A DNA stretch of 64,000 nt. It comes from Arthrobacter saudimassiliensis (GTDB taxonomy: Bacteria; Actinomycetota; Actinomycetes; Actinomycetales; Micrococcaceae). The translations under genes were made by a program, and so were the position numbers. Of the stretch, positions 1 to 64,000 are shown piece by piece. Positions within the stretch are counted from its first letter, which is position 1; every line of letters begins with the position of its first letter. The stretch covers positions 930,001-994,000 of the forward strand of contig LN483070.1 in NCBI GenBank assembly GCA_900016675.1, in the 5' to 3' direction. A model generated the notes under the pieces. The model was not told the origin of the DNA, did no database searches, and worked only from the letters and a program-made list of their open reading frames with translations.

Positions 1-1033
1 CCGGGTCGCCGTAGCCGAGCTTCTCGCCGCGGGCCAGCCGGAACTGCTCGCGGACCAGGTCCAGCCCGGTGACCTCCTCGGACACCGGGTGCTCGACCTG
101 CAGCCGCGTGTTCACCTCAAGGAAGGAGATGGTGCCGTCACGGCCGACGAGGAACTCGCAGGTGCCGGCGCCCTGGTAGCCCGCCTCGCGCAGGATGGCC
201 TTGGACGCCTCGTAGAGCCGGGCGTTCTGCTCGTCGGTGAGGAACGGGGCCGGAGCCTCCTCCACGAGCTTCTGGTTGCGCCGCTGCAGGGAGCAGTCGC
301 GGGTGGAGACCACGACGACGTTGCCGTGCGCGTCGGCCAGGCACTGGGTTTCCACGTGCCGCGGGGCGTCGAGGAAGCGTTCAATGAAGCACTCGCCGCG
401 GCCGAACGCGGCCGTCGCCTCGCGGACCGCCGATTCGTAGAGGTCCGGAATCTCGTCGAGCGTGCGGGCGACCTTGATGCCGCGGCCGCCGCCGCCGAAC
501 GCGGCCTTGATCGCCACCGGCAGGCCGTGTTCGGCGCCGAAGTCGACGACCTCCTGGGCGGAGGAGACCGGATCGGCCGTGCCGGGCACCAGCGGGGCGC
601 CGACCTTGGCCGCGATGTGCCGGGCCTGCACCTTGTCGCCCAGGGCCGCGATGGCTTCGGGGGAGGGACCGATCCAGGTCAAGCCGGCGTCGAGCACCCG
701 ACGCGCGAAGTCCGCGTTCTCGGACAGGAAGCCGTAGCCGGGGTGGATGGCGTCCGCGCCCGACCGGGCGGCGGCGTCGAGCACCTTGTCCATGTCCAGG
801 TAGGAGTCGGCGGCGGTCTCCCCGCCCAGGGCGTAGGCCTCATCGGCGAGGCGGACGTGCAGGGCGTCGCGGTCCGGCTCGGCGTAGACGGCGACTGCGG
901 CGATGCCTTCGTCACGGGCGGCTCGGATCACGCGGACGGCGATCTCGCCGCGGTTGGCGACCAGGACCTTCGTCAACGGCTTGATGCTGCCCGGGGTTGC
1001 AACGCCGTCGGCGGCGGCAGGGGGAATGTTCAT
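1..1033 (-). CDS. accC: Acyl-CoA carboxylase alpha chain, biotin carboxylase part (3' end outside window)
   Basis: Biotin carboxylase domain of an acetyl/propionyl-CoA carboxylase alpha chain: it carboxylates the biotin prosthetic group using ATP and bicarbonate, and the beta chain then transfers the carboxyl group to acyl-CoA. Visible are the N-terminal [17 protein letters not shown] segment (about residues 21-37), [10 protein letters not shown], the glycine-rich ATP-grasp loop [10 protein letters not shown] (about 178) and [10 protein letters not shown] (about 305). The start is the ATG at 1033, preceded by AAGGAG. About 344 codons are present. The usual C-terminal biotin carrier domain would lie outside the window, so I cannot see whether the chain is fused. 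AccD, AccE and BirA at 7-11 kb are its natural partners. Confidence 0.93.
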
Positions 1034-1261
1034 TGATGCACTGGCTCCTTCGAATCTGTTCGGAGCCTAACCCGGTTTTGTGGCATCAAGCCATAATGCG
1101 TCACATCCCGGCGTAGTGGGCCGGGATTGTTTGTGGGGACCCTACAACGCGGAGGGTTCCGGAGGGCGACACGGCGGGCAGGGGAGCAGCGGGTGGTCTT
1201 GTTCAGCCGGGTGCAATTGTGGACAACGGCTCTTCGGCCCGGCGGCCCGGTAGAAAGAAGC

Positions 1262-2248
1262 ATGCGCGTGCCCGAGCCGCTTCCATCCACGCTGTCGACG
1301 CCGTTCACCGTTGCCGAGGCCCGGCAGCTGGGTTTGACTCCCGGACGGCTCCGGAGCGGCGACCTTCGCCTGCCGAGCCGGGGCATCCGGGTGCCCGTTC
1401 ATCGCGGCGGGAGTGTGGGCGCGGCGGGCGAGGCGGCTGCCCGGGCGGAACAGCGGGAACTCGCGGCCCGCTGCCGGCCCTATCTGCAGCTTCTGCCCGA
1501 CGCGGTGCTCAGCCACACCACAGCCGCGCGCCTGCACGGACTGCCGCTGCCGCCGTCCTACCGTCACGAACCGGTGCTGCACCTGACGCGGGCGCCCGGA
1601 CGGGGCGCGCCGCGCCGTCGGCACGTTCAGGGGCACCGGCAGGCCCTGAACGACGCTGAAGTCGTGCTTCTGGGGGAAGGACTGCGGGTGACCAGTCCGG
1701 CGCGGACCTGGGTGGACCTGGCGACACTGCTGTGCGCCGACGACCTGGTTGCCGCGGGTGACTATCTGGTCTCCGAATATCTGCGCAGCTTCGGCGTACC
1801 CCGGCGCCCCGTCATCCCGCTGGCGCAGCTGCGCGCCTACGTCTTCGGACTCGCAGCCGTGCCGGGCATTCGGGCTGCGCGACGGGCCGCGGAGTTGCTG
1901 CGGGTGGGCGTGGACTCCGCGCCGGAGAGCCGTCTCCGGCTGATGCTGCACCGTGCCGGGTTGCCGGAGTTCACCCCTAATGAACCGCTGCTGGACGAGA
2001 CGGGCCACCCCGCTGTCTGGGCGGATCTGGGCTGCCGCGAGTTCAGGACCTGTGTGGAGTACGACGGTGCGCATCACCTGACGCGCGACCAGCAGGCACG
2101 CGACAATCACCGTGACCTGCTGGTCGCCGAACTTGGATGGCATCAGGTGAAGGTCAACGCTGCCGACATGCGCCTGGGCGAGGCGTGGGTTGCGGCCAAG
2201 GTCGTCCGCGGGCTGGTCCTGGGCGGATGGACCCGTCCCGAGCAATAG
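1262..2248 (+). CDS. DUF559 (Vsr-like) nuclease-fold protein with AbiEi-like N-terminus
   Basis: 328 aa. The N-terminal half (FTVAEARQLGLTPGRLRSGDL, then a RGIRVP strand) looks like the winged-helix N-terminus of AbiEi-type antitoxins. The last 110 residues carry the DUF559 nuclease-like pattern: ESRLRLMLHRAGLPEF, an Asp in VWADLGC, then CVEYDGAHH and a final HQVKV strand. This matches the E..D..E layout of Vsr-like endonuclease folds, but activity is not shown. The ATG at 1262 follows AGAAAGAAG. An upstream start at 1127 is possible in frame but adds low-complexity sequence. No toxin or antitoxin partner gene is adjacent. A paralogue lies at 41952-42962, and both sit next to intergenic repeats. 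Confidence 0.75.
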   Translation: MRVPEPLPSTLSTPFTVAEARQLGLTPGRLRSGDLRLPSRGIRVPVHRGGSVGAAGEAAARAEQRELAARCRPYLQLLPDAVLSHTTAARLHGLPLPPSYRHEPVLHLTRAPGRGAPRRRHVQGHRQALNDAEVVLLGEGLRVTSPARTWVDLATLLCADDLVAAGDYLVSEYLRSFGVPRRPVIPLAQLRAYVFGLAAVPGIRAARRAAELLRVGVDSAPESRLRLMLHRAGLPEFTPNEPLLDETGHPAVWADLGCREFRTCVEYDGAHHLTRDQQARDNHRDLLVAELGWHQVKVNAADMRLGEAWVAAKVVRGLVLGGWTRPEQ

Positions 2249-2275
2249 GGGGCCTGGGCCGGGGTGGAGCGAGTC

Positions 2276-2337
2276 ATCTGTTGTACAGCTGATGTCGCAA
2301 AGGCCGCGCGTGAGCAGCGTTATCTGTACAAAGGATG
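2276..2337. repeat. 62-bp intergenic repeat, copy 1
   Basis: Identical over 62 bp to 2420-2481. The unit carries inverted ends TTGTACAG (2281-2288) and CTGTACAA (2324-2331), so either strand can fold into a stem-loop. A truncated relative (TGTACAGCTGATGTCG core) lies between the two copies at 2368-2389. The cluster fills the gap between the convergent DUF559 and Maf genes. Confidence 0.85.
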
Positions 2338-2419
2338 CGCGGGGGCGGGGTCGGAGTGGAGCGGATCATCGGGTGTACAGCTGATGTCGTTTTAGGGCGC
2401 GCCCGGGGCGGGGCCGGAA

Positions 2420-2481
2420 ATCTGTTGTACAGCTGATGTCGCAAAGGCCGCGCGTGAGCAGCGTTATCTGTACAAAGGATG
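2420..2481. repeat. 62-bp intergenic repeat, copy 2
   Basis: Second exact copy of the 62-bp unit, 144 bp downstream of copy 1. The GC-rich lead-in before each copy is also similar, which suggests duplication of a longer segment followed by decay of the middle unit. Confidence 0.85.
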
Positions 2482-2534
2482 GCTGGGAACCGCCGCGGAG
2501 ACCTCACCGGCCTTCGACCTGGCAGGGATCGGCG

Positions 2535-3167
2535 CTACCGGTCCCACAGATCGGTGATGGAGACGCCGGCGCCGGCCAGCAGCTTCCGCAGCGTCACTAC
2601 GGACAGCCCGACGACGGCGTGCGGGTCACCGACGACCTTCTCGATGAACGCCCCGCCCAGCGAGTCGATGGTGAACGAGCCGGCCACCTGCAGCGGTTCA
2701 CCGGTGGCGACGTAGGCCTCGATTTCGGTGTCGGCCAGCTCGGCGAAATGCACCTCTGCAGAACTGAGCAGGCCCGCGGACGTGCCGGAGCCGCCGTCGG
2801 ACTCGTCCCTGCGGTCCACCAGCCAGTGCCCGGTGTGCAGCACGCCGTACGTGCCGCTCATCCGGCGGATTCGAGCGCGGGCGACGTCGGGCTCCCACGG
2901 CTTGCCGTGCGCCTCGCCCTGGAACTCGAACACCGAGTCGCAGCCAACCACCAGCGACCCCTCGGCGGCAGGCAGGGCTGCCACGGACTCCGCCTTCGCC
3001 CGGGCCAGCAGCAGCGCCGTCTCGGCCGGGGAAGGGGTGCCGGCTGCAGCCGTGACCGCGTCCTCGTCCACATCCGAGACCAGGACGCGGTGGGCAATGC
3101 CCGCGTCGGTCAGCAGCTTGGTGCGGGCGGGGGAGGCGGAGGCGAGAATCAGGCTCAGGTCAGTCAC
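2535..3167 (-). CDS. maf: Maf family nucleoside triphosphate pyrophosphatase
   Basis: 210 aa with the GTG start at 3167. Maf proteins hydrolyse non-canonical or excess nucleoside triphosphates to the monophosphate and pyrophosphate. The N-terminal signature LASASPARTKLL is at residues 8-19, followed by the conserved VGCDSVFEFQGE and GKPW segments and the C-terminal SLGGAFIEKVVGDPHAVVGL. GGAGG lies very close to the GTG, so the start is not certain, and no in-frame ATG is near. A Maf gene next to accE/accD/birA is the known actinobacterial (mycobacterial Rv3282) arrangement, but here the symporter and DUF885 genes separate it from accE. Confidence 0.9.
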   Translation of the reverse strand: MTDLSLILASASPARTKLLTDAGIAHRVLVSDVDEDAVTAAAGTPSPAETALLLARAKAESVAALPAAEGSLVVGCDSVFEFQGEAHGKPWEPDVARARIRRMSGTYGVLHTGHWLVDRRDESDGGSGTSAGLLSSAEVHFAELADTEIEAYVATGEPLQVAGSFTIDSLGGAFIEKVVGDPHAVVGLSVVTLRKLLAGAGVSITDLWDR

Positions 3168-3333
3168 GCCCTCCAGCCTATCCAACCCTCGGGACCGGGC
3201 GGGTCCGGAAGACTGACGACGACGGCGGTCCGGCGCGGGGCGGGGCAGCCGGCCTGGGAAGCGCCAAGGATCCAAGGGGACAGGCCCGCCTGGTCGCGCT
3301 GTGCCGCACCGCCGCCCGCCGCACTGCGGTTTG

Positions 3334-3375
3334 CCCGGAGAGCCGCTGGAAACAGCGAAGGCCACCCCGACTGCG
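3334..3375. repeat. Imperfect 42-bp repeat, copy 1
   Basis: Begins CCCGGAGAGCC and shares the core ACAGCGAAGGCC and CCCCGAC with 3451-3493. About 36 of 42 positions agree by eye. Confidence 0.6.
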
Positions 3376-3450
3376 CGCCACACCGCCGCCCGCGGCCGCA
3401 CCGCCAGCGGGCCCCGCCCCGACAGCGCGCCGCCCGCCGCAGCGCCGCTA

Positions 3451-3493
3451 CCCGGAAAGCCACCGGGATACAGCGAAGGCCGCCCCGACAGCG
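3451..3493. repeat. Imperfect 42-bp repeat, copy 2
   Basis: Second copy, overlapping the terminator hairpin at 3474-3505. The repeat may therefore supply half of a stem-loop. Confidence 0.6.
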
Positions 3494-3505
3494 GGACGGC
3501 CTTCG
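3474..3505 (-). terminator. Terminator-like hairpin after the symporter gene
   Basis: CGAAGGCCG pairs with CGGCCTTCG, and the stem can extend by about 4 bp with one mismatch. It lies 110 bp past the symporter stop. It has no T-run, as is common in high-GC actinobacteria. Confidence 0.6.
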
Positions 3506-3613
3506 CCAAAGGAAGTGCGAGATGAGGAAAATCCTAGCGTGTCCTGTCAACGGTGCCGAATCCGCCGCACCGCTGCAGGTCACACGCCTGCGCCTCCGGG
3601 ACCTGCCGGCGGC

Positions 3614-5128
3614 TCAGCCGCGGCGGGCGCCGGCGTCGGGCACCGCACCGGTCGCGGACGCTCCGGCGGGTACGGACACACCGCGCCCGTCGGTTTCCTC
3701 CGCCGGAACCGCAGCGGTGCGCTCGGCGTCGGTCGCCGCCTCGCCGCGGGCCTGCTCGGCCAGCAGCTCGTCGGAATCGTCGGCGAACGGCTCGCCCCGC
3801 TTGCGGGTGTTGTACAGGTCCATGTCCAGGATGCCCTGGCGCTTGGCCACGATGGCCGGCACCAGCGTCTGCCCGGCGACGTTGACGGCGGTGCGGCCCA
3901 TGTCCAGGATCGGATCGATGGCCAGCAGCAGGCCGACGCCGGCCAGCGGCAGCCCCAGGGTGGACAGGGTCAGGGTGAGCATCACGACGGCGCCGGTGGT
4001 TCCCGCGGTGGCCGCGGAGCCGAGCACCGAGACCAGCACGATCAGCAGGTACTGTCCCAGGTCCAGGTTGATGCCGAAGAACTGGGCCACGAAGATCGCG
4101 GCGACGGCCGGGTAGATGGCGGCGCAGCCGTCCATCTTGGTGGTCGCGCCCAGGGGCACGGCGAAGGACGCGTAGCCGCGCGGCACGCCCAGGTTCCGCT
4201 CGGTGACCCGCTGGGTCAGCGGCAGGGTACCCACCGAGGAGCGCGAGACGAAGGCCAGCTGGATGGCCGGCCACGCGCCGGAGAACCACTGCCGCACGGA
4301 CAGGCCGTTGGCCTTGATCAGCACCGGGTAGACCACGAACAGCACCAGGGCCAGGCCCACGTAGACGGCGATGGCGAACATGCCCAGCGAGCCGATGGTG
4401 GTCCACCCGTAGGTGGCCACGGCGCGGCCGATCAGGCCGATGGTACCCAGCGGCGCCAGGCGGATGATCCACCACAGCACCTTCTGGATCACGGCCAGGG
4501 CGGAGGCGTTGAAGGCCAGGAAGGGTTCGGCCGCCTTGCCGACCTTCAGCGCGGCGATGCCGACGGCGATGGCGATGACCAGCACCTGCAGGACGTTGAA
4601 GTTCAGGGCGGTGGTGACGGTCTCCGGGTCGACGGCGGTCGAGGAGGCGGTCAGGCCCAGGAAGTTCGAGGGGATCAGGCCGGTAAGGAAGCCGATCCAG
4701 CTGCCGGTGCCGCCCTCGTAGCCGGCTTCGGGCAGGCCGGACGTGTTGGCGCCGGGCTGCAGGATCACACCGAGGGCAATGCCGATCAATACGGCGATCA
4801 GCGCGGTGATGGCGAACCACAGCAGGGTCTGCCAGGCGAGCCGGGCGGCGTTGGACACGGCGCGCAGATTCGCGATCGAGCTGACGACGGCGGTGAAGAT
4901 CAGCGGGACGACGGCGGCCTTCAGCAGCGAGACGTAGCTGGTGCCGATGGTGTTCAGCGTGGTGGTGAGCCAGTTCGGCTCACCGTCCGCGCTCTCGCCC
5001 ATCTCACGGGCCAGCAGGCCCAGGGCCAGGCCGATGATGAGGGCGGCGATGATCTGGGGCCCGAACGCGGTCACCCAGGCGGGCAGCCGCCGTCGGGCGC
5101 TGACGGGGGAGGAGGTTTCTGAGGTCAC
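3614..5128 (-). CDS. Dicarboxylate/amino acid:cation symporter (DAACS family)
   Basis: 504 aa inner-membrane transporter of the SDF/GltP-DctA family that couples import of C4-dicarboxylates or acidic amino acids to Na+ or H+. Diagnostic segments are the serine-rich hairpin SRSSVGTLPLT (about 240), KMDGCAAIYPAVAAIFVAQFF, and the substrate-binding end DPILDMGRTAVNVAGQ. The N-terminal half has the expected membrane helices, and the last 60 residues form an acidic cytoplasmic tail. The GTG start at 5128 has no Shine-Dalgarno sequence but lies 6 nt after TAGCAT on its strand, which suggests a leaderless mRNA. The substrate cannot be read from the sequence. Confidence 0.93.
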   Translation of the reverse strand: MTSETSSPVSARRRLPAWVTAFGPQIIAALIIGLALGLLAREMGESADGEPNWLTTTLNTIGTSYVSLLKAAVVPLIFTAVVSSIANLRAVSNAARLAWQTLLWFAITALIAVLIGIALGVILQPGANTSGLPEAGYEGGTGSWIGFLTGLIPSNFLGLTASSTAVDPETVTTALNFNVLQVLVIAIAVGIAALKVGKAAEPFLAFNASALAVIQKVLWWIIRLAPLGTIGLIGRAVATYGWTTIGSLGMFAIAVYVGLALVLFVVYPVLIKANGLSVRQWFSGAWPAIQLAFVSRSSVGTLPLTQRVTERNLGVPRGYASFAVPLGATTKMDGCAAIYPAVAAIFVAQFFGINLDLGQYLLIVLVSVLGSAATAGTTGAVVMLTLTLSTLGLPLAGVGLLLAIDPILDMGRTAVNVAGQTLVPAIVAKRQGILDMDLYNTRKRGEPFADDSDELLAEQARGEAATDAERTAAVPAEETDGRGVSVPAGASATGAVPDAGARRG

Positions 5129-5309
5129 CAGAAGATGCTAGGGAAGTTTCATTAGCAGAGCATCCTCAAAGTTGCGAAATGTTACGCAGCCATTCCTGGG
5201 GCTCTTTCGGGCTGGATGGCCGAAACCCGCTCCGGACAAGGGATGCAACGCCGACGGGCGGCGCATTCCCGCGCCGTCCGTGACAAATGTCGCATTCCTC
5301 GGTGCCGTA

Positions 5310-7028
5310 TCAGCCGTCCAGCAGCGCCCGGCGCAGCGTGTCCAGGCCGACGGAACCCAGCCGCAGCGCCCGGGTGTGGAAGGCCTTGGCGTCGAAGGCA
5401 TCGCCTTCGCGGCTGCGGACCTCGTCGCGGATCTGTTCCCAGAGCCGCTGGCCCAGCTTGTAGGCCGGGGCCTGGCCGGGCCAGCCCAGGTAACGGGTGA
5501 ACTCGAAGTTCAGCTGCCCCTCGGACACGGCCATGTTCTGCTTCAGGAACTCGTAGCCCTTCTCCGCCGTCCAGGTGCCCGAGCCCCACCGCTCGGGGAC
5601 CTCCAGTTCGAGGTGCACGCCGATGTCGAAGACCACGCGGGCCGCGCGCATCCGCTGGGCGTCGAGCATGCCCATCCGGTCCCCCGGGTCGCTGAGGTAG
5701 CCCAGCTCGTCCATGAGCCGTTCGGCGTACAGCGCCCAGCCTTCGCCGTGGCCGGAGACCCAGCAGACGTTGCGGCGCCAGGAGTTCAGCGTGTCCCGGG
5801 CGGCGGTCGCGGTGCCGATCTGGAGGTGATGGCCGGGTACGCCCTCGTGGTAGACCGTGGTGGTCTCACCCCAGGTGGTGAAGGTGTCCTCCCCGGCGGG
5901 GACGGACCACCACATGCGGCCCGGGCGGGAGAAGTCCTCGCTGGGGCCGGTGTAGTAGATGCCGCCCTCGTCGGTGGGGGCAATCATGCATTCGATCGTC
6001 CGCATCTGCTCGGGAATCTCGAAGTGGGTGTCGGCCAGGTCCGCGACGGCGCGGTCGGAGAGGTCCTGCATCCATTCCCGCAGGGCTTCGGTGCCGTGCA
6101 GCTGCCGGGCCGGATCCTCGTTGAGGATGCGCATTGCCTCCTCTATTGTGGCACCTTCCCGGATCTGATTGGCCACCTGTTCCTGCTCGGCGATGATCCG
6201 GTCCAGCTCCTCGACGCCCCACCGGTAGGTCTCTTCGAGGTCGATTTCCGCGCCCAGGAAGCGGCGGGACATCAGCGCGTAGCGTTCCCGGCCGACGGCG
6301 TCCTTCTCCGGCGCCAGCGGCAGCAGCTCCTGCTCCAGGAACGTGACGAAGCCGCGGTAGCCGGCGCGGGCGGCGTCGGCGTGCACGCGCAGCTCGGCGG
6401 TGAGGTCCTGCGGCAGCTCGGTGCCGTCTCCGGCCGCGGCCCCGCTCACGAAGCGGTCGAAGAATCCGCCGTCTTCGGCGTAGCGGGTGCACTGCTCGAT
6501 GACGGTGCGCACCTGCCGGGCGGCGGGCAGCAGGCCCTGCTCGGCGCCGCTGCGCAGCGACGTCACGTAGGAGGAGAGCGCGTCGGCGACATTGCCGAGC
6601 CGGCCGCAGATGTTCCGCCAGTCCTCGACGGAGGCGGTGGGCATCAGGTCGAAGACGGAACGGATGCCCTGGGCGGGGCTGGCGATGTTGTTCAGGTCCG
6701 CCAGGTCCCAGCCGGAGGCGTGGATTTCCAGCTCCAGTTCGAGCCGCTCGTGCAGCGCGTCGAGGGTGACCCGGTCGACGTCGTCGGCCGGCTCCAGGCC
6801 CTCGAGCCGGGCCAGCGTCTCCCGGGCGGCTTCGGCGAAGTTCTCCAGCCCGGCGGGAGAGTAGTCGGGGTACTCCGTCTCGTGTCCCGGGACGCCGAGG
6901 GACGTGGCGAAAGTCGGATCCAGCTCCAGCAGGCGCTCGGTCAGCGCATCGGCAACGGCGTCGATGGCGGTCGGACGGCGCGCGGCGTCGTCGGCGGGCA
7001 GGGCGGGAGGCGTTGTCTGTTCGGTCAC
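5310..7028 (-). CDS. DUF885 family protein (putative zinc hydrolase)
   Basis: 572 aa, the usual length for DUF885 proteins. These are thought to be metal-dependent carboxypeptidase-like hydrolases, but few have been characterised. The key segments are VYHEGVPGHHLQ (about residue 400), which fits a helical zinc site, and HGEGWALYAERLMDELGY about 30 residues later. The C-terminus keeps LNFEFTRYLGWPGQAPAYKLG and LRLGSVGLDTLRRALL. No signal peptide is visible, so it is probably cytoplasmic. The GTG start at 7028 lies 6 nt after TAGGCT, suggesting a leaderless mRNA. The substrate is unknown. Confidence 0.88.
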   Translation of the reverse strand: MTEQTTPPALPADDAARRPTAIDAVADALTERLLELDPTFATSLGVPGHETEYPDYSPAGLENFAEAARETLARLEGLEPADDVDRVTLDALHERLELELEIHASGWDLADLNNIASPAQGIRSVFDLMPTASVEDWRNICGRLGNVADALSSYVTSLRSGAEQGLLPAARQVRTVIEQCTRYAEDGGFFDRFVSGAAAGDGTELPQDLTAELRVHADAARAGYRGFVTFLEQELLPLAPEKDAVGRERYALMSRRFLGAEIDLEETYRWGVEELDRIIAEQEQVANQIREGATIEEAMRILNEDPARQLHGTEALREWMQDLSDRAVADLADTHFEIPEQMRTIECMIAPTDEGGIYYTGPSEDFSRPGRMWWSVPAGEDTFTTWGETTTVYHEGVPGHHLQIGTATAARDTLNSWRRNVCWVSGHGEGWALYAERLMDELGYLSDPGDRMGMLDAQRMRAARVVFDIGVHLELEVPERWGSGTWTAEKGYEFLKQNMAVSEGQLNFEFTRYLGWPGQAPAYKLGQRLWEQIRDEVRSREGDAFDAKAFHTRALRLGSVGLDTLRRALLDG

Positions 7029-7034
7029 AGACGA

Positions 7035-7065
7035 AGCCTAACCGCATCGGAAGAGGAATCAGCAA
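7035..7065 (-). promoter_or_regulatory. Probable leaderless promoter of the DUF885 gene
   Basis: On the minus strand, TTGCTG (7065-7060) is followed about 19 nt later by TAGGCT (7040-7035), with 6 nt to the GTG at 7028. This is inferred from position only. Confidence 0.5.
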
Positions 7066-7182
7066 CACGACCGAAATCAGCCGGCAACAGCCTTGACTCC
7101 CGCCCATGCCGGCGCTATGGGCGTTCAGGACCGGCTGGCTGACGGGCCGTCCCGCCCGCTCAACCGTCCAGGCAGGACGGCG

Positions 7183-7428
7183 TCAGCGGTAGCTGCGCCG
7201 CCAGGCACCGGGACCGGGAGCCGGCAGCAGCCGCAGCTGCCGACGGCGGGTCCAGGCCCGTGCGGCACGGTGGCGGTCCGGGGCGGCCTCGGGCGCCGGA
7301 CCGGTGAGGCCGACGACGACGGCGGTCAGCGCCGCGAGCTCCTCGTGGGTGGGGTTTCCGCCCACCACGCGGAACAGCGGCTCGGGGATCTCTTCGGGCC
7401 CGGGCAGGCCGATCGGCTGGGCACTCAC
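7183..7428 (-). CDS. accE: Acyl-CoA carboxylase epsilon subunit
   Basis: 81 aa. This small actinobacterial subunit stabilises the alpha-beta acyl-CoA carboxylase complex. It shows the family pattern [21 protein letters not shown] (residues 18-38), a variable middle and a basic, aromatic end [21 protein letters not shown]. Its GTG start overlaps the accD stop in a GTGA junction (7425-7428), so the two are translated together. Presence of an epsilon subunit supports an acetyl/propionyl-CoA carboxylase of the AccA3-AccD5-AccE5 kind. Confidence 0.93.
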
Positions 7429-9020
7429 AGCGGGATGTTCCCATGCTTCTTGTGCGGCAGGGCGGCACGCTTGTCGCGCAGCGCCCGCAGCCCGCGGATG
7501 ATCTGCAGGCGGGTCTCGGACGGGGCGATCACCGCATCCACGTAGCCCAGCTCCGCGGCCTGATAGGGGTTCAGCAGTTCCTCCTCATAGGCATTGATGT
7601 AGCCCTCGCGCGCGGCGTCGACGTCCTCGCCTGCTGCCGCGGCGGCCTTCAGCTGGGCGCGGTAGAGGATGTTGACCGCGCCCTGGGCGCCCATGACGCC
7701 GATCTGCGCGGTGGGCCAGGCCAGGTTCAGGTCCGCCCCGAGCTTCTTGGAGCCCATGACGATGTACGCGCCGCCGTAGGCCTTGCGGGTGATCACGGTC
7801 AGCTTGGGCACCGTGGCCTCGGCGTAGGCGTACAGCAGCTTGGCGCCGCGGCGGATGATGCCGTTGAACTCCTGGTCGGTGCCGGGCAGGAAGCCGGGCA
7901 CGTCCACGAAGGTCAGGATCGGAATATTGAACGCGTCGCAGTGCCGCACGAACCGGGCCGCCTTCTCCGAGGCGGCGATGTCCAGGGTGCCGGCGAACTG
8001 CATCGGCTGGTTGGCCACGATGCCCACGGTGTGCCCCTCGACCCGGCCGTAACCGATGATCACGTTGGGGGCGTACAGGGCGGAGACCTCCAGGAAGTGG
8101 CCGTCGTCGATGACCTGTTCGATGACCGCGCGCATGTCGTAGGGCTGGTTGGCGGAGTCGGGAATCAGCGTGTCCAGGGCCAGGTCGCCGTCGTTGGCCT
8201 CCTCGTCCTGGGCGAAGGCGGCCACGGGCGCCTCGGCAAGGTTGTTCGACGGCAGGAAGTCCAGCAGCTCGCGGACGAACTCGACGGCGTCCTCCTCATC
8301 CGCGGCCAGGTAGGCGGAGGTGCCGGTGGCGGTGTTGTGCTGCCGCGCCCCGCCGAGGGTCTCCATATCCACGTCTTCGCCGGTGACGGTCTTGATCACG
8401 TCGGGCCCGGTGATGAACATGTGGCTGGTTTTGTCCACCATGACCACGTAGTCGGTGAGGGCGGGGGAGTAGGCCGCGCCGCCGGCGGAGGGGCCCATGA
8501 TCAGCGAGATCTGCGGGATGACGCCGGAGGCATGCACGTTGTTGCGGAAGATGTCCGCGAACATGGCCAGCGAGGCGACGCCTTCCTGGATGCGGGCGCC
8601 GCCGCCGTCGAGGATGCCGATCACCGGGCAGCCGGTGCGGAGCGCAAATTCCTGGACCTTGGCGATCTTGCCGCCGTTGACCTGGCTGAGCGAGCCGCCG
8701 TAGACGGAGAAGTCCTGGCTGTAGAGGGCGACCTGGCGGCCGTCGACGGTGGCGTAGCCGGAGACCAGGCCGTCGCCGAGCGGCTTCTTCTTTTCCATGC
8801 CGAAGGCTGTGGAGCGGTGCACGGCCAGGGCATCGAACTCCACGAAGGAGCCGGCGTCCACCAGCATCTCGATGCGCTCACGGGCGGTGTGCTTGCCGCG
8901 GGCGTGCTGCTTCTCGATCGCCTCGGGGCCGGCGGGAGCCAGCGCTTCGGCCTGCCGCCGCCGCAGTTCGGCGAGTTTGCCGGCGGTGGTGTGCAGGTCG
9001 GTCTGCTGGTCCAAGCTCAT
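7425..9020 (-). CDS. accD: Acyl-CoA (propionyl-CoA) carboxylase beta chain, carboxyltransferase
   Basis: 531 aa, full length for AccD5/PccB-type carboxyltransferases, which move the carboxyl group from carboxybiotin to acyl-CoA for methylmalonyl-CoA or malonyl-CoA supply. Both crotonase-like halves are present: the N-terminal half with [18 protein letters not shown], and the C-terminal half with [35 protein letters not shown] and [13 protein letters not shown]. The ATG at 9020 follows GAGGA at 7 nt. It is translationally coupled to accE. The substrate is probably propionyl-CoA and/or acetyl-CoA, but chain-length preference cannot be read with certainty. Confidence 0.95.
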
Positions 9021-9122
9021 GGGCGTCCTCGGGGAAGTCGGGCTGCAGCCGTTCGCTGCCTTAGTAGGGTCCGCATAAGCAAACCCGCGGTTTCACCAGT
9101 CTAGTGAGGGTCGCCACGCGCA

Positions 9123-9141
9123 TAGGGTGTAGGAACCCTAC
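9123..9141. promoter_or_regulatory. Overlapping inverted repeats upstream of accD
   Basis: TAGGGT (9123-9128) pairs with ACCCTA (9135-9140), and inside it GTAGG-AAC-CCTAC (9129-9141) is a second palindrome. The site lies about 100 bp upstream of accD and 210 bp from the divergent SDR gene. It could bind a dimeric regulator of fatty acid supply, but I recognise no known consensus. Confidence 0.4.
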
Positions 9142-9206
9142 AATTTCGCCGAACGCCCCTTGGGGTGCCGCCGCGCTGATTTCCCAGCGGGCCAAGGAGT
9201 AGGTGC

Positions 9207-9290
9207 ATGCTCAAAGCCGGTCCGTTCCCGCGGACAACACAGCTAGGCCGCGGACAGGCCGCCACAGGGATCGGGCGGCAGGGAGGGTGA
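9207..9290 (+). CDS. Possible 27-aa small ORF
   Basis: ATG at 9207 preceded by AAGGAG at 7 nt, 28 codons including the TGA at 9288. The predicted peptide is basic and Gly/Gln-rich (it ends ATGIGRQGG). It lies just upstream of the SDR operator. Only the ribosome site supports it, so it may be a chance frame or a leader peptide. Confidence 0.2.
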   Translation: MLKAGPFPRTTQLGRGQAATGIGRQGG

Positions 9291-9303
9291 TGCACCCGCG
9301 GAT

Positions 9304-9319
9304 GTTACTGACCAGTAAC
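9304..9319. promoter_or_regulatory. TetR-type operator palindrome upstream of the SDR gene
   Basis: GTTACTG-AC-CAGTAAC has perfect 7-bp arms. It lies 32-47 bp before the SDR ATG, over the likely -35 region of a promoter whose -10 is TACCCT (9339-9344). The size and symmetry are typical of TetR-family operators. No TetR gene is adjacent, so the regulator would act in trans. Confidence 0.6.
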
Positions 9320-9350
9320 ATAATGGCTGCGGGTGCATTACCCTGTCCGT

Positions 9351-10199
9351 ATGACCGAGAACACAGCCTCTCCCCGTTCACTGGCCGGCCGCACCATCCT
9401 GATGTCCGGCGGCAGCCGCGGCATCGGCCTCGCCATTGCCCTCCGCGCCGCCGCCGACGGCGCGAACATCGTCATGCTGGCCAAGACCGCTGAACCGCAT
9501 CCGAAGCTGCCGGGCACTGTATATACCGCGGCTGAGGACATCGAAGCGGCCGGAGGCAAGGCCCTGCCGATCATCGGGGACGTGCGGCGCGACGAAGACG
9601 TCGCCGGCGCCGTCGAGCAGGCCGTCGGGCACTTCGGCGGCATCGACATCGTGCTGAACAACGCTTCGGCCATCGACCTGCGCGGAACCGACGACGTCAC
9701 CATGAAGAGCTACGACCTGATGCAGGACATCAACGCCCGCGGCACCTTCATGCTCTCCAAGTTCTCCCTCCCGGCCCTCCGCAGGTCCTCCAACGGGCAC
9801 ATCCTGACCCTCTCCCCGCCGCTGAACCTGGATCCCAGGTGGGCCGGCGGGCAGCTGGCGTACACCATGGCCAAGTACGGCATGAGCCTGACGACCCTGG
9901 GGCTGGCGGAGGAGCTGAAGGAGGACGGCGTGGCCGTCAACTCGCTCTGGCCGTGCACGGCGATCGACACGGCCGCCATCCGCAACCTGCCGGTGCTCGG
10001 CGAGCAGGTCGCCAAGGCCTCCCGCAGCCCGCAGATCATGGCCGACGCCGCCCACGCCATCCTCACCCGCCCGTCCCGGCAGTCCACCGGACAGTTCTTC
10101 ACCGACGAGCAGGTACTGCGCGAGGAAGGCGTCACCGACTTCACGAAATACAGCATGGGAGCCCCCGAGGAGCAGCTGGCCCCGGACTTCTTCCTCTAG
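9351..10199 (+). CDS. SDR family oxidoreductase (HSDL2-like)
   Basis: 282 aa short-chain dehydrogenase/reductase. The nucleotide-binding motif SGGSRGIG is at residues 19-26, NNAS at 103-106, and the catalytic residues are Ser155, Tyr171 and Lys175 (YTMAKYGMS). The insert KLPGTVYTAAEDIEAAGGKAL after the second strand and the WPCTAIDTAA segment resemble hydroxysteroid dehydrogenase-like 2 (SDR13C) proteins, so a fatty-acyl or other lipid substrate is plausible but unproven. The ATG at 9351 is 6 nt after TACCCT, giving a probably leaderless mRNA. An in-frame GTG at 9333 is less likely. A palindromic operator lies just upstream. Confidence 0.9.
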   Translation: MTENTASPRSLAGRTILMSGGSRGIGLAIALRAAADGANIVMLAKTAEPHPKLPGTVYTAAEDIEAAGGKALPIIGDVRRDEDVAGAVEQAVGHFGGIDIVLNNASAIDLRGTDDVTMKSYDLMQDINARGTFMLSKFSLPALRRSSNGHILTLSPPLNLDPRWAGGQLAYTMAKYGMSLTTLGLAEELKEDGVAVNSLWPCTAIDTAAIRNLPVLGEQVAKASRSPQIMADAAHAILTRPSRQSTGQFFTDEQVLREEGVTDFTKYSMGAPEEQLAPDFFL

Positions 10200-10262
10200 C
10201 AGCAGCCGGCGGCCCGGTCCCGGCCCGGGGCGTTGTCGGCCCGGTTGCGTAAGATCGAACCC

Positions 10263-11159
10263 ATGCAACAGCACTACTCGGCCATGGAACGCCCCGGCCT
10301 GGACGAAGCCGGCCTGAGGGCGCAGCTGGTGGCTCCGTCCGGTCCGGTCTCCCGCCTCGACGTGGTGCAGCGGACCGGTTCCACCAATGCGGACCTGGCC
10401 GAGGCGGCCAGGCTGGATGTTTCCGGACCGGGACAGGCCTGGCCTGACTTCAGCGTGCTCACGGCCGAGCTGCAGACCGAAGGCCGGGGCCGGATGGGCC
10501 GCAGCTGGGAGGCCCCGGAACGCAGCTCGCTGTTCGTCAGCGTCCTGCTGCGTCCGCATGGCCCGCAGGGCCGCCCGCTGCCCACCCAGTCCTACGGCTG
10601 GCTTTCCCTGCTGGCAGCGCTCTCGCTGGCCGAGGCGGTGTCCCGGTGCACCGGCGTCGCCGCCCGGCTGAAGTGGCCGAACGACGTCATGGTGGACGGC
10701 CGCAAGCTGGCGGGAGTGCTGGCCCAGATGGTGCCCGGCGCCGGCGGCAACCCTCCGGCGGTGGTGGTTGGTGCCGGGATGAACGTCTCCCTCACCGATG
10801 AGGACCTGCCGGTGCCCACCGCTACCAGCCTGCTGATGGAGTACGCCTCCACCACCGACCGGAACGTGCTGCTGGGCGCCTACCTCAACGACTTCGCCGC
10901 CGCCTACGCCGGCTTCTGCGCCGTCGACGGCGACCCGCAGGCACCCTGGGCCGACGGCCCCGGCCTGCTGGAGCGCCTGCGTGCGCGGATGGACACCCTT
11001 GGCAGGCAGGTGCGTGCCGAGCTGCCCGACGGCGGTTTCCTCACCGGCCGGGCGGTCGGGCTGGACGGGCACGGGGCCCTGCTGGTGGTGGACGGGCAGG
11101 GGGAGCGGCACGCGGTCCACGCCGCCGACGTCGTGCACCTGCGCCCGGTGGAGCCGTGA
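10263..11159 (+). CDS. birA: Biotin--[acetyl-CoA-carboxylase] ligase BirA
   Basis: 298 aa. It attaches biotin, via biotinyl-AMP, to the biotin carrier domain of acyl-CoA carboxylase. Visible motifs are QRTGSTNADL, the biotinyl-AMP loop TEGRGRMGRSWEAP, KWPNDVMVDGRKLAGVLAQM and VVVGAGMNVS, then a C-terminal SH3-like domain. There is no N-terminal helix-turn-helix, so it is the monofunctional type and not a repressor. The ATG at 10263 is 7 nt after TAAGAT and is probably leaderless; an upstream in-frame GTG at 10233 is less likely. The position beside accD/accE fits its role. Confidence 0.94.
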   Translation: MQQHYSAMERPGLDEAGLRAQLVAPSGPVSRLDVVQRTGSTNADLAEAARLDVSGPGQAWPDFSVLTAELQTEGRGRMGRSWEAPERSSLFVSVLLRPHGPQGRPLPTQSYGWLSLLAALSLAEAVSRCTGVAARLKWPNDVMVDGRKLAGVLAQMVPGAGGNPPAVVVGAGMNVSLTDEDLPVPTATSLLMEYASTTDRNVLLGAYLNDFAAAYAGFCAVDGDPQAPWADGPGLLERLRARMDTLGRQVRAELPDGGFLTGRAVGLDGHGALLVVDGQGERHAVHAADVVHLRPVEP

Positions 11160-11199
11160 CGGAGGCGCCCATGCCGGCTACTGCCCTGCCCGCGGTTCC

Positions 11200-11769
11200 A
11201 TGCGCCTGAACCTGGCGCCGGGGGAGCGCGTCATCGTCTCCAGCCGGCCGTCGGCCCGCCGGCTCTGGCGGCCGGTCGCGGTCACCGTGCTCGCCGGCGC
11301 AGCCGCGGGCTTCCTGGTGGGCTTCCTCGGCCGTGATTCGGTGGCCCCCGCCCTGTCCGGGTGGGGCCCGTATCTGCAGCTCGCCGTGGTGGCCGCCGCC
11401 CTGCTCGTGGTGCTGCGCTGGTGCCTGCCCGTGGCGCTGCAGTGGTCCGCGGCCCGGTTCATCCTCACCAGCCGGAGGCTGCTGCACCGCAGCGGCGTGC
11501 TGCGGCGCAGCGAGCACGAAATCTCGCTCGCGTCGGTGTACCAGCTGGAGATCCGGCAGGGAGTCAGCGACCGCATGCAGCGCTCCGGGACCCTGGTGGT
11601 GGATCTGGGGCACGGCAGGGTGGTGCCCTACCGCGGGGTGCCGGAGGTGCACCGCTTCCGGTCCCTTGTGGTCGCCGCCATAGGCCAGCTGCCGATGACC
11701 GCCATGTTCGATGGTGTAGATATGGAAGGGCATGGGGATTACGAGGACGGAGGCGGTTTCGATGAGTGA
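11200..11769 (+). CDS. PH domain-containing membrane protein
   Basis: 189 aa. Two membrane segments (about residues 21-46 and 56-81) are followed by a bacterial PH-like (bPH2/YdbT) domain with FILTSRRLLHRSGVLRRSEHEISLASVYQLEI and a DLGHGRVVPYRGVPEV strand region. The gene after birA is also a PH-type membrane protein in mycobacteria (Rv3278c). No Shine-Dalgarno sequence is seen at the ATG at 11200, which lies 40 nt past birA, so the start is tentative. Its end overlaps the adenylate cyclase start. Function is unknown. Confidence 0.8.
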   Translation: MRLNLAPGERVIVSSRPSARRLWRPVAVTVLAGAAAGFLVGFLGRDSVAPALSGWGPYLQLAVVAAALLVVLRWCLPVALQWSAARFILTSRRLLHRSGVLRRSEHEISLASVYQLEIRQGVSDRMQRSGTLVVDLGHGRVVPYRGVPEVHRFRSLVVAAIGQLPMTAMFDGVDMEGHGDYEDGGGFDE

Positions 11770-13078
11770 GGACGGCCAGGTGCCGGGTCCGGACAGGGCC
11801 GACGACGCCGTCCCCGCCGAAGCGGCGGACACCGTGCCCGAGGAAGCCCAGCAGGGCGTGGACGCTGTTCCCGGCGCCGGAGCGGACCCCGATGAGCGGG
11901 GCGCCAGCCCCGATGCCTCCGGCGACTTTTACACCTATGCGGAGCGGACGCACGACGCCGAAGGCCCCGGCTCCGATCCGGAGCCGCTGACGCTGTCCAT
12001 GCCTGCATTGTCCGCGCGGCCCCGGCCCGAGCAGGGCCGGCGGAGTACGGAAATCGACCGGGAGGATGTCCGCCGGCTCGAGGCACGGCTGATCGGCGGA
12101 CCACGCACGCTCAAGCGCCGCGAAGCGGCGGCCGAGGCGGGAGTGTCCCTGCTGTCCGCCCGCAAGCTCTGGCGGGCCATGGGCTTCCCCAACCTCGACG
12201 ACGACGACGTCTTCTTCACGCAGCAGGACCGCGAGGCCCTGTCCACGGTGATCGACCTGGTCCGCCAGGAACAGCTCACCGAAGAGGCCGCCATCTCGAT
12301 CATGCGTTCGATCGGGCAGATGACGGACCGCATGGTGGTGTGGCAGATCGAGGCGCTGGTCGAGGAAATGGTCGTCCAGCGCGGCATCAGCGACGCAGAG
12401 GCCCGCAAGGCGCTGGTCGCCGAGATTCCGGACCTTATCGAGCCGCTGGAAAAGACCCTGGTCTACGCCTGGCGGCGCCAGCTCAACGCCGCCGTGCAGC
12501 GCCTGGCCCTGCGGGCGGAGGCCGGCCTGGCGAGCCACGGAGGCGGATCCGACGATGCCCCGCTGCCGCTGGCCCGCGCCGTCGGCTTTGCCGACCTTGT
12601 CTCCTACACCAGCCTCTCCCGCCAGATGAACGAAAAGACCCTGGCCCAGATGGTGCAGCGGTTCGAGCACAAGTGTGCCGAGATCATCTCGGTCGGCGGC
12701 GGCCGCCTGGTGAAGACCATCGGCGACGAAGTCCTGTTCAACGCCGAAACCCCCGAGGCCGGGGCCGAAATCTCGCTCGCCCTGGCGAAGGCCTTCACGG
12801 AGGACGAGCTGCTGCCCTCCGCCCGGGTCTCCCTGGTCTGGGGCAGGGTGCTCTCCCGGCTGGGCGACATCTACGGGCCCACCGTGAACCTGGCCTCGCG
12901 GCTCACTTCCCTCGCGGAGCCGGGTACCGTCCTGACCGATGCATCCACCGCAGCGGCCCTGCGCAGCAATGATCGGTTCGTGCTGATCCCTCACCCGCCG
13001 CGGACGGTGCGCGGCTTCGGTGAGATCCACCCGGTGACCCTGGCCCGCGGTACGGGGCAGGGCCTGGTCCTGGACTGA
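11762..13078 (+). CDS. Class III adenylate cyclase with Rv1264-like regulatory domain
   Basis: 438 aa, making cAMP from ATP. Residues 1-95 are acidic and low-complexity. Residues about 100-255 are a helical domain (RREAAAEAGVSLLSARKLWRAMG and following) like the pH-sensing autoinhibitory region of mycobacterial Rv1264. The cyclase domain is about 270-415 with metal ligands Asp278 and Asp322, adenine-specifying Lys318 and Asp369, and transition-state residues Asn376 and Arg380. All key catalytic residues are present. GGAGG precedes the ATG at 11762, which overlaps the PH-protein stop by 8 bp. It is cytosolic, as no membrane segment is seen. Confidence 0.9.
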   Translation: MSEDGQVPGPDRADDAVPAEAADTVPEEAQQGVDAVPGAGADPDERGASPDASGDFYTYAERTHDAEGPGSDPEPLTLSMPALSARPRPEQGRRSTEIDREDVRRLEARLIGGPRTLKRREAAAEAGVSLLSARKLWRAMGFPNLDDDDVFFTQQDREALSTVIDLVRQEQLTEEAAISIMRSIGQMTDRMVVWQIEALVEEMVVQRGISDAEARKALVAEIPDLIEPLEKTLVYAWRRQLNAAVQRLALRAEAGLASHGGGSDDAPLPLARAVGFADLVSYTSLSRQMNEKTLAQMVQRFEHKCAEIISVGGGRLVKTIGDEVLFNAETPEAGAEISLALAKAFTEDELLPSARVSLVWGRVLSRLGDIYGPTVNLASRLTSLAEPGTVLTDASTAAALRSNDRFVLIPHPPRTVRGFGEIHPVTLARGTGQGLVLD

Positions 13079-13243
13079 GCCGGCGGACCTCCCGTCTTCA
13101 GCCCGGTGCCCGAGCGTGGCGGCGTGCGTCGGGCAAAGCTGACCCGCCGCCGGATTCACGGTCCTCGTGGGGCCGGGTCGGTTAGGGTATGGAAGAGGTC
13201 TCGTAACGTGGGTCTCAATGGACTGCTGCCGGATAGGGCGTGA

Positions 13244-14086
13244 ATGAACTCGGACGAAACGACATCCCCGGACACGGATCTGCACGCCGTTTACGGTTAC
13301 GCCTCCGACCGGGGGCTGCGCCGTGAACTCAACGAGGACTCGTTGATCGCCGCTGATCCGATCTTCGCGGTCGCAGACGGCATGGGCGGCCATGAGGCCG
13401 GCGAGGTTGCCAGCAGCCTCTGCGTGCAGACACTCGCCGAGTCCGCCATCGTGGGCGAGCACCTGCCCGAACTCTCCGCCGCGGAGCTCGAAGCCCTGCT
13501 CGCCGAGGCGGACCGCCGCATCCGTGCCGCTTCCGGAGGGCGGGCCGGGACCACCCTGACCGGCGCCGTCATGGTGCGGGAAGCCGGAGTGCCGCACTGG
13601 CTGGTCTTCAACGTGGGGGACTCGCGTACCTACCGCCTCAGCCGCGGCGTCTTCGAGCAGATCACCGTGGACCACAGCGAGGTGCAGGAACTGGTTGCCA
13701 TGGGACAGATCACCCCCGAGGAGGCGCTGGTCCATCCGCGCCGACACGTCGTGACGCGTGCCCTGGGCACCGGCAGCGACACCGAGGCGGATTTCTGGCT
13801 CATCCCGCTTGAACCGGGTGATCGGCTTATGGTCTGCTCCGACGGACTCACCGGGGAGGTCTCCGACTCGCAGATCGCCCAGATCCTCACCTCCGTCGGC
13901 GAGCCGCAGGAAGCCTGCGCCGACCTGGTTCAGGCGGCGCTGCGGTCCGGAGGGCGGGACAACGTGACCGTGCTGGTCATCGACGTCGAAGGCGGGCCGG
14001 CGGCCCGCAGCGACGAGGCCGACGGTTCCCCGGGCACCGCCCATCGGGAGCAGTTCGACGGGGCAGGGCGCCCCGCCGCGGAATAA
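13244..14086 (+). CDS. PP2C family serine/threonine protein phosphatase
   Basis: 280 aa. Metal-dependent phosphatase domain with RRELNEDSLIAADPIFAVADGMGGHEAGE (metal ligand Asp45 with Gly46), VGDSRTYRL, CSDGLTGEVSD and SGGRDNVTVLVID. All four conserved metal-site regions are present, so it should be active on phospho-Ser/Thr proteins. No membrane helix is present, unlike PstP. A roughly 35-residue acidic, disordered tail ends the protein. No kinase gene is adjacent. Confidence 0.92.
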   Translation: MNSDETTSPDTDLHAVYGYASDRGLRRELNEDSLIAADPIFAVADGMGGHEAGEVASSLCVQTLAESAIVGEHLPELSAAELEALLAEADRRIRAASGGRAGTTLTGAVMVREAGVPHWLVFNVGDSRTYRLSRGVFEQITVDHSEVQELVAMGQITPEEALVHPRRHVVTRALGTGSDTEADFWLIPLEPGDRLMVCSDGLTGEVSDSQIAQILTSVGEPQEACADLVQAALRSGGRDNVTVLVIDVEGGPAARSDEADGSPGTAHREQFDGAGRPAAE

Positions 14087-14180
14087 CAGCCCCGGGTCGG
14101 CGGTCGTTGTGCCGCTGCCGCCGGGAGTGCTAAAGCTAGGAAACCAGCAGGACCGTCACCGCACCGCATAAGGAGCCACT

Positions 14181-14498
14181 ATGAGCACGGAACCGGATAT
14201 GGAAGACATCAACCTGTCGGACTGGAGCCGTCGGCTGACACAGGCGCTGCAGATCCTGGATCTGGAAGTGGATCCCCAACTGCTGCGGACGTTGAACGAG
14301 AAGGCCGCGGACTCGGTGGGACCCGACGCCGGACTCGTCAGCAGCTTCCTGGTCGGCTATGCCGCCGCGCTGACGGTCAGCAGCGGACACAAGGCGCCGG
14401 GCGAGGCCGTGGACAAGGCCGCGGATACGGTGCTGCAGCTGTCCGAGACCGGCCTCAAAGGCCCCGACGTTCCCGGTTGGAAGGGCTCCGCCCAGTAG
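14181..14498 (+). CDS. DUF6457 domain protein (molybdopterin-associated)
   Basis: 105 aa, start ATG at 14181 with AAGGAG at 6 nt. The helical pattern LSDWSRRLTQALQI and VSSFLVGYAAAL matches DUF6457, a small domain that in actinobacteria is encoded beside, or fused to, molybdenum cofactor genes such as mobA. It faces a molybdopterin oxidoreductase gene here, which supports a link with cofactor insertion or guanylylation. The exact role is unknown. Confidence 0.75.
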   Translation: MSTEPDMEDINLSDWSRRLTQALQILDLEVDPQLLRTLNEKAADSVGPDAGLVSSFLVGYAAALTVSSGHKAPGEAVDKAADTVLQLSETGLKGPDVPGWKGSAQ

Positions 14499-14516
14499 GA
14501 AAGCACCGGCGTTAAC

Positions 14517-14560
14517 GCCCGCAGGCCGGGAACCGTGTATACGGTTCCCGGCCTGCGGGC
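14517..14560. terminator. Bidirectional terminator, 20-bp perfect stem
   Basis: GCCCGCAGGCCGGGAACCGT pairs fully with its reverse complement around a 4-nt loop. It sits between the convergent DUF6457 and oxidoreductase genes, 19 and 27 bp from their stops, so it can end both transcripts. Confidence 0.9.
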
Positions 14561-14586
14561 TTAAAGCCGGTGCCGGCGTCGGCCGA

Positions 14587-16938
14587 TCAGACCGGCGCCG
14601 GGGTGCGGCGCATCTTGTCCTCGGGTGCCGGGCTCGCGCCGGCCGCTGCCGGAACCACCCGGACGATCACTGTCTTGGAGACCGGGGTGTTGCTGCCCTC
14701 GGCCACATGCTCCAGGGGCACCAGCACGTTCGCCTCGGGGTAGTACGCGGCGACGCAGCCCCGGGACGTGGGGTAGGAGACCAGCCGGAAGCTGTGCAGG
14801 ACACGGTCCACACCGTCTTTGTAGACGCCGTGGATGTCCACGAACTGGCCGTCGCGCAGGCCCAGTTCCTGGAGGTCCTCGGGGTTGATGAACAGCACGT
14901 GCCGGCCGCCCTTGATGCCGCGGTAGCGGTCATTGTGGCCGTAGATGGTGGTGTTCCACTGGTCGTGCGAGCGCATGCTTTGCAGGATCAGCGTGCCTTC
15001 CGGCCGCTCCACCGGCTCCAGGTCATTGACCGTGATGATGGCCTTGCCGGTGGGGGTGTTGAAGGTGCGGGAGTCCCGGGGGCCGTTGGGCAGCACGAAC
15101 CCGCCCTCGCGCCGGATCCGTTCGTTGTAGTTCTCGCAGCCCTGCACCACCCGGGAGATGTGGTCCCGGATCAGGTCGTAGTCCCGTTCATAGCCGGCCC
15201 AGTCCGCCTTGATCCTGTCCCCGATGACCAGGGCCCCGAGCCGGGCGATCAGTGCCGGTTCGGAGAGCAGGTTGGGGGACACCGGCTCGACGCCGCCGTG
15301 CGAGGCGTGCACGGCACAGACCGTGTCCTCGACGGAGACGAACTGGCGGCCGCTTTCCTGGATGTCGATCTCGGTGCGGCCCAGCACGGGCAGGATCAGC
15401 GCCTCCTTGCCGGTGATGAGGTGGGAGCGGTTCAGCTTGATCGAAATCTGCACCGACATCTCCGCCTTCTGCATGGCGGGCTCAACGAACTGGGTATCGG
15501 AGATCGCCGAGATCAGGTTGCCGCCCAGCGCCATGAAGAACTTGATCCGCCCGTCCTGCAGCCGCCGGAAGGTCTCCACGGCGTCGGCGCCGTGCTCACG
15601 GGGAGGCTCGAAGCCGAACTCCTCTCCCAGCGCGTCCATGAAGTGCCGCGGCATCTGCTCCCAAATGCCCATGGTCCGGTCGCCCTGGACGTTGCTGTGC
15701 CCGCGGATCGGGGCGGCGCCGGCTCCGGGCTTGCCGATGTTGCCGCGCAGCAGCAGCAGGTTGATCATTTCCTTGATCGTGGCGACACCCTTTTTCTGCT
15801 GGGTGATGCCCATGGCCCAGGTAATGATGACCCGCTCGGCCTTGAGGTAGCGCTCGGCCAGTTCATCGATTTCCTCGATGCGCAGGCCGGTGGCCTCCAG
15901 CACGGTCTCGTCGTCGAGCGTGGCCAGGTGCTCGCGCAGGTCCGCCAGGCCTTCGGTGTGCTGTTCGAGGAACTCGTGGTCCAGGACGGTGCCCGGGTTG
16001 CGGTCCTCGGCTTCGAGGACCCGCTTGGAGATGGCCTGCAGCAGCGCCATGTCCCCGCCGAGGCGGATCTGCAGGAACTGGTCGGCCAGCTGGGTGCCCT
16101 TGCCGGCGACGCCGCGCGGCTTCTGCGGATTCTTGTACCGGCGCAGCCCTGCCTCGGGCAGCGGGTTCACGGCCACGATGTTGCCGCCGTTGCGCTTGCA
16201 GTGCTCCAGCGCGGTCAGCATGCGCGGATGGTTGGTGCCCGGGTTCTGGCCCATGAGGATGATCAGGTCGGCCTTGCCGAAATCGTCGTACGTGACGGTG
16301 GCCTTGCCGATGCCGATGGTCTGCCCCATCGCCCAGCCGGAGGACTCATGGCACATGTTGGAGCAGTCGGGAAGGTTGTTGGTGCCGTAGGCGCGCACGA
16401 ACAGCTGGTAGAGGAAGGCAGCCTCGTTGGAGGTGCGGCCGCTGGTGTAGAACGCCGCCTCCTCGGGGGAGTCAAGCGACTTGAGCTTGTCCGCCACAAT
16501 GTTCAGCGCCTCGTCCCAGCTCACCGGCCGGTAGTGGTCCTCGTCCGCCGGCTTGTACAGGGGCTCGGTGAGCCGGCCCTGCATGCCCAGCCAGTATTCG
16601 GTCCGCTCACGAAGGTCAGTGAGGCTGTGCTCGGCCCAGAACTCGGAGGGAATAATCACGGGCGCGGCCTCCCACGTGACCGCCTTGACCCCGTTTTCGC
16701 AGTACTCAAAGGGGCTGCGGTCCTTGGGATCCGGCCAGGCACAGCTGGGGCAGTCGAAGCCCTTCTTCTGGTTCATTCGGAAGGTCGTGCCAAGAGCCCG
16801 GGAGAGCCCCATCTTCTCGATGGCCGGCTTCATGGAGTGGTACACGGCAGGTACCCCTGCAGCCCAGTCCTTGGGTTTGCCCGTGACCTTTATGTCCTTC
16901 TCGTCAACGTCCTCCACCTTGGGGTTCTGCTTCGCCAC
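14587..16938 (-). CDS. FdhF/YdeP family molybdopterin oxidoreductase
   Basis: 783 aa, formate dehydrogenase alpha-like. The N-terminus has only a CPSC pair (KGFDCPSCAWPDP) instead of the full four-Cys iron-sulfur motif of classical formate dehydrogenases, as in YdeP-type proteins. The cofactor region includes SGRTSNEAAFLYQLF, CSNMCHESSGWAMG, LMGQNPGTNHPRML and RGHSNVQGDRTMG, and the C-terminal cofactor domain begins near LILQSMRSHDQWNTTIYG. The GTG at 16938 follows AAGGGA at about 8 nt; an in-frame TTG at 16962 lacks a ribosome site. Formate as substrate is not established for this subgroup. No fdhD or electron-transfer subunit is adjacent. Confidence 0.88.
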   Translation of the reverse strand: MAKQNPKVEDVDEKDIKVTGKPKDWAAGVPAVYHSMKPAIEKMGLSRALGTTFRMNQKKGFDCPSCAWPDPKDRSPFEYCENGVKAVTWEAAPVIIPSEFWAEHSLTDLRERTEYWLGMQGRLTEPLYKPADEDHYRPVSWDEALNIVADKLKSLDSPEEAAFYTSGRTSNEAAFLYQLFVRAYGTNNLPDCSNMCHESSGWAMGQTIGIGKATVTYDDFGKADLIILMGQNPGTNHPRMLTALEHCKRNGGNIVAVNPLPEAGLRRYKNPQKPRGVAGKGTQLADQFLQIRLGGDMALLQAISKRVLEAEDRNPGTVLDHEFLEQHTEGLADLREHLATLDDETVLEATGLRIEEIDELAERYLKAERVIITWAMGITQQKKGVATIKEMINLLLLRGNIGKPGAGAAPIRGHSNVQGDRTMGIWEQMPRHFMDALGEEFGFEPPREHGADAVETFRRLQDGRIKFFMALGGNLISAISDTQFVEPAMQKAEMSVQISIKLNRSHLITGKEALILPVLGRTEIDIQESGRQFVSVEDTVCAVHASHGGVEPVSPNLLSEPALIARLGALVIGDRIKADWAGYERDYDLIRDHISRVVQGCENYNERIRREGGFVLPNGPRDSRTFNTPTGKAIITVNDLEPVERPEGTLILQSMRSHDQWNTTIYGHNDRYRGIKGGRHVLFINPEDLQELGLRDGQFVDIHGVYKDGVDRVLHSFRLVSYPTSRGCVAAYYPEANVLVPLEHVAEGSNTPVSKTVIVRVVPAAAGASPAPEDKMRRTPAPV

Positions 16939-17134
16939 TGCGATCTTCCCTTCATCGGACAACTGGTCGGCCCCGCCGCCGCAGGTCCTGTCGGCCGTCG
17001 TTTATGTACCCATAGGCCTAGCAGGGACCACGCCGTACTGCAAGCATCGCCCCCGCCGGACCGAGGCTTCGATAGTTCTCCGGGGCCCGCCCGGCGGCTG
17101 CCTCCCCGGGCGTGAATACGGCAAGATGGGTTAG

Positions 17135-20172
<3,038 letters not shown>

Positions 20173-20219
20173 TCCCCGCCCTTTCCCGCCCCTTATCCCG
20201 GGACGGCGCAGCGCGGGCG

Positions 20220-20330
20220 GATTCCCTCCGTTTCGCGGTGACTCCCTCCATTTCGCGCACGTCCTCCGGTTCCAGGCGGAGGAAATGCGCAAAACGGAGG
20301 GCCTGGATGCAGAGCGGAGGAAATGCGCGG
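20220..20330. repeat. CCTCC/GGAGG palindromic repeat, copy A
   Basis: Cluster of CTCC..TTTCGCG words and their inverse. The core 20244-20301 folds into a long imperfect hairpin, with CCCTCCATTTCGCGCA pairing with TGCGCAAAACGGAGGG. The same family occurs at 41815-41945 and 43025-43130. Confidence 0.75.
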
Positions 20331-20771
20331 CCGGGAGAGCCGGGAGTCAAAGCGCTGTGGGAAACGGGAACGGAGTTCCGTAACAACCGTCGGCTGGCCG
20401 GCAATCCGCAGTTGTAACAAAGCGCCGGCCCCGGTCATTGTGCACCCGATATCTCCTGCCGCCGATACGTTTTGACATCCGCCCGGCCCATATGCCCCCG
20501 ACACGTATTATTGCCGGTCGCATGCAGGTGCATTTACCTTCTTCGGGTGTACAACTTAGGTACCTGCAGCTGACGAATCGTCTGCCAGAGGGGACCTTCA
20601 GGGGCCCTGACCGGCGATGGATCTGGCCGTCCGTTCAAAAATGGGCGATCCGTCTCTGTTTGTACCAGCGCCTGCCCCGACGACCCGATACCCGTGGTAT
20701 CGGGAACTTGCCGGCAGGGACAACACAACACGCCGCCGCATGGCTGCGGACTATCGAAATGGGGGTAGGAG
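20331..20771. other. Non-coding stretch before the Cys-pair small protein
   Basis: No coding sequence is supported. GC is visibly lower than in the neighbours between 20440 and 20780, and it contains TTGACA at 20472-20477 and TATTAT at about 20506-20511, too far apart for one promoter. The open frame from 20438 to 21352 on the plus strand is not convincing. Confidence 0.5.
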
Positions 20772-21020
20772 ATGGGGGATCTCCGATTGGTGCCGGGAAT
20801 GGTCGTCCAACAGGAGGGCGTCGGCGGCACGGTAAAGCTGAAGGTCCTCGGGGCGAGCAACTGCGACGGCTGCGGCAAGCTGGGCGTCATCGCCCAGGTG
20901 CTGGACAACGCCGTGGTGGACAGCTTCCACTACTGGAAGGGGCACGTCATCGTGGTGGACCGGAACAAGCTCAGCCGCGACCCTTCGGCGCCCATGTGGT
21001 CTGCGGTCGCCGGGCACTGA
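20772..21020 (+). CDS. Small protein with CxxC motif, unknown function
   Basis: 82 aa. A single CDGC pair (residues 31-34) sits in VLGASNCDGCGKLGVIAQVLDN, followed by a beta-rich segment HYWKGHVIVVDRNKL. The Cys pair could be redox-active or bind a metal with a partner. The ATG at 20772 has GGTAGGAG directly abutting it, so translation could instead start at the ATG at 20799. It ends in a strong terminator and stands alone. I do not recognise a named family. Confidence 0.65.
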   Translation: MGDLRLVPGMVVQQEGVGGTVKLKVLGASNCDGCGKLGVIAQVLDNAVVDSFHYWKGHVIVVDRNKLSRDPSAPMWSAVAGH

Positions 21021-21031
21021 CCCCGGAGCCG

Positions 21032-21065
21032 AAAGCCGGACCCGCCTGGCGCGGGTCCGGCTTTT
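21032..21065 (+). terminator. Rho-independent terminator
   Basis: AAAGCCGGACCCGC pairs perfectly with GCGGGTCCGGCTTT around CTGGC, followed by TT. It lies 12 nt past the small-protein stop and 25 nt from the convergent ctaD stop, so it can serve both. Confidence 0.88.
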
Positions 21066-21089
21066 CCATCGGTCCGGCGGCCCGCGGGC

Positions 21090-22841
21090 CTACTGGCGGG
21101 GATCAGGGTTGCGGGGCTCCGTGGTGCCCATATCGGCGGGGCCCAGAAGCTTGTCCGCCGGGCCCGACGCCTCGCCCTGCGGCCGTGGCCGCAGCTCGGG
21201 ATGGTGCAGGTCCAGCGCCGGGCGTTCCGAACGGATCTGCGGGATGGACACGAAGTTGTGCCGCGGCGGAGGGCACGACGTCGCCCACTCCAGGGAGCAG
21301 CCGAATCCCCAGGGATCGTCCACCTCCACCTTTCGGCCATGGCGCCAGGTGACGTACACGTTCCAGAAGAACGGGATCAGCGAGATTCCCAGCAGATAAG
21401 ACCCGACCGTGGAGACCTGGTTCATGGCGGTGAAGTTGTCCTCGACCAGGTAGTCCGCGTAGCGGCGGGGCATGCCCATGACGCCGAGCCAGTGCTGCAC
21501 CAGGAACGTGAGGTGGAAGCCGATGAGCAGCAGCCAGAAGTGGATCTTGCCCAGCCGCTCGTTGAGCATCTTGCCCGTCCACTTCGGCCACCAGAAGTAG
21601 AAGCCGGCGAACATCGCGAACACGACGGTGCCGAACACGACATAGTGGAAGTGTCCCACCACGAAGTAGGTGTCGGACACGTGGAAGTCCATCGGCGGCG
21701 AGGCCAGGATGACGCCCGTCAGCCCGCCGAACAGGAACGTGATCAGGAAGCCGATCGCCCACAGCATGGGGGTGTCGAAGGTGATTGAGCCGCGCCACAT
21801 GGTGCCGATCCAGTTGAAGAACTTCACGCCTGTGGGCACCGCGATCAGCATGGTCATGAAGGCGAAGAAGGACAGCATCACCGAGCCGGTCACGTACATG
21901 TGGTGGGCCCAGACCGTCATGGACAGCGCGGCGATGGCGATGGTCGCGAAGACGAGCCCCTTGTAGCCGAAGATCGGCTTACGGCTGAACACCGGGATCA
22001 CCTCGGAGATGATGCCGAAGAACGGCAGCGCGATGATGTACACCTCGGGGTGGCCGAAGAACCAGAACAGGTGCTGCCACAGGATCGCTCCGCCCTGGTC
22101 CGGGTCAAAGATGTGCGAGCCGAAACGGCGGTCCATGCCAAGGGCAAACAGCGCCGCCGCGAGCGGCGGGAACGCCATGAGCACCAGCATGGAGGTCACC
22201 AGGGTGTTCCACGTGAAGATCGGCATCCGCCACATGGTCATGCCCGGAGCGCGCATGCACACAATCGTGGTCACGAAGTTCACCGCGCCCAGGATGGTCC
22301 CGAAGCCGGACAGCGCCAGGCCGAAGACCCACAGATCACCGCCCAGCCCGGGAGAGAACGTCGTGTTGGACAACGGCGTGTAGGCCGTCCAGCCGAAGGA
22401 CGCGGCGCCCTGGGGCGTGATGAACCCGGACAGGGCGATCAGGCTGCCGAACAGGAAGAACCAGAAGGCCAGGGCATTCAGGCGCGGGAACGCGACGTCC
22501 GGCGCCCCGATCTGCAGCGGCATCATCACGTTCGCAAAGCCCGCGAACAGGGGCGTGGCGAACATCAGCAGCATCATGGTGCCGTGCATGGTGAACAGCT
22601 GGTTGTACTGCTCCTTGGACTGCAGGATCTGCATGCCCGGTTCGAACAGCTCGGCGCGGATGATCAGCGCCATCACGCCGCCGATGCAGAAGAACACGAA
22701 GGAGGCGATCAGGTACATGTTGCCGATGATCTTGTGGTCGGTGGACGTCAGCCAGCCGACGACGATGCGCCCCCGGGAGACGGGAACCACCCGCGGCGGA
22801 ACGGTCGTGCCCGATTCACCGGTGTACTCGACAGTTGACAC
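21090..22841 (-). CDS. ctaD: Cytochrome c oxidase subunit I (aa3 type)
   Basis: 583 aa, the catalytic subunit of the terminal oxidase, with 12 expected membrane helices. Metal ligands are visible: His in [10 protein letters not shown] (low-spin haem), [10 protein letters not shown] with the His-Tyr pair of CuB, HHMYVTG (CuB) and [11 protein letters not shown] (haem a3/a). The C-terminal tail of about 60 residues is hydrophilic. The GTG at 22841 has GAAGGA at 8 nt; an in-frame ATG at 22850 lacks a spaced ribosome site. The gene stands alone, away from ctaC/ctaE/qcr genes, so it may be a second or separately encoded subunit I. Confidence 0.95.
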
Positions 22842-23052
22842 GGCAGCCATCCTTCGCAGCAGGAAGGGCACGGCCGCACCGGAACCATGAAGCTGCCGGA
22901 GGCTCCGGGCCGGGCCCGTTTGCCAGCAGTCTAGGAGTCGGGCCCTGCCGGGTCCAGAGCGGGCCGCAACCGGGGCCCGGAGCCGGGCAAAGGCACATTA
23001 AGCCCTGAGGAAAGCCCCAGCCGGCAGGGCGGTTTTTTGCAGGTCCGAAGCG

Positions 23053-23058
23053 GATAAT
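23053..23058 (+). promoter_or_regulatory. -10 element of the DksA-like gene
   Basis: GATAAT, 38 nt before the ATG at 23096 with a GGGAGG ribosome site between. The -35 region overlaps a short T-run after a GCCC/GGGC hairpin. No clear TTGACA is seen. Confidence 0.45.
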
Positions 23059-23095
23059 GAATCGAACGCCTGCTTCGGCTTAGGGAGGTTGCACC

Positions 23096-23536
23096 ATGCC
23101 CAGGAAGACAGCCACCACTACCCGGCGGACCGCACGCGGCACCGCCCGCCCTGCCGCCCGTCCGGCCTCCACCCCGGAGGGCCTCGACACCGCACGGTTC
23201 GCGGCCCTGCTGGATGAACGGACGGCGCACGCCCGCGAACAGATCGACGCCGCGCTGGCCGAGATCCGCGAGGTGACCATCGCCGCCCAGGACACCCCCG
23301 CCGACGACGAACACGACCCGGAAGGCTCCACGGTCACCATTGAGCGGGCCAATGAGATGTCGATGCTGGCGGCGGCGGAGGCCTCGCTCACCGAGCTGAC
23401 GGAGGCACGCCGCCGGTTGGACCACGGTTCCTACGGAATCTGTGAACGCTGCGGCTCCGAGATACCCACGGCCCGGCTCGAAATCCGGCCCGAGGCGCGC
23501 ACCTGCGTGGCCTGCGCGGGCACCCGACGGCGCTGA
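23096..23536 (+). CDS. DksA/TraR family C4 zinc-finger protein
   Basis: 146 aa. A basic, Ala/Arg/Thr-rich N-terminus (1-30), a helical pair in the middle and a C-terminal zinc finger CERCGSEIPTARLEIRPEA followed by CVACA. This is the TraR/DksA finger; family members bind the RNA polymerase secondary channel. The acidic residues at the coiled-coil tip typical of DksA (DxxDA) are not evident, so action like DksA is uncertain. The ribosome site is AGGGAGG at 7 nt. Confidence 0.85.
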   Translation: MPRKTATTTRRTARGTARPAARPASTPEGLDTARFAALLDERTAHAREQIDAALAEIREVTIAAQDTPADDEHDPEGSTVTIERANEMSMLAAAEASLTELTEARRRLDHGSYGICERCGSEIPTARLEIRPEARTCVACAGTRRR

Positions 23537-23551
23537 TGTGACGACGTCGGC

Positions 23552-23571
23552 GGGCCCCTGAGACGGGGCCC
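23552..23571 (+). terminator. Hairpin after the DksA-like gene
   Basis: GGGCCCC-TGAGAC-GGGGCCC, a perfect 7-bp GC stem 15 nt past the stop, without a T-run. Confidence 0.5.
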
Positions 23572-23653
23572 ACGCGCGGTCAGGGACGGGCCTCGTGCGG
23601 GCGTAGGATTGCAGGGCCGACTTTTACCTGCGTGTTAGGACACCGCACCCGCC

Positions 23654-24151
23654 ATGAGCATTACCGTCCGCGAAGCCGTGCCCGCCGACTTCGACGAAAT
23701 CCGCCGCATCACCCGTGACGCCTACGTCAAGGACGGCCACATCGACGCCGACCACGGCTATCTGCCCAAGCTGGAGGACGTCGAGGACCGGGCGGCCAAC
23801 GCCGCCGGCCTCTGGGTGGCCGAGCTTGACGGCCGCGTCGTGGGATCCACCGCCCTGACCTTCACCGGCCAGCCGTACACGGACATCGCCGTCGAAGGCG
23901 AACTGGAGTTCCGGATGCTTGCCGTGGATCCGGCGGTGCGGCGCCGCGGCGTGGGCCGCGCCATCGTGGAAGCGGTCATCGCCTACGCCCGCTCCCTGGA
24001 CGGCATCGAAGCGGTGAGCCTGACCAGCATGCCCTCGATGACCGGAGCCCATGCCCTCTACCTGGCCATGGGCTTCGAACGCCAGCCCGAGCGGGACTGG
24101 ACCGTGCCGGGCATGGACCTGCCGCTGATGGTCTTCCGCTTCACGCTCTGA
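23654..24151 (+). CDS. GNAT family N-acetyltransferase
   Basis: 165 aa single GNAT domain. Beta strands and motif A are clear: EFRMLAVDPAVRRRGVGRAIVEAVIA, where RRRGVGRA binds the acetyl-CoA pyrophosphate. It is followed by VSLTSMPSMTGAHALYLAMGFER. It transfers an acyl group from CoA to an unknown amine. It stands alone, upstream of gatC in the same direction. Confidence 0.9.
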   Translation: MSITVREAVPADFDEIRRITRDAYVKDGHIDADHGYLPKLEDVEDRAANAAGLWVAELDGRVVGSTALTFTGQPYTDIAVEGELEFRMLAVDPAVRRRGVGRAIVEAVIAYARSLDGIEAVSLTSMPSMTGAHALYLAMGFERQPERDWTVPGMDLPLMVFRFTL

Positions 24152-24322
24152 GGCTGCTGCTCAGCCCGCTGCCGCGCCGGCGGTTCCGACCATGCCCAAA
24201 GGCCCGGGCCGGCGGGTGACCGCGCGGATTGATCCGCCGCCGTCGGGCGCGCCCGACGCCGTAGACTGGAACGGAACCGGCGCGAGCCGAAGACCAAACT
24301 GCAATTGACGCATGGGAGACGC

Positions 24323-24619
24323 ATGTCTGAGATCAATCGTGAGGCCGTGGCGCATCTTGCGCGGCTGGCCCACATTGAGATGACCGACGACGAGCTGGAC
24401 AAAATGGCCGGCGAACTCGACGTCATCGTGGATTCGATCAAATCCGTAAGCGAAGTGGCCGGCGCGGACATCCCCGCCACCTCGCACCCCATCCCGCTGG
24501 CCAATGTGTTCCGCGAGGACGTCGTCGGGCAGACCCTGAGCAACGAGGAGGCGCTCTCGGGCGCCCCCGACGCCGCCGACGGCCGCTTCAAGGTCCCGGC
24601 CATCCTGGACGAGGAGTAG
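24323..24619 (+). CDS. gatC: Asp-tRNA(Asn)/Glu-tRNA(Gln) amidotransferase subunit C
   Basis: 98 aa. GatC holds the GatA-GatB complex together. Typical pattern INREAVAHLARLAHIEMTDDELDKM and a C-terminal DGRFKVPAILDEE. The ATG at 24323 follows GGGAG at 5 nt; an in-frame start at 24305 has no ribosome site. First gene of gatCAB, 9 nt before gatA. Confidence 0.96.
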   Translation: MSEINREAVAHLARLAHIEMTDDELDKMAGELDVIVDSIKSVSEVAGADIPATSHPIPLANVFREDVVGQTLSNEEALSGAPDAADGRFKVPAILDEE

Positions 24620-24628
24620 GACGGAACC

Positions 24629-26131
24629 ATGAGTGAACTGATCACCGCCAGCGCCGCGCAGCTGGCCGAGAAGCTTGCCGCCCGCGAGGTCTCCGCCGTC
24701 GACGTGGTCCAGGCGCACCTGGACCGCATCAATGAGGTGGACCGCGACGTCAACGCGTTCCTGCACGTGAACACCGATGAGGCGCTCGCCGTGGCCGCCG
24801 AGGTCGACGCCGCCCGCGCCGCCGGCGAGCAGCTGCATGAGCTGGCCGGCGTGCCGATCGCGATCAAGGACCTGATCGTCACCAAGGGCCAGCCCACCAC
24901 GGCCGGTTCGAAGATGCTCGAGGGCTGGATGAGCCCCTACGACGCCACGGTCATCTCCCGCATCCGCGCCGCCCGCCTGCCGATGCTCGGCAAGACCAAC
25001 CTGGACGAGTTCGCCATGGGCTCCTCCACCGAGCACTCCGCGTTCGGCCCCACCCGCAACCCGTGGGACCTTGACCGGATCCCCGGCGGCTCCGGCGGCG
25101 GTTCCGCTGCCGCCGTCGCGGCCTTCGAGGCTCCGCTGGCGCTGGGCACCGACACCGGCGGCTCGATCCGCCAGCCGGCCGCCGTGACCGGCTCGGTGGG
25201 CGTCAAGCCCACCTACGGCGGCGTCTCCCGCTACGGCGCGATCGCCATGGCCTCCTCCCTGGACCAGATCGGCCCGGTCTCCCGCACCGTGCTCGACGCC
25301 GCGCTGCTGCAGGAACTGATCGGCGGCCACGATCCGCGCGACTCCACCTCGCTGACCGACCCGGTCGGCAACCTGGCCGAGGCGGCCCGCAACGGCAACG
25401 TTGCCGGCATGCGCATCGGCGTCGTCCGCGAACTGCAGGGCGAAGGCTACGAGGCCGGCGTGCAGGCCCGCTTCGACGAATCGCTTCAGCTGCTCAAGGA
25501 CGCCGGCGCCGAGATCGTCGAGGTCTCCTGCCCCAACTTCAAGTACGCCCTGGGCGCCTACTACCTGATCATGCCGTCGGAGGCCTCCTCCAACCTGGCC
25601 AAGTACGACGGCGTCCGGTACGGCCTGCGCCGCCTGCCCTCGGATCCGCCGCTGACCATTGAGCGGGTCATGGGCGCCACCCGCGCCGCCGGCTTCGGTG
25701 ACGAGGTCAAGCGCCGCATCATCCTGGGTACCTACGCCCTCTCCGCCGGCTACTACGACGCCTACTACGGCTCGGCCCAGAAGGTGCGCACGCTGATCCA
25801 GCGCGACTTCGACGCCGCGTTCGCGCAGGCCGACGTGCTGATCTCCCCGACCTCCCCGAACACCGCGTTCAAGCTGGGGGAGAAGCTGGACGATCCGCTG
25901 GCCATGTACCTGAACGACATCGCCACCATTCCGGCGAACATGGCCGGCGTGCCCGGCATCTCGGTGCCCGGCGGCCTGGCCGACGGGCTGCCGGTGGGCA
26001 TCCAGTTCCTGGCCCCCGCCCGTGAGGACGCCCGCCTGTACCGGGCCGGCGCCGCGCTGGAAGGGCTGCTTGAGCAGAAGTGGGGCGGCCCGCTGCTGGC
26101 CTCCGCCCCGGTACTCGGAGGAGTGAAGTAA
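24629..26131 (+). CDS. gatA: Asp-tRNA(Asn)/Glu-tRNA(Gln) amidotransferase subunit A
   Basis: 500 aa, the glutaminase subunit of the amidation route to Gln-tRNA and Asn-tRNA. Amidase-signature triad: Lys80 (AIKDLI), cis-Ser in [12 protein letters not shown] and nucleophile Ser in [11 protein letters not shown]. Family length is normal. The stop TAA overlaps the gatB ATG by one base. Confidence 0.97.
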
Positions 26132-27648
26132 TGTCCGTGCACACCCAGGACGAGGTCCTGTCCTTCGAGACGGCCATGGAGAAGTACGACCCGGTGCTCG
26201 GGTTCGAGGTCCACGTGGAGCTGAACACGAAGACCAAGATGTTCTCCGACGCCCCCAACGTGTTCGGCGACGAGCCCAACACCAACGTCACCCCCGTGGA
26301 CCTGGGCATGCCCGGCGTGCTGCCGGTGGTCAACAAGACGGCGGTGGAGTACTCGATCCTCATCGGCCTGGCGCTGAACTGCAAGATCGCCGAATCCTGC
26401 ACCTTCGCCCGCAAGCAGTACTTCTACCCGGACACGCCCAAGAACTTCCAGACCTCCCAGTACGAGGACCCCATCGCCTACGACGGGTACCTCGACATTG
26501 AGCTGGAGGACGGCGAGGTCTTCCGCGTGGAGATCGAGCGCGCGCACATGGAGGAGGACGCCGGCAAGCTGACCCACATGGGCGGCGCCGCCGGCCGCAT
26601 CCAGGGCGCCGACTTCTCCCTGGTCGACTACAACCGGGCCGGCGTGCCGCTGGTGGAGATCGTCACCAAGCCCATCGAGGGCGCCGGGTCCCGGGCTCCC
26701 GAGCTGGCCAAGGCCTACGTCGCCGCCATCCGCGAAATCGTGAAGAACCTCGGGGTCTCCGACGCCCGCATGGAGCGCGGCAACGTGCGCTGCGACGCCA
26801 ACGTCTCCCTGCGCCCGCACGGGCAGGAGAAGTTCGGCACCCGCTCCGAGACGAAGAACGTGAACTCGCTGCGCGCCGTCGAACGCGCCGTCCGTTACGA
26901 GATCCAGCGGCACGCCGCCGTTCTGGAATCCGGCAGCAAGGTGGTCCAGGAGACCCGGCACTGGCACGAAGACACCCGCTCCACCACTTCCGGCCGGCCC
27001 AAGTCCGACGCCGACGACTACCGATACTTCCCGGAACCGGACCTGCTGCCGGTGGTCACCACCCCGGAGTGGATCGAGGAGCTGCGCTCCCGGCTGCCCG
27101 AGCCGCCGGCCGAGCGGCGCCGGCGCCTGAAGGCGGACTGGGGCTACTCCGACGCCGAGTTCCGTGACGTCGTCAACGCCGGTGTGATGGACGCGATCGA
27201 GGAGACCGTCGCCGCCGGCGCCTCCGCCGCTGTCGCCCGCAAGTGGTGGATGGGCGAGGTTGCCCGGCGGGCCAAGGAAGCCGAAGTCGATCCGGTCGAC
27301 GTGGGCGTCACCCCCGAGCTCATCGTGGAACTGGACCGCCTGGTCCAGGCCGGCAAGATCAACGACAAGCTGGCCCGCCAGGTGCTCGACGGCGTGCTCG
27401 CCGGCGAGGGCACCCCGGAGGAAGTCATCGAGAAGCGCGGCCTGGCCGTGGTCTCCGACGACGGCGCGCTGCTGGAAGCGATCGACGCCGCCCTCGCGGC
27501 CCAGCCCGACGTCGCGGACAAGATCCGCGGCGGCAAGGTCCAGGCCGTCGGCGCCATCGTGGGCGGGGTCATGAAGGCCACCCGCGGGCAGGCCGACGCC
27601 GGCCGTGTACGCGAGCTGATCCTCGAACGTCTCGGCGTGCAGGGCTGA
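26131..27648 (+). CDS. gatB: Asp-tRNA(Asn)/Glu-tRNA(Gln) amidotransferase subunit B
   Basis: 505 aa, the tRNA-dependent kinase and amide-transfer subunit. Hallmarks are GFEVHVELNTKTKMFS, DYNRAGVPLVEIVTKP and RSETKNVNSLRAVERAVRYEI, with a C-terminal GatB/YqeY tRNA-binding domain ending in AIVGGVMKATRGQADAGRVRELI. The ATG at 26131 follows GGAGG and overlaps gatA, so translation is coupled. Confidence 0.97.
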   Translation: MSVHTQDEVLSFETAMEKYDPVLGFEVHVELNTKTKMFSDAPNVFGDEPNTNVTPVDLGMPGVLPVVNKTAVEYSILIGLALNCKIAESCTFARKQYFYPDTPKNFQTSQYEDPIAYDGYLDIELEDGEVFRVEIERAHMEEDAGKLTHMGGAAGRIQGADFSLVDYNRAGVPLVEIVTKPIEGAGSRAPELAKAYVAAIREIVKNLGVSDARMERGNVRCDANVSLRPHGQEKFGTRSETKNVNSLRAVERAVRYEIQRHAAVLESGSKVVQETRHWHEDTRSTTSGRPKSDADDYRYFPEPDLLPVVTTPEWIEELRSRLPEPPAERRRRLKADWGYSDAEFRDVVNAGVMDAIEETVAAGASAAVARKWWMGEVARRAKEAEVDPVDVGVTPELIVELDRLVQAGKINDKLARQVLDGVLAGEGTPEEVIEKRGLAVVSDDGALLEAIDAALAAQPDVADKIRGGKVQAVGAIVGGVMKATRGQADAGRVRELILERLGVQG

Positions 27649-27684
27649 TTTCCTGGCGCTGCCGTCGGACACAAGCGGCAAAAA

Positions 27685-27719
27685 GGAGCAGGCTCCGGGG
27701 AGATCCCGGGGCCTGCTCC
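27685..27719 (+). terminator. Terminator of gatCAB
   Basis: GGAGCAGGCTCCGGG pairs with TCCCGGGGCCTGCTCC (one G-T pair) 36 nt past the gatB stop. It faces the small membrane genes and may serve both sides. Confidence 0.85.
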
Positions 27720-27727
27720 TGTCTCAC

Positions 27728-27910
27728 CTACTGTTCGTCGACATAGATGACGACGCCGGCGAGCATCACGCACAGCATTCCTACGGTGGCGATGCCGATC
27801 TCCATGAGCCTGGGAGTCGGCTTCTTTGCAGGGGCCTTGACGGTCCTGAGAAAGGCGAGGGCACCGAGGGAAATCCCCGCCAGACTCAGAATGATCGCGC
27901 CGAGAGGCAT
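27728..27910 (-). CDS. Small two-helix membrane protein
   Basis: 60 aa. Two hydrophobic segments (about 3-22 and 38-56) flank a basic loop KAPAKKPTPR. The ATG at 27910 has GGGAG at about 6 nt. It lies 9 nt after the upstream small membrane gene and probably shares its mRNA. No family is recognised; its size and pairing allow a membrane-complex or immunity-like role, which is speculation. Confidence 0.65.
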   Translation of the reverse strand: MPLGAIILSLAGISLGALAFLRTVKAPAKKPTPRLMEIGIATVGMLCVMLAGVVIYVDEQ

Positions 27911-27919
27911 GCCGGCTCC

Positions 27920-28171
27920 CTAGCCGTTCGTGGGGAACAGCGAGAAGAACGTGATCCCCAGACCCAGAGCCATGCCTCCCAGGAGCGGGATCACCATGGC
28001 GGTCTTCTGGAATTCCTGCCCTCCCGGGAGCCTGTCCATGGTTTTCCTCCCCACCACCATTTCCGTGGCCCGCCCGGCGAATTTCCCCACGGAACCGATT
28101 TTTCGAAATCCGATCAGGCAGGCGATAAAGAGCACAGGGCCGATGACCAGCCCGGGCCACGATGGTTCCAT
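27920..28171 (-). CDS. Small membrane protein, unknown function
   Basis: 83 aa. An N-terminal hydrophobic segment (LVIGPVLFIACLIGF, 7-21), a basic central part GKFAGRATEMVVGRKTMDRLPGG and a second hydrophobic segment (about 59-79). The ATG at 28171 has AGGAGGA at 5 nt, a very good site; the longer in-frame extension to 28375 is not supported. It forms a two-gene unit with 27728-27910. Confidence 0.7.
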   Translation of the reverse strand: MEPSWPGLVIGPVLFIACLIGFRKIGSVGKFAGRATEMVVGRKTMDRLPGGQEFQKTAMVIPLLGGMALGLGITFFSLFPTNG

Positions 28172-28368
28172 TGTTCCTCCTGCCGGTTTGGCCTCCGCTG
28201 GGTAAGGATGTGTGGCAGGGTACCTTCGACAACGCCCAGGGGACCACGTGGTCTCTACGCGTGCCGGGAAGCTCGCTGTCAACCGGCCGAGAACCCACTT
28301 GCCCGTTCCCAACCGCGGAGTCGACCACAGGTCCTCCGCCCCGGGGTCGGGCCGCGTAGCCTGTCGCC

Positions 28369-29268
28369 ATGACACAGTCCCCGCCCGACCATGCCGCGGT
28401 GGACGCCGGCCTGGTCCGGCGGCTGGTCGACGAGCAGCATCCGCCGCTGGCCGGGCTGCCGGTGGTCTACGCCGCCGTCGGATCCGACAACCACGTTTTC
28501 CGCCTGGGCGACCGCCATGCCGTCCGGCTGCCCCGCCACGCCCGGTCCGCGGAGCGGATGCGCCATGAGCAGCGGTGGCTCGCAGCCCTGGCGCCGGACC
28601 TTCCCGTGGCGGTCCCGGCCCCGGTGCACAGCGGCGTCCCCACCCGGGATTTCCCCTGGCCGTGGTGCATCACCGCCTGGTTCGCCGGAACGCAGGCGGC
28701 CGGCCGGGCCCGCGGGCACAACGCCGTCGTCGCCGCTCCGCTGGCCGGTTTCCTCAACGCCCTGCACCGCTCCGCGCCGGCGGGCCATCCGCCCAACGAG
28801 GTGCGCGGCCGGGCCCTGGTCGAGGGCAACGCAGCGGTGCGGGCCCGGCTGCGCAGCGGCATGGTGCCGCACGCCGTCCGGGTGGAGGAACTCTGGGCTG
28901 CGGCGCTGGATGCCGCCGCGTGGCCCGGCCCGGCGTTATGGCTGCACGGCGATCTGCATCCGGGGAACCTGCTGGTGCGCGGCGCGGCGCTGGAGGCCGT
29001 GGTGGACTTCGGCGAGCTGACCGCGGGGGATCCGGCCACCGACCTGGCGGCGGCCTGGCTGGTGTTCGACGCCGCCGGGCGCCGCGCCTTCCAGGCCGGC
29101 CTGGGCGGGCAGTACGACGCCGACCCCGACGTCTGGCTCCGCGCCCGCGGCTGGGCGCTGCTGCTGGCCACGGACCTGCTGGCCGCCGGGGCCGACCTCC
29201 CCGGGCTGCACCTGATCGGATCCGAGGCGCTGATGGAACTGCTGACCGAAGACGCGTGGGCGGGATGA
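28369..29268 (+). CDS. Aminoglycoside phosphotransferase (APH) family kinase
   Basis: 299 aa. Protein-kinase-like fold with the catalytic loop LWLHGDLHPGNLLV (about 194-207) and the metal-binding segment VVDFGELTAGDPATDLAAAW (about 215-234). The N-terminal nucleotide region is VGSDNHVFRLGDRHAVRLPR. Family members phosphorylate small molecules such as aminoglycosides, macrolides, choline or homoserine. The substrate here is unknown, and drug resistance should not be assumed. The ATG lies 6 nt after TAGCCT, so it is probably leaderless. Confidence 0.9.
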   Translation: MTQSPPDHAAVDAGLVRRLVDEQHPPLAGLPVVYAAVGSDNHVFRLGDRHAVRLPRHARSAERMRHEQRWLAALAPDLPVAVPAPVHSGVPTRDFPWPWCITAWFAGTQAAGRARGHNAVVAAPLAGFLNALHRSAPAGHPPNEVRGRALVEGNAAVRARLRSGMVPHAVRVEELWAAALDAAAWPGPALWLHGDLHPGNLLVRGAALEAVVDFGELTAGDPATDLAAAWLVFDAAGRRAFQAGLGGQYDADPDVWLRARGWALLLATDLLAAGADLPGLHLIGSEALMELLTEDAWAG

Positions 29269-29342
29269 GGCGCCGGACACATGCCAGAATAAGGCGGTCA
29301 GGGGCCCGTGCCCGGCAGAGCTGCTGAAGGGAAGCACATCGG

Positions 29343-30464
29343 ATGGACACCAGCTGCGACATCCTGGTCATCGGCGGCGGCATCGCGGGCCTGTCCCTGG
29401 CCTCCGAACTCGCCGAGCGGGCCGACGTCGTCGTCATCGAAGCGGAACCGAGCCTGGCCTATCACACCTCCTCCCGCTCGGCCCGGCAGCTGATCCCCAG
29501 CTACGGTCCCGCCATCGTGCAGGCGCTGACCATCCGCACGCTTGCCCTGGTCCGCACGCTCGAGGCCGACCTGCCGCAGCCCCTGCTGACACCGCGCAGC
29601 TTCATGCTCATCGGCGACGAGGAAGACGTCCGGGACCGGGCCAGCGGGCACATGCACCCCATCACCGCGGCCGAGGCGTACGCCCTGGCACCGGAGCTGC
29701 GTGCGGGAGCGGTCACCGCCGCGGGTCTGGACACCACCTCGGTGGCCTGTGACACCAAGGGCCTGCTGGACTGGCACATCGCGAGGATCCGGGATCACGG
29801 CGGCCGGATCCGCACCGGAGCCAGGGCAGGCTTTGCCGCCCGCAACGCGGCGGCGGGCCCGGGATCCGGGGCCAGCGTCGACGGCACGAGGTGGGTGGTG
29901 CAGACTCCGTCGGGCACGGTCACCGCGGGAAAGGTGGTCAACGCGGCCGGCGCATGGGCGGACGACGTCGGCCGGCTCTTCGGCGCCCGCCGGCTGGGAC
30001 TGCAGGCCTACCGCCGCACCGCCGCGATCGTCGACGTCCGCAATCCGCCCGCACCGGACGGGCCCATGGTCGCCGATGCGGCGGACCGGTTCTATTACCG
30101 GCCCTTCGACGGGCGGGTCCTCATCTCGCCGGCCGAGAGCGAACCGAGCATTCCAATGGACGCCCTGCCGAGGGCCTCGGACGTGAACGCCCTGATCACG
30201 CTGATCGACTCGATGACCACCCTGGACATTGCCGGGGTCGAGCACGCCTGGACGGGGCTGCGGACCGAAGCGCCCGACGGCGTGCCGGTGGCCGGCTACG
30301 ACGCCGACGTGCCGGGCTTCTTCTGGCTGGCGGGGCAGGGCGGCTACGGATTCCAGACCTCCTCAGCGCTGGCGGAGTTCGCCGCCCACCTGCTGATGGG
30401 TGATGAGATTGACCCCGCGACGGCAGCGGCCCTGGCGCCTACCCGGGCCGGCCTGGGCGGCTGA
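29343..30464 (+). CDS. FAD-dependent oxidoreductase, D-amino acid dehydrogenase-like
   Basis: 373 aa of the DAO fold. The N-terminal dinucleotide motif is VIGGGIAGLSLASELAE (9-25) with Glu38 closing the Rossmann fold, and the C-terminal FAD contact is GFFWLAGQGGYGFQTSSAL. The segment SSRSARQLIPSYGPAIVQALT resembles D-arginine dehydrogenase (DauA) types, so oxidation of a basic D-amino acid to the 2-oxo acid is possible. It sits just before the polyamine gene cluster, convergent with its TetR regulator (26 nt apart). The exact substrate is unproven. Confidence 0.83.
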   Translation: MDTSCDILVIGGGIAGLSLASELAERADVVVIEAEPSLAYHTSSRSARQLIPSYGPAIVQALTIRTLALVRTLEADLPQPLLTPRSFMLIGDEEDVRDRASGHMHPITAAEAYALAPELRAGAVTAAGLDTTSVACDTKGLLDWHIARIRDHGGRIRTGARAGFAARNAAAGPGSGASVDGTRWVVQTPSGTVTAGKVVNAAGAWADDVGRLFGARRLGLQAYRRTAAIVDVRNPPAPDGPMVADAADRFYYRPFDGRVLISPAESEPSIPMDALPRASDVNALITLIDSMTTLDIAGVEHAWTGLRTEAPDGVPVAGYDADVPGFFWLAGQGGYGFQTSSALAEFAAHLLMGDEIDPATAAALAPTRAGLGG

Positions 30465-30490
30465 TCCGCGCCGCCGCCCCCCGCCGCGGG

Positions 30491-31153
30491 TCAGCCCGCG
30501 ACGGCGGACAGCCGCGAACGGAAGCCCTCCAGCATGGCGGAGAGCGCCAGGTCGAAGGCGCGGTCAGCTGCCTCGCCCGGATCCCGGGGACGGTCCCGGG
30601 CGGCGGCGGCGAACCGGGGCGCCAGGTCGGCGAGCTCGCCCGGATCGAAGATATCCGCCGGAGCCGTGGCATCGTACGCGGCGCCGAAGACCAGCGACTC
30701 CACGGCCACGATGACATTGACGGCCTCCGCGCCTGGCCACCCGGCATCCATCAGCCCGCGGGCGACCGCCTCATACATCTCAAGCGTGTGCGGGGAATCG
30801 CCCACCGGCAGCACGGCCATCACCGGAATCATCGCGGTGTGCTGCGCGTAGCAGTCCCGATAGGACCGGGCCCAGCCTTCCAGGGCCGCGTCCCAGGCCA
30901 GGACGCCAAAACCGGAGCAGTCGATGCTCCGGTTGATCCTGTCCTGGACCCGGACCAGCACATCCCTTTTGGAGGGGGTGTGGTTGTACAGCGCCGATGT
31001 GGAGACCTTCAGTTCCCGGGCCAGTTCCGTCATGGTCAGGTGCCGGTAGCCCCGGTCGCTCACGATGCGGATCGCGGCGTCGGTGATCCCTTCGGTGGAG
31101 AGCAGGGGCTCGGTGGGGCGGCCGCGTCGTCGGGCGGTGCGGGCGATGGCCAT
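30491..31153 (-). CDS. TetR family transcriptional regulator
   Basis: 220 aa. Helix-turn-helix in residues 20-66 (ITDAAIRIVSDRGYRHLTMTELARELKVSTSALYNHTPSKRDVL), with a ligand domain behind it. The ATG at 31153 follows GAGGAG. It is divergent from the putrescine oxidase operon across 168 bp containing a perfect palindrome, so it most likely represses that operon and perhaps itself. A polyamine or an intermediate would be the logical inducer (inference). Confidence 0.92.
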   Translation of the reverse strand: MAIARTARRRGRPTEPLLSTEGITDAAIRIVSDRGYRHLTMTELARELKVSTSALYNHTPSKRDVLVRVQDRINRSIDCSGFGVLAWDAALEGWARSYRDCYAQHTAMIPVMAVLPVGDSPHTLEMYEAVARGLMDAGWPGAEAVNVIVAVESLVFGAAYDATAPADIFDPGELADLAPRFAAAARDRPRDPGEAADRAFDLALSAMLEGFRSRLSAVAG

Positions 31154-31253
31154 GGAGCTCCTCGGAAGGGACGTGGGGCTGGGGACGGCAGGGAGGCTGG
31201 ATCCAGTCTAGGCAGGTGCGTTACGGCGCTGTGTTAATTCCATGTTTCGGACC

Positions 31254-31283
31254 TTGACGCCGATCACCCCCAACCCACTTAAT
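31254..31283 (+). promoter_or_regulatory. Promoter of the putrescine/agmatine operon
   Basis: TTGACG (31254-31259), 18-nt spacer, CTTAAT (31278-31283). The best sigma-70-like match in the window. The predicted start, near 31290, lies inside the operator palindrome. Confidence 0.65.
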
Positions 31284-31297
31284 GAATCTAATTCATT
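31281..31297. promoter_or_regulatory. Operator palindrome for the adjacent TetR regulator
   Basis: AATGAAT-CTA-ATTCATT, perfect 7-bp arms in an AT-rich patch of a very GC-rich genome. It overlaps the end of the -10 box and the start site, where a repressor would block transcription. It lies 25 nt before the GTG start of the oxidase gene. Confidence 0.75.
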
Positions 31298-31321
31298 TCT
31301 TGTCGTGAGGGAGAACACACC

Positions 31322-32782
31322 GTGTCGGATCAGAGGACACTGGGCAGCATCAAGGCCATCGAGCGGGACGTCGTCGTCGTCGGGGCGGGCCCGGCCGGCC
31401 TGATGGCCGCGCGCACGCTCGCCGCGGCCGGCATATCCGTGGCAGTGCTGGAGGCCCGCGACCGGGTCGGCGGGCGCACCTGGTCCCGCACCATTGACGG
31501 CGCCTTCCTGGAGATCGGCGGGCAGTGGGTTTCGCCGGACCAGACCGAGCTGCTGGGCCTGCTGAAGGAGCTCGGCAAGCAGACCTTCCCGCGCTACCGC
31601 GACGGCGCAGCGGTCTACCTGGGCGTGGACGGGACCCGCCACACCTACACGGGCACCACTTTCCCCGCCGGGGAGCAGACCATCGCCGAAATGGACCGGC
31701 TCACCGCCGAGCTGGACGCCCTGGCAGCCGAAATCGGACCGCGTGAGCCGTGGGCCCATCCGCGCGCCCGCGAACTGGACACCATCTCCTTCCACCACTG
31801 GCTGCGCTCGCAGTCCTCGGACGAAGCGGCCTGCAACAACATCGGCCTGTTCGTGGCGGGCGGCATGCTCACAAAGCCCGCGCACTCCTTCTCCGCGCTG
31901 CAGGCCGTGCTCATGGCTGCCTCGGCCGGTTCCTTCTCCAACCTGGTGGACGACGGGTTCATCCTGGACCGCCGCGTCGTCGGCGGCATGCAGTCCGTGT
32001 CCGAGGCCATGGCCGCCGAACTGGGCGAGGACGTGGTGTTCCTCGAGACCCCGGTGCGCGCCATCCGGTGGGGCGGACCGGAGGACACCTACGCCGAGCA
32101 TGTGCCCGGAACTCCCGTCACCGTCTGGAGCGACCGGCTTACGGTCACGGCGCGCGACGTCGTCGTCGCCGTCCCGCCGAACCTGTACTCCCGCATCTCC
32201 TTTGAACCGCCGCTGCCGCGCCTGCAGCACCAGATGCACCAGCACCAGTCGCTGGGCCTCGTGATCAAGGTCCACGCCGTCTACGAGACCCCGTTCTGGC
32301 GCGAAGCCGGCCTCTCCGGCACCGGCTTCGGCGCGGGCGAACTGGTCCAGGAGGTCTACGACAACACCAACCACGGGGACTCCCGCGGCACGCTGGTGGG
32401 CTTTGTCTCCGATGAAAAGGCCGACGCCGTGTTCGCCCTCCCGGCCGAGGAGCGCCGCCAGGCGATCCTTGCCTCCCTGGCCCGGTACCTCGGCGAGCAG
32501 GCGCTGGAACCGGTGGTGTATTACGAATCCGACTTCGGCTCGGAGGAATGGACCCGCGGCGCCTACGCTGCCAGCTACGACCTCGGCGGGCTGCACCGCT
32601 ACGGCGCGCACCAGCGCACCCCCGTGGGACCCATCCGCTGGGCCTGCTCCGACCTCGCCGCCGAGGGCTACCAGCACGTTGACGGCGCCCTGCGCCAGGG
32701 CCGGCTGGCCGCCGAGGAAATCCTCGGCGGCGGCGCGCCGGCTGCAACCGAACCCGGTACCGACAAGGAGACCGTCGCATGA
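31322..32782 (+). CDS. puo: Putrescine oxidase-like flavin monoamine oxidase
   Basis: 486 aa. The N-terminal FAD motif is VVVGAGPAGLMAARTLA (18-34) followed by EARDRVGGRTWS, and the C-terminal FAD segment is PIRWACSDLAAEGYQHVDGA. Overall pattern and length match actinobacterial putrescine oxidases, which convert putrescine and O2 to 4-aminobutanal, NH3 and H2O2. GTG start at 31322 with AGGGAG. First gene of a four-gene operon; its stop overlaps the permease start (ATGA). A closely related amine substrate such as cadaverine or tyramine cannot be excluded. Confidence 0.85.
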   Translation: MSDQRTLGSIKAIERDVVVVGAGPAGLMAARTLAAAGISVAVLEARDRVGGRTWSRTIDGAFLEIGGQWVSPDQTELLGLLKELGKQTFPRYRDGAAVYLGVDGTRHTYTGTTFPAGEQTIAEMDRLTAELDALAAEIGPREPWAHPRARELDTISFHHWLRSQSSDEAACNNIGLFVAGGMLTKPAHSFSALQAVLMAASAGSFSNLVDDGFILDRRVVGGMQSVSEAMAAELGEDVVFLETPVRAIRWGGPEDTYAEHVPGTPVTVWSDRLTVTARDVVVAVPPNLYSRISFEPPLPRLQHQMHQHQSLGLVIKVHAVYETPFWREAGLSGTGFGAGELVQEVYDNTNHGDSRGTLVGFVSDEKADAVFALPAEERRQAILASLARYLGEQALEPVVYYESDFGSEEWTRGAYAASYDLGGLHRYGAHQRTPVGPIRWACSDLAAEGYQHVDGALRQGRLAAEEILGGGAPAATEPGTDKETVA

Positions 32783-34308
32783 AGACCCGCCTTCCCGCCG
32801 CCCGCAACGGCGACCCTGCCCTGGGCGGACATGCCAAGGGCCTCAGCGCCGGCTCAGTGGGCCTGCTCGGCTCCCTCGTGATCGGCGTCTCCACCATCGC
32901 TCCGGCGTACACCCTCTCCGGGGCGCTGGGTCCGACGGCGGCGGAAGTCGGCGTGTACCTGCCGGCCATCCTGCTGGTCGGTTTCGTGCCCATGCTGCTG
33001 GTCGCCATCGGCTACCGGCAGCTGAACCGTGCGATGCCCGACTCCGGCACCACCTTCACCTGGGTCTCCAAGGCCTTCGGCCCCTGGCTGGGGTGGATGG
33101 GCAGCTGGGGCCTGCTGGCCGCGACCATCCTGGTGCTCTCGAACCTGGCCGGCATCGCCGTGGACTTCTTCTACCTGGCCCTGGCACAGATCACCGGCAA
33201 TGACGGCATCGCCGAGCTGACCCGCAACGTGCCCATCAACATCGCCACCTGCCTGGCCTTCGTTGCCGCCGCCACCTGGGTCTCCTACCGGGGCATGGAG
33301 GCGACCAAGGCCGTGCAGTACGTGCTGGTGGCGTTCCAGCTGATCGTGCTCATCTGGTTCTCCGTGGCCGCATTCGGACACGTCGCCGGCGGCACCGCGT
33401 TCGACGGGCTGACCATCCGGCCGGAGTGGTTCAACCCGCTCGGCGTGGAGTCCTTCTCCGCCTTCGCCGCGGGCATCTCGCTGTCCGTGTTCATTTACTG
33501 GGGCTGGGACGTCGTGCTGACCATGAACGAGGAAAGCCGCGGCGCGGCGACCACTCCCGGCAAGTCGGCAATTGTCACCATCCTGGTGATCGTCGCCCTG
33601 TACATGACCGTGTCCCTGGGCGTGCTGTCCTTCTCCGGCGTCTCCGACGAAGGGCTGGGCATGGGCAACCCGGACATCCAGGAGAACATCTTCGCCGCGC
33701 TGGCCGGCCCCATCATGGGCCCGTTCGCGATCCTGATGTCCCTGGCCGTGCTCTCATCCTCCGCCGCATCGCTGCAGTCCACGATGATCTCGCCGGCCCG
33801 CACCATGCTCGCCATGGGGCACTACGGCGGGCTGCCGGACAAGTACGCCACGGTCACCGAGCGCTTCCGCTCGCCCGGCTACGCCACCGTGGCCTCCGCC
33901 GTCATCGCCTCGGTCTTCTACGCGGTGATGCGCGTGGTCTCGGAGAACGTCCTCTGGGACACGATCACCACGCTGGGGATGATGGTCTGCTTCTACTACG
34001 GAGTCACCGCGCTGGCCTGTGTCTGGTACTTCCGCCGCGACGCCTTCCGCAGCGTGAAGGGCTTTCTGGCCAAGATCCTGGCCCCGCTGATCGGCGGGAT
34101 CCTGCTGCTGGTGTTCTTCGTGCAGACCTCCTACGACTCGATGGATCCCGAGTACGGCTCCGGATCCGAGATCGGCGGCGTCGGGCTGGTCTTTGTCCTT
34201 GGCGTCGGGATCCTGGTGCTCGGTGTCGCGGCGATGCTGGTCCAGTACCGGCGCAGCCCCGACTTCTTCCGGAACCGGTTCGAAACCACCGAACTGCCGG
34301 TCGACTGA
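32779..34308 (+). CDS. APC family amino acid/polyamine permease
   Basis: 509 aa with about 12 predicted membrane helices. N-terminal APC pattern GLLGSLVIGVSTIAPAYTLSGALG and GTTFTWVSKAFGPWLGWMGSWG (helix 3). The conserved helix-6 to helix-7 region is IYWGWDVVLTMNEESRGAATTPGKSAIV. The ATGA overlap with the oxidase gene places it as the operon transporter, most likely for putrescine or agmatine. Specificity is inferred from context. Confidence 0.9.
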   Translation: MKTRLPAARNGDPALGGHAKGLSAGSVGLLGSLVIGVSTIAPAYTLSGALGPTAAEVGVYLPAILLVGFVPMLLVAIGYRQLNRAMPDSGTTFTWVSKAFGPWLGWMGSWGLLAATILVLSNLAGIAVDFFYLALAQITGNDGIAELTRNVPINIATCLAFVAAATWVSYRGMEATKAVQYVLVAFQLIVLIWFSVAAFGHVAGGTAFDGLTIRPEWFNPLGVESFSAFAAGISLSVFIYWGWDVVLTMNEESRGAATTPGKSAIVTILVIVALYMTVSLGVLSFSGVSDEGLGMGNPDIQENIFAALAGPIMGPFAILMSLAVLSSSAASLQSTMISPARTMLAMGHYGGLPDKYATVTERFRSPGYATVASAVIASVFYAVMRVVSENVLWDTITTLGMMVCFYYGVTALACVWYFRRDAFRSVKGFLAKILAPLIGGILLLVFFVQTSYDSMDPEYGSGSEIGGVGLVFVLGVGILVLGVAAMLVQYRRSPDFFRNRFETTELPVD

Positions 34309-34377
34309 CCCGCCAGACCGCTTCACTCCGCCGCGCCCCGCTCCGAACCAGCGCCCCACACCAAAGGAACCGCTCCG

Positions 34378-35472
34378 ATGCACACCACTGGTCCCCACGC
34401 TCCCGGCATGCCGGGGGAGTGGCACCGCCACGAACGAACCTGGATGGCGTTTCCGCCGCCGAACGACACCTTCGGCCCGGAGGGATCGGACACCTTGGCG
34501 CGGGCCCGGCGGGCCTGGGCGGCCGTGGCCCGAACCATCGCCCGGTATGAGCCGGTGACCGTCGTCGCCGCTCCCGACGACGCCGCAGCCGCCCGCGCGG
34601 CGCTCGGCATCGGGGGAGACGGCAGCGGCGGCGACGCGGGACAGGCCGGCATCACCGTGGTCACCGCGCCGCTCGACGACGCCTGGCTGCGCGATTCCGG
34701 TCCCACGTTCGTGCACGCTGCGGACGGCTCCGTGGCGGCGGTGGACTGGGTGTTCAACGGGTGGGGCGCCCAGGGCTGGGCCGCGTGGGGCAACGACCGG
34801 CACTTGGGGCGCTTCGTCGCGGGCCAGGCCGGTGCGCCGGTGCATGGCAGCCGGCTGGTGAATGAGGGCGGCGGGTTCCATGTGGACGGGGCGGGCACCG
34901 TGCTGCTCACCGAGACCGTTCAGCTTGATCCCGGCCGGAACCCCGGCGCCACGCGGGAGCAGGTGGAGGCGGAAATCCACGCTCGGCTGGGCACCGACAC
35001 CGCGATCTGGCTGCCCCGCGGCCTGACCAGGGACTACGACGAGTTCGGCACGCGCGGGCACGTGGACATCGTGGCCGCGTTCGCCGGGCCCGGCACGGTG
35101 CTGGTGCACCGCCAGGACGACCCGGCCCATCCCGATTTCGAGGTGACCCGGCAGATCCGTGCCGTCCTCGCCGACGCCGTCGACGCCCGTGGCCGGCGGC
35201 TGGACATCATCGACGTTCCGGCGCCGGCCATCCTCGACGCCGGCGACGGGTTCGTCGACTACTCGTACATCAACCATTACGTGGCCAACGGGGCGGTGAT
35301 CCTGTGTGCCTTCGATGACCCGAACGACGCCGTTGCCGCCGACATCCTGGCCCGCGCCTACCCGGGCCGCACAGTCGAGCTGGTCGATGCCAGGGAGATC
35401 TTCGCCTTTGGCGGCGGCATCCACTGCATCACGCAGCAGCAGCCGGCACCGCTGCGGGAGGCGGCTGAGTGA
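34378..35472 (+). CDS. aguA: Agmatine deiminase
   Basis: 364 aa, hydrolysing agmatine to N-carbamoylputrescine and NH3. All hallmarks of the peptidyl-arginine-deiminase fold are present: MPGEWHRHERTWMAFP at the N-terminus, DDAWLRDSGP (Asp101-Pro109), NEGGGFHVDG (Glu163), GHVD (His228) and nucleophile Cys350 in FGGGIHCITQQQP. One atypical feature is a Gly-rich insert near residues 79-90. AAAGGA precedes the ATG at 34378, and the GTGA overlap couples it to the amidase gene. It lies 69 nt after the permease. Confidence 0.93.
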   Translation: MHTTGPHAPGMPGEWHRHERTWMAFPPPNDTFGPEGSDTLARARRAWAAVARTIARYEPVTVVAAPDDAAAARAALGIGGDGSGGDAGQAGITVVTAPLDDAWLRDSGPTFVHAADGSVAAVDWVFNGWGAQGWAAWGNDRHLGRFVAGQAGAPVHGSRLVNEGGGFHVDGAGTVLLTETVQLDPGRNPGATREQVEAEIHARLGTDTAIWLPRGLTRDYDEFGTRGHVDIVAAFAGPGTVLVHRQDDPAHPDFEVTRQIRAVLADAVDARGRRLDIIDVPAPAILDAGDGFVDYSYINHYVANGAVILCAFDDPNDAVAADILARAYPGRTVELVDAREIFAFGGGIHCITQQQPAPLREAAE

Positions 35473-37199
35473 GCGGCACCGGAATCGACGTCGCCGAGGC
35501 GTCCATCGCCGACCTGCGTGCCGCAATGGAACAGGGGCTGGCCACCAGCGAGGAACTGACAACCACCTACCTGGCGCGCATCGCGGCCTATGACACCGCC
35601 GGCCCGGCGCTGAACGCCATGGTCGTCCTGAACCCCGACGCGCTCTCCGAGGCCCGCGCCGCCGACGAGCGGAGGCGGCGGGGCGAGGTGCTGGGACCGC
35701 TGGACGGCATCCCCTACACCGCGAAGGACAGCTTCCGGGCCCGCGGGCTGACCGTCGCGGCGGGATCGCCTGCTTTCGAGCACCTGGTCGCCCAGGACGA
35801 CGCGTTCACGATCGAGCGCCTGCGGTCCGCCGGCGCGGTGCTGATCGGGCTGACGAACATGCCGCCGATGGCCAACGGCGGCATGCAGCGCGGACTGTAC
35901 GGCCGCGCTGAGAGCCCCTACAACGCCGCCTACCTCACCTCGGCATTTGCGTCCGGGTCCTCCAACGGCTCCGGCACCGCGACCGCCGCGAGCTTCGCCG
36001 CCTTCGGCCTGGGGGAGGAGACCTGGTCCTCCGGGCGGGCCCCGGCGTCGAACAACGCCCTCTGCGCGTACACCCCGTCCCGCGGGGTGATTTCGGTGCG
36101 CGGCAACTGGCCCCTGGTCCCCACCATGGACGTGGTGGTCCCGCACGCCCGGACCATGGCGGACCTGCTGGAAGTGCTGGACATAGTGGTAGCCGACGAT
36201 TCCGAAACCCGCGGAGACTTCTGGCGGGTCCAGCCGTGGGTTCCGATACCCGCTGCCTCGGCGGTCCGCCCCGCCTCCTACCGCGCCCTGGCCCCGGCGT
36301 CGACGGCGGCCGCCCGACAGGCCCTGGCCGGTGTCCGCCTCGGCGTGCCGCGCATGTACATCAACGCGGACCCCGACGCCGGCACCGCCGCCAACCCCGG
36401 GATCGGCGGGCCGACCGGACAGCGCATCCACACGCGGGAGAGCGTCATGGACCTCTGGCACGCGGCCCGGGCAGACCTGGAAGCGGCCGGCGCGCAGGTT
36501 ATCGAGGTCGACTTCCCGGCCGTCAGCAACTACGAGGGCGACCGCCCCGGCGCGCCCACCATCGCCACCCGGGGCCTGGTCAGCCCCGAGTACCTGCACC
36601 GCGAGCTGCTGGACCTGGCGGCGTGGTCCTGGGACGACTTCCTTCGGGCCAACGGGGACCCGGCCCTCAACCGCCTGACCGACGTCGACGGGAGCAGGAT
36701 CTTCCCGCATCCGGCGGGAGCGCTGCCGGACCGCTATCACGGGTTCGAGGACGACATTGCCGCCTATCCTCAGCACGTGCGGGAGCACGGCGTGGACTCG
36801 GTGGAGCAGATCCCGCACCTGGCGGAGGGGCTGCGCGGGCTGGAGGAAACGCGGCGGCTGGACCTGGAGCAGTGGATGCACGGGCTGGGGCTGGACGCCG
36901 TCGTCTTTCCCGCCGTGGCCGACGTCGGGCCGGCCGATGCGGACGTGAACCCGGCCTCCGCGGACCTGGCTTGGCGCAACGGTGTGTGGGTGGCCAACGG
37001 AAACCTCGTTCCCCGGCACCTGGGCATCCCCACGGTGACTGTGCCCATGGGCACGATGGCGGACACCGGCATGCCGGTGGGGCTCACCTTCGCGGGCAAA
37101 GCGTGGGATGACACCGCCCTGCTGCGGCTGGCGGCGGCCTTCGAGGGCACCGGACGGCGTCGGACGGCACCGCCGCGAACACCCCCGCTGGGAGGCTGA
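35469..37199 (+). CDS. Amidase-signature family amidase, candidate N-carbamoylputrescine hydrolase
   Basis: 576 aa, about 80-100 residues longer than GatA. The Ser-cisSer-Lys machinery is retained: Lys86 (YTAKDSF), cis-Ser in SGSSNGSGTATAAS (about 162-175) and nucleophile Ser188 in EETWSSGRAPAS, where WSSGR replaces the common GGSIR. That change next to the nucleophile points to an unusual substrate. The start overlaps the agmatine deiminase stop (GTGA). Context suggests it hydrolyses N-carbamoylputrescine to putrescine, a step normally done by nitrilase-family AguB. Allophanate-hydrolase-like or general amidase roles remain possible. Confidence 0.87.
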   Translation: MSGTGIDVAEASIADLRAAMEQGLATSEELTTTYLARIAAYDTAGPALNAMVVLNPDALSEARAADERRRRGEVLGPLDGIPYTAKDSFRARGLTVAAGSPAFEHLVAQDDAFTIERLRSAGAVLIGLTNMPPMANGGMQRGLYGRAESPYNAAYLTSAFASGSSNGSGTATAASFAAFGLGEETWSSGRAPASNNALCAYTPSRGVISVRGNWPLVPTMDVVVPHARTMADLLEVLDIVVADDSETRGDFWRVQPWVPIPAASAVRPASYRALAPASTAAARQALAGVRLGVPRMYINADPDAGTAANPGIGGPTGQRIHTRESVMDLWHAARADLEAAGAQVIEVDFPAVSNYEGDRPGAPTIATRGLVSPEYLHRELLDLAAWSWDDFLRANGDPALNRLTDVDGSRIFPHPAGALPDRYHGFEDDIAAYPQHVREHGVDSVEQIPHLAEGLRGLEETRRLDLEQWMHGLGLDAVVFPAVADVGPADADVNPASADLAWRNGVWVANGNLVPRHLGIPTVTVPMGTMADTGMPVGLTFAGKAWDDTALLRLAAAFEGTGRRRTAPPRTPPLGG

Positions 37200-37410
37200 G
37201 CGGCCGCCGCAGAGGGCGGAAAAGGCGCCGGGGGAGCGGCACCGCTCAGGTGTGAGGAATATCTCATCCGCTGGGCGTAACGAATCGGGCAACACCTGCG
37301 GGTTTGGTCAACTTGCGGGGCGGCTGTGCATAGAGTTGTCGTGTCAGGCCGGTTCCGGCAAGCCCCTCGATTTCTCTCTTCCGCCTTTGCGTTTCCGAAA
37401 GGTCCCCGCA

Positions 37411-38430
37411 GTGCCAGATCTTTTGCCGCCACAGTTCGTGGGCGTGCAGCAGCGTCCGTTCTACCATCGGGCCCGCACCGTCCTGACGTGGATTTCCGCG
37501 ATCTGGCTGGCCGCGGCCGTGCTGGGCATCGGGTTCTTTTCCGGCGGCACCACCAACCTGGCTCTCTCCCTGGCCCTGCTCTACGGCACCGGCATGGCGC
37601 TGGTGGTGGTCATCTTCGCGCTGTACCGCTGGCTGAGCGGTTCCGCCCGCCGACGCAACGCAGCGGTTCCCGACGACGCCGCTGCCGCGGCCTTCGTCGA
37701 CGCCACCCGTCTGGCCCAGGAAGAACTGTGGGCAGCCCTGCTGCCGCCCAGACCCGTCGGGCTGCCCGGTGTCCGCACCGCCGTCACCACGGAGGAGGCC
37801 CGCCGCGCGCTGGCCACGGCGCGGAAGTCGGCAGCGGCAGCACCGCGCAGCGCGGTGGAGTCGGAAGCGCCCGTCGCTCCGGCCGCGGCGTCCGCCGTCG
37901 TCCCGGCCCAGGCCGCCGCGGCGGAGCGCCCGGCCGCGGCGACCCCGAACACCGAGGTTGAAGGAACGCGACCCGTCAAGTCCGCCGTCAGCAAGAAGGC
38001 CGTCAAGAAATCGGGCAAGAAGACAGCCCGCAAACGCCCGGCGTCGGCGCCCGGAGCAGCCAAGCGTCCGGCGTCGGCTCCCGGAAGCGGTGGGGCCAAG
38101 CGTCCTGCCGCAGCCAAGCCGTCGTCGGGGAATGCCTCCGCGACGGCATCCGCCCGGCCGGGGCAGGCGAAGCCCGGGACCGGAAACCAGGCCGGTGCAA
38201 AGAACGGTTCCGCCGCAACAGGCCCCGGCAAGACCGCCGCATCCGCGGCCAGGGACACCGGCCGCTCCGTGCCTGCCGCCACCCTCCGGACCCGCGAACT
38301 GCTCACCGGCAACGGCCGCGGACACCTGACTCTGACCCCGCCGGTGGGCGGCGGACCGACGTCGCCCAGCCCGCGGGCGCCGCGCCGGGACGAGACTGTC
38401 CGGCGGGGTTCGGAGCGCAAGGCGTCCTAG
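37411..38430 (+). CDS. Membrane protein with Ala/Lys/Pro-rich basic tail
   Basis: 339 aa. Two membrane helices (about 28-45 and 50-72) are followed by a short helical region (DATRLAQEELWAALLPPRPVG) and a roughly 200-residue low-complexity tail. The tail has a lysine-rich part SKKAVKKSGKKTARKRPAS and PASAPG repeats, similar in style to histone H1-like tails, so nucleic acid or envelope polymer binding is possible. The GTG at 37411 follows GAAAGG at 8 nt. No family is recognised. Confidence 0.7.
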   Translation: MPDLLPPQFVGVQQRPFYHRARTVLTWISAIWLAAAVLGIGFFSGGTTNLALSLALLYGTGMALVVVIFALYRWLSGSARRRNAAVPDDAAAAAFVDATRLAQEELWAALLPPRPVGLPGVRTAVTTEEARRALATARKSAAAAPRSAVESEAPVAPAAASAVVPAQAAAAERPAAATPNTEVEGTRPVKSAVSKKAVKKSGKKTARKRPASAPGAAKRPASAPGSGGAKRPAAAKPSSGNASATASARPGQAKPGTGNQAGAKNGSAATGPGKTAASAARDTGRSVPAATLRTRELLTGNGRGHLTLTPPVGGGPTSPSPRAPRRDETVRRGSERKAS

Positions 38431-38530
38431 GCTTTGCCGGCGGAGGGGCGGGCCGCTGACCTGCCCCCGGCCGCTGCCCGGGGGTGGAGGAAAAGCTCTC
38501 AGGAAATCTCCAGCCTGCTGACAGTACCCC

Positions 38531-38559
38531 TTCAGCAACGGCCATTAACGTAGTTAGTA
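38531..38559 (+). promoter_or_regulatory. Putative promoter of the small RNA candidate
   Basis: TTCAGC (38531-38536), 17-nt spacer, TTAGTA (38554-38559). A weak match, noted because a strong isolated terminator follows 50 nt later. Confidence 0.3.
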
Positions 38560-38565
38560 CCTCAT

Positions 38566-38670
38566 AAGGGTGCGAGTGATGAATGGATGGAGTAGTGACC
38601 CATCCAGGCGCCGGCAGATTAGGGTTGATCCCCCCAACCAACCCCGAATCTGCCGGCGCTTTCTCTTTTA
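38566..38670 (+). ncRNA. Candidate small RNA, two hairpins, C6 loop (6C-like)
   Basis: About 105 nt with no open frame. The first hairpin is GGATGG...CCATCC (38585-38605). The second is a roughly 20-bp stem whose apical region holds CCCCCC, ending in a pyrimidine tract TTTCTCTTTT. The C6 loop before a terminator recalls the actinobacterial 6C RNA class, but I cannot confirm the match since only one loop carries six C. It starts 135 nt past the previous gene, too far for a simple gene terminator. Confidence 0.42.
38608..38670 (+). terminator. Strong intrinsic terminator
   Basis: GCGCCGGCAGATT pairs with AATCTGCCGGCGC, and GGGTTG with CAACCC, then TTTCTCTTTT. This is the clearest U-tract terminator outside the tRNA genes. 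It lies between plus-strand RNA and the convergent acylphosphatase gene. Confidence 0.85.
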
Positions 38671-38725
38671 ACCCGCTCCCGGCCCGTGCCGACGACCCAG
38701 TGCGGGGCACCTCCGGCGGCTGCGG

Positions 38726-39016
38726 CTATCCCGTCCGGAACTCCCCGAAAGATCCGTCCGCGGCGCCGAAGCCGTAATCGACGCTTTGGACCACTCCCGG
38801 CGTCTCCGGACCCTGCAGCCATTCGAGCAGTCCGTCGAGAGCCGGCCGGGGCCCCTCCGCCAGGACCGTCACCGAACCGTCCGGCTGGTTCCGGACTTCC
38901 CCCACGAGCCCAAGCGCCTGGGCCCTGCGCAATGTCCAGTAGCGGAAGCCCACGCCCTGCACCTCGCCCCGCACCCGTGCGGACAAACGGGAGGCTCCTG
39001 AGTGCTGGTTATCCAT
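38726..39016 (-). CDS. Acylphosphatase
   Basis: 96 aa, hydrolysing acyl phosphates. The two signatures are intact: LSARVRGEVQGVGFRYWTLR with the phosphate-binding loop and catalytic Arg, and GEVRNQPDGSVTVLAEG with catalytic Asn. The ATG at 39016 lies 7 nt after TAGGGT on its strand, giving a leaderless mRNA. The longer frame to 39112 would overlap the divergent gene and is not supported. Confidence 0.94.
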   Translation of the reverse strand: MDNQHSGASRLSARVRGEVQGVGFRYWTLRRAQALGLVGEVRNQPDGSVTVLAEGPRPALDGLLEWLQGPETPGVVQSVDYGFGAADGSFGEFRTG

Positions 39017-39099
39017 GGCGGACACCCTAGCGCCGGGAATCCGGACCGGCCAGATCCGGCGGCTGCACCGCTGCGGCGCTTCTCCGGCAGAATGGGGGC

Positions 39100-39891
39100 A
39101 TGCCTTCCACACCCTCCCCGCCGGTCAGCGGGCTCCCCCCGTCCATGGCCGTCCGGCGTCGGCTGCGGTTCGAAGTGCTGATCGTCCTCGGCCTCTCGCT
39201 TGGCCAGTCCGGGGTCTACGCCGTCGTGAACCTGCTGGAGAAGCTCTCCCGGGGGCCGCTGGACGGACAGGTGACCACTCTCAACCCGCCGCTGGACGAG
39301 AGCCCCTACTTCGACCTGACCTATCAGCTGCTGAACATCTTCTTCGCGCTGATGCCGGTGGCCCTGGTGCTCTACCTGCTCGCCGAGCCCGGCCGCAGCC
39401 CGTTCCGCCGGATCGGCTTCACGTTCTCCCGCCCGGGGCGGGACCTGCTGCTCGGGCTGGGCCTGGCCGCGGTCATCGGCGTCGGCACCCTGGGTGTGTA
39501 CGCCGCCGGCCGAGCCCTCGGGGTGACCACCGCCGTCGTCCCTGCCGCGCTGGACAGCTACTGGTGGACGATTCCGGTGCTGGTCCTTTCGGCCATCCGG
39601 CACGGCGTGGTGGAGGAAGTGATCATCGTGGGCTACCTCTTCACCCGGCTGCGGCAGCTGGGCTGGTCCGCTCCGGCGATCATCGTCACCAGCGCCCTCA
39701 TCCGCGGCAGCTACCACCTGTACCAGGGCATCGGGCCGGGGATCGGCAACTTCCTGATGGGGCTGCTCTTCGGCGCCGTGTACTGGAAAACCCGCCGGGT
39801 CATGCCCCTGGTCGCCGCCCACGCCATCCTCGACACAGCAGGCTTTGTCGGATTCGCCCTGTTCGGCCCCGCAATCGGAATCGGAGACTGA
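39100..39891 (+). CDS. CPBP family intramembrane metalloprotease
   Basis: 263 aa with about 7 membrane helices. Abi/CAAX motifs: HGVVEEVIIVGYLFTRLRQLG (the Glu-Glu pair with Arg about 8 residues on), SYHLYQGIG (His) and AAHAILDTAGF (His, Asp). These form the intramembrane active site. The family includes prenyl-protein and bacteriocin-immunity proteases; the role here is unknown. The ATG lies 6 nt after CAGAAT and is leaderless. Its stop overlaps the glycosidase start (TGATG). Confidence 0.9.
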   Translation: MPSTPSPPVSGLPPSMAVRRRLRFEVLIVLGLSLGQSGVYAVVNLLEKLSRGPLDGQVTTLNPPLDESPYFDLTYQLLNIFFALMPVALVLYLLAEPGRSPFRRIGFTFSRPGRDLLLGLGLAAVIGVGTLGVYAAGRALGVTTAVVPAALDSYWWTIPVLVLSAIRHGVVEEVIIVGYLFTRLRQLGWSAPAIIVTSALIRGSYHLYQGIGPGIGNFLMGLLFGAVYWKTRRVMPLVAAHAILDTAGFVGFALFGPAIGIGD

Positions 39892-41777
39892 TGGACCACG
39901 CACAGCCGAAGCCCGCGCACCCGCCACTGTCCACGCCGTGGGGCGAAGCCCTGGACCCGGATGCAGTGCTTCCGGAACATCCCCGGCCGCAGCTGGTGCG
40001 GGAGGGCTGGCTGAACCTGAACGGGCCGTGGCAGTACGCGGTAACCGCGGCCGACGCCGACCAGCCGCACGCATGGGACGGACAGATCCTGGTGCCCTTT
40101 TCACCGGAGGCTCCGCTGTCCGGCGTCGGCCGCCAGCTGCAGCCGGACGAGGCGCTCTGGTACCGCCGGCGTGTCTGCCTGCCGGAGGGGTTCCGCCGGG
40201 AGCGGGTCCTGCTGCACTTCGGCGCCGTGGACCAAAGCTGCACGGTATGGGTGAACGGGGTGCTGGCCGGCGGTCACGACGGCGGCTACCTGCCGTTCAC
40301 CCTCGACGTCACCGCCGCGCTGGACGCCGCCCGGGGCCCCGCGCGTGACAGCGTGCCGGATCGCGGCGCCGCAGGGGACACCGAAGGCGTTCCGGCGGGC
40401 GGGGGGCCGGCCGGCGGCGGACACGAGATGGTGGTCCGGGTCCGCGACATCAGCGATACGGGCAGCGCCTCCCGGGGCAAGCAGAAGCTCGAGCGCGGCG
40501 GGATCTGGTACACCGCCCAGTCCGGCATCTGGCAGACCGTATGGCTGGAGACCGTTCCCCGGACCTGGATCCGGGAGCTGGTGCTCACCCCCGCCCCGAC
40601 CCTGGACGCGGTCACCGTCACGGTGCACGCGGACGGCGGCCTGCCGCCGGAAGGGGACGCCGCCGTCGTCGTGCGCGCCGACGGCACCGAAGTGGCACGC
40701 GGCGCCGCCCGGCCGGGCGCACCGTTGCGGCTTCAGCTCCCTCAGCCAAGGCTCTGGAGCCCGGAGGACCCGTTCCTCTACGACGTCGAGGTCAGCCTGG
40801 GTGAGGACACGGTGCACAGCTACTTCGGCCTGCGGACGTTCGGCACGGGCAAGGACGGCGCGGGGCGGCGTCGGCTGCTGCTCAACGGGCAGCCCTACCT
40901 GCACATCGGGCTGCTGGACCAGGGCTACTGGCCGGACGGGCTGTACACGGCGCCGTCGGACGAGGCGCTGGCCTCCGACATCCGCACCGCCCGGGAGCTG
41001 GGCTTCACCATGCTGCGCAAGCACATCAAGATCGAACCGATGCGCTGGTACCACCACTGCGACCGCCTGGGCATGCTGGTCTGGCAGGACATGGTCAACG
41101 GCGGCGTCGTGGACGGCCGTGCCCCCGAGCGGCTGCCCCTGCCGGGCCGGGGAAGCCGCAGCGACCGCCGCTACCGGAAGTTCGGCCGCGAGGACGCTGC
41201 CGGGCGGGAAGCGTACCGCGCGGAGCTCCAGGCCACGGTCCGGCTGCTGCGGAGCGTGCCGAGCGTGGCGGTGTGGGTTCCGTTCAATGAGGGATGGGGC
41301 CAGTTCGACGCCGCCGACGCCGCCGCGCAGCTGCGGCGCCTGGATCCCACCCGCTGCGTGGACCACGCGAGCGGCTGGCACGACCAGGGTGCCGGGGACA
41401 TGAAGAGCCTGCACGTCTACGACCGGCCGTTCCGGGTGCGCCGGCGCTGGCGGTGGGGGCGGCGCGCCGTCGTGCTCAGCGAGTACGGAGGCGTCAGCCT
41501 CCCGGTGCCCGGACACGTCTTCAACGCCGAAACGTTCGGCTACGGGAAGATCCTGCGCACGTCCGACGAGCTGACGGAGGCCTTCGTCCGGCTGCATGAG
41601 GAACAGATCGTGCCGGCGGTGCGGCAGGGGCTGGCAGCCACGGTCTACACCCAGCTGACCGACGTCGAGGACGAGGTAAACGGCCTGCTCACCTATGACC
41701 GCAAGGTGCTGAAGCTCGATGCGGACGCGGTGCGGGCAGTGACGGCGGTGCTGCGCCGGGCTGCAGCGGAGTCCTGA
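39891..41777 (+). CDS. Glycoside hydrolase family 2 protein
   Basis: 628 aa. Order: sugar-binding jelly roll (PRPQLVREGWLNLNGPWQY to the first third), an immunoglobulin-like domain and a C-terminal TIM barrel. Catalytic acid/base Glu467 is in WVPFNEGWGQFD and nucleophile Glu531 in LSEYGG. No signal peptide, so it is cytoplasmic. GH2 covers beta-galactosidase, glucuronidase and mannosidase; the sequence alone does not settle which. GGAG precedes the ATG, and the gene is coupled to the CPBP gene by a one-base overlap. A Gly/Ala-rich insert near residues 145-180 is unusual. Confidence 0.9.
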   Translation: MDHAQPKPAHPPLSTPWGEALDPDAVLPEHPRPQLVREGWLNLNGPWQYAVTAADADQPHAWDGQILVPFSPEAPLSGVGRQLQPDEALWYRRRVCLPEGFRRERVLLHFGAVDQSCTVWVNGVLAGGHDGGYLPFTLDVTAALDAARGPARDSVPDRGAAGDTEGVPAGGGPAGGGHEMVVRVRDISDTGSASRGKQKLERGGIWYTAQSGIWQTVWLETVPRTWIRELVLTPAPTLDAVTVTVHADGGLPPEGDAAVVVRADGTEVARGAARPGAPLRLQLPQPRLWSPEDPFLYDVEVSLGEDTVHSYFGLRTFGTGKDGAGRRRLLLNGQPYLHIGLLDQGYWPDGLYTAPSDEALASDIRTARELGFTMLRKHIKIEPMRWYHHCDRLGMLVWQDMVNGGVVDGRAPERLPLPGRGSRSDRRYRKFGREDAAGREAYRAELQATVRLLRSVPSVAVWVPFNEGWGQFDAADAAAQLRRLDPTRCVDHASGWHDQGAGDMKSLHVYDRPFRVRRRWRWGRRAVVLSEYGGVSLPVPGHVFNAETFGYGKILRTSDELTEAFVRLHEEQIVPAVRQGLAATVYTQLTDVEDEVNGLLTYDRKVLKLDADAVRAVTAVLRRAAAES

Positions 41778-41814
41778 TCCCGCGTCCCGCTGTCGCTGCG
41801 CAGGACCGTCCGTT

Positions 41815-41945
41815 CCCTCCGCTTCGGACTGGCTCTCTCCGGTTCGGGGCGAACGCCTCCACTTCGCGGCGGATTCCTCCAGTTTGCGCATTTCCTCCGG
41901 TTTCAAACGGAGTAAATGCGCAAAGTGGAGGGTCTGGGCTGGAAG
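41815..41945. repeat. CCTCC/GGAGG palindromic repeat, copy B
   Basis: Several CTCC..TTCGCG words, then a hairpin 41877-41930 whose arms CTCCAGTTTGCGCATTT and AAATGCGCAAAGTGGAG pair with one mismatch and extend further. It lies between the convergent GH2 and DUF559 genes and may also end transcription. Confidence 0.8.
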
Positions 41946-41951
41946 CGGAGT

Positions 41952-42962
41952 TCAAAGGAGCAGGGCAGGGCGCTGGTGGTGCGGCAGTCCCGCACGGCTG
42001 AGGCGCTGGACCAGGCTCTGCGGATCAGTCCGGGGGCGGCCGACGTCGGCCCATGACCATCGCACGAACTTCACACCCAGGGCACGGATTGCGTCTTCCC
42101 GGCGCTTCTCCGTAAGGACCACGTCCCACCCCTCGCGGCCTTGGGGTGCAACTGGCCCACCCCAGGCACCGCCCTGTGGCTGGGCCTGACCTGGAAAACC
42201 GGCATTGCCGGCGGCGTATTTGACCGCACCGTCGAACTCGCCCACGATGTTGTACTCCCGCCAGAAGAAGTCAGTCCGGAAACGCCCGTCGGGTGTGTCG
42301 AAGACATGCTGCAGCTCGGGAGGAGGGAAGCCCATCCGGTGCATGACGGCGCGGGAAACTGACTCGCCCGGTGAATCCGCCCGGGCATCGGCAAACCGCA
42401 GGACGGTCAGAGCGCGGCTGCGCCTGGCTCCGCTCGGCAGGCGGTACGCAAGACCCATGAGACCTTCTCTGGAAAGGGCAGGCAGCAGGTTGACCGGATC
42501 GGTCCGGAGAACGTGGTCCGCAGCGGGAACCGCGTGCTCAAAGGCCAGATGTGCCGCCATGTCGAGCACGGTCTGCGCCCGTGAGGTGACGTTCATTCCA
42601 TCGTGCAGGACGATTGGTTCTAGGAGAGGTCGTTCAATCCAGTGGACTCCAGCCCTGCGCCGACCGTGAGTTGGCGGAAGGGCCAGCAGCGTCACCTCTG
42701 GTGGGGACCCGATGACGGGAATTCCCCACACGACTGCCGCCGATCGTTCCGCTGCAGTGCGGCCGGCGCCCGACTGGCTCAGGACAGCGCCGATCCTTGC
42801 CCGCTGCTGTTCCCAGAGGGGCTGCCGTTTCCACCATAGGGTTTCTACGTAGATGCCTCGCCGGAGGCGAACCAGTTCCCCCGCGCGGCACCGTCTGGCC
42901 AGTGACGCTCGGGTGACGGCATCCAGATTGGAATCGGCGGCGTAGATCAGGGGGTAGTCCAT
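41952..42962 (-). CDS. DUF559-like nuclease-fold protein with AbiEi-like N-terminus (paralogue)
   Basis: 336 aa. The N-terminal third (NLDAVTRASLARRCRAGELVRLRRGIYVE) is a winged-helix AbiEi antitoxin-like domain. The C-terminus has VSRAVMHRMGFPPPELQ, RTDFFWREYNIVGEFDGAVKY and a final EKRREDAIRALGVKFVRWSW, the DUF559/Vsr-like layout with Asp, Glu and Lys. A Gly/Pro-rich insert of about 30 residues splits the nuclease-like domain. It is related to 1262-2248. The ATG at 42962 lacks a strong ribosome site. Palindromic repeats lie on both sides, and GC appears somewhat lower than in neighbours. Confidence 0.75.
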   Translation of the reverse strand: MDYPLIYAADSNLDAVTRASLARRCRAGELVRLRRGIYVETLWWKRQPLWEQQRARIGAVLSQSGAGRTAAERSAAVVWGIPVIGSPPEVTLLALPPTHGRRRAGVHWIERPLLEPIVLHDGMNVTSRAQTVLDMAAHLAFEHAVPAADHVLRTDPVNLLPALSREGLMGLAYRLPSGARRSRALTVLRFADARADSPGESVSRAVMHRMGFPPPELQHVFDTPDGRFRTDFFWREYNIVGEFDGAVKYAAGNAGFPGQAQPQGGAWGGPVAPQGREGWDVVLTEKRREDAIRALGVKFVRWSWADVGRPRTDPQSLVQRLSRAGLPHHQRPALLL

Positions 42963-43024
42963 GTGACCAGCCTGCCGGGGCAGGTCGGGCCGGGTCAGAG
43001 AACCGGCGGAAACTGTGGACGACC

Positions 43025-43130
43025 GGCGTGTTCCCTCCGGTTCGAGGCGTCCCCCTCCACGATGTACGTTGTCCGCCGGTTCTGCGCGGAGGAAAACGCA
43101 CGAAGCGGAGGGGGACAGTCCTAAGCGGAG
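43025..43130. repeat. CCTCC/GGAGG palindromic repeat, copy C
   Basis: Core hairpin 43051-43114: CCCCCTCC pairs with GGAGGGGG, with a looser centre than copies A and B. It lies just upstream of the DUF559 gene start. Confidence 0.7.
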
Positions 43131-43203
43131 GGGATCAGCGCACCGTGGACAGATACGCACAGACCGGCAGCGATCCGGCACCGGACAGCGCCGGCCGGAA
43201 GCG

Positions 43204-43854
43204 CTAGATGGTGACGGAGCCGTGCCCGGTTTCGAAGGTCACGGACATGATGCCCGGGGTGCCCGCCGGTGCGATCCAGGTGACGTCAACGCTCTCCAGC
43301 GGTTCGCCCACCGGGGTTCCCAACCACTCGGTGACCCGGGCGGCGGAACCGGCGATGGTCAGCGAGTTCAGCTTCACCTTGCCCGGCATGCCGGGAAGGG
43401 CGTTGGAGGGGTGCAGATCCTCGGTGCCGTCGTCCCAGCGCAGCATGTACGGAACCTGCGGGTCCGCGATCAGGCCGTTGATGCCGATCTGCCGCCAGGT
43501 GAGCTCCCGCCCGTCGGGGAACTTGCGGTTGCCGGGAACGGACGCGCGGCCCAGCCGCTCCTCGAAGGGGGCGAGGTCTTCGACCGCCACGCACCAGCCC
43601 ATCCAGCCGCCGCCGTTCTCGGAGCGGGCCCGCACCGCCTGGCCGAAAGGCGCCTTGTCGGAAGCGGGGTGGTTGAGGACCTCGACAACCTCCACGTACT
43701 GGTGGTTGGCGAGGGGGAGGATCATGTTGCGTGTGCCGAAGCGGGGATGGATTCCGCCCTTCACAAAGTCGGCGCCCAGCGCCTCGGCGATCCTCTCCGT
43801 GGTGGCCAGCAGGCCGTCGGATTCACAGGCATAAGAGACATGATCCAAACGCAT
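43204..43854 (-). CDS. VOC superfamily (glyoxalase-like domain) protein
   Basis: 216 aa. Starts MRLDHVSYACE, with an internal second beta-alpha-beta-beta-beta half (LTIAGSAARVTEWLGTP). The pattern RNMILPLANHQYVEVVEV and the WRQIGINGLIADPQVPYMLRWDDG segment fit the glyoxalase-like domain family (PF13468 type). Possible metal ligands are His5 and a later Glu. Enzyme activity is unknown. The ATG at 43854 lies 6 nt after CACAAT and is leaderless. An iron-box-like palindrome lies about 25 bp further upstream. Confidence 0.85.
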   Translation of the reverse strand: MRLDHVSYACESDGLLATTERIAEALGADFVKGGIHPRFGTRNMILPLANHQYVEVVEVLNHPASDKAPFGQAVRARSENGGGWMGWCVAVEDLAPFEERLGRASVPGNRKFPDGRELTWRQIGINGLIADPQVPYMLRWDDGTEDLHPSNALPGMPGKVKLNSLTIAGSAARVTEWLGTPVGEPLESVDVTWIAPAGTPGIMSVTFETGHGSVTI

Positions 43855-43890
43855 GGCGTCATTGTGGCACGTTGTGTTCCATACCACGAA

Positions 43891-43904
43891 TAAGGCTCGC
43901 CTTA
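43891..43904. promoter_or_regulatory. DtxR/IdeR-like iron box upstream of the VOC gene
   Basis: TAAGG-CTCG-CCTTA, a perfect 5-bp-arm palindrome followed by CCC; it resembles half of the actinobacterial iron-regulator consensus (TAGGTTAGGCTCACCTAA type). It lies just upstream of the VOC -35 region. Iron control is an inference. Confidence 0.4.
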
Positions 43905-44043
43905 CCCAAATTTCCGGCCAGAAGAGCCTAAAAATAGTACGCAGGCTTTCTAATTTTGCCGCGCTGTGTTTTCGCCTTCCGGCTCGCGCGGCAGCGGCCG
44001 GATGACGACGGCGGAGCCTCCTTCCGCCCCCAGGCGCGGGTGC

Positions 44044-44086
44044 GCCGGGCCGGTCACCGAAGGACACATGGTTGCACCGGCCCGGC
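44044..44086. repeat. 11-bp perfect inverted repeat before the metY promoter
   Basis: GCCGGGCCGGT (44044-44054) and ACCGGCCCGGC (44076-44086), loop 21 nt. The right arm covers part of the metY -35 area. It may be an operator or a hairpin. Confidence 0.5.
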
Positions 44087-44103
44087 AGCCCTGTTTTCAT
44101 AGT
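44072..44103 (+). promoter_or_regulatory. Promoter of the metY-metX leader
   Basis: TTGCAC (44072-44077) and TTCATA/CATAGT (44096-44103), spacer 18-20 nt. The predicted start falls near 44107, exactly where the riboswitch aptamer begins. Confidence 0.55.
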
Positions 44104-44106
44104 GGG

Positions 44107-44222
44107 CAGGTCATGAGTGCCAGCACGAAGCCCCGGCTTGCTGGCCGGCAACCCTCCAACCGCGGTGGGGTGCCCCGGGTGAAGACCAGGCCCGGCGCCA
44201 TAAGGCGTCCGGCAAGCGCGGG
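44107..44222 (+). promoter_or_regulatory. SAM-IV riboswitch
   Basis: Aptamer with the SAM-IV core: AGGTCATGAGTGCCAGC, CCCCGGCTTGCTGGCCGGC, AACCCTCC, GTGGGGTGCCCCGGGTGA, and closing GACC of P1 at 44185-44188, then the extra hairpin GGCGCC-ATAA-GGCGTC and a GCAAGCGCGGG end. It binds S-adenosylmethionine and lowers expression of methionine genes. The leader has no U-tract terminator; CCCT at about 44281 can pair with AGGG of the metY ribosome site, so control of translation is likely. Confidence 0.9.
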
Positions 44223-44301
44223 TCCTGTTCCCGTCGCCTCCTTCGGCGTACGCCGGCACGGGGCGTCAGCGGGCGGGCCCCCTGGAACCTAGGGAGCGAC
44301 A

Positions 44302-45621
44302 GTGTCCAGCGACTGGTCCTTCGAAACACGTCAGATCCATGCCGGGCAGACGGCCGACGCCGCCACGGGGGCGCGTGCCCTGCCCATCTACCAGACCACC
44401 TCATTCGTCTTCCCCAGCGCGGAATCGGCTGCCAACCGGTTCGCGCTCGCGGAGCTGGAACCGATCTACACCCGGATCGGCAATCCCACCCAGGAGGCGG
44501 TGGAAAGCCGGATCGCCTCGCTCGAGGGCGGCGTGGGCGCGCTGCTGCTCGCCTCCGGCCAGGCGGCCGAAACCTTCGCGATCCTCAACCTGGCGCAGGC
44601 CGGTGACCACATCGTGGCCAGCCCCAGCCTGTACGGCGGCACCTACAACCTCTTCAGGCACACGCTGAAGAAGTTCGGCATCGACACCACGTTCGTCGCC
44701 AACCCCGACGACCTGGAGCAGTGGCGGGCGGCCGTCCGTCCGAATACCAAGGCGTTCTTCGGCGAGGTGGTCTCCAATCCGCGCCAGGACGTGCTGGACC
44801 TGGAGGGCATCAGCGCGGTGGCCCACGAGGCCGGAGTGCCGCTGATCGTGGACAACACGCTTTCGACGCCGTACCTGATCCGCCCGCTCGAATGGGGCGC
44901 CGACATCGTGGTGCACTCGGCCACCAAGTACCTCGGGGGCCACGGCACCGCGATCGCGGGAGCCATCGTGGACTCGGGCAACTTCGACTTCGCCGCCGAT
45001 CCGGAGAAGTTCCCCGGCTTCAACACCCCGGACGAAAGCTACAACGGCCTGGTGTACGCCCGGGACCTGGGCGTGGGCAGTCCGTTGGGCGCGAACCTCG
45101 CCTTCATCCTCAAGGCCCGCGTCCAGCTGCTGCGTGACCTCGGCTCCGCCGTCTCGCCGTTCAACGCCTTCCTCGTCTCCCAGGGCCTGGAGACCCTGAG
45201 CCTGCGCATGGAACGGCACGTGCAGAACGCCGCCGCCGTCGCCCGCTGGCTGGAGGCGCACGACGACGTCGAGTCGGTCGCGTATGCGGGCCTGGAATCC
45301 AGCCCCTGGTACGAGCGCGGGCTGAAGTACGGCCCGCGGGGCACCGGCGCCATTGTCTCCTTCGAAATCGCCGGGGGAGTGGAGGCCGGGAAGCGGTTCG
45401 TTGACGCGCTGGAGCTGCACTCACATGTGGCCAACGTCGGGGACGTGCGCTCGCTGGTGATCCACCCGGCGTCGACCACGCACAGCCAGCTCGGCGCCGA
45501 GGCGCAGCTGGCCGCCGGGGTGAGCCCCGGGCTGGTGCGGCTCGCCGTCGGGCTGGAGCACATCGATGACATCCTCGCCGACCTCGACGCCGGCTTCCGC
45601 GCCGCGAAGGCGGCCCGGTGA
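44302..45621 (+). CDS. metY: O-acetylhomoserine sulfhydrylase (Cys/Met metabolism PLP enzyme)
   Basis: 439 aa, joining O-acetylhomoserine with sulfide to give homocysteine. The length and pattern FETRQIHAGQTADAATGARALPIYQTTSFVF are typical of MetY rather than MetB. PLP-binding Lys209 is in DIVVHSATKYLGGHG, with IYTRIGNPTQ and SGQAAE contacts upstream. The GTG at 44302 follows AGGGAG, which may be masked in the SAM-bound leader. Its stop overlaps the metX start, forming the direct sulfhydrylation operon. Confidence 0.94.
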   Translation: MSSDWSFETRQIHAGQTADAATGARALPIYQTTSFVFPSAESAANRFALAELEPIYTRIGNPTQEAVESRIASLEGGVGALLLASGQAAETFAILNLAQAGDHIVASPSLYGGTYNLFRHTLKKFGIDTTFVANPDDLEQWRAAVRPNTKAFFGEVVSNPRQDVLDLEGISAVAHEAGVPLIVDNTLSTPYLIRPLEWGADIVVHSATKYLGGHGTAIAGAIVDSGNFDFAADPEKFPGFNTPDESYNGLVYARDLGVGSPLGANLAFILKARVQLLRDLGSAVSPFNAFLVSQGLETLSLRMERHVQNAAAVARWLEAHDDVESVAYAGLESSPWYERGLKYGPRGTGAIVSFEIAGGVEAGKRFVDALELHSHVANVGDVRSLVIHPASTTHSQLGAEAQLAAGVSPGLVRLAVGLEHIDDILADLDAGFRAAKAAR

Positions 45622-46751
45622 CGGCCACGACCTCCTGGCCCCAGGCCCCGTCCCGGGACCTGCCCCCGGGCGACGGCGTGCTGCAGCAGGTTTCGATCGG
45701 TTCCCTGGAGCTGGAAACCGGCGGGTACCTGCCCGACGTCGTCCTCGGGTACGAGACCTGGGGAACCCTCAATGCGGACGCCTCCAACGCCGTCCTGGTG
45801 CCGCACGCGCTGACCGGCAGCACCCACGTGGCGCAGGGCGACAGCGACGAGCCGGGCTGGTGGGACCCCCTGGTGGGGCCCGGCCGCACCGTGGACACGG
45901 ACCGGTTCTTCGTGGTCTCGGTGAACATGGTGGGCGGCTGCTACGGCTCCACCGGCCCGGCCAGCCCGGCACCGGACGGGCGGCCCTGGGGCTCCCGATT
46001 CCCGTTCGTTACGATCCGCGACGCCGTGCGGGCGGAGGCGCGGCTGGCGGACCTGCTCGGCATCCGGCGCTGGCATGCGGTGCTCGGCGGGTCCCTGGGC
46101 GGCGCCCGGGCGCTGGAGTGGGCGGTGACCGAGCCGCAGCGGGTGGCCCGCTGCGCCGTCATCGCGGCCACGGCCGCCAGCACCGCGGAGCAGATCGCGT
46201 TCGCGCAGGCACAGGTGCAGGCCATCCGCCTGGATCCGCTGTTCAACGACGGTGACTATTACGACGGCGCGCGGCCGACGGCGGGCCTGGGCCTGGCCCG
46301 GCGGATCGCCCACATCACCTACCGGTCCGAAGCGGAGCTGGAGTACCGGTTCGGGCGGACGCCGCAGGCCGGCGAGGAACCGCTGGGCGGCATCCGGCCC
46401 GCCGATCGCGGGCGTTACCAGGTGGAGAGCTATCTGGACCACCAGGCCCGCAAGCTGGTGGACCGCTTCGACGCCAACAGCTACCTGGTGCTGACCGAGG
46501 CGCTGATGAGCCACGATGTCACCCGGGGGCGGGGCAGCCTGGCCGAGGCGGTGGCCGGGTGCACGGCGGAGTTCTTCATCGCCGCCGTCGACTCGGACCG
46601 GCTGTACTTTCCGGAACAGTCGCAGCGCCTGGCCGAGGCGCTGCCGGGCTCGCCGCCGGTGCACCTGATTTCCGCTCCGATCGGCCACGACGGGTTCCTC
46701 ACCGATGTGCACCAGGTCGCCGGAAAGCTGGGCGGGACCTTCTTCGCCTGA
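45618..46751 (+). CDS. metX: Homoserine O-acetyltransferase
   Basis: 377 aa alpha/beta hydrolase fold. It makes O-acetylhomoserine, the substrate of the upstream enzyme. Nucleophile Ser159 is in GGSLGGARALEWA, the acid is in AAVDSDRLYFP (Asp325 or Asp327) and His357 is in PIGHDGFLTD. VNMVGGCYGSTGPAS is the conserved oxyanion-side segment. The GTGA overlap couples it to metY, and both are under the SAM-IV riboswitch. Confidence 0.95.
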   Translation: MTATTSWPQAPSRDLPPGDGVLQQVSIGSLELETGGYLPDVVLGYETWGTLNADASNAVLVPHALTGSTHVAQGDSDEPGWWDPLVGPGRTVDTDRFFVVSVNMVGGCYGSTGPASPAPDGRPWGSRFPFVTIRDAVRAEARLADLLGIRRWHAVLGGSLGGARALEWAVTEPQRVARCAVIAATAASTAEQIAFAQAQVQAIRLDPLFNDGDYYDGARPTAGLGLARRIAHITYRSEAELEYRFGRTPQAGEEPLGGIRPADRGRYQVESYLDHQARKLVDRFDANSYLVLTEALMSHDVTRGRGSLAEAVAGCTAEFFIAAVDSDRLYFPEQSQRLAEALPGSPPVHLISAPIGHDGFLTDVHQVAGKLGGTFFA

Positions 46752-46806
46752 ACGATCCGCGGGCCGGGTGCTGACGGAACGGCGGGTCCGGCGCTAGCAT
46801 CCCGGC

Positions 46807-47316
46807 ATGGGCAGGCCCGGGGCGGCGCGGCCCGGCCGCGGTTTTCTCTGGGCCGCGACCGGGCTGGGCCTGGTGCACGCGGCGTTCAGCCTCTGCTGGG
46901 CGCTGGGGGGAACCTGGCTGCTGGACACGGTAGGGCAATGGGCCGTGCGGCAGGTGGAGGAGGCACCGGTTGCCTCACGCCTGATGCTGGCCGGTACTGC
47001 CGCGGTCAAGGGCGCAGCCGCGGTGATTCCCACGCTCTCCGCCTACCGACGGTTTCCGTATCCCCGGATTGTGCGGGCGGTCAGCTGGGCCGGCGCCGTC
47101 GGCCTGGTCCTGTACGGCGGGGCGAACACCCTGGCGGCCAACGCCGTCCTGGCCGGGCTGGTCCCGGCCGGCCCGGAAACGGACCTGTTCGCGCTGAAGG
47201 GCCACGCCTGGCTTTGGGATCCGTTGTTCCTGCTCTGGGGCGCCGCCCTGCTGGGGTACCTGGTCCGCTCGGCGCGAAGGCCTTGGGACACCCCGGCTGC
47301 GAAACGCTCCCCCTGA
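46807..47316 (+). CDS. DUF3995-like membrane protein
   Basis: 169 aa with four hydrophobic segments (about 12-34, 55-75, 88-110, 138-155). The layout and the WALGGTWLLDTVG and GHAWLWDPLFLLWGAALL patterns match DUF3995 proteins of unknown function. The ATG lies 6 nt after TAGCAT, leaderless. It stands alone between metX and a convergent hydrolase. Confidence 0.75.
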   Translation: MGRPGAARPGRGFLWAATGLGLVHAAFSLCWALGGTWLLDTVGQWAVRQVEEAPVASRLMLAGTAAVKGAAAVIPTLSAYRRFPYPRIVRAVSWAGAVGLVLYGGANTLAANAVLAGLVPAGPETDLFALKGHAWLWDPLFLLWGAALLGYLVRSARRPWDTPAAKRSP

Positions 47317-47339
47317 GTCGGCCGCCCGGATGGGCCGGC

Positions 47340-48233
47340 TCAGCCGCCGAGGGGTCCTGCCGCCTCACCCGAACCGGGGGGAGTTCCCTCACCGAAGATC
47401 GGCCCGGCGTCCGGCCGCTTGGCGGCAATGCCGTCGCCGGAGGAGCGGCCGCGGACCCGCCGCACCACCCAGGGCACCAGGTGCTGGCGCGCCCAGACGA
47501 GGTCCTCGGTGCGCGCCGTGCGCCAGGTCTTGGCCGGCAGCGGCTTGGTCTCCAGCGGTTCCAGGTGATGCGGAACGCCCAGGGCCTCCAGCGCCATGGC
47601 GGCAATGGTGTGGTGGCCCAGCGGTGAGAAGTGCAGCCGGTCCGGGGCCCACATGCGGGGATCGGCGAGGGCCCGCAGCGCCCACATGTCAGCGATCACC
47701 GCGTCATGGCGGGCTGCGACGGTGCGCAGGTTCTCGTTGTAGATGGCCACCCGGCCGCGGACGCTGCCCAGGACCGGGGTGTTGCCGATGTCCGGTCCGG
47801 TGAACAGCAGCACCGTCGCGCCGGATCCGCGCAGGGCGGCCACGGTTTCGTCCATGCGTTCGGCGAGGCGGTCCGGATCTCCGCCCGGGCGGATGACGTC
47901 GTTGCCGCCCGCGCAGATGCTCACCAGGTCCGGCTTCAGGTCCAGGGCCGGCTGCAGCTGCTCGGCGACGATCTGCCCCAGCAGCCGCCCGCGGATCGCC
48001 AGGTTCGCATAGGCGAAGTCGGGGTGCCCGGCGGCCAGCTCCTCGGCGACCCGGTCCGCCCAGCCGCGGTGCCCGCCGGGGCTCTCCGGACTGGGGTCCC
48101 CGATGCCCTCGGTGAAGGAATCACCCAGGGCGACATACCGGTGCCAGGGATGGTCGGGTGCCTCCGCCGGCGGTGCCGCGGCGGGGAGGGGCTGATCTGC
48201 GTGCAGGCTGGGCTGTTCGGTCACGGGGCCCAT
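47340..48233 (-). CDS. SGNH/GDSL hydrolase family esterase
   Basis: 297 aa. Block I ALGDSFTEGIGD (Ser near 39), block II NLAIRGRLL, block III ICAGGNDVI and block V DRLHFSPLGHHTIA (Asp and His) give a complete SGNH catalytic set. No signal peptide or membrane segment, so it is probably cytosolic. The C-terminal 60 residues are basic, then Gly/Pro-rich. The ATG at 48233 or the in-frame GTG at 48224, which has AGGA at 8 nt, could be the start. The ester substrate is unknown. Confidence 0.9.
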   Translation of the reverse strand: MGPVTEQPSLHADQPLPAAAPPAEAPDHPWHRYVALGDSFTEGIGDPSPESPGGHRGWADRVAEELAAGHPDFAYANLAIRGRLLGQIVAEQLQPALDLKPDLVSICAGGNDVIRPGGDPDRLAERMDETVAALRGSGATVLLFTGPDIGNTPVLGSVRGRVAIYNENLRTVAARHDAVIADMWALRALADPRMWAPDRLHFSPLGHHTIAAMALEALGVPHHLEPLETKPLPAKTWRTARTEDLVWARQHLVPWVVRRVRGRSSGDGIAAKRPDAGPIFGEGTPPGSGEAAGPLGG

Positions 48234-48308
48234 CCTGCCAACTTGTCGCCGGTTCCGCTAATGGGCGTCGGTTTATTCTCGCCGCCCGGTTCCTGCCAGA
48301 ATGCGAAC

Positions 48309-48980
48309 ATGACTGAACGTGCTCCCTGGAATCCCGTCGTGCTCTGGTCCAAGCCCGAAAGCGAGCGCGCCGGCACCCCGCTGCTGGTGCTCTTCCACGG
48401 CTACCTGGCCAACGAGGAGGACCTGATGGGCCTGGCGGACTACCTGCCGGGCGACTTCACGATTGCCTCCGTCCGGGCTCCGCAGGCGCTGGGCCCCGGC
48501 TACACCTGGTTCCCGCTGATGCACGAGCCGGACTTTTCCCTGCAGCGGGTGGTCGACGCCGTGTCCGACGTCGACGGCTGGCTCCAGCAGGTGCGCGGGC
48601 AGCACACGAGCGTCAGCCTCCTCGGCTTCTCCATGGGCATGGCGGTGGCCAGCACGCTGCTGCGGCACCGGCCCGCGGACTACGCCGCCGTCGTCGGGCT
48701 CTCCGGTTTCGTGCTGCCGTCGGAGGAGGACCCGTTCTTCCGGGACGCCGAGCTCGCGGCCCGCCGGACGCCGTTCTTCTGGGGACGGGACCAGGCGGAC
48801 CCGGTGATCGACCAGCCGCGCATCGAATTCACCAACGACTGGCTCAACGGCCACACGGCGCTGACCAAGGTGCTCTACGCCAACATGGGCCACTCGATCA
48901 ACATGCAGGAACTTGGGCACATCAGGGAGTTCCTCACCCACACGGTGCTGCGCGGTGCGGGGACCGACGCCGCGTCCTAG
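48309..48980 (+). CDS. Alpha/beta hydrolase (phospholipase/carboxylesterase family)
   Basis: 223 aa. LLVLFHGYLANEEDLMGLADYLP is the oxyanion strand, the nucleophile elbow is LLGFSMGMAVAS, the acid is in WGRDQADPVI and the His in MGHSINMQEL. It belongs to the YpfH/EstB-like small carboxylesterase family. The ATG at 48309 lies 6 nt after CAGAAT and is leaderless. Its end overlaps the convergent S4 gene by 4 bp. Confidence 0.9.
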   Translation: MTERAPWNPVVLWSKPESERAGTPLLVLFHGYLANEEDLMGLADYLPGDFTIASVRAPQALGPGYTWFPLMHEPDFSLQRVVDAVSDVDGWLQQVRGQHTSVSLLGFSMGMAVASTLLRHRPADYAAVVGLSGFVLPSEEDPFFRDAELAARRTPFFWGRDQADPVIDQPRIEFTNDWLNGHTALTKVLYANMGHSINMQELGHIREFLTHTVLRGAGTDAAS

Positions 48981-49213
48981 GAGGCGGACTCCGCGACGAT
49001 CCGCACCGACTCGCCGTTGGCGCTGACGACGTCGCCCGGGTGCAGCTGCCGGCCGCGGCGCTCCTCGATGACCCCGTTGACCTTGACCAGGCCGTTGTCG
49101 ATGAACTCCTTGGCCTGCGTGCCGTCCTCGGCGAGGTTGGCGAGCTTGAGCAGCTGGCCCAGGCGGATCATGTCATCGCGGATGGGCAGGTCGACCGGTT
49201 CAGGGGTAGGCAT
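48977..49213 (-). CDS. S4 domain RNA-binding protein (YbcJ-like)
   Basis: 78 aa. The S4 domain fills the protein: IRLGQLLKLANLAEDGTQAKEFIDNGLVKVNGVIEERRGRQLHPGDVV. Such single-domain proteins bind structured RNA, probably rRNA or tRNA. The ATG at 49213 lies 6 nt after CAGAAT on the minus strand, leaderless. Stops of this gene and the convergent esterase overlap. Confidence 0.9.
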   Translation of the reverse strand: MPTPEPVDLPIRDDMIRLGQLLKLANLAEDGTQAKEFIDNGLVKVNGVIEERRGRQLHPGDVVSANGESVRIVAESAS

Positions 49214-49279
49214 GGAACCATTCTGCCGCACCAGCCCGCCTGCCTGCGCGGACCGCCGCCTCTCGCCTAGGCTGGGGCG

Positions 49280-50275
49280 GTGAACACGAGGGTACCCGCG
49301 GGAATCTGGCTGGCGCTGGCCGTGCTGGCCGGGATGGCCATGCCGGCCCAGGCGCGCGCCAACGGGGCGCTCGCCGGGCGGATGGGAGACAGCGTCGGTG
49401 CGGCCCTGGCCAGCATCCTGGTGGGCCTGGCCTGCATCGCGGCGGTGTGCCTGGTGCTGCCGGCGGGCCGGGCCGGGGCGGCCCGGATCCTGCCGGCGCT
49501 GCGGGAGGGCCGGTTTCCGCGCTGGTACGTGCTGGCCGGCGCCGTCGGCGGCCTGTTCGTGCTCTCGCAGTCCCTGACCGTCGCGACCCTTGGCGTGGCG
49601 GTGTTCACCGTCGCGGCCGTCGCCGGCCAGACCCTGACCGGCCTGCTGGTGGACCGGCTGGGCATGGGGCCCGGCGGGCGGCGCCGGATCACCGTCCTGC
49701 GCACGGCGGCCGCACTGCTCACCCTTGCCGCCGTGGCCTGGGCGGTCAGCCCCGGGTTCGACGCCGAGGCCGGGTGGTCCCTGCTGCTGCCGGTCCTGCT
49801 GCCGCTCACCGCCGGGATGCTGATCAGCTTCCAGCAGGCCATGAACGGCACCTCCAGCCTGCATTACGGCACGCCGCTCGCGGCCACCCTGGTGAACCTG
49901 GTGGTCGGCACCACCGTCCTGCTGCTGGCCTGGCTGGTCAAGGCCGCAGCCGTCGGAACGGGCGGGCCGCTGCCGGGGGAGTGGTACCTGTACATCGGCG
50001 GGCCGCTGGGCGTCATCTACGTGGGCATGGCCGCCGTCCTGGTGCGCCCGCTCGGTGTCCTGCTCACCGGCCTGGCGATGATCGCCGGACAGCTGACCGG
50101 GTCCCTGCTGCTGGACCTGTTCCTGCCCGCTCCGGGCTCCACCGTGGTGGCGGCGACCGTGCTCGGGACCGGTTTGGCCCTGGTGGCGATCGTCGTGGCC
50201 ACCCTGCCCTGGAACACGCCGGGCCTGGAGCGGGCCGGTGCCGGCGCCGGCAGCGGTCACGGACAGCGCCGGTAA
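49280..50275 (+). CDS. DMT family transporter with tandem YdcZ (DUF606) halves
   Basis: 331 aa, about 10 membrane helices. The N-terminal half ALAVLAGMAMPAQARANGALAGRMGDSVGAALAS and the second half LISFQQAMNGTSSLHYGTPLAATLVNLVVGT are related repeats, so the protein is a fused duplication of the YdcZ/DUF606 unit. Substrate unknown. The GTG at 49280 lies 6 nt after TAGGCT, leaderless. Confidence 0.88.
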   Translation: MNTRVPAGIWLALAVLAGMAMPAQARANGALAGRMGDSVGAALASILVGLACIAAVCLVLPAGRAGAARILPALREGRFPRWYVLAGAVGGLFVLSQSLTVATLGVAVFTVAAVAGQTLTGLLVDRLGMGPGGRRRITVLRTAAALLTLAAVAWAVSPGFDAEAGWSLLLPVLLPLTAGMLISFQQAMNGTSSLHYGTPLAATLVNLVVGTTVLLLAWLVKAAAVGTGGPLPGEWYLYIGGPLGVIYVGMAAVLVRPLGVLLTGLAMIAGQLTGSLLLDLFLPAPGSTVVAATVLGTGLALVAIVVATLPWNTPGLERAGAGAGSGHGQRR

Positions 50276-50435
50276 CGGGCTTTCGCGGCGCGGACCGTAA
50301 GCTGGTACCAATAGAGCTTTGCCCGCTGAACGCCAAGCGCCACGCCCGATCCGGCTGCGGTGCGACGGCGCGGCGGGCCCACGCGCGGACCGCACCCAGC
50401 GGCCTGCACAGACACGAAAGAACGGGTACCACTTC

Positions 50436-51823
<1,388 letters not shown>

Positions 51824-51824
<1 letters not shown>

Positions 51825-52732
51825 TGGCCCTGCAGTACCGCGAATGGCGCGAAGATGACGACCTGGCGCTGCTGCAGCTCTGGGGCGACCCGGAGACCCC
51901 GCAGGCGGCCCAGTTCCGGGCGATGCTCCGGCCGTCCTCGAACGAGCCCTGGAGCCGCTGCATCGTCGCGGAGGACGACGGCGTGCCCGTGGCCGCGGGC
52001 GTCGTCTATGAAACCAGCCTGCATCCGGACCGGCTCTGGGCCTATGTGGAGGTCGCCCGCGACAACCGGCGCGCCGGCCTCGGCTCCACCCTGCTGGCGA
52101 TGCTGCGCCGGGAAGCCGAGGCCGCGCCGTCGGGCGCCAGGAAGCTGCGGGCCAAGGTGGAGCCCGGCTCCGCCGCCGAGGCCTTCGCCCGCGCCGCGGG
52201 CCTGGCCGAGATCCAGCGCTCCCGCGTGGTGGTGCTGGACGCCGGGCGGATCAAGCTGCCGGTCTTCCAGGACGACGCCGGCCCGCAGCTGGAGGAGGCG
52301 GCCACCGGATCGGTGGAGCTGACCCGCGCCGTGGCCGACTTCTACAACGCCGTCCACGGCTGGGACCGGGCGGAGATGAGCGTGGGCCGCGCGCAGCAGA
52401 TGCTGCTCGGCGACGCCGCAGGAGCCTCCGGCGCGGTGGTCCTGCGGGACCGGCCGGGACGGCAGGGCGGGAGGATCGCCGCGTTTGCCATCAGCTACAC
52501 GCACGAGCGCACGGACGATCCGGCGGACGTGCTGGTCGGCTACGACACGACGCTGCCCCCGTCCGAGGCCGAGGCGGCGCTGGAATCGCTGCTGGCGATG
52601 CTGGCCCACCAGTACCCGGTGCAGCTTGAGGTCGACGGTTCGATGACCGCGCTGGCCGGGCTGGTGGAGCGCCTTGAGCAGTTCGGTGCCGCCCGCCAGG
52701 CCGGAGAAGCGACGCTGATCCTCAGCGACTAG
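51824..52732 (+). CDS. GNAT-fold acetyltransferase, possible tandem domains
   Basis: 302 aa. The N-terminal GNAT domain (1-150) has YVEVARDNRRAGLGSTLLAMLRREA as motif A. The C-terminal half (170-300) resembles a second GNAT fold without the CoA-binding RxxGxG/A motif and may be regulatory. The ATG at 51824 overlaps the glyS stop, so it is translated by coupling. Substrate unknown; the link with glyS may only reflect compact gene order. Confidence 0.8.
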
Positions 52733-52766
52733 GCAGGAACCGGCCCCGGCCGGCCACAACGGACAC

Positions 52767-52796
52767 GGGCCCGTGCGCAGCAATGCGCACGGGCCC
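52767..52796 (+). terminator. Terminator hairpin after glyS-GNAT
   Basis: GGGCCCGTGCGCA-GCAA-TGCGCACGGGCCC, a perfect 13-bp stem 34 nt past the stop. No T-run. Confidence 0.8.
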
Positions 52797-52814
52797 CCTC
52801 CCTGAAGGGACCTG

Positions 52815-54293
52815 ATGGGACACTCGCACGGGAACCACGCCCCGCCCACCGCGCAGGCTGCCGCGGCCCGACGCCGCGCCAACCTGCTGCTGGCCTGGAT
52901 CCTGGTGCCGCTGGGCGTGGTGGCCGCCGTCGGGATGCTGCTGCTCTGGCCCTCCGGGGACCGCAGCAACGTGAGCATCAGCGACCCCTACGCCACGGCA
53001 GCCGGAGTCACCTACGACACCGGCACGGTCCAGCGGGCGGTCCGTGAAGCCTGCCCGTCCTCTCAGGCGCTGGTCGACGCCGGCGGCACGGCGCAGGAAT
53101 GCCAGGTGGCCTACGTGCAGCCGGACCTGGGCGGGGAACAGGTGGCCGTGGAGATGCCGCCCGAGGTCGCCAAGACCGGTGCCCTGGATGCGGGCGACAG
53201 GATCCGCTACCTGAACCTGTCCGGGCTGACCCAGACCGGCGGCGCGCCGCCCTACATCTTCGTGGACTTCGTCCGCACCGTGCCGATCGCCCTGCTGGCC
53301 GCAGCGTACGCGCTGGTGGTGATCGCCGTCGCGCGCTGGCGCGGGTTCCGCGCCCTGCTGGGCCTCGGCGGCGCGTACGCGGTGATGGCCTGGTTCATCC
53401 TGCCCGGGCTGGTGGAGGGCAAGCCGCCGCTGCTGCTGGGCCTGGTGGGCTCCTCGGTGATCATGATCGGGGTGCTGTACTTCGCCCACGGCTTCTCCGC
53501 GCGGACCTCCACGGCCCTGCTCGGCACGCTGTTCGGGCTGGGCACGACGGCGCTGCTCGCCGCCTGGGCCACTGACGCGTCGAACCTGGTGGGCGTGGAC
53601 AACGAGAACGCGTACACGCTGATCAACGCCTCCGACAATCTGTCCATCTCCGGCATCATCCTCTGCGGACTGATCATCTCGGGCCTGGGCGTGCTCAACG
53701 ACGTCACCATCACCCAGTCCTCGGCGGTGTGGGAGATGTACGAGCTGGCGCCGGGTGCCAGCGCCCGGCGGCTCTTCAGCGGGGCCATGCGGCTGGGCCG
53801 GGACCACATCGCCTCCACCGTCTACACCATCGCCTTCGCCTACGCCGGGGCGGCGCTGCCCGTGCTGATCCTGGTCTCCCTCTACGACCGGCCGTTCCTG
53901 CAGACCCTCACCGGCGGGGAACTGGCCGAGGAGGTGATCCGCACCCTGGTCGGCTCCATCGGCCTGGTCCTGGCGATTCCGGTGACCACCGCCATCGCCG
54001 TCCTGGTGGTCAAGGCGGTCGGCCTGCGCGGCGGCGCGGTCTCCCCGGTGCCGGGGGCGCGGGGGCCGCAGGCGGGCCAAGTCCACGCCGACGGCACCGG
54101 AGCCGAGCACGCGCAGGCCGGCACGGGACAGAACGGCGCTCCCGCGGTTACCGGCACGTCCGAGGCGCCCGTGCCGGAGACATCACGGGGGGACGCGTCC
54201 GACGCCGCACCAGCCTCTGGTGGGGCCCCGGCCTCCCGGCGACGTGCGTCCGGCCGCCGCGCCGCCGGACGACCGCCCGCCCCGCCCGAATAG
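52815..54293 (+). CDS. YibE/F family membrane protein
   Basis: 492 aa. A His-containing start MGHSHGNH, a membrane helix (25-46), an extracytoplasmic domain (about 50-145), then about seven helices with the family pattern SISGIILCGLIISGLGVLNDVTITQSSAVWEM and RDHIASTVYTIAFAYAGAALPVL. A roughly 90-residue Ala/Gly/Pro tail ends the protein. YibE/F proteins are linked with metal or organic-ion transport only by weak evidence. GAAGGGA precedes the ATG. Confidence 0.88.
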   Translation: MGHSHGNHAPPTAQAAAARRRANLLLAWILVPLGVVAAVGMLLLWPSGDRSNVSISDPYATAAGVTYDTGTVQRAVREACPSSQALVDAGGTAQECQVAYVQPDLGGEQVAVEMPPEVAKTGALDAGDRIRYLNLSGLTQTGGAPPYIFVDFVRTVPIALLAAAYALVVIAVARWRGFRALLGLGGAYAVMAWFILPGLVEGKPPLLLGLVGSSVIMIGVLYFAHGFSARTSTALLGTLFGLGTTALLAAWATDASNLVGVDNENAYTLINASDNLSISGIILCGLIISGLGVLNDVTITQSSAVWEMYELAPGASARRLFSGAMRLGRDHIASTVYTIAFAYAGAALPVLILVSLYDRPFLQTLTGGELAEEVIRTLVGSIGLVLAIPVTTAIAVLVVKAVGLRGGAVSPVPGARGPQAGQVHADGTGAEHAQAGTGQNGAPAVTGTSEAPVPETSRGDASDAAPASGGAPASRRRASGRRAAGRPPAPPE

Positions 54294-54355
54294 CCGGCCG
54301 CGCCGGCGCCGTCATGCGGGGCGGACCGGCGTCGTGCTCCCTGCCCTCCGGTTCC

Positions 54356-54418
54356 GCTGCCACTTTGCGTGCCGCCCCTCCCGCGTCGCTGCCACTTTGC
54401 GCGCCGGCTGCCACTGCG
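54356..54418. repeat. Short direct repeats GCTGCCACTTTGCG
   Basis: Copies at 54356-54369 and 54388-54401 are identical over 14 bp, and 54407-54418 matches in part. They follow CCCTCCGGTTCC and share words with the CCTCC/GGAGG family, so may be a decayed member. Confidence 0.6.
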
Positions 54419-54519
54419 TTCCGGCAGCACCTGCCCAAACCGGCAGCGGGTCCGGGCCAGCCGGGCGGCCGCGTCCACAGGCGTGGCGCGGATTTGCACG
54501 GACTTGCGAGAATGGACGG

Positions 54520-55692
54520 GTGAGCGTTTCAACCCCTGATCTCAAGCTTGAGCTGCCCCCGCTGACGCTGGGCCCGCTCACCGTGGACACGCCGGTGATC
54601 CTGGCCCCCATGGCCGGCATCACCAACAAGGCCTTCCGGCGGCTGTGCCGCGAATACGGCGGCGGACTGTACGTCACCGAGATGGTGACCTCCCGCGCCC
54701 TGGTGGAACGTTCTCCGGAATCGATGCGCATCATCGAGCACGACGACGACGAGTCCATCCGCTCGGTGCAGCTCTACGGTGTGGACCCCGTGACCGTCGG
54801 CGCCGCCGTGCGGCTGCTGGTCGAAGAGGACCGTGCCGACCACATCGACCTGAACTTCGGCTGCCCCGTGCCCAAGGTCACCCGCAAGGGCGGCGGATCG
54901 GCCCTGCCGTGGAAGCTGGACCTGTTCACGGCCATCGTGCAGACCGCGGTCCGTGAGGCGTCGAAGGGCAACGTGCCGCTGACGATCAAGATGCGCAAGG
55001 GCATCGACGATGAGCACCTGACCTTCCGCGAGGCCGGCAAGATCGCCCGCGACGCCGGCGTCGCCGCCGTCGCCCTGCACGGGCGCACCGCCTCGCAGTT
55101 CTACTCCGGAAAGGCCGACTGGAACGCCATCGCCGAGCTGCGCGAGGCCCTGCCCGACATCCCGGTGCTGGGCAACGGCGACATCTGGTCGGCCGAGGAC
55201 GCCGTGCGCATGGTGGAGCAGACCGGCGTCGACGGCGTCGTCATCGGCCGCGGCTGCCAGGGCCGGCCGTGGCTGTTCGGGGACCTGCAGGCCGCCTTTG
55301 AAGGCCGCTCCGACCGGCACCGGCCCGGACTGGGAGAGGTCGCCGAGAGCGTCTACCGGCATGCGGAACTGCTGGTGGAGACCTTCGGCGACGAGGTCGT
55401 GGCCCTGCGCGACATCCGCAAGCACATGGCCTGGTACTTCAAGGGCTACGTGGTGGGCGGGGACCTGCGGGCTAAGCTGGCAACCGTGCCCACCCTGGCG
55501 GTCCTGCGCGAGCTGCTCGACCAGCTCGACGCGCACGCGCCCTACCCCGGAGCGGACGCCGAAGGCCCGCGCGGCCGGGCCGGAACCCCCAAGAAGACAG
55601 CGCTGCCCGAGGGCTGGCTGGACGGACGCGAGCTGAACGGCGCCCAGAAGGCCATGATCTCGGCGGCCGAACTCGACGTATCAGGCGGCTAA
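54520..55692 (+). CDS. dusB: tRNA dihydrouridine synthase DusB
   Basis: 390 aa, flavin enzyme reducing uridines in tRNA. ILAPMAGITNKAFRRLCREYG at the FMN-binding start, catalytic Cys115 in NFGCPVPKVTRKGGGSAL, HGRTASQFYSGKADW and IGRGCQGRPWLF for FMN phosphate. The GTG at 54520 lies 6 nt after GAGAAT, leaderless. First of a dusB-dgt-dnaG series, 7 nt before dgt. Confidence 0.95.
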   Translation: MSVSTPDLKLELPPLTLGPLTVDTPVILAPMAGITNKAFRRLCREYGGGLYVTEMVTSRALVERSPESMRIIEHDDDESIRSVQLYGVDPVTVGAAVRLLVEEDRADHIDLNFGCPVPKVTRKGGGSALPWKLDLFTAIVQTAVREASKGNVPLTIKMRKGIDDEHLTFREAGKIARDAGVAAVALHGRTASQFYSGKADWNAIAELREALPDIPVLGNGDIWSAEDAVRMVEQTGVDGVVIGRGCQGRPWLFGDLQAAFEGRSDRHRPGLGEVAESVYRHAELLVETFGDEVVALRDIRKHMAWYFKGYVVGGDLRAKLATVPTLAVLRELLDQLDAHAPYPGADAEGPRGRAGTPKKTALPEGWLDGRELNGAQKAMISAAELDVSGG

Positions 55693-55699
55693 AGACCAG

Positions 55700-56983
55700 A
55701 TGACACTTCCGCAGGCTGTGCAGACCGACGGCTACCAGGACGTGGACCTCGAACGCTGGGTCCAGGAACCGGCCAAGAACACCAACCGGACGCAGTTCGG
55801 ACGCGACCGCGCCCGGGTGCTGCATTCCTCCGCCCTGCGCCGGCTCGGCGCCAAGACCCAGGTCGTCGCCCCGGACACCGACGACTTCGTCCGCACCCGG
55901 CTGACGCACAGCCTGGAGGTGGCGCAGGTGGGACGCGAGCTGGGCAACGCGCTCGGCTGCGACCCCGACGTCGTCGACGCCGCCTGCCTCTCGCACGACC
56001 TCGGGCACCCGCCCTTCGGGCACAACGGCGAGACGGCGCTGAACGACATCGCCCACGCCATCGGCGGCTTCGAGGGCAACGCGCAGACCCTGCGCCTGCT
56101 CACCCGGCTCGAGCCCAAGATCGTGGCTCCGGACGGCACGCCCGCCGGGCTGAACCTCACCCGCGCCAGCCTCGACGCCGCCTGCAAGTATCCGTGGTCC
56201 ATGGCCGACGCGCCCCTGGTCAACGGCCGCCGGACCACCAAGTTCGGCGCCTACGAGGACGACCTGCCGGTCTTCCGGTGGCTGCGCGACGGCGCTCCCG
56301 ACGGCCGGTCCTGCATCGAGGCCCAGGTGATGGACCTCTCCGACGACATCTCCTACTCGGTGCACGACGTCGAAGACGCGATCGTCGCCGGGCACGTGCA
56401 GCTGAAGTGGCTGGACAACCCCGACCAGCGCGCCCGGGTCGTCGGCTACACGCAGCAGTGGTACCTGCCCGGCACCGACGCCGCGGCCATCGACGCCGCG
56501 CTGGCCCGGCTGGAGGCGACTCCGGTCTGGGTGCGCGAGTCCGACGGCAGCCGCCGGTCGATGGCCGCGCTGAAGGACATGACCAGCCAGCTGATCGGCC
56601 GGTTCTGCAACAGCGCACTCGCCGCCACCCGCGCCGTGTACGGCCCGCAGCGGCTCACCCGCTACGCCGCCGAGATCGTCCTGCCGGAGGAGACGGCGCT
56701 GGAGATCGCGGTGATGAAGGGCCTGGCCACGACCTTCGTGATCACCACCGGCCAGCGCCAGCCCCTGTACGAGCGCCAGCGGGAGGTCCTCGCGGCCCTG
56801 GTGGCGCAGCTGGCGGCAACCGGCGACCGCCACCTGGACCCCATGTTCGCCGCGGACTGGCGGGCGGCGGGCGACGACGACCAGCGGCTGCGCGTGGTCA
56901 TTGACCAGGTGGCGTCGCTGACCGACGCCTCGGCGTTGGCCCTGCACGAGCGTCTCGTGGGCCCGGTGCCTTCGCTGTGGTGA
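55700..56983 (+). CDS. dgt: Deoxyguanosinetriphosphate triphosphohydrolase
   Basis: 427 aa. HD-domain enzyme cleaving dNTPs to deoxynucleoside and triphosphate. Metal-binding HD residues: TRLTHSLEVAQVGRELG (His), SHDLGHPPFGHNGE (His-Asp) and MDLSDDISYSVHDVEDAI (Asp). RTQFGRDRARVLHSSALRRL is the usual N-terminal block. It lies 7 nt after dusB and upstream of dnaG, the same neighbour order as in mycobacteria (dgt-dnaG). Confidence 0.95.
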   Translation: MTLPQAVQTDGYQDVDLERWVQEPAKNTNRTQFGRDRARVLHSSALRRLGAKTQVVAPDTDDFVRTRLTHSLEVAQVGRELGNALGCDPDVVDAACLSHDLGHPPFGHNGETALNDIAHAIGGFEGNAQTLRLLTRLEPKIVAPDGTPAGLNLTRASLDAACKYPWSMADAPLVNGRRTTKFGAYEDDLPVFRWLRDGAPDGRSCIEAQVMDLSDDISYSVHDVEDAIVAGHVQLKWLDNPDQRARVVGYTQQWYLPGTDAAAIDAALARLEATPVWVRESDGSRRSMAALKDMTSQLIGRFCNSALAATRAVYGPQRLTRYAAEIVLPEETALEIAVMKGLATTFVITTGQRQPLYERQREVLAALVAQLAATGDRHLDPMFAADWRAAGDDDQRLRVVIDQVASLTDASALALHERLVGPVPSLW

Positions 56984-57035
56984 CCGCCGTCGCGCCGGCA
57001 GCGGGACTGCGCGCCGCGGGCATAAGGTAGTAGGC

Positions 57036-58949
57036 ATGGCCGGACTGATCAAACGCGAAGACATCGATGAGGTCCGGGCCCGCACCGACATCAAGGCCGT
57101 GGTGGACGGCTACGTGACCCTGAAGTCGGCCGGCATCGGTTCCTTCAAGGGGCTCTGCCCCTTCCACGACGAACGCTCACCCTCGTTCCACGTGCGGCCC
57201 CAGGTGGGGACGTATCACTGCTTCGGCTGCGGGGAGAGCGGCGACGTCATCTCCTTTGTCCAGAAAATGGACCACACCTCCTTCGCCGAGACGGTGGAGA
57301 AGCTCGCCTCCCGCATCGGCTTCGAGCTGCGCTACGAGGACGGCGGCACCGGCCCGCGCCGCGAGGAGACCGGCCGTCGGCAGCGGCTGCTGGACGCGCA
57401 CAAGGTGGCGGCCGAGTTCTTCGCCGCCCAGCTGCGCACCCCGGCCGCCGCCACGGCGCAGAACTTCCTCCAGGAGCGCGGATTCAGCCCCGCCGCCGCC
57501 GCGCACTTCGGTGTCGGCTACGCCCCGCAGGGCTGGGACTCGCTGCTCAAGCACCTCTCCGGCAAGGGCTTCACCCGGGATGAGCTGAAGCTCACCGGGA
57601 TGTTCTCCACCGGCTCCGACGAGTCCCGGTTCTACGACCGGTTCCGCGGCCGGCTGATCTGGCCCATCCGGGACATCACCGGCTCGGTGATCGGCTTCGG
57701 CGCCCGCAAGCTGTTCGAGGACGACCAGGGCCCGAAGTACCTGAACACCCCGGAGACCCCGCTCTACAAGAAATCCCAGGTGCTCTACGGCATCGACCTC
57801 GCCAAGCGGGACATCGCCCGCGGCCGGCAGGTGGTCGTCGTCGAGGGCTACACCGACGTGATGGCCTGCCACCTGGCCGGGATCAAGACGGCCGTCGCCA
57901 CTTGCGGCACTGCGTTCGGCGGGGACCACATCAAGATCGTGCGCCGGCTGCTCTCCGACGACGGCACCGGGGGAGAGGTGGTCTTCACGTTCGACGGCGA
58001 CGCCGCCGGGCAGAAGGCTGCGCTGAAGGCCTTTGACGAGGACCAGAAGTTCGTGGCGCAGACCTACGTGGCGGTCGATCCGGAGGGGATGGACCCGTGC
58101 GACATCCGGATCAAGCGCGGCGACGCGGCCGTCGCCGAACTGATCTCCTCCCGCCGCCCGCTGTTCGAATTCGCGATCCGTTCCACCCTCAAGCGCTTCG
58201 ACCTGAACACGGTGGAGGGCCGGGTGCAGGCACTGCGGGCCTCCGCGCCGCTGGTGGCCGACATCCGCGACCCCGCCATGCGCCCGGCCTACGCCCGCGA
58301 ACTGGCCGGCTGGCTGGGCAGCGACATCGACGACGTGATGCGGGCCGTCAACGCCGCCGTCCGGCGCGCCCGCGAGGGCGGCCAGGGAACGGAAGCCGGC
58401 GGACCGGCGTCGGGCCGCGGACCGCGGCACCGCCAGCCCGAGCCTGCCCCCGAGCCGATGCCGGAACCGGCGTTCTCCCGCCCCGATCCCAGGGACCCGG
58501 TGGCCAGGATGGAGCGCCAGGCGCTGGAGGTGGTGCTGCAGCACCCCGGACTGCTCGACGCCGGGCAGTGGGAGCGGTTCAAGGCCGCCAAGTTCACGGT
58601 GCCCGCCTACCTGGCCGTGCATAACGCCGTCCGTGCCGCCGGGGACACCGGGGTGCCGCCGGCGCAGTGGGTGGAGCAGGTGCGCCAGGAGCTGCCCGAC
58701 GCCCTGCGCGCCCTGGTCAGCGAACTGGCGGTGACGCCCATTCCGGCCCGCGACGATGAGGCGCTGTGGCAGTACTGCCGGGACATCCTCAACCGGCTCT
58801 TCGAACTGCAGGTGACCCACCTGAAGGCCGAGAAGCTTGGGCAGCTGCAGCGGCTGGACCCGGCCGCCGATCCGGCGCTGTTCCAGCAGCTGAACCGCGA
58901 ACTGATGGAGCTGGAGATGCAGCGCCGCGCCCTGCGCGGAGACATGTGA
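57036..58949 (+). CDS. dnaG: DNA primase DnaG
   Basis: 637 aa, synthesising RNA primers at the replication fork. N-terminal CHC2 zinc finger CPFHDE...YHCFGCGESGD (41-69), a catalytic core with RFRGRLIWPI, TOPRIM segments VVVVEGYTDVMACHLAG and FTFDGDAAGQKAA, and a C-terminal helicase-binding domain. A Pro/Glu-rich linker lies at about 450-485. The ATG lies 7 nt after TAAGGT, leaderless. Confidence 0.97.
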   Translation: MAGLIKREDIDEVRARTDIKAVVDGYVTLKSAGIGSFKGLCPFHDERSPSFHVRPQVGTYHCFGCGESGDVISFVQKMDHTSFAETVEKLASRIGFELRYEDGGTGPRREETGRRQRLLDAHKVAAEFFAAQLRTPAAATAQNFLQERGFSPAAAAHFGVGYAPQGWDSLLKHLSGKGFTRDELKLTGMFSTGSDESRFYDRFRGRLIWPIRDITGSVIGFGARKLFEDDQGPKYLNTPETPLYKKSQVLYGIDLAKRDIARGRQVVVVEGYTDVMACHLAGIKTAVATCGTAFGGDHIKIVRRLLSDDGTGGEVVFTFDGDAAGQKAALKAFDEDQKFVAQTYVAVDPEGMDPCDIRIKRGDAAVAELISSRRPLFEFAIRSTLKRFDLNTVEGRVQALRASAPLVADIRDPAMRPAYARELAGWLGSDIDDVMRAVNAAVRRAREGGQGTEAGGPASGRGPRHRQPEPAPEPMPEPAFSRPDPRDPVARMERQALEVVLQHPGLLDAGQWERFKAAKFTVPAYLAVHNAVRAAGDTGVPPAQWVEQVRQELPDALRALVSELAVTPIPARDDEALWQYCRDILNRLFELQVTHLKAEKLGQLQRLDPAADPALFQQLNRELMELEMQRRALRGDM

Positions 58950-59035
58950 CCGACGCGACACTCGGGGAGTGCCTGCGGGGCGGGTTCCGATTTCGTTCCG
59001 GCCAGGATTCTGCTGTAGAGTAGAGCCCGTTGCTT

Positions 59036-59108
59036 TCCCCCGTAGCTCAATTGGCAGAGCATTCGACTGTTAATCGAAGGGTTACTGGTTCGAGTCCAGT
59101 CGGGGGAG
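59036..59108 (+). tRNA. tRNA-Asn (GTT), copy 1
   Basis: 73 nt cloverleaf: acceptor TCCCCCG/CGGGGGA, D arm GCTC/GAGC, anticodon stem TTCGA/TCGAA with loop CTGTTAA (anticodon GTT, 59069-59071), T arm ACTGG/CCAGT with TTCGAGT, discriminator G. CCA is not encoded. A -10-like TAGAGT is at 59016-59021. Confidence 0.97.
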
Positions 59109-59114
59109 CGGATG

Positions 59115-59156
59115 GAGGCCCTGATCAGGTGTTTTACCTGATCGGGGCCTCTTTTT
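59115..59156 (+). terminator. Intrinsic terminator of tRNA-Asn copy 1
   Basis: GAGGCCCTGATCAGGT pairs with ACCTGATCGGGGCCTC, then TTTTT. Confidence 0.93.
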
Positions 59157-59285
59157 GTGCCCCGGGGGGCGCTCCAGCCGGCGCTTGGCGGGACGCCTGT
59201 GCGGGTGCCGCGGAGGCTGCCCCGGAACGGGGTCGAGCCGATTCGCACCCCGGCCCAAAGTCGGGTAGAGTAGAGCGCGCTGCTT

Positions 59286-59358
59286 TCCCCCGTAGCTCAA
59301 TTGGCAGAGCATTCGACTGTTAATCGAAGGGTTACTGGTTCGAGTCCAGTCGGGGGAG
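59286..59358 (+). tRNA. tRNA-Asn (GTT), copy 2
   Basis: Identical in all 73 nt to copy 1, exactly 250 bp downstream, with the same -10-like TAGAGT (59266-59271) and a shared TGCTT just before the gene. Confidence 0.97.
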
Positions 59359-59365
59359 CGAACAG

Positions 59366-59399
59366 GACCTCCGTGGGTACGCCCACGGAGGTCTTTTTT
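59366..59399 (+). terminator. Intrinsic terminator of tRNA-Asn copy 2
   Basis: GACCTCCGTGGG pairs with CCCACGGAGGTC, then TTTTTT. Unrelated in sequence to the copy 1 terminator. Confidence 0.93.
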
Positions 59400-59651
59400 G
59401 TGCACGCGTCCCGGTGCCCGTTACGGGCGCCCTGCCGTCCGGTTGTCCGCAGGGACCGGATTCCCTAGACTGGCGACGGCGGAACTCCGAGGCCGGACGC
59501 GACCAAACCCCGCGGCCCAGCCGGCATTTTCCGCCGGGCACGCCTATCCTGTTGCCTTTTCCGGTCCGGCCTTCTCCGGACGCCCGCTGCTGCGCCCCGC
59601 AAATCCCGCGGCCCGCCGGCGGTTCCCTGGACCTTCCAGCAGGAGCTTTCC

Positions 59652-60827
59652 ATGACGTCCATTTCCCGTGTTTCCACCTCCGCCGCCGCCATCAGCGAGC
59701 AGGAGATCTTCGCCGCGCACGAGGGCGGCAAGCTGAGCGTCGAATCGAAGATGCCGCTTGATTCCACCCGTGCCCTGTCCATCGCCTACACTCCCGGCGT
59801 TGCCCAGGTCTCCCGCGCCATTGCCGCCGAGCCGGAAAGGGCGGCCACCCACACCTGGGCCTCCAGGCTGGTGGTCGTCGTCTCCGACGGTACCGCCGTT
59901 TTGGGCCTGGGGGACATCGGGCCCGCCGCGTCGCTGCCGGTCATGGAGGGCAAAGCTGCCCTGTTCAAGACCTTCGGCGGCCTGGATTCGATTCCCCTGG
60001 TGCTCGACACCACGGACGTGGACGAAATCATCGAAACGCTTGTCCGGCTGCGCCCCAGCTTCGGCGCGGTCAATCTGGAGGACATCTCCGCCCCGCGCTG
60101 CTTTGAGCTCGAAGCGCGGCTGGTCGAGGCGCTGGACTGCCCGGTGATGCATGATGACCAGCACGGCACCGCAATCGTGGTGCTCGCGGCGCTGCAGAAC
60201 GCCTTCCGGCTGACCGGGCGTGACGCCGGCGCGCAGCGCGTGGTCATCTCCGGGGCCGGTGCCGCCGGGGTCGCGTGCGCCAACATCCTGCTCGAGGCGG
60301 GCATCACCGATGTGACCGTCCTGGATTCGAAGGGGATCGTCTCCGCCGGCCGCGGCGGCGTCGCCGGGGTCAAGGCCGACCTGGCCGCCCGTACCAATCC
60401 CCGCGGCCTCACCGGCGGCCCGGCGGAGGCCCTCGCCGGAGCGGATGTCTTCATCGGCGTCTCCTCCGGAACCGTTCCCGAGGAGCTGCTGGCCACGATG
60501 GCCGACGACGCCGTCATCTTCGCCCTTTCCAATCCCGACCCCGAGGTCCACCCCGACGTCGCCGCGCGGCACGCCGCCGTCGTCGCCACCGGGCGCAGCG
60601 ACTTTCCCAACCAGATCAACAATGTCCTCGCCTTCCCCGGGGTCTTTCGGGGTGCCCTGGACAGCGGTGCCCGCCGGATCACCGCCGCCATGAAGGTCGC
60701 GGCGGCCGGAGCGATCGCCGAGCTTGTGGGGGAGGAGCTGCGGGCCGATTACATCGTGCCCAGCCCCCTGGATCCGCGGGTGGCTCCCGCCGTCGCCGCG
60801 GCGGTGGCTGCAGCTGCGGAGGGCTGA
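59652..60827 (+). CDS. NAD(P)-dependent malic enzyme
   Basis: 391 aa, decarboxylating malate to pyruvate. Motifs: ALSIAYTPGVAQVSRAIA, VVSDGTAVLGLGDIGPAASLPVMEGKA (catalytic Lys), FGAVNLEDISAPRCFELE (metal site), DDQHGTAIVVLAAL and the Rossmann motif ISGAGAAGVACANILL. This is the short bacterial form without a phosphotransacetylase domain. GGAG precedes the ATG at 7 nt. Confidence 0.94.
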   Translation: MTSISRVSTSAAAISEQEIFAAHEGGKLSVESKMPLDSTRALSIAYTPGVAQVSRAIAAEPERAATHTWASRLVVVVSDGTAVLGLGDIGPAASLPVMEGKAALFKTFGGLDSIPLVLDTTDVDEIIETLVRLRPSFGAVNLEDISAPRCFELEARLVEALDCPVMHDDQHGTAIVVLAALQNAFRLTGRDAGAQRVVISGAGAAGVACANILLEAGITDVTVLDSKGIVSAGRGGVAGVKADLAARTNPRGLTGGPAEALAGADVFIGVSSGTVPEELLATMADDAVIFALSNPDPEVHPDVAARHAAVVATGRSDFPNQINNVLAFPGVFRGALDSGARRITAAMKVAAAGAIAELVGEELRADYIVPSPLDPRVAPAVAAAVAAAAEG

Positions 60828-60867
60828 CGCAACGACCGGCGCACCCGGCCGGGTGGCGTGGAGGAGA

Positions 60868-60897
60868 GCGGGGCAGGGCGGGCGCCTCCTGCCCCGC
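60868..60897 (+). terminator. Hairpin after malic enzyme gene
   Basis: GCGGGGCAGG pairs with CCTGCCCCGC around a 10-nt loop, 40 nt past the stop, without a T-run. Confidence 0.6.
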
Positions 60898-61027
60898 CGC
60901 CGTGCCGCCCGGGGACTGCAGGCGGGCGAATCGGGGCGGCGTTCTTCCGCCCGCTGCTAAGGCTGCTTAGGGTAACCCGTAGGCTTAAGCGTCACTATCA
61001 GCACAAACTGAAAACGAGGAACCGCCG

Positions 61028-62464
61028 ATGGGCGCTCACACTCCAGAGCCGGCACGCGGGGAACCCCAAAAGGTCGCCCACCCCGCCAAAGTCATTGCGG
61101 TCACCGTCGCAGCAGCCGTCGGCGGCCTGCTGTTCGGCTTCGACACCGCCGTCATCAACGGCGCCGTGGACGCCATCGGGGAGGAATTCACCCTCAGCCC
61201 CGGCGTCCTTGGCTTTACCGTCGCCATCACCCTCCTCGGCTGCGCCGTCGGCGCATGGTTCGCCGGTCAGCTCGCGGACCGGATCGGCCGGAAGAAGGTC
61301 ATGGTCGGCGCGGCCATTCTCTTCGCCGTCAACTCGGTGGGCTCCGCCTACGCCTTCTCCGAATGGGACCTGATGCTGTGGCGGCTGGTCGGCGGCCTGG
61401 CCATCGGCACCGCCTCCGTGATTGCGCCCGGGTACATCGCCGAAATCGCGCCGTCCAAGTGGCGCGGAGCGCTGGGATCGGTGCAGCAGCTGGCCATCAC
61501 GCTCGGCATCTTCGCCGCCCTGCTGTCGGATGCCTGGCTGGCCAACGTCGCCGGCGGAGCCTTGGGCGAGCTGTGGTGGGGGCTGCCGGCCTGGCGCTGG
61601 ATGCTGCTGGTCGGCATCGTCCCCGCCGTGATCTACGGGATCCTGGGCCTGACCATTCCCGAGTCGCCCCAGTACCTGGTGCGGCGTGATGAAGACGCGG
61701 CGGCGGCGAGGGTGCTCCGCGACGTCTCCGGGGTGCAGGATACCGACCGCAAAATCGCCGACATCCGCAAGTCCTTCACCACCAAGAAGGCCACGTTCGC
61801 GGATCTGCGCGGCCCTAGCCTGGGCCTGCAGCCCATCCTCTGGGTAGGCATGGCGATCGCCGCCTTCCAGCAGCTGGTGGGCATCAATGCGATCTTCTAC
61901 TACTCCACCACGCTGTGGCAGTCGGTAGGCTTCAGCGAGTCGGATTCCTTCACGACGTCGGTCATCACCTCCGTGGTCAACGTGCTGATGACCCTGGTGG
62001 CCATCGCCTTCGTGGACCGGGTCGGGCGGCGGCTGCTGCTGATGATCGGTTCGGCCGGCATGTTCGCGGGCCTGCTGGCGGCCACCGTCTCGTTCGCGCA
62101 GGCGGAGACCTTCAACGGCCAGATCACGCTTCCGGGCATCTGGGGCCCGGTCGCCCTGATCGGTGCCAACCTGTTCGTGGTCTTCTTTGCGGCGACCTGG
62201 GGACCGATCATGTGGGTCACCCTCGGCGAGGTCTTCCCGAACAACATCCGTTCCCTGGCCCTCGGCCTCGGAGCGATGGTCAACTGGATCTTCAACTTCA
62301 TCGTCACCCTGTCCTTCCCCTGGGTGTCCGAGAACCTGGGCGTGTGGATCATGTACGCACTGTTCAGCCTGTTCGCCCTGCTGTCCTTCTGGTTCGTCAA
62401 GACCAGGCTCCCGGAGCTGTCGGGCCGCGAGCTGGAGGACCGGCGCGGTCTTGAGACCGCCTAG
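61028..62464 (+). CDS. Sugar porter family MFS transporter
   Basis: 478 aa with 12 expected helices. Sugar porter signatures: GGLLFGFDTAVINGA in helix 1, GQLADRIGRKK in loop 2-3, PESPQYLVRR after helix 6, QQLVGINAIFYYS in helix 7 and VDRVGRRLLLMIG in loop 8-9. It imports a hexose or polyol, probably with H+. The ATG follows GAGGA. Upstream lies GGGTAACCC (60971-60979) and GCTTAAGC, small palindromes that may be regulatory. The exact sugar is unknown. Confidence 0.93.
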   Translation: MGAHTPEPARGEPQKVAHPAKVIAVTVAAAVGGLLFGFDTAVINGAVDAIGEEFTLSPGVLGFTVAITLLGCAVGAWFAGQLADRIGRKKVMVGAAILFAVNSVGSAYAFSEWDLMLWRLVGGLAIGTASVIAPGYIAEIAPSKWRGALGSVQQLAITLGIFAALLSDAWLANVAGGALGELWWGLPAWRWMLLVGIVPAVIYGILGLTIPESPQYLVRRDEDAAAARVLRDVSGVQDTDRKIADIRKSFTTKKATFADLRGPSLGLQPILWVGMAIAAFQQLVGINAIFYYSTTLWQSVGFSESDSFTTSVITSVVNVLMTLVAIAFVDRVGRRLLLMIGSAGMFAGLLAATVSFAQAETFNGQITLPGIWGPVALIGANLFVVFFAATWGPIMWVTLGEVFPNNIRSLALGLGAMVNWIFNFIVTLSFPWVSENLGVWIMYALFSLFALLSFWFVKTRLPELSGRELEDRRGLETA

Positions 62465-62574
62465 GGACCGACGGGGCTGTCGGGAACGCTGGGCCCGGGT
62501 GGTAATTCTGAGGAGAATGGTAATTTTGGGTAATGGCTACGGTGAACACTAATCAGGGGACGGAGGCAGGGCGC

Positions 62575-63363
62575 ATGGATCGCTCCGCTAGCACTCGGGC
62601 CAACAGGGCCACCGGCAAGTCGTCGATCGTCGGGCTGGCCAAGGTCATGGCGCGCTTGACGCCGAGGCAGCTGAACGACGAGATCGGCCTCGCCACCGCC
62701 GAAATGAAGCAGAAGGGCAAGGCCGCCGGCATCGCCGCCGCGTTCCTCGTCATCGCCCTGCTGTTCCTGGCCGCGCTGGCGGTCGCCCTGATCGCCGCGG
62801 CCATCCTCGGCCTCGGCACGGTCATGCCCCCGTGGCTGGCCGCCCTGCTGGTGGCTGCGCTGTTCCTGGTGATTGCCGCCATCGGGGGACTGGTCGGCGT
62901 GTCACGGTTCAAGAAGACCCTGCCGCTGATGCCGGAGGAGGCCATCCGCGGCCTGCGCTACGACCTCGGCGTCCTCAAGGAGGGCCGCCGCTTCGACCCG
63001 GCCAGCCTGGACAAGCCCAAGGAACCGAAGCAGGAGAAGCCGAAGAAGGACAAGTCCGCCAAACCCGACGACGCTCCGAAGCCGAGCGAGGAGGAGCTGC
63101 GGACCCGGACCCGCCAGCGCCGGGAGCACCTGGCCGACGTCCGCGACACCCTCGGCGAAAAGGCCGATGTGCGGCGGCAGGTGCGGGAGTTCGAAGCCCG
63201 CAGGGCCGCAGCCCAGCAGCGGCGATCCGGGCAGGGGCAGGGCACGAAGTCACCGACGGATGACATCACGCTCATGATCCGTGAGCACTGGCAGCCACTG
63301 ACCGTCCTGGCCGCCTCGCTGCTGGCGATGGCCATCATGATCAGCCGGCTGGCACGGCGCTAG
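62575..63363 (+). CDS. Phage-holin-family/DUF3618-like membrane protein
   Basis: 262 aa. After a basic start it shows LTPRQLNDEIGLATAEMKQKGKAAG, then two helices (about 56-80 and 85-109), which is the actinobacterial holin-superfamily (YqjE-like) layout. A charged Lys/Pro linker and a helical region RTRQRREHLADVRDTLGEKADVRRQVREFEARRA resemble DUF3618, and a final helix ends the protein. It looks like a fusion of two proteins often encoded side by side, and is not a prophage sign. The ATG at 62575 has GGAGG at 8 nt, better than 62533. Role unknown, possibly envelope. Confidence 0.75.
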   Translation: MDRSASTRANRATGKSSIVGLAKVMARLTPRQLNDEIGLATAEMKQKGKAAGIAAAFLVIALLFLAALAVALIAAAILGLGTVMPPWLAALLVAALFLVIAAIGGLVGVSRFKKTLPLMPEEAIRGLRYDLGVLKEGRRFDPASLDKPKEPKQEKPKKDKSAKPDDAPKPSEEELRTRTRQRREHLADVRDTLGEKADVRRQVREFEARRAAAQQRRSGQGQGTKSPTDDITLMIREHWQPLTVLAASLLAMAIMISRLARR

Positions 63364-63400
63364 GAGTACCACCTAAGAAAGCACCAACGGAAAGCGGACA

Positions 63401-64000
63401 GTGATCAGGATTATCGGGGCGGGAGCCCGGCCGGGGCAGACCCTGACCGAGGTGGACACGTTCTGGACCGTTCCGAACCTGATCACTGTCCTCCGCTTTC
63501 TGGGGATCCCGCTGTTCGTCTGGTTCGCGGCAACGGACAGCTACGGCCGGGCGTTCCTTACCCTCGTCCTCGTCGGCGGGACCGACTGGGTGGACGGATA
63601 CCTTGCCCGCCGCCTGAACCAGGTATCCACGGTCGGCAAGTGGCTGGACCCGGCAGCTGACCGGCTGGCCATGATCATCGTGGCCGTCACGTTCGTGGTG
63701 GACGGACTGGCGCCGATCTGGCTCGTGTACGCGATCGTCATTCCCGACCTGATCCTGCTCGCCAACTCGCTGATCCTCTTCCACGGCAGCCCCAACCTCA
63801 GGGTCAGCAACATCGGCAAGATCCGGACCGCGCTGCTGCTGGTCGGCGCTCCGCTGCTGCTCCTGACCAGGGTGCAGGGTTTTGACCAGCAGTGGCTCAG
63901 CACCCTCGCGGACGTGATCCTGGTGCTGGGCTGCATCGGTCACGTCGCGGCCTTCGCCGCCTACATGGCCGCTTCCTGGCGGAAGTACCGCACGGAGCGG
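63401..64000 (+). CDS. CDP-alcohol phosphatidyltransferase (3' end outside window)
   Basis: At least 200 codons, open to the window end. The full catalytic motif D-x2-DG-x2-AR-x8-G-x3-D-x3-D is present in DWVDGYLARRLNQVSTVGKW and the following LDPAAD. Membrane helices surround it (TVPNLITVLRFLGIPLFVWF and others). It makes a phospholipid from CDP-diacylglycerol and an alcohol, probably a PgsA- or cardiolipin-synthase-like enzyme; which alcohol is not clear. The GTG at 63401 lies 38 nt past the holin-like gene. Confidence 0.9.
   Translation, partial: MIRIIGAGARPGQTLTEVDTFWTVPNLITVLRFLGIPLFVWFAATDSYGRAFLTLVLVGGTDWVDGYLARRLNQVSTVGKWLDPAADRLAMIIVAVTFVVDGLAPIWLVYAIVIPDLILLANSLILFHGSPNLRVSNIGKIRTALLLVGAPLLLLTRVQGFDQQWLSTLADVILVLGCIGHVAAFAAYMAASWRKYRTER

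What the first reader, a model, noticed from the sequence alone, without database searches (positions are those of the whole stretch)
31154..37199. Agmatine-to-putrescine-to-aminobutanal operon with an amidase-signature enzyme in place of AguB
Four overlapping or closely spaced genes encode putrescine oxidase, an APC permease, agmatine deiminase with every catalytic residue (Cys350, His228, Glu163), and an amidase-signature amidase coupled to it by a GTGA overlap. Agmatine deiminase makes N-carbamoylputrescine, which must be hydrolysed before putrescine oxidase can act. In known pathways this is done by nitrilase-family AguB, and no such gene is here. The amidase keeps its Lys-cisSer-Ser set but has an altered nucleophile loop (WSSGR). 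I infer a non-homologous replacement of AguB. This would be a self-contained inducible agmatine catabolic system.
Basis: partly seen in the sequence, partly recalled or inferred. Interest (0 to 1): 0.75.

Follow-up and report, generated by a model that had tools for sequence, protein, structure and literature searches.

The report
Agmatine operon with AguY-type amidase
A bacterium carries one gene set that looks built to import agmatine and break it down through putrescine, in which the middle step is done by an amidase unrelated to the usual enzyme; this enzyme type was described in 2025, so the locus is a new, well-supported example, not a new kind of system.

Summary
Four genes run together: putrescine oxidase, APC permease, AguA and an amidase-signature protein joined to aguA by a GTGA overlap.

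This genome has one nitrilase-fold match, not AguB. In 245 genomes of the same family, 52 of 150 listed AguA-type genes have the amidase adjacent, 55 an AguB-like nitrilase, none both. Of 124 genomes with high-scoring AguA, 122 hold one or the other.

New beyond the paper's text: AguY inside a catabolic operon with putrescine oxidase and permease (not the usual setting: 3 of 80 named loci). A palindrome at 31281-31297 is unique in the genome; versions precede some amidase- and some nitrilase-type cassettes. A divergent amidase branch may have replaced the nitrilase a second time. No enzyme was assayed here.

The parts
30491..31153 (-). TetR-family regulator, divergent from the operon
   Evidence: PF00440 and PF02909; homologues of 30-65% identity lie divergent from putrescine oxidase genes in ten other loci
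31281..31297 (.). palindrome AATGAATCTAATTCATT, probable operator of the TetR regulator (binding not shown)
   Evidence: single occurrence of WATGAAYNNNRTTCATW in the 3.55-Mb genome, reversed control 0; versions precede some related cassettes
31322..32782 (+). putrescine oxidase (Puo), flavin amine oxidase
   Evidence: nearest solved structures are putrescine oxidases 3rha and 2yg3, 740 and 699 bits; PF01593 264 bits
32779..34308 (+). APC-family permease, probable agmatine/putrescine importer (substrate inferred)
   Evidence: PF13520 81 bits; 4-base overlap with puo; homologues of 56-69% identity in 6 of 8 nitrilase-type neighbourhoods read
34378..35472 (+). agmatine deiminase-like AguA
   Evidence: PF04371 345 bits; best PDB match 1vkp agmatine iminohydrolase 218 bits; Cys350, His228, Glu163; below TIGR03380 cut-off
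35469..37199 (+). AguY: amidase-signature N-carbamoylputrescine amidohydrolase (function inferred)
   Evidence: NF005127 1053.7 bits; Tse8 structure 910 bits over residues 2-575; K86/S164/S188 conserved

Best explanation
This is a catabolic operon for exogenous agmatine. The APC permease imports agmatine and/or putrescine; [quoted passage not shown] Puo oxidises putrescine to 4-aminobutanal, which enzymes encoded elsewhere (a PRK13473-type aldehyde dehydrogenase at C3:284971, recalled to be the aminobutyraldehyde dehydrogenase model, and a GABA transaminase at C2:558250) take on towards succinate. A divergent TetR protein represses the operon by binding the palindrome at 31281-31297, and agmatine or a pathway intermediate relieves it. 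Shown here: gene order, family membership, no AguB match, exclusion pattern, unique palindrome. Published for close kin: the amidase activity. Inferred: activity of this protein, permease substrate, TetR binding and inducer.
For: NF005127 membership at nearly twice the cut-off; full-length match to Tse8, which PMC12283126 places inside AguY; two AguY enzymes there have kcat/Km of 1.8e5 and 6.4e5 per M per s on N-carbamoylputrescine, against 0.8e5 for AguB. One nitrilase-fold match in the genome and it is not AguB; no putrescine transcarbamylase above cut-off. In 245 family genomes: 52 of 150 listed AguA loci adjacent to amidase, 55 to AguB-like nitrilase, 0 to both; of 124 genomes with high-scoring AguA, 63 amidase only, 53 nitrilase only, 6 both, 2 neither. 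AguA genes largely sort by partner in a tree of 72 rows (40 amidase-adjacent, 21 nitrilase-adjacent, 11 neither), with 2 changes between the first two labels. The window amidase is nested in a set of 36 rows of which 33 are aguA-adjacent. The palindrome gives 26 exact hits against 0 for the reversed control in 1.64 Mb, upstream of both cassette types. A PRK13473-type aldehyde dehydrogenase (687 bits, cut-off 615) and GABA transaminase (603, cut-off 506.65) are in the genome.
Against: No assay of this protein. AguA is below the curated agmatine deiminase cut-off. Of 80 named relatives of the amidase, 24 have no aguA in the stretch held and 1 has it about 6 kb off, so some members may do something else, as Tse8 does. 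The full operon is not the rule: Puo was matched in 3 of the 80 named loci and in 9 of 20 aguA-amidase neighbourhoods read, and in neither of the two same-genus ones (L087, L088). No palindrome at up to one mismatch was found in 84 of 119 loci. An agmatinase-family protein exists elsewhere in the genome (TIGR01230 222 bits, cut-off 174), though its best solved relative is guanidinobutyrase, so agmatine may have a second route. An Orn/Lys/Arg decarboxylase-like protein leaves open a biosynthetic source of agmatine.
Confidence: 0.93

Rival explanations
1. The amidase acts on another amide taken up by the same permease, and N-carbamoylputrescine is hydrolysed by an unlinked nitrilase or by a transcarbamylase.
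For: 24 of 80 named relatives lack a neighbouring aguA; amidase-signature enzymes have diverse substrates (recalled).
Against: The only PF00795 match of the genome scores 50 of 410 bits for AguB; the best transcarbamylase scores 261 of 500 and lies next to an aminotransferase match at C1:1112189, as argF would; exclusion with AguB-like nitrilases; enzymology of close kin.
Confidence: 0.04
2. The amidase is a Tse8-like translation-blocking protein that happens to sit in an amine operon.
For: Nearest solved structure is the T6SS effector Tse8.
Against: Its gene overlaps aguA by four bases, and its set in the tree is 33 of 36 aguA-adjacent; PMC12283126 derives Tse8 from AguY, not the reverse. T6SS genes were not searched for.
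Confidence: 0.01
3. The operon is mainly for putrescine use; AguA and the amidase supply putrescine for biosynthesis.
For: A PF01276 decarboxylase-like protein is encoded elsewhere; most aguA-amidase loci of relatives have no Puo next to them.
Against: Here Puo, which destroys putrescine, is the first gene of the same operon, behind a palindrome unique in the genome.
Confidence: 0.05

Closest known systems
AguA-AguY pathway (Shewanella oneidensis, Microterricola gilva; PMC12283126)
   Same: Amidase of the same family directly downstream of aguA, no AguB in the genome (as the paper states for S. oneidensis)
   Different: Here the pair is in one operon with putrescine oxidase and an APC permease, beside a divergent TetR; the words putrescine oxidase, permease, Arthrobacter, Kocuria and Micrococc- do not occur in the paper's text (figures not held)
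AguA-AguB pathway (nitrilase-type N-carbamoylputrescine amidohydrolase)
   Same: Same substrate and product; AguB-like cassettes of the same bacterial family carry related AguA, mostly an APC permease, and in some cases the palindrome
   Different: Non-homologous hydrolase
Tse8, T6SS effector of Pseudomonas aeruginosa (PDB 6te4, 6yhv)
   Same: Homologous over the full length, same active-site loop
   Different: Tse8 is reported as secreted and as binding the transamidosome; its gene is not beside aguA
Agmatine deiminase system with putrescine transcarbamylase
   Same: AguA step
   Different: Uses a transcarbamylase; none over cut-off here

Membership tests
AguY (amidase-type N-carbamoylputrescine amidohydrolase) | Full-length membership of the NF005127/Tse8 amidase family | tested here: met
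   1053.7 bits vs 575; Tse8 910 bits, residues 2-575
AguY (amidase-type N-carbamoylputrescine amidohydrolase) | Gene adjacent to aguA | tested here: met
   GTGA overlap
AguY (amidase-type N-carbamoylputrescine amidohydrolase) | Lys-cisSer-Ser triad intact | tested here: met
   K86, S164, S188 in 115 of 115 aligned sequences incl. the window's; roles by recalled spacing
[quoted passage not shown]
   Shown for two relatives only (PMC12283126); their sequences were not in hand for direct comparison
AguB (nitrilase fold) | CN_hydrolase domain, TIGR03381 over cut-off | tested here: not met
   Amidase matches only PF01425 in Pfam; no AguB match in the genome
Agmatine deiminase (AguA) | PAD_porph fold with catalytic Cys, His, Glu | tested here: met
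   PF04371 345 bits; residues; alignment to 1vkp
Agmatine deiminase (AguA) | Over the curated equivalog cut-off TIGR03380 | tested here: not met
   270.2 bits vs 381.8
Putrescine oxidase | Close sequence relation to characterised putrescine oxidases | tested here: met
   3rha 740 bits, 2yg3 699 bits; best chain of another name 253 bits
Tse8-type T6SS effector | Immunity gene neighbour and T6SS in the genome | not tested
   Neighbouring genes are Puo, APC, AguA, TetR; neither an immunity gene nor T6SS genes were searched for

The most novel reading that the evidence does not exclude
In this bacterial family (Micrococcaceae by inference) agmatine catabolism is a modular regulon under one palindromic operator, in which the N-carbamoylputrescine hydrolase has been exchanged at least twice: once for main-line AguY with its own AguA lineage, and once for a divergent amidase branch (51-58% identical to the window protein in the five members read) that took over inside the AguA lineage otherwise paired with nitrilase AguB. 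Fourteen genomes hold high-scoring AguA with only an amidase of the divergent score class (600-850 bits), and none of these has the AguB-like nitrilase; one of the fourteen (G010) falls outside the divergent branch of the tree on a long branch of its own.
Probability: 0.55. Interest if true: 0.45.

Novelty: new member of a known kind. Interest (0 to 1): 0.33.

Why it matters
It may explain a gap in agmatine use by Arthrobacter-like bacteria: the Arthrobacter sp. Rue61a genome paper lists agmatine use as 'incomplete' from the genome yet reports growth (PMC3534580, passages; its text does name AguB for the step, and I did not test whether that strain has this amidase). It extends AguY from a pathway pair to a catabolic operon with a candidate switch, gives a clean natural experiment in non-homologous enzyme exchange, and would let NF005127 ('amidase') be annotated by function where it sits beside aguA.

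Tried and rejected
Searched for a hidden AguB: only a deaminated-glutathione-amidase-like protein. Searched for putrescine transcarbamylase: none over cut-off. Considered the nitrilases of 241-255 bits in 23 of the 245 genomes as the true enzyme: 17 of those 23 genomes have high-scoring AguA, none of the 23 genes is within 5 kb of a listed AguA, and the one whose neighbours I looked at (L111) sits with an amidohydrolase and a luciferase-like monooxygenase, so another role is likelier; the window's genome has none of them. Looked for further copies of the palindrome in the genome as a regulon: none. Looked for a common neighbour of amidases without aguA: ten neighbour proteins from five loci were tested and share none.

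Choices that affect counts: 'adjacent' means under 300 bp on the same strand (under 600 bp, under 400 bp); the AguA table stops at 150 rows, and what is unlisted scores no higher than the last row shown (227 bits); I split nitrilases at 230 bits and AguA at 260 bits after seeing gaps in the scores; split amidase hits of G064 and G109 were merged, as coordinates, before counting. Trees were quick ones with SH-aLRT support only; rows under 300 (AguA) or 500 (amidase) residues and duplicates were dropped; the AguA tree holds the window's gene twice (as L008), and the 115 amidases may too. The loci in the trees are the best-scoring 30 of each search plus neighbourhoods that I chose and, for the amidase, the 80: not a random draw.

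Full report
What is there. One search places four + strand genes at 31322-32782, 32779-34308, 34378-35472 and 35469-37199, with a divergent TetR gene at 30491-31153. The overlap of the last two is GTGA. By sequence they are a putrescine oxidase (nearest solved chains 3rha and 2yg3, both named putrescine oxidase), an APC permease, an agmatine deiminase-like protein (PF04371, best PDB match agmatine iminohydrolase 1vkp) and an amidase-signature protein. AguA keeps Cys350, His228 and Glu163 but scores 270 bits against TIGR03380, under its 381.8 cut-off.

The amidase. It belongs to NCBIfam NF005127, described only as 'amidase' (1053.7 bits, cut-off 575). Its nearest solved structure is Tse8, 910 bits over residues 2-575.

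Prior work. A search for Tse8 led to PMC12283126 (Biochem J, July 2025; I read the abstract, parts 1-3 of 5 of the text and section 19). It names this family AguY, shows that the S. oneidensis and M. gilva members hydrolyse N-carbamoylputrescine at least as efficiently as AguB, and argues that Tse8 evolved from AguY. Its text has no occurrence of putrescine oxidase, permease, Arthrobacter, Kocuria or Micrococc-; figures are not held. Searches for AguY (45 papers hold the word, 20 listed, and by title only this one of the listed is about the enzyme), for N-carbamoylputrescine with amidase signature (none), for agmatine deiminase, amidase, N-carbamoylputrescine and Arthrobacter (3), for putrescine oxidase with agmatine deiminase and operon (3) and for putrescine oxidase with TetR and agmatine (10) gave no listed paper whose title or abstract start describes this operon; apart from passages of PMC3534580 I did not read those papers.

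This genome. PF00795 finds one protein in 3.55 Mb, at C3:90878; it scores 170 bits for deaminated glutathione amidase and 50 for AguB. No putrescine transcarbamylase reaches the cut-off. PF01425 finds four proteins, of which at E <= 1e-100 NF005127 matches only the window gene. A PRK13473-type aldehyde dehydrogenase (687 bits, cut-off 615; that this model stands for aminobutyraldehyde dehydrogenase is recalled) and a GABA transaminase (603, cut-off 506.65) could complete the route. An agmatinase-family protein (best PDB relative guanidinobutyrase) and an Orn/Lys/Arg decarboxylase-like protein are also present; the single PF02784 protein is lysA.

Comparative test. The same 245 genomes were searched with NF005127 (E <= 1e-100), PF04371 (1e-20) and TIGR03381 (1e-40): 72, 146 and 70 had matches. 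Of 150 listed AguA places, 52 have the amidase adjacent, 55 an AguB-like nitrilase adjacent, 0 both; 6 have a divergent amidase about 1.7 kb away, 1 a nitrilase 1.5 kb away and 36 neither, 14 of these a low-scoring PF04371 group. By genome, 124 have a high-scoring AguA: 63 amidase only, 53 nitrilase only, 6 both, 2 neither (G026, G077). Of the six, G085 has one cassette of each kind, and the other five, all of the window's genus, have an amidase cassette plus a nitrilase unlinked to aguA. Amidase without a high-scoring AguA: 3 of 72 genomes. All nitrilases in this sample are under the AguB cut-off, so 'AguB-like' is the right word.

Setting. The complete operon is not the common form. Puo was matched in 9 of the 20 aguA-amidase neighbourhoods that I chose and the permease in 6, in 1 and 6 of 8 nitrilase-type ones, and Puo plus permease in 3 of 80 named loci, some of which are cut short. 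The two same-genus neighbourhoods read (L087, L088) show neither.

Trees. In a tree of 72 AguA rows the amidase-adjacent (40) and nitrilase-adjacent (21) ones separate with 2 changes of label; 11 rows had neither next to them, 9 of which fall with the nitrilase lineage. Among those 9 are five whose amidase lies about 1.7 kb away (L043, L050, L052, L056, L057), and one amidase-adjacent row (L086) also falls there; in the two such loci whose gene order I read (L100, L101) the permease lies between aguA and amidase. The amidases of L086, L100, L101, L107 and L108 form a separate, divergent branch. Sixteen genomes have only an amidase of the divergent score class; 14 of them have high-scoring AguA and none has the AguB-like nitrilase. 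One of the 14, G010 (L085), lies outside that branch on a long branch. This suggests a second exchange. In the amidase tree of 114 rows the window protein lies in a set of 36 (SH-aLRT 96), 33 of them aguA-adjacent.

Regulation. The TetR-puo gap holds the palindrome AATGAATCTAATTCATT. The relaxed form WATGAAYNNNRTTCATW occurs at one place in the genome (on both strands, being a palindrome) and its reversed control nowhere. Ten other divergent TetR-puo gaps were read: 7 hold an exact match, 2 a one-mismatch match (L084, L085) and 1 a different palindrome (L081). Across 119 loci (1.64 Mb) there are 26 exact hits and 43 with up to one mismatch, against 0 and 0 for the reversed control; 22 loci have an exact and 6 a one-mismatch hit within 700 bp of the start of a cassette gene or its TetR, 7 have only distant hits and 84 have none. 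Of 8 nitrilase-type loci, 3 have an exact and 1 a one-mismatch hit. In 16 further loci scanned the reversed control had one one-mismatch hit (L212) and the palindrome one exact and five one-mismatch hits. Hits precede puo, aguA, the permease, the nitrilase and, in L106, an amidase 8 kb from aguA, so some amidase- and some nitrilase-type cassettes seem to share a kind of regulator. Binding is not shown.

Verdict. The enzyme class was established in 2025; what this locus adds is a compact catabolic operon around AguY, and the survey adds a shared candidate operator and a possible second exchange.

Noticed in passing
L104 (G031:C1:2776000-2790000), 4138-7831: A second amidase copy without aguA sits behind an APC permease that has the exact palindrome 136 bp upstream.
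   Followed up: partly
L100, L101, L086, L107, L108: A divergent NF005127 branch (51-58% identity to the window protein); in L100 and L101 the order is aguA, permease, amidase.
   Followed up: partly
L204, L205 (same-genus genomes G032, G241): An unlinked nitrilase scoring 198 and 216 bits for AguB, in L204 beside a DAO-type oxidase and an aldehyde dehydrogenase; the window's own genome shows no such match.
   Followed up: partly
L111 (G032:C6:590500-603500): A nitrilase of 254.6 bits for AguB beside an amidohydrolase and a luciferase-like monooxygenase, unlinked to aguA; role unknown.
   Followed up: partly
L139: In a Streptomyces locus the AguY-like gene has no aguA nearby but lies close to an IucA/IucC-type siderophore synthetase gene and a TetR gene, which might point to supply of a diamine for a siderophore.
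   Followed up: no
L169, L172, L183, L187: Four Pseudomonas AguY-like genes, one tight clade, none with aguA nearby; in L172 the neighbours are a BCCT transporter and a PALP enzyme.
   Followed up: no
   Followed up: no
window 24629-27648: gatA and an ORF that reads like gatB (by recall) lie 8-9 kb upstream of the amidase; GatA is itself an amidase-signature protein, and the nearness looks coincidental.
   Followed up: no
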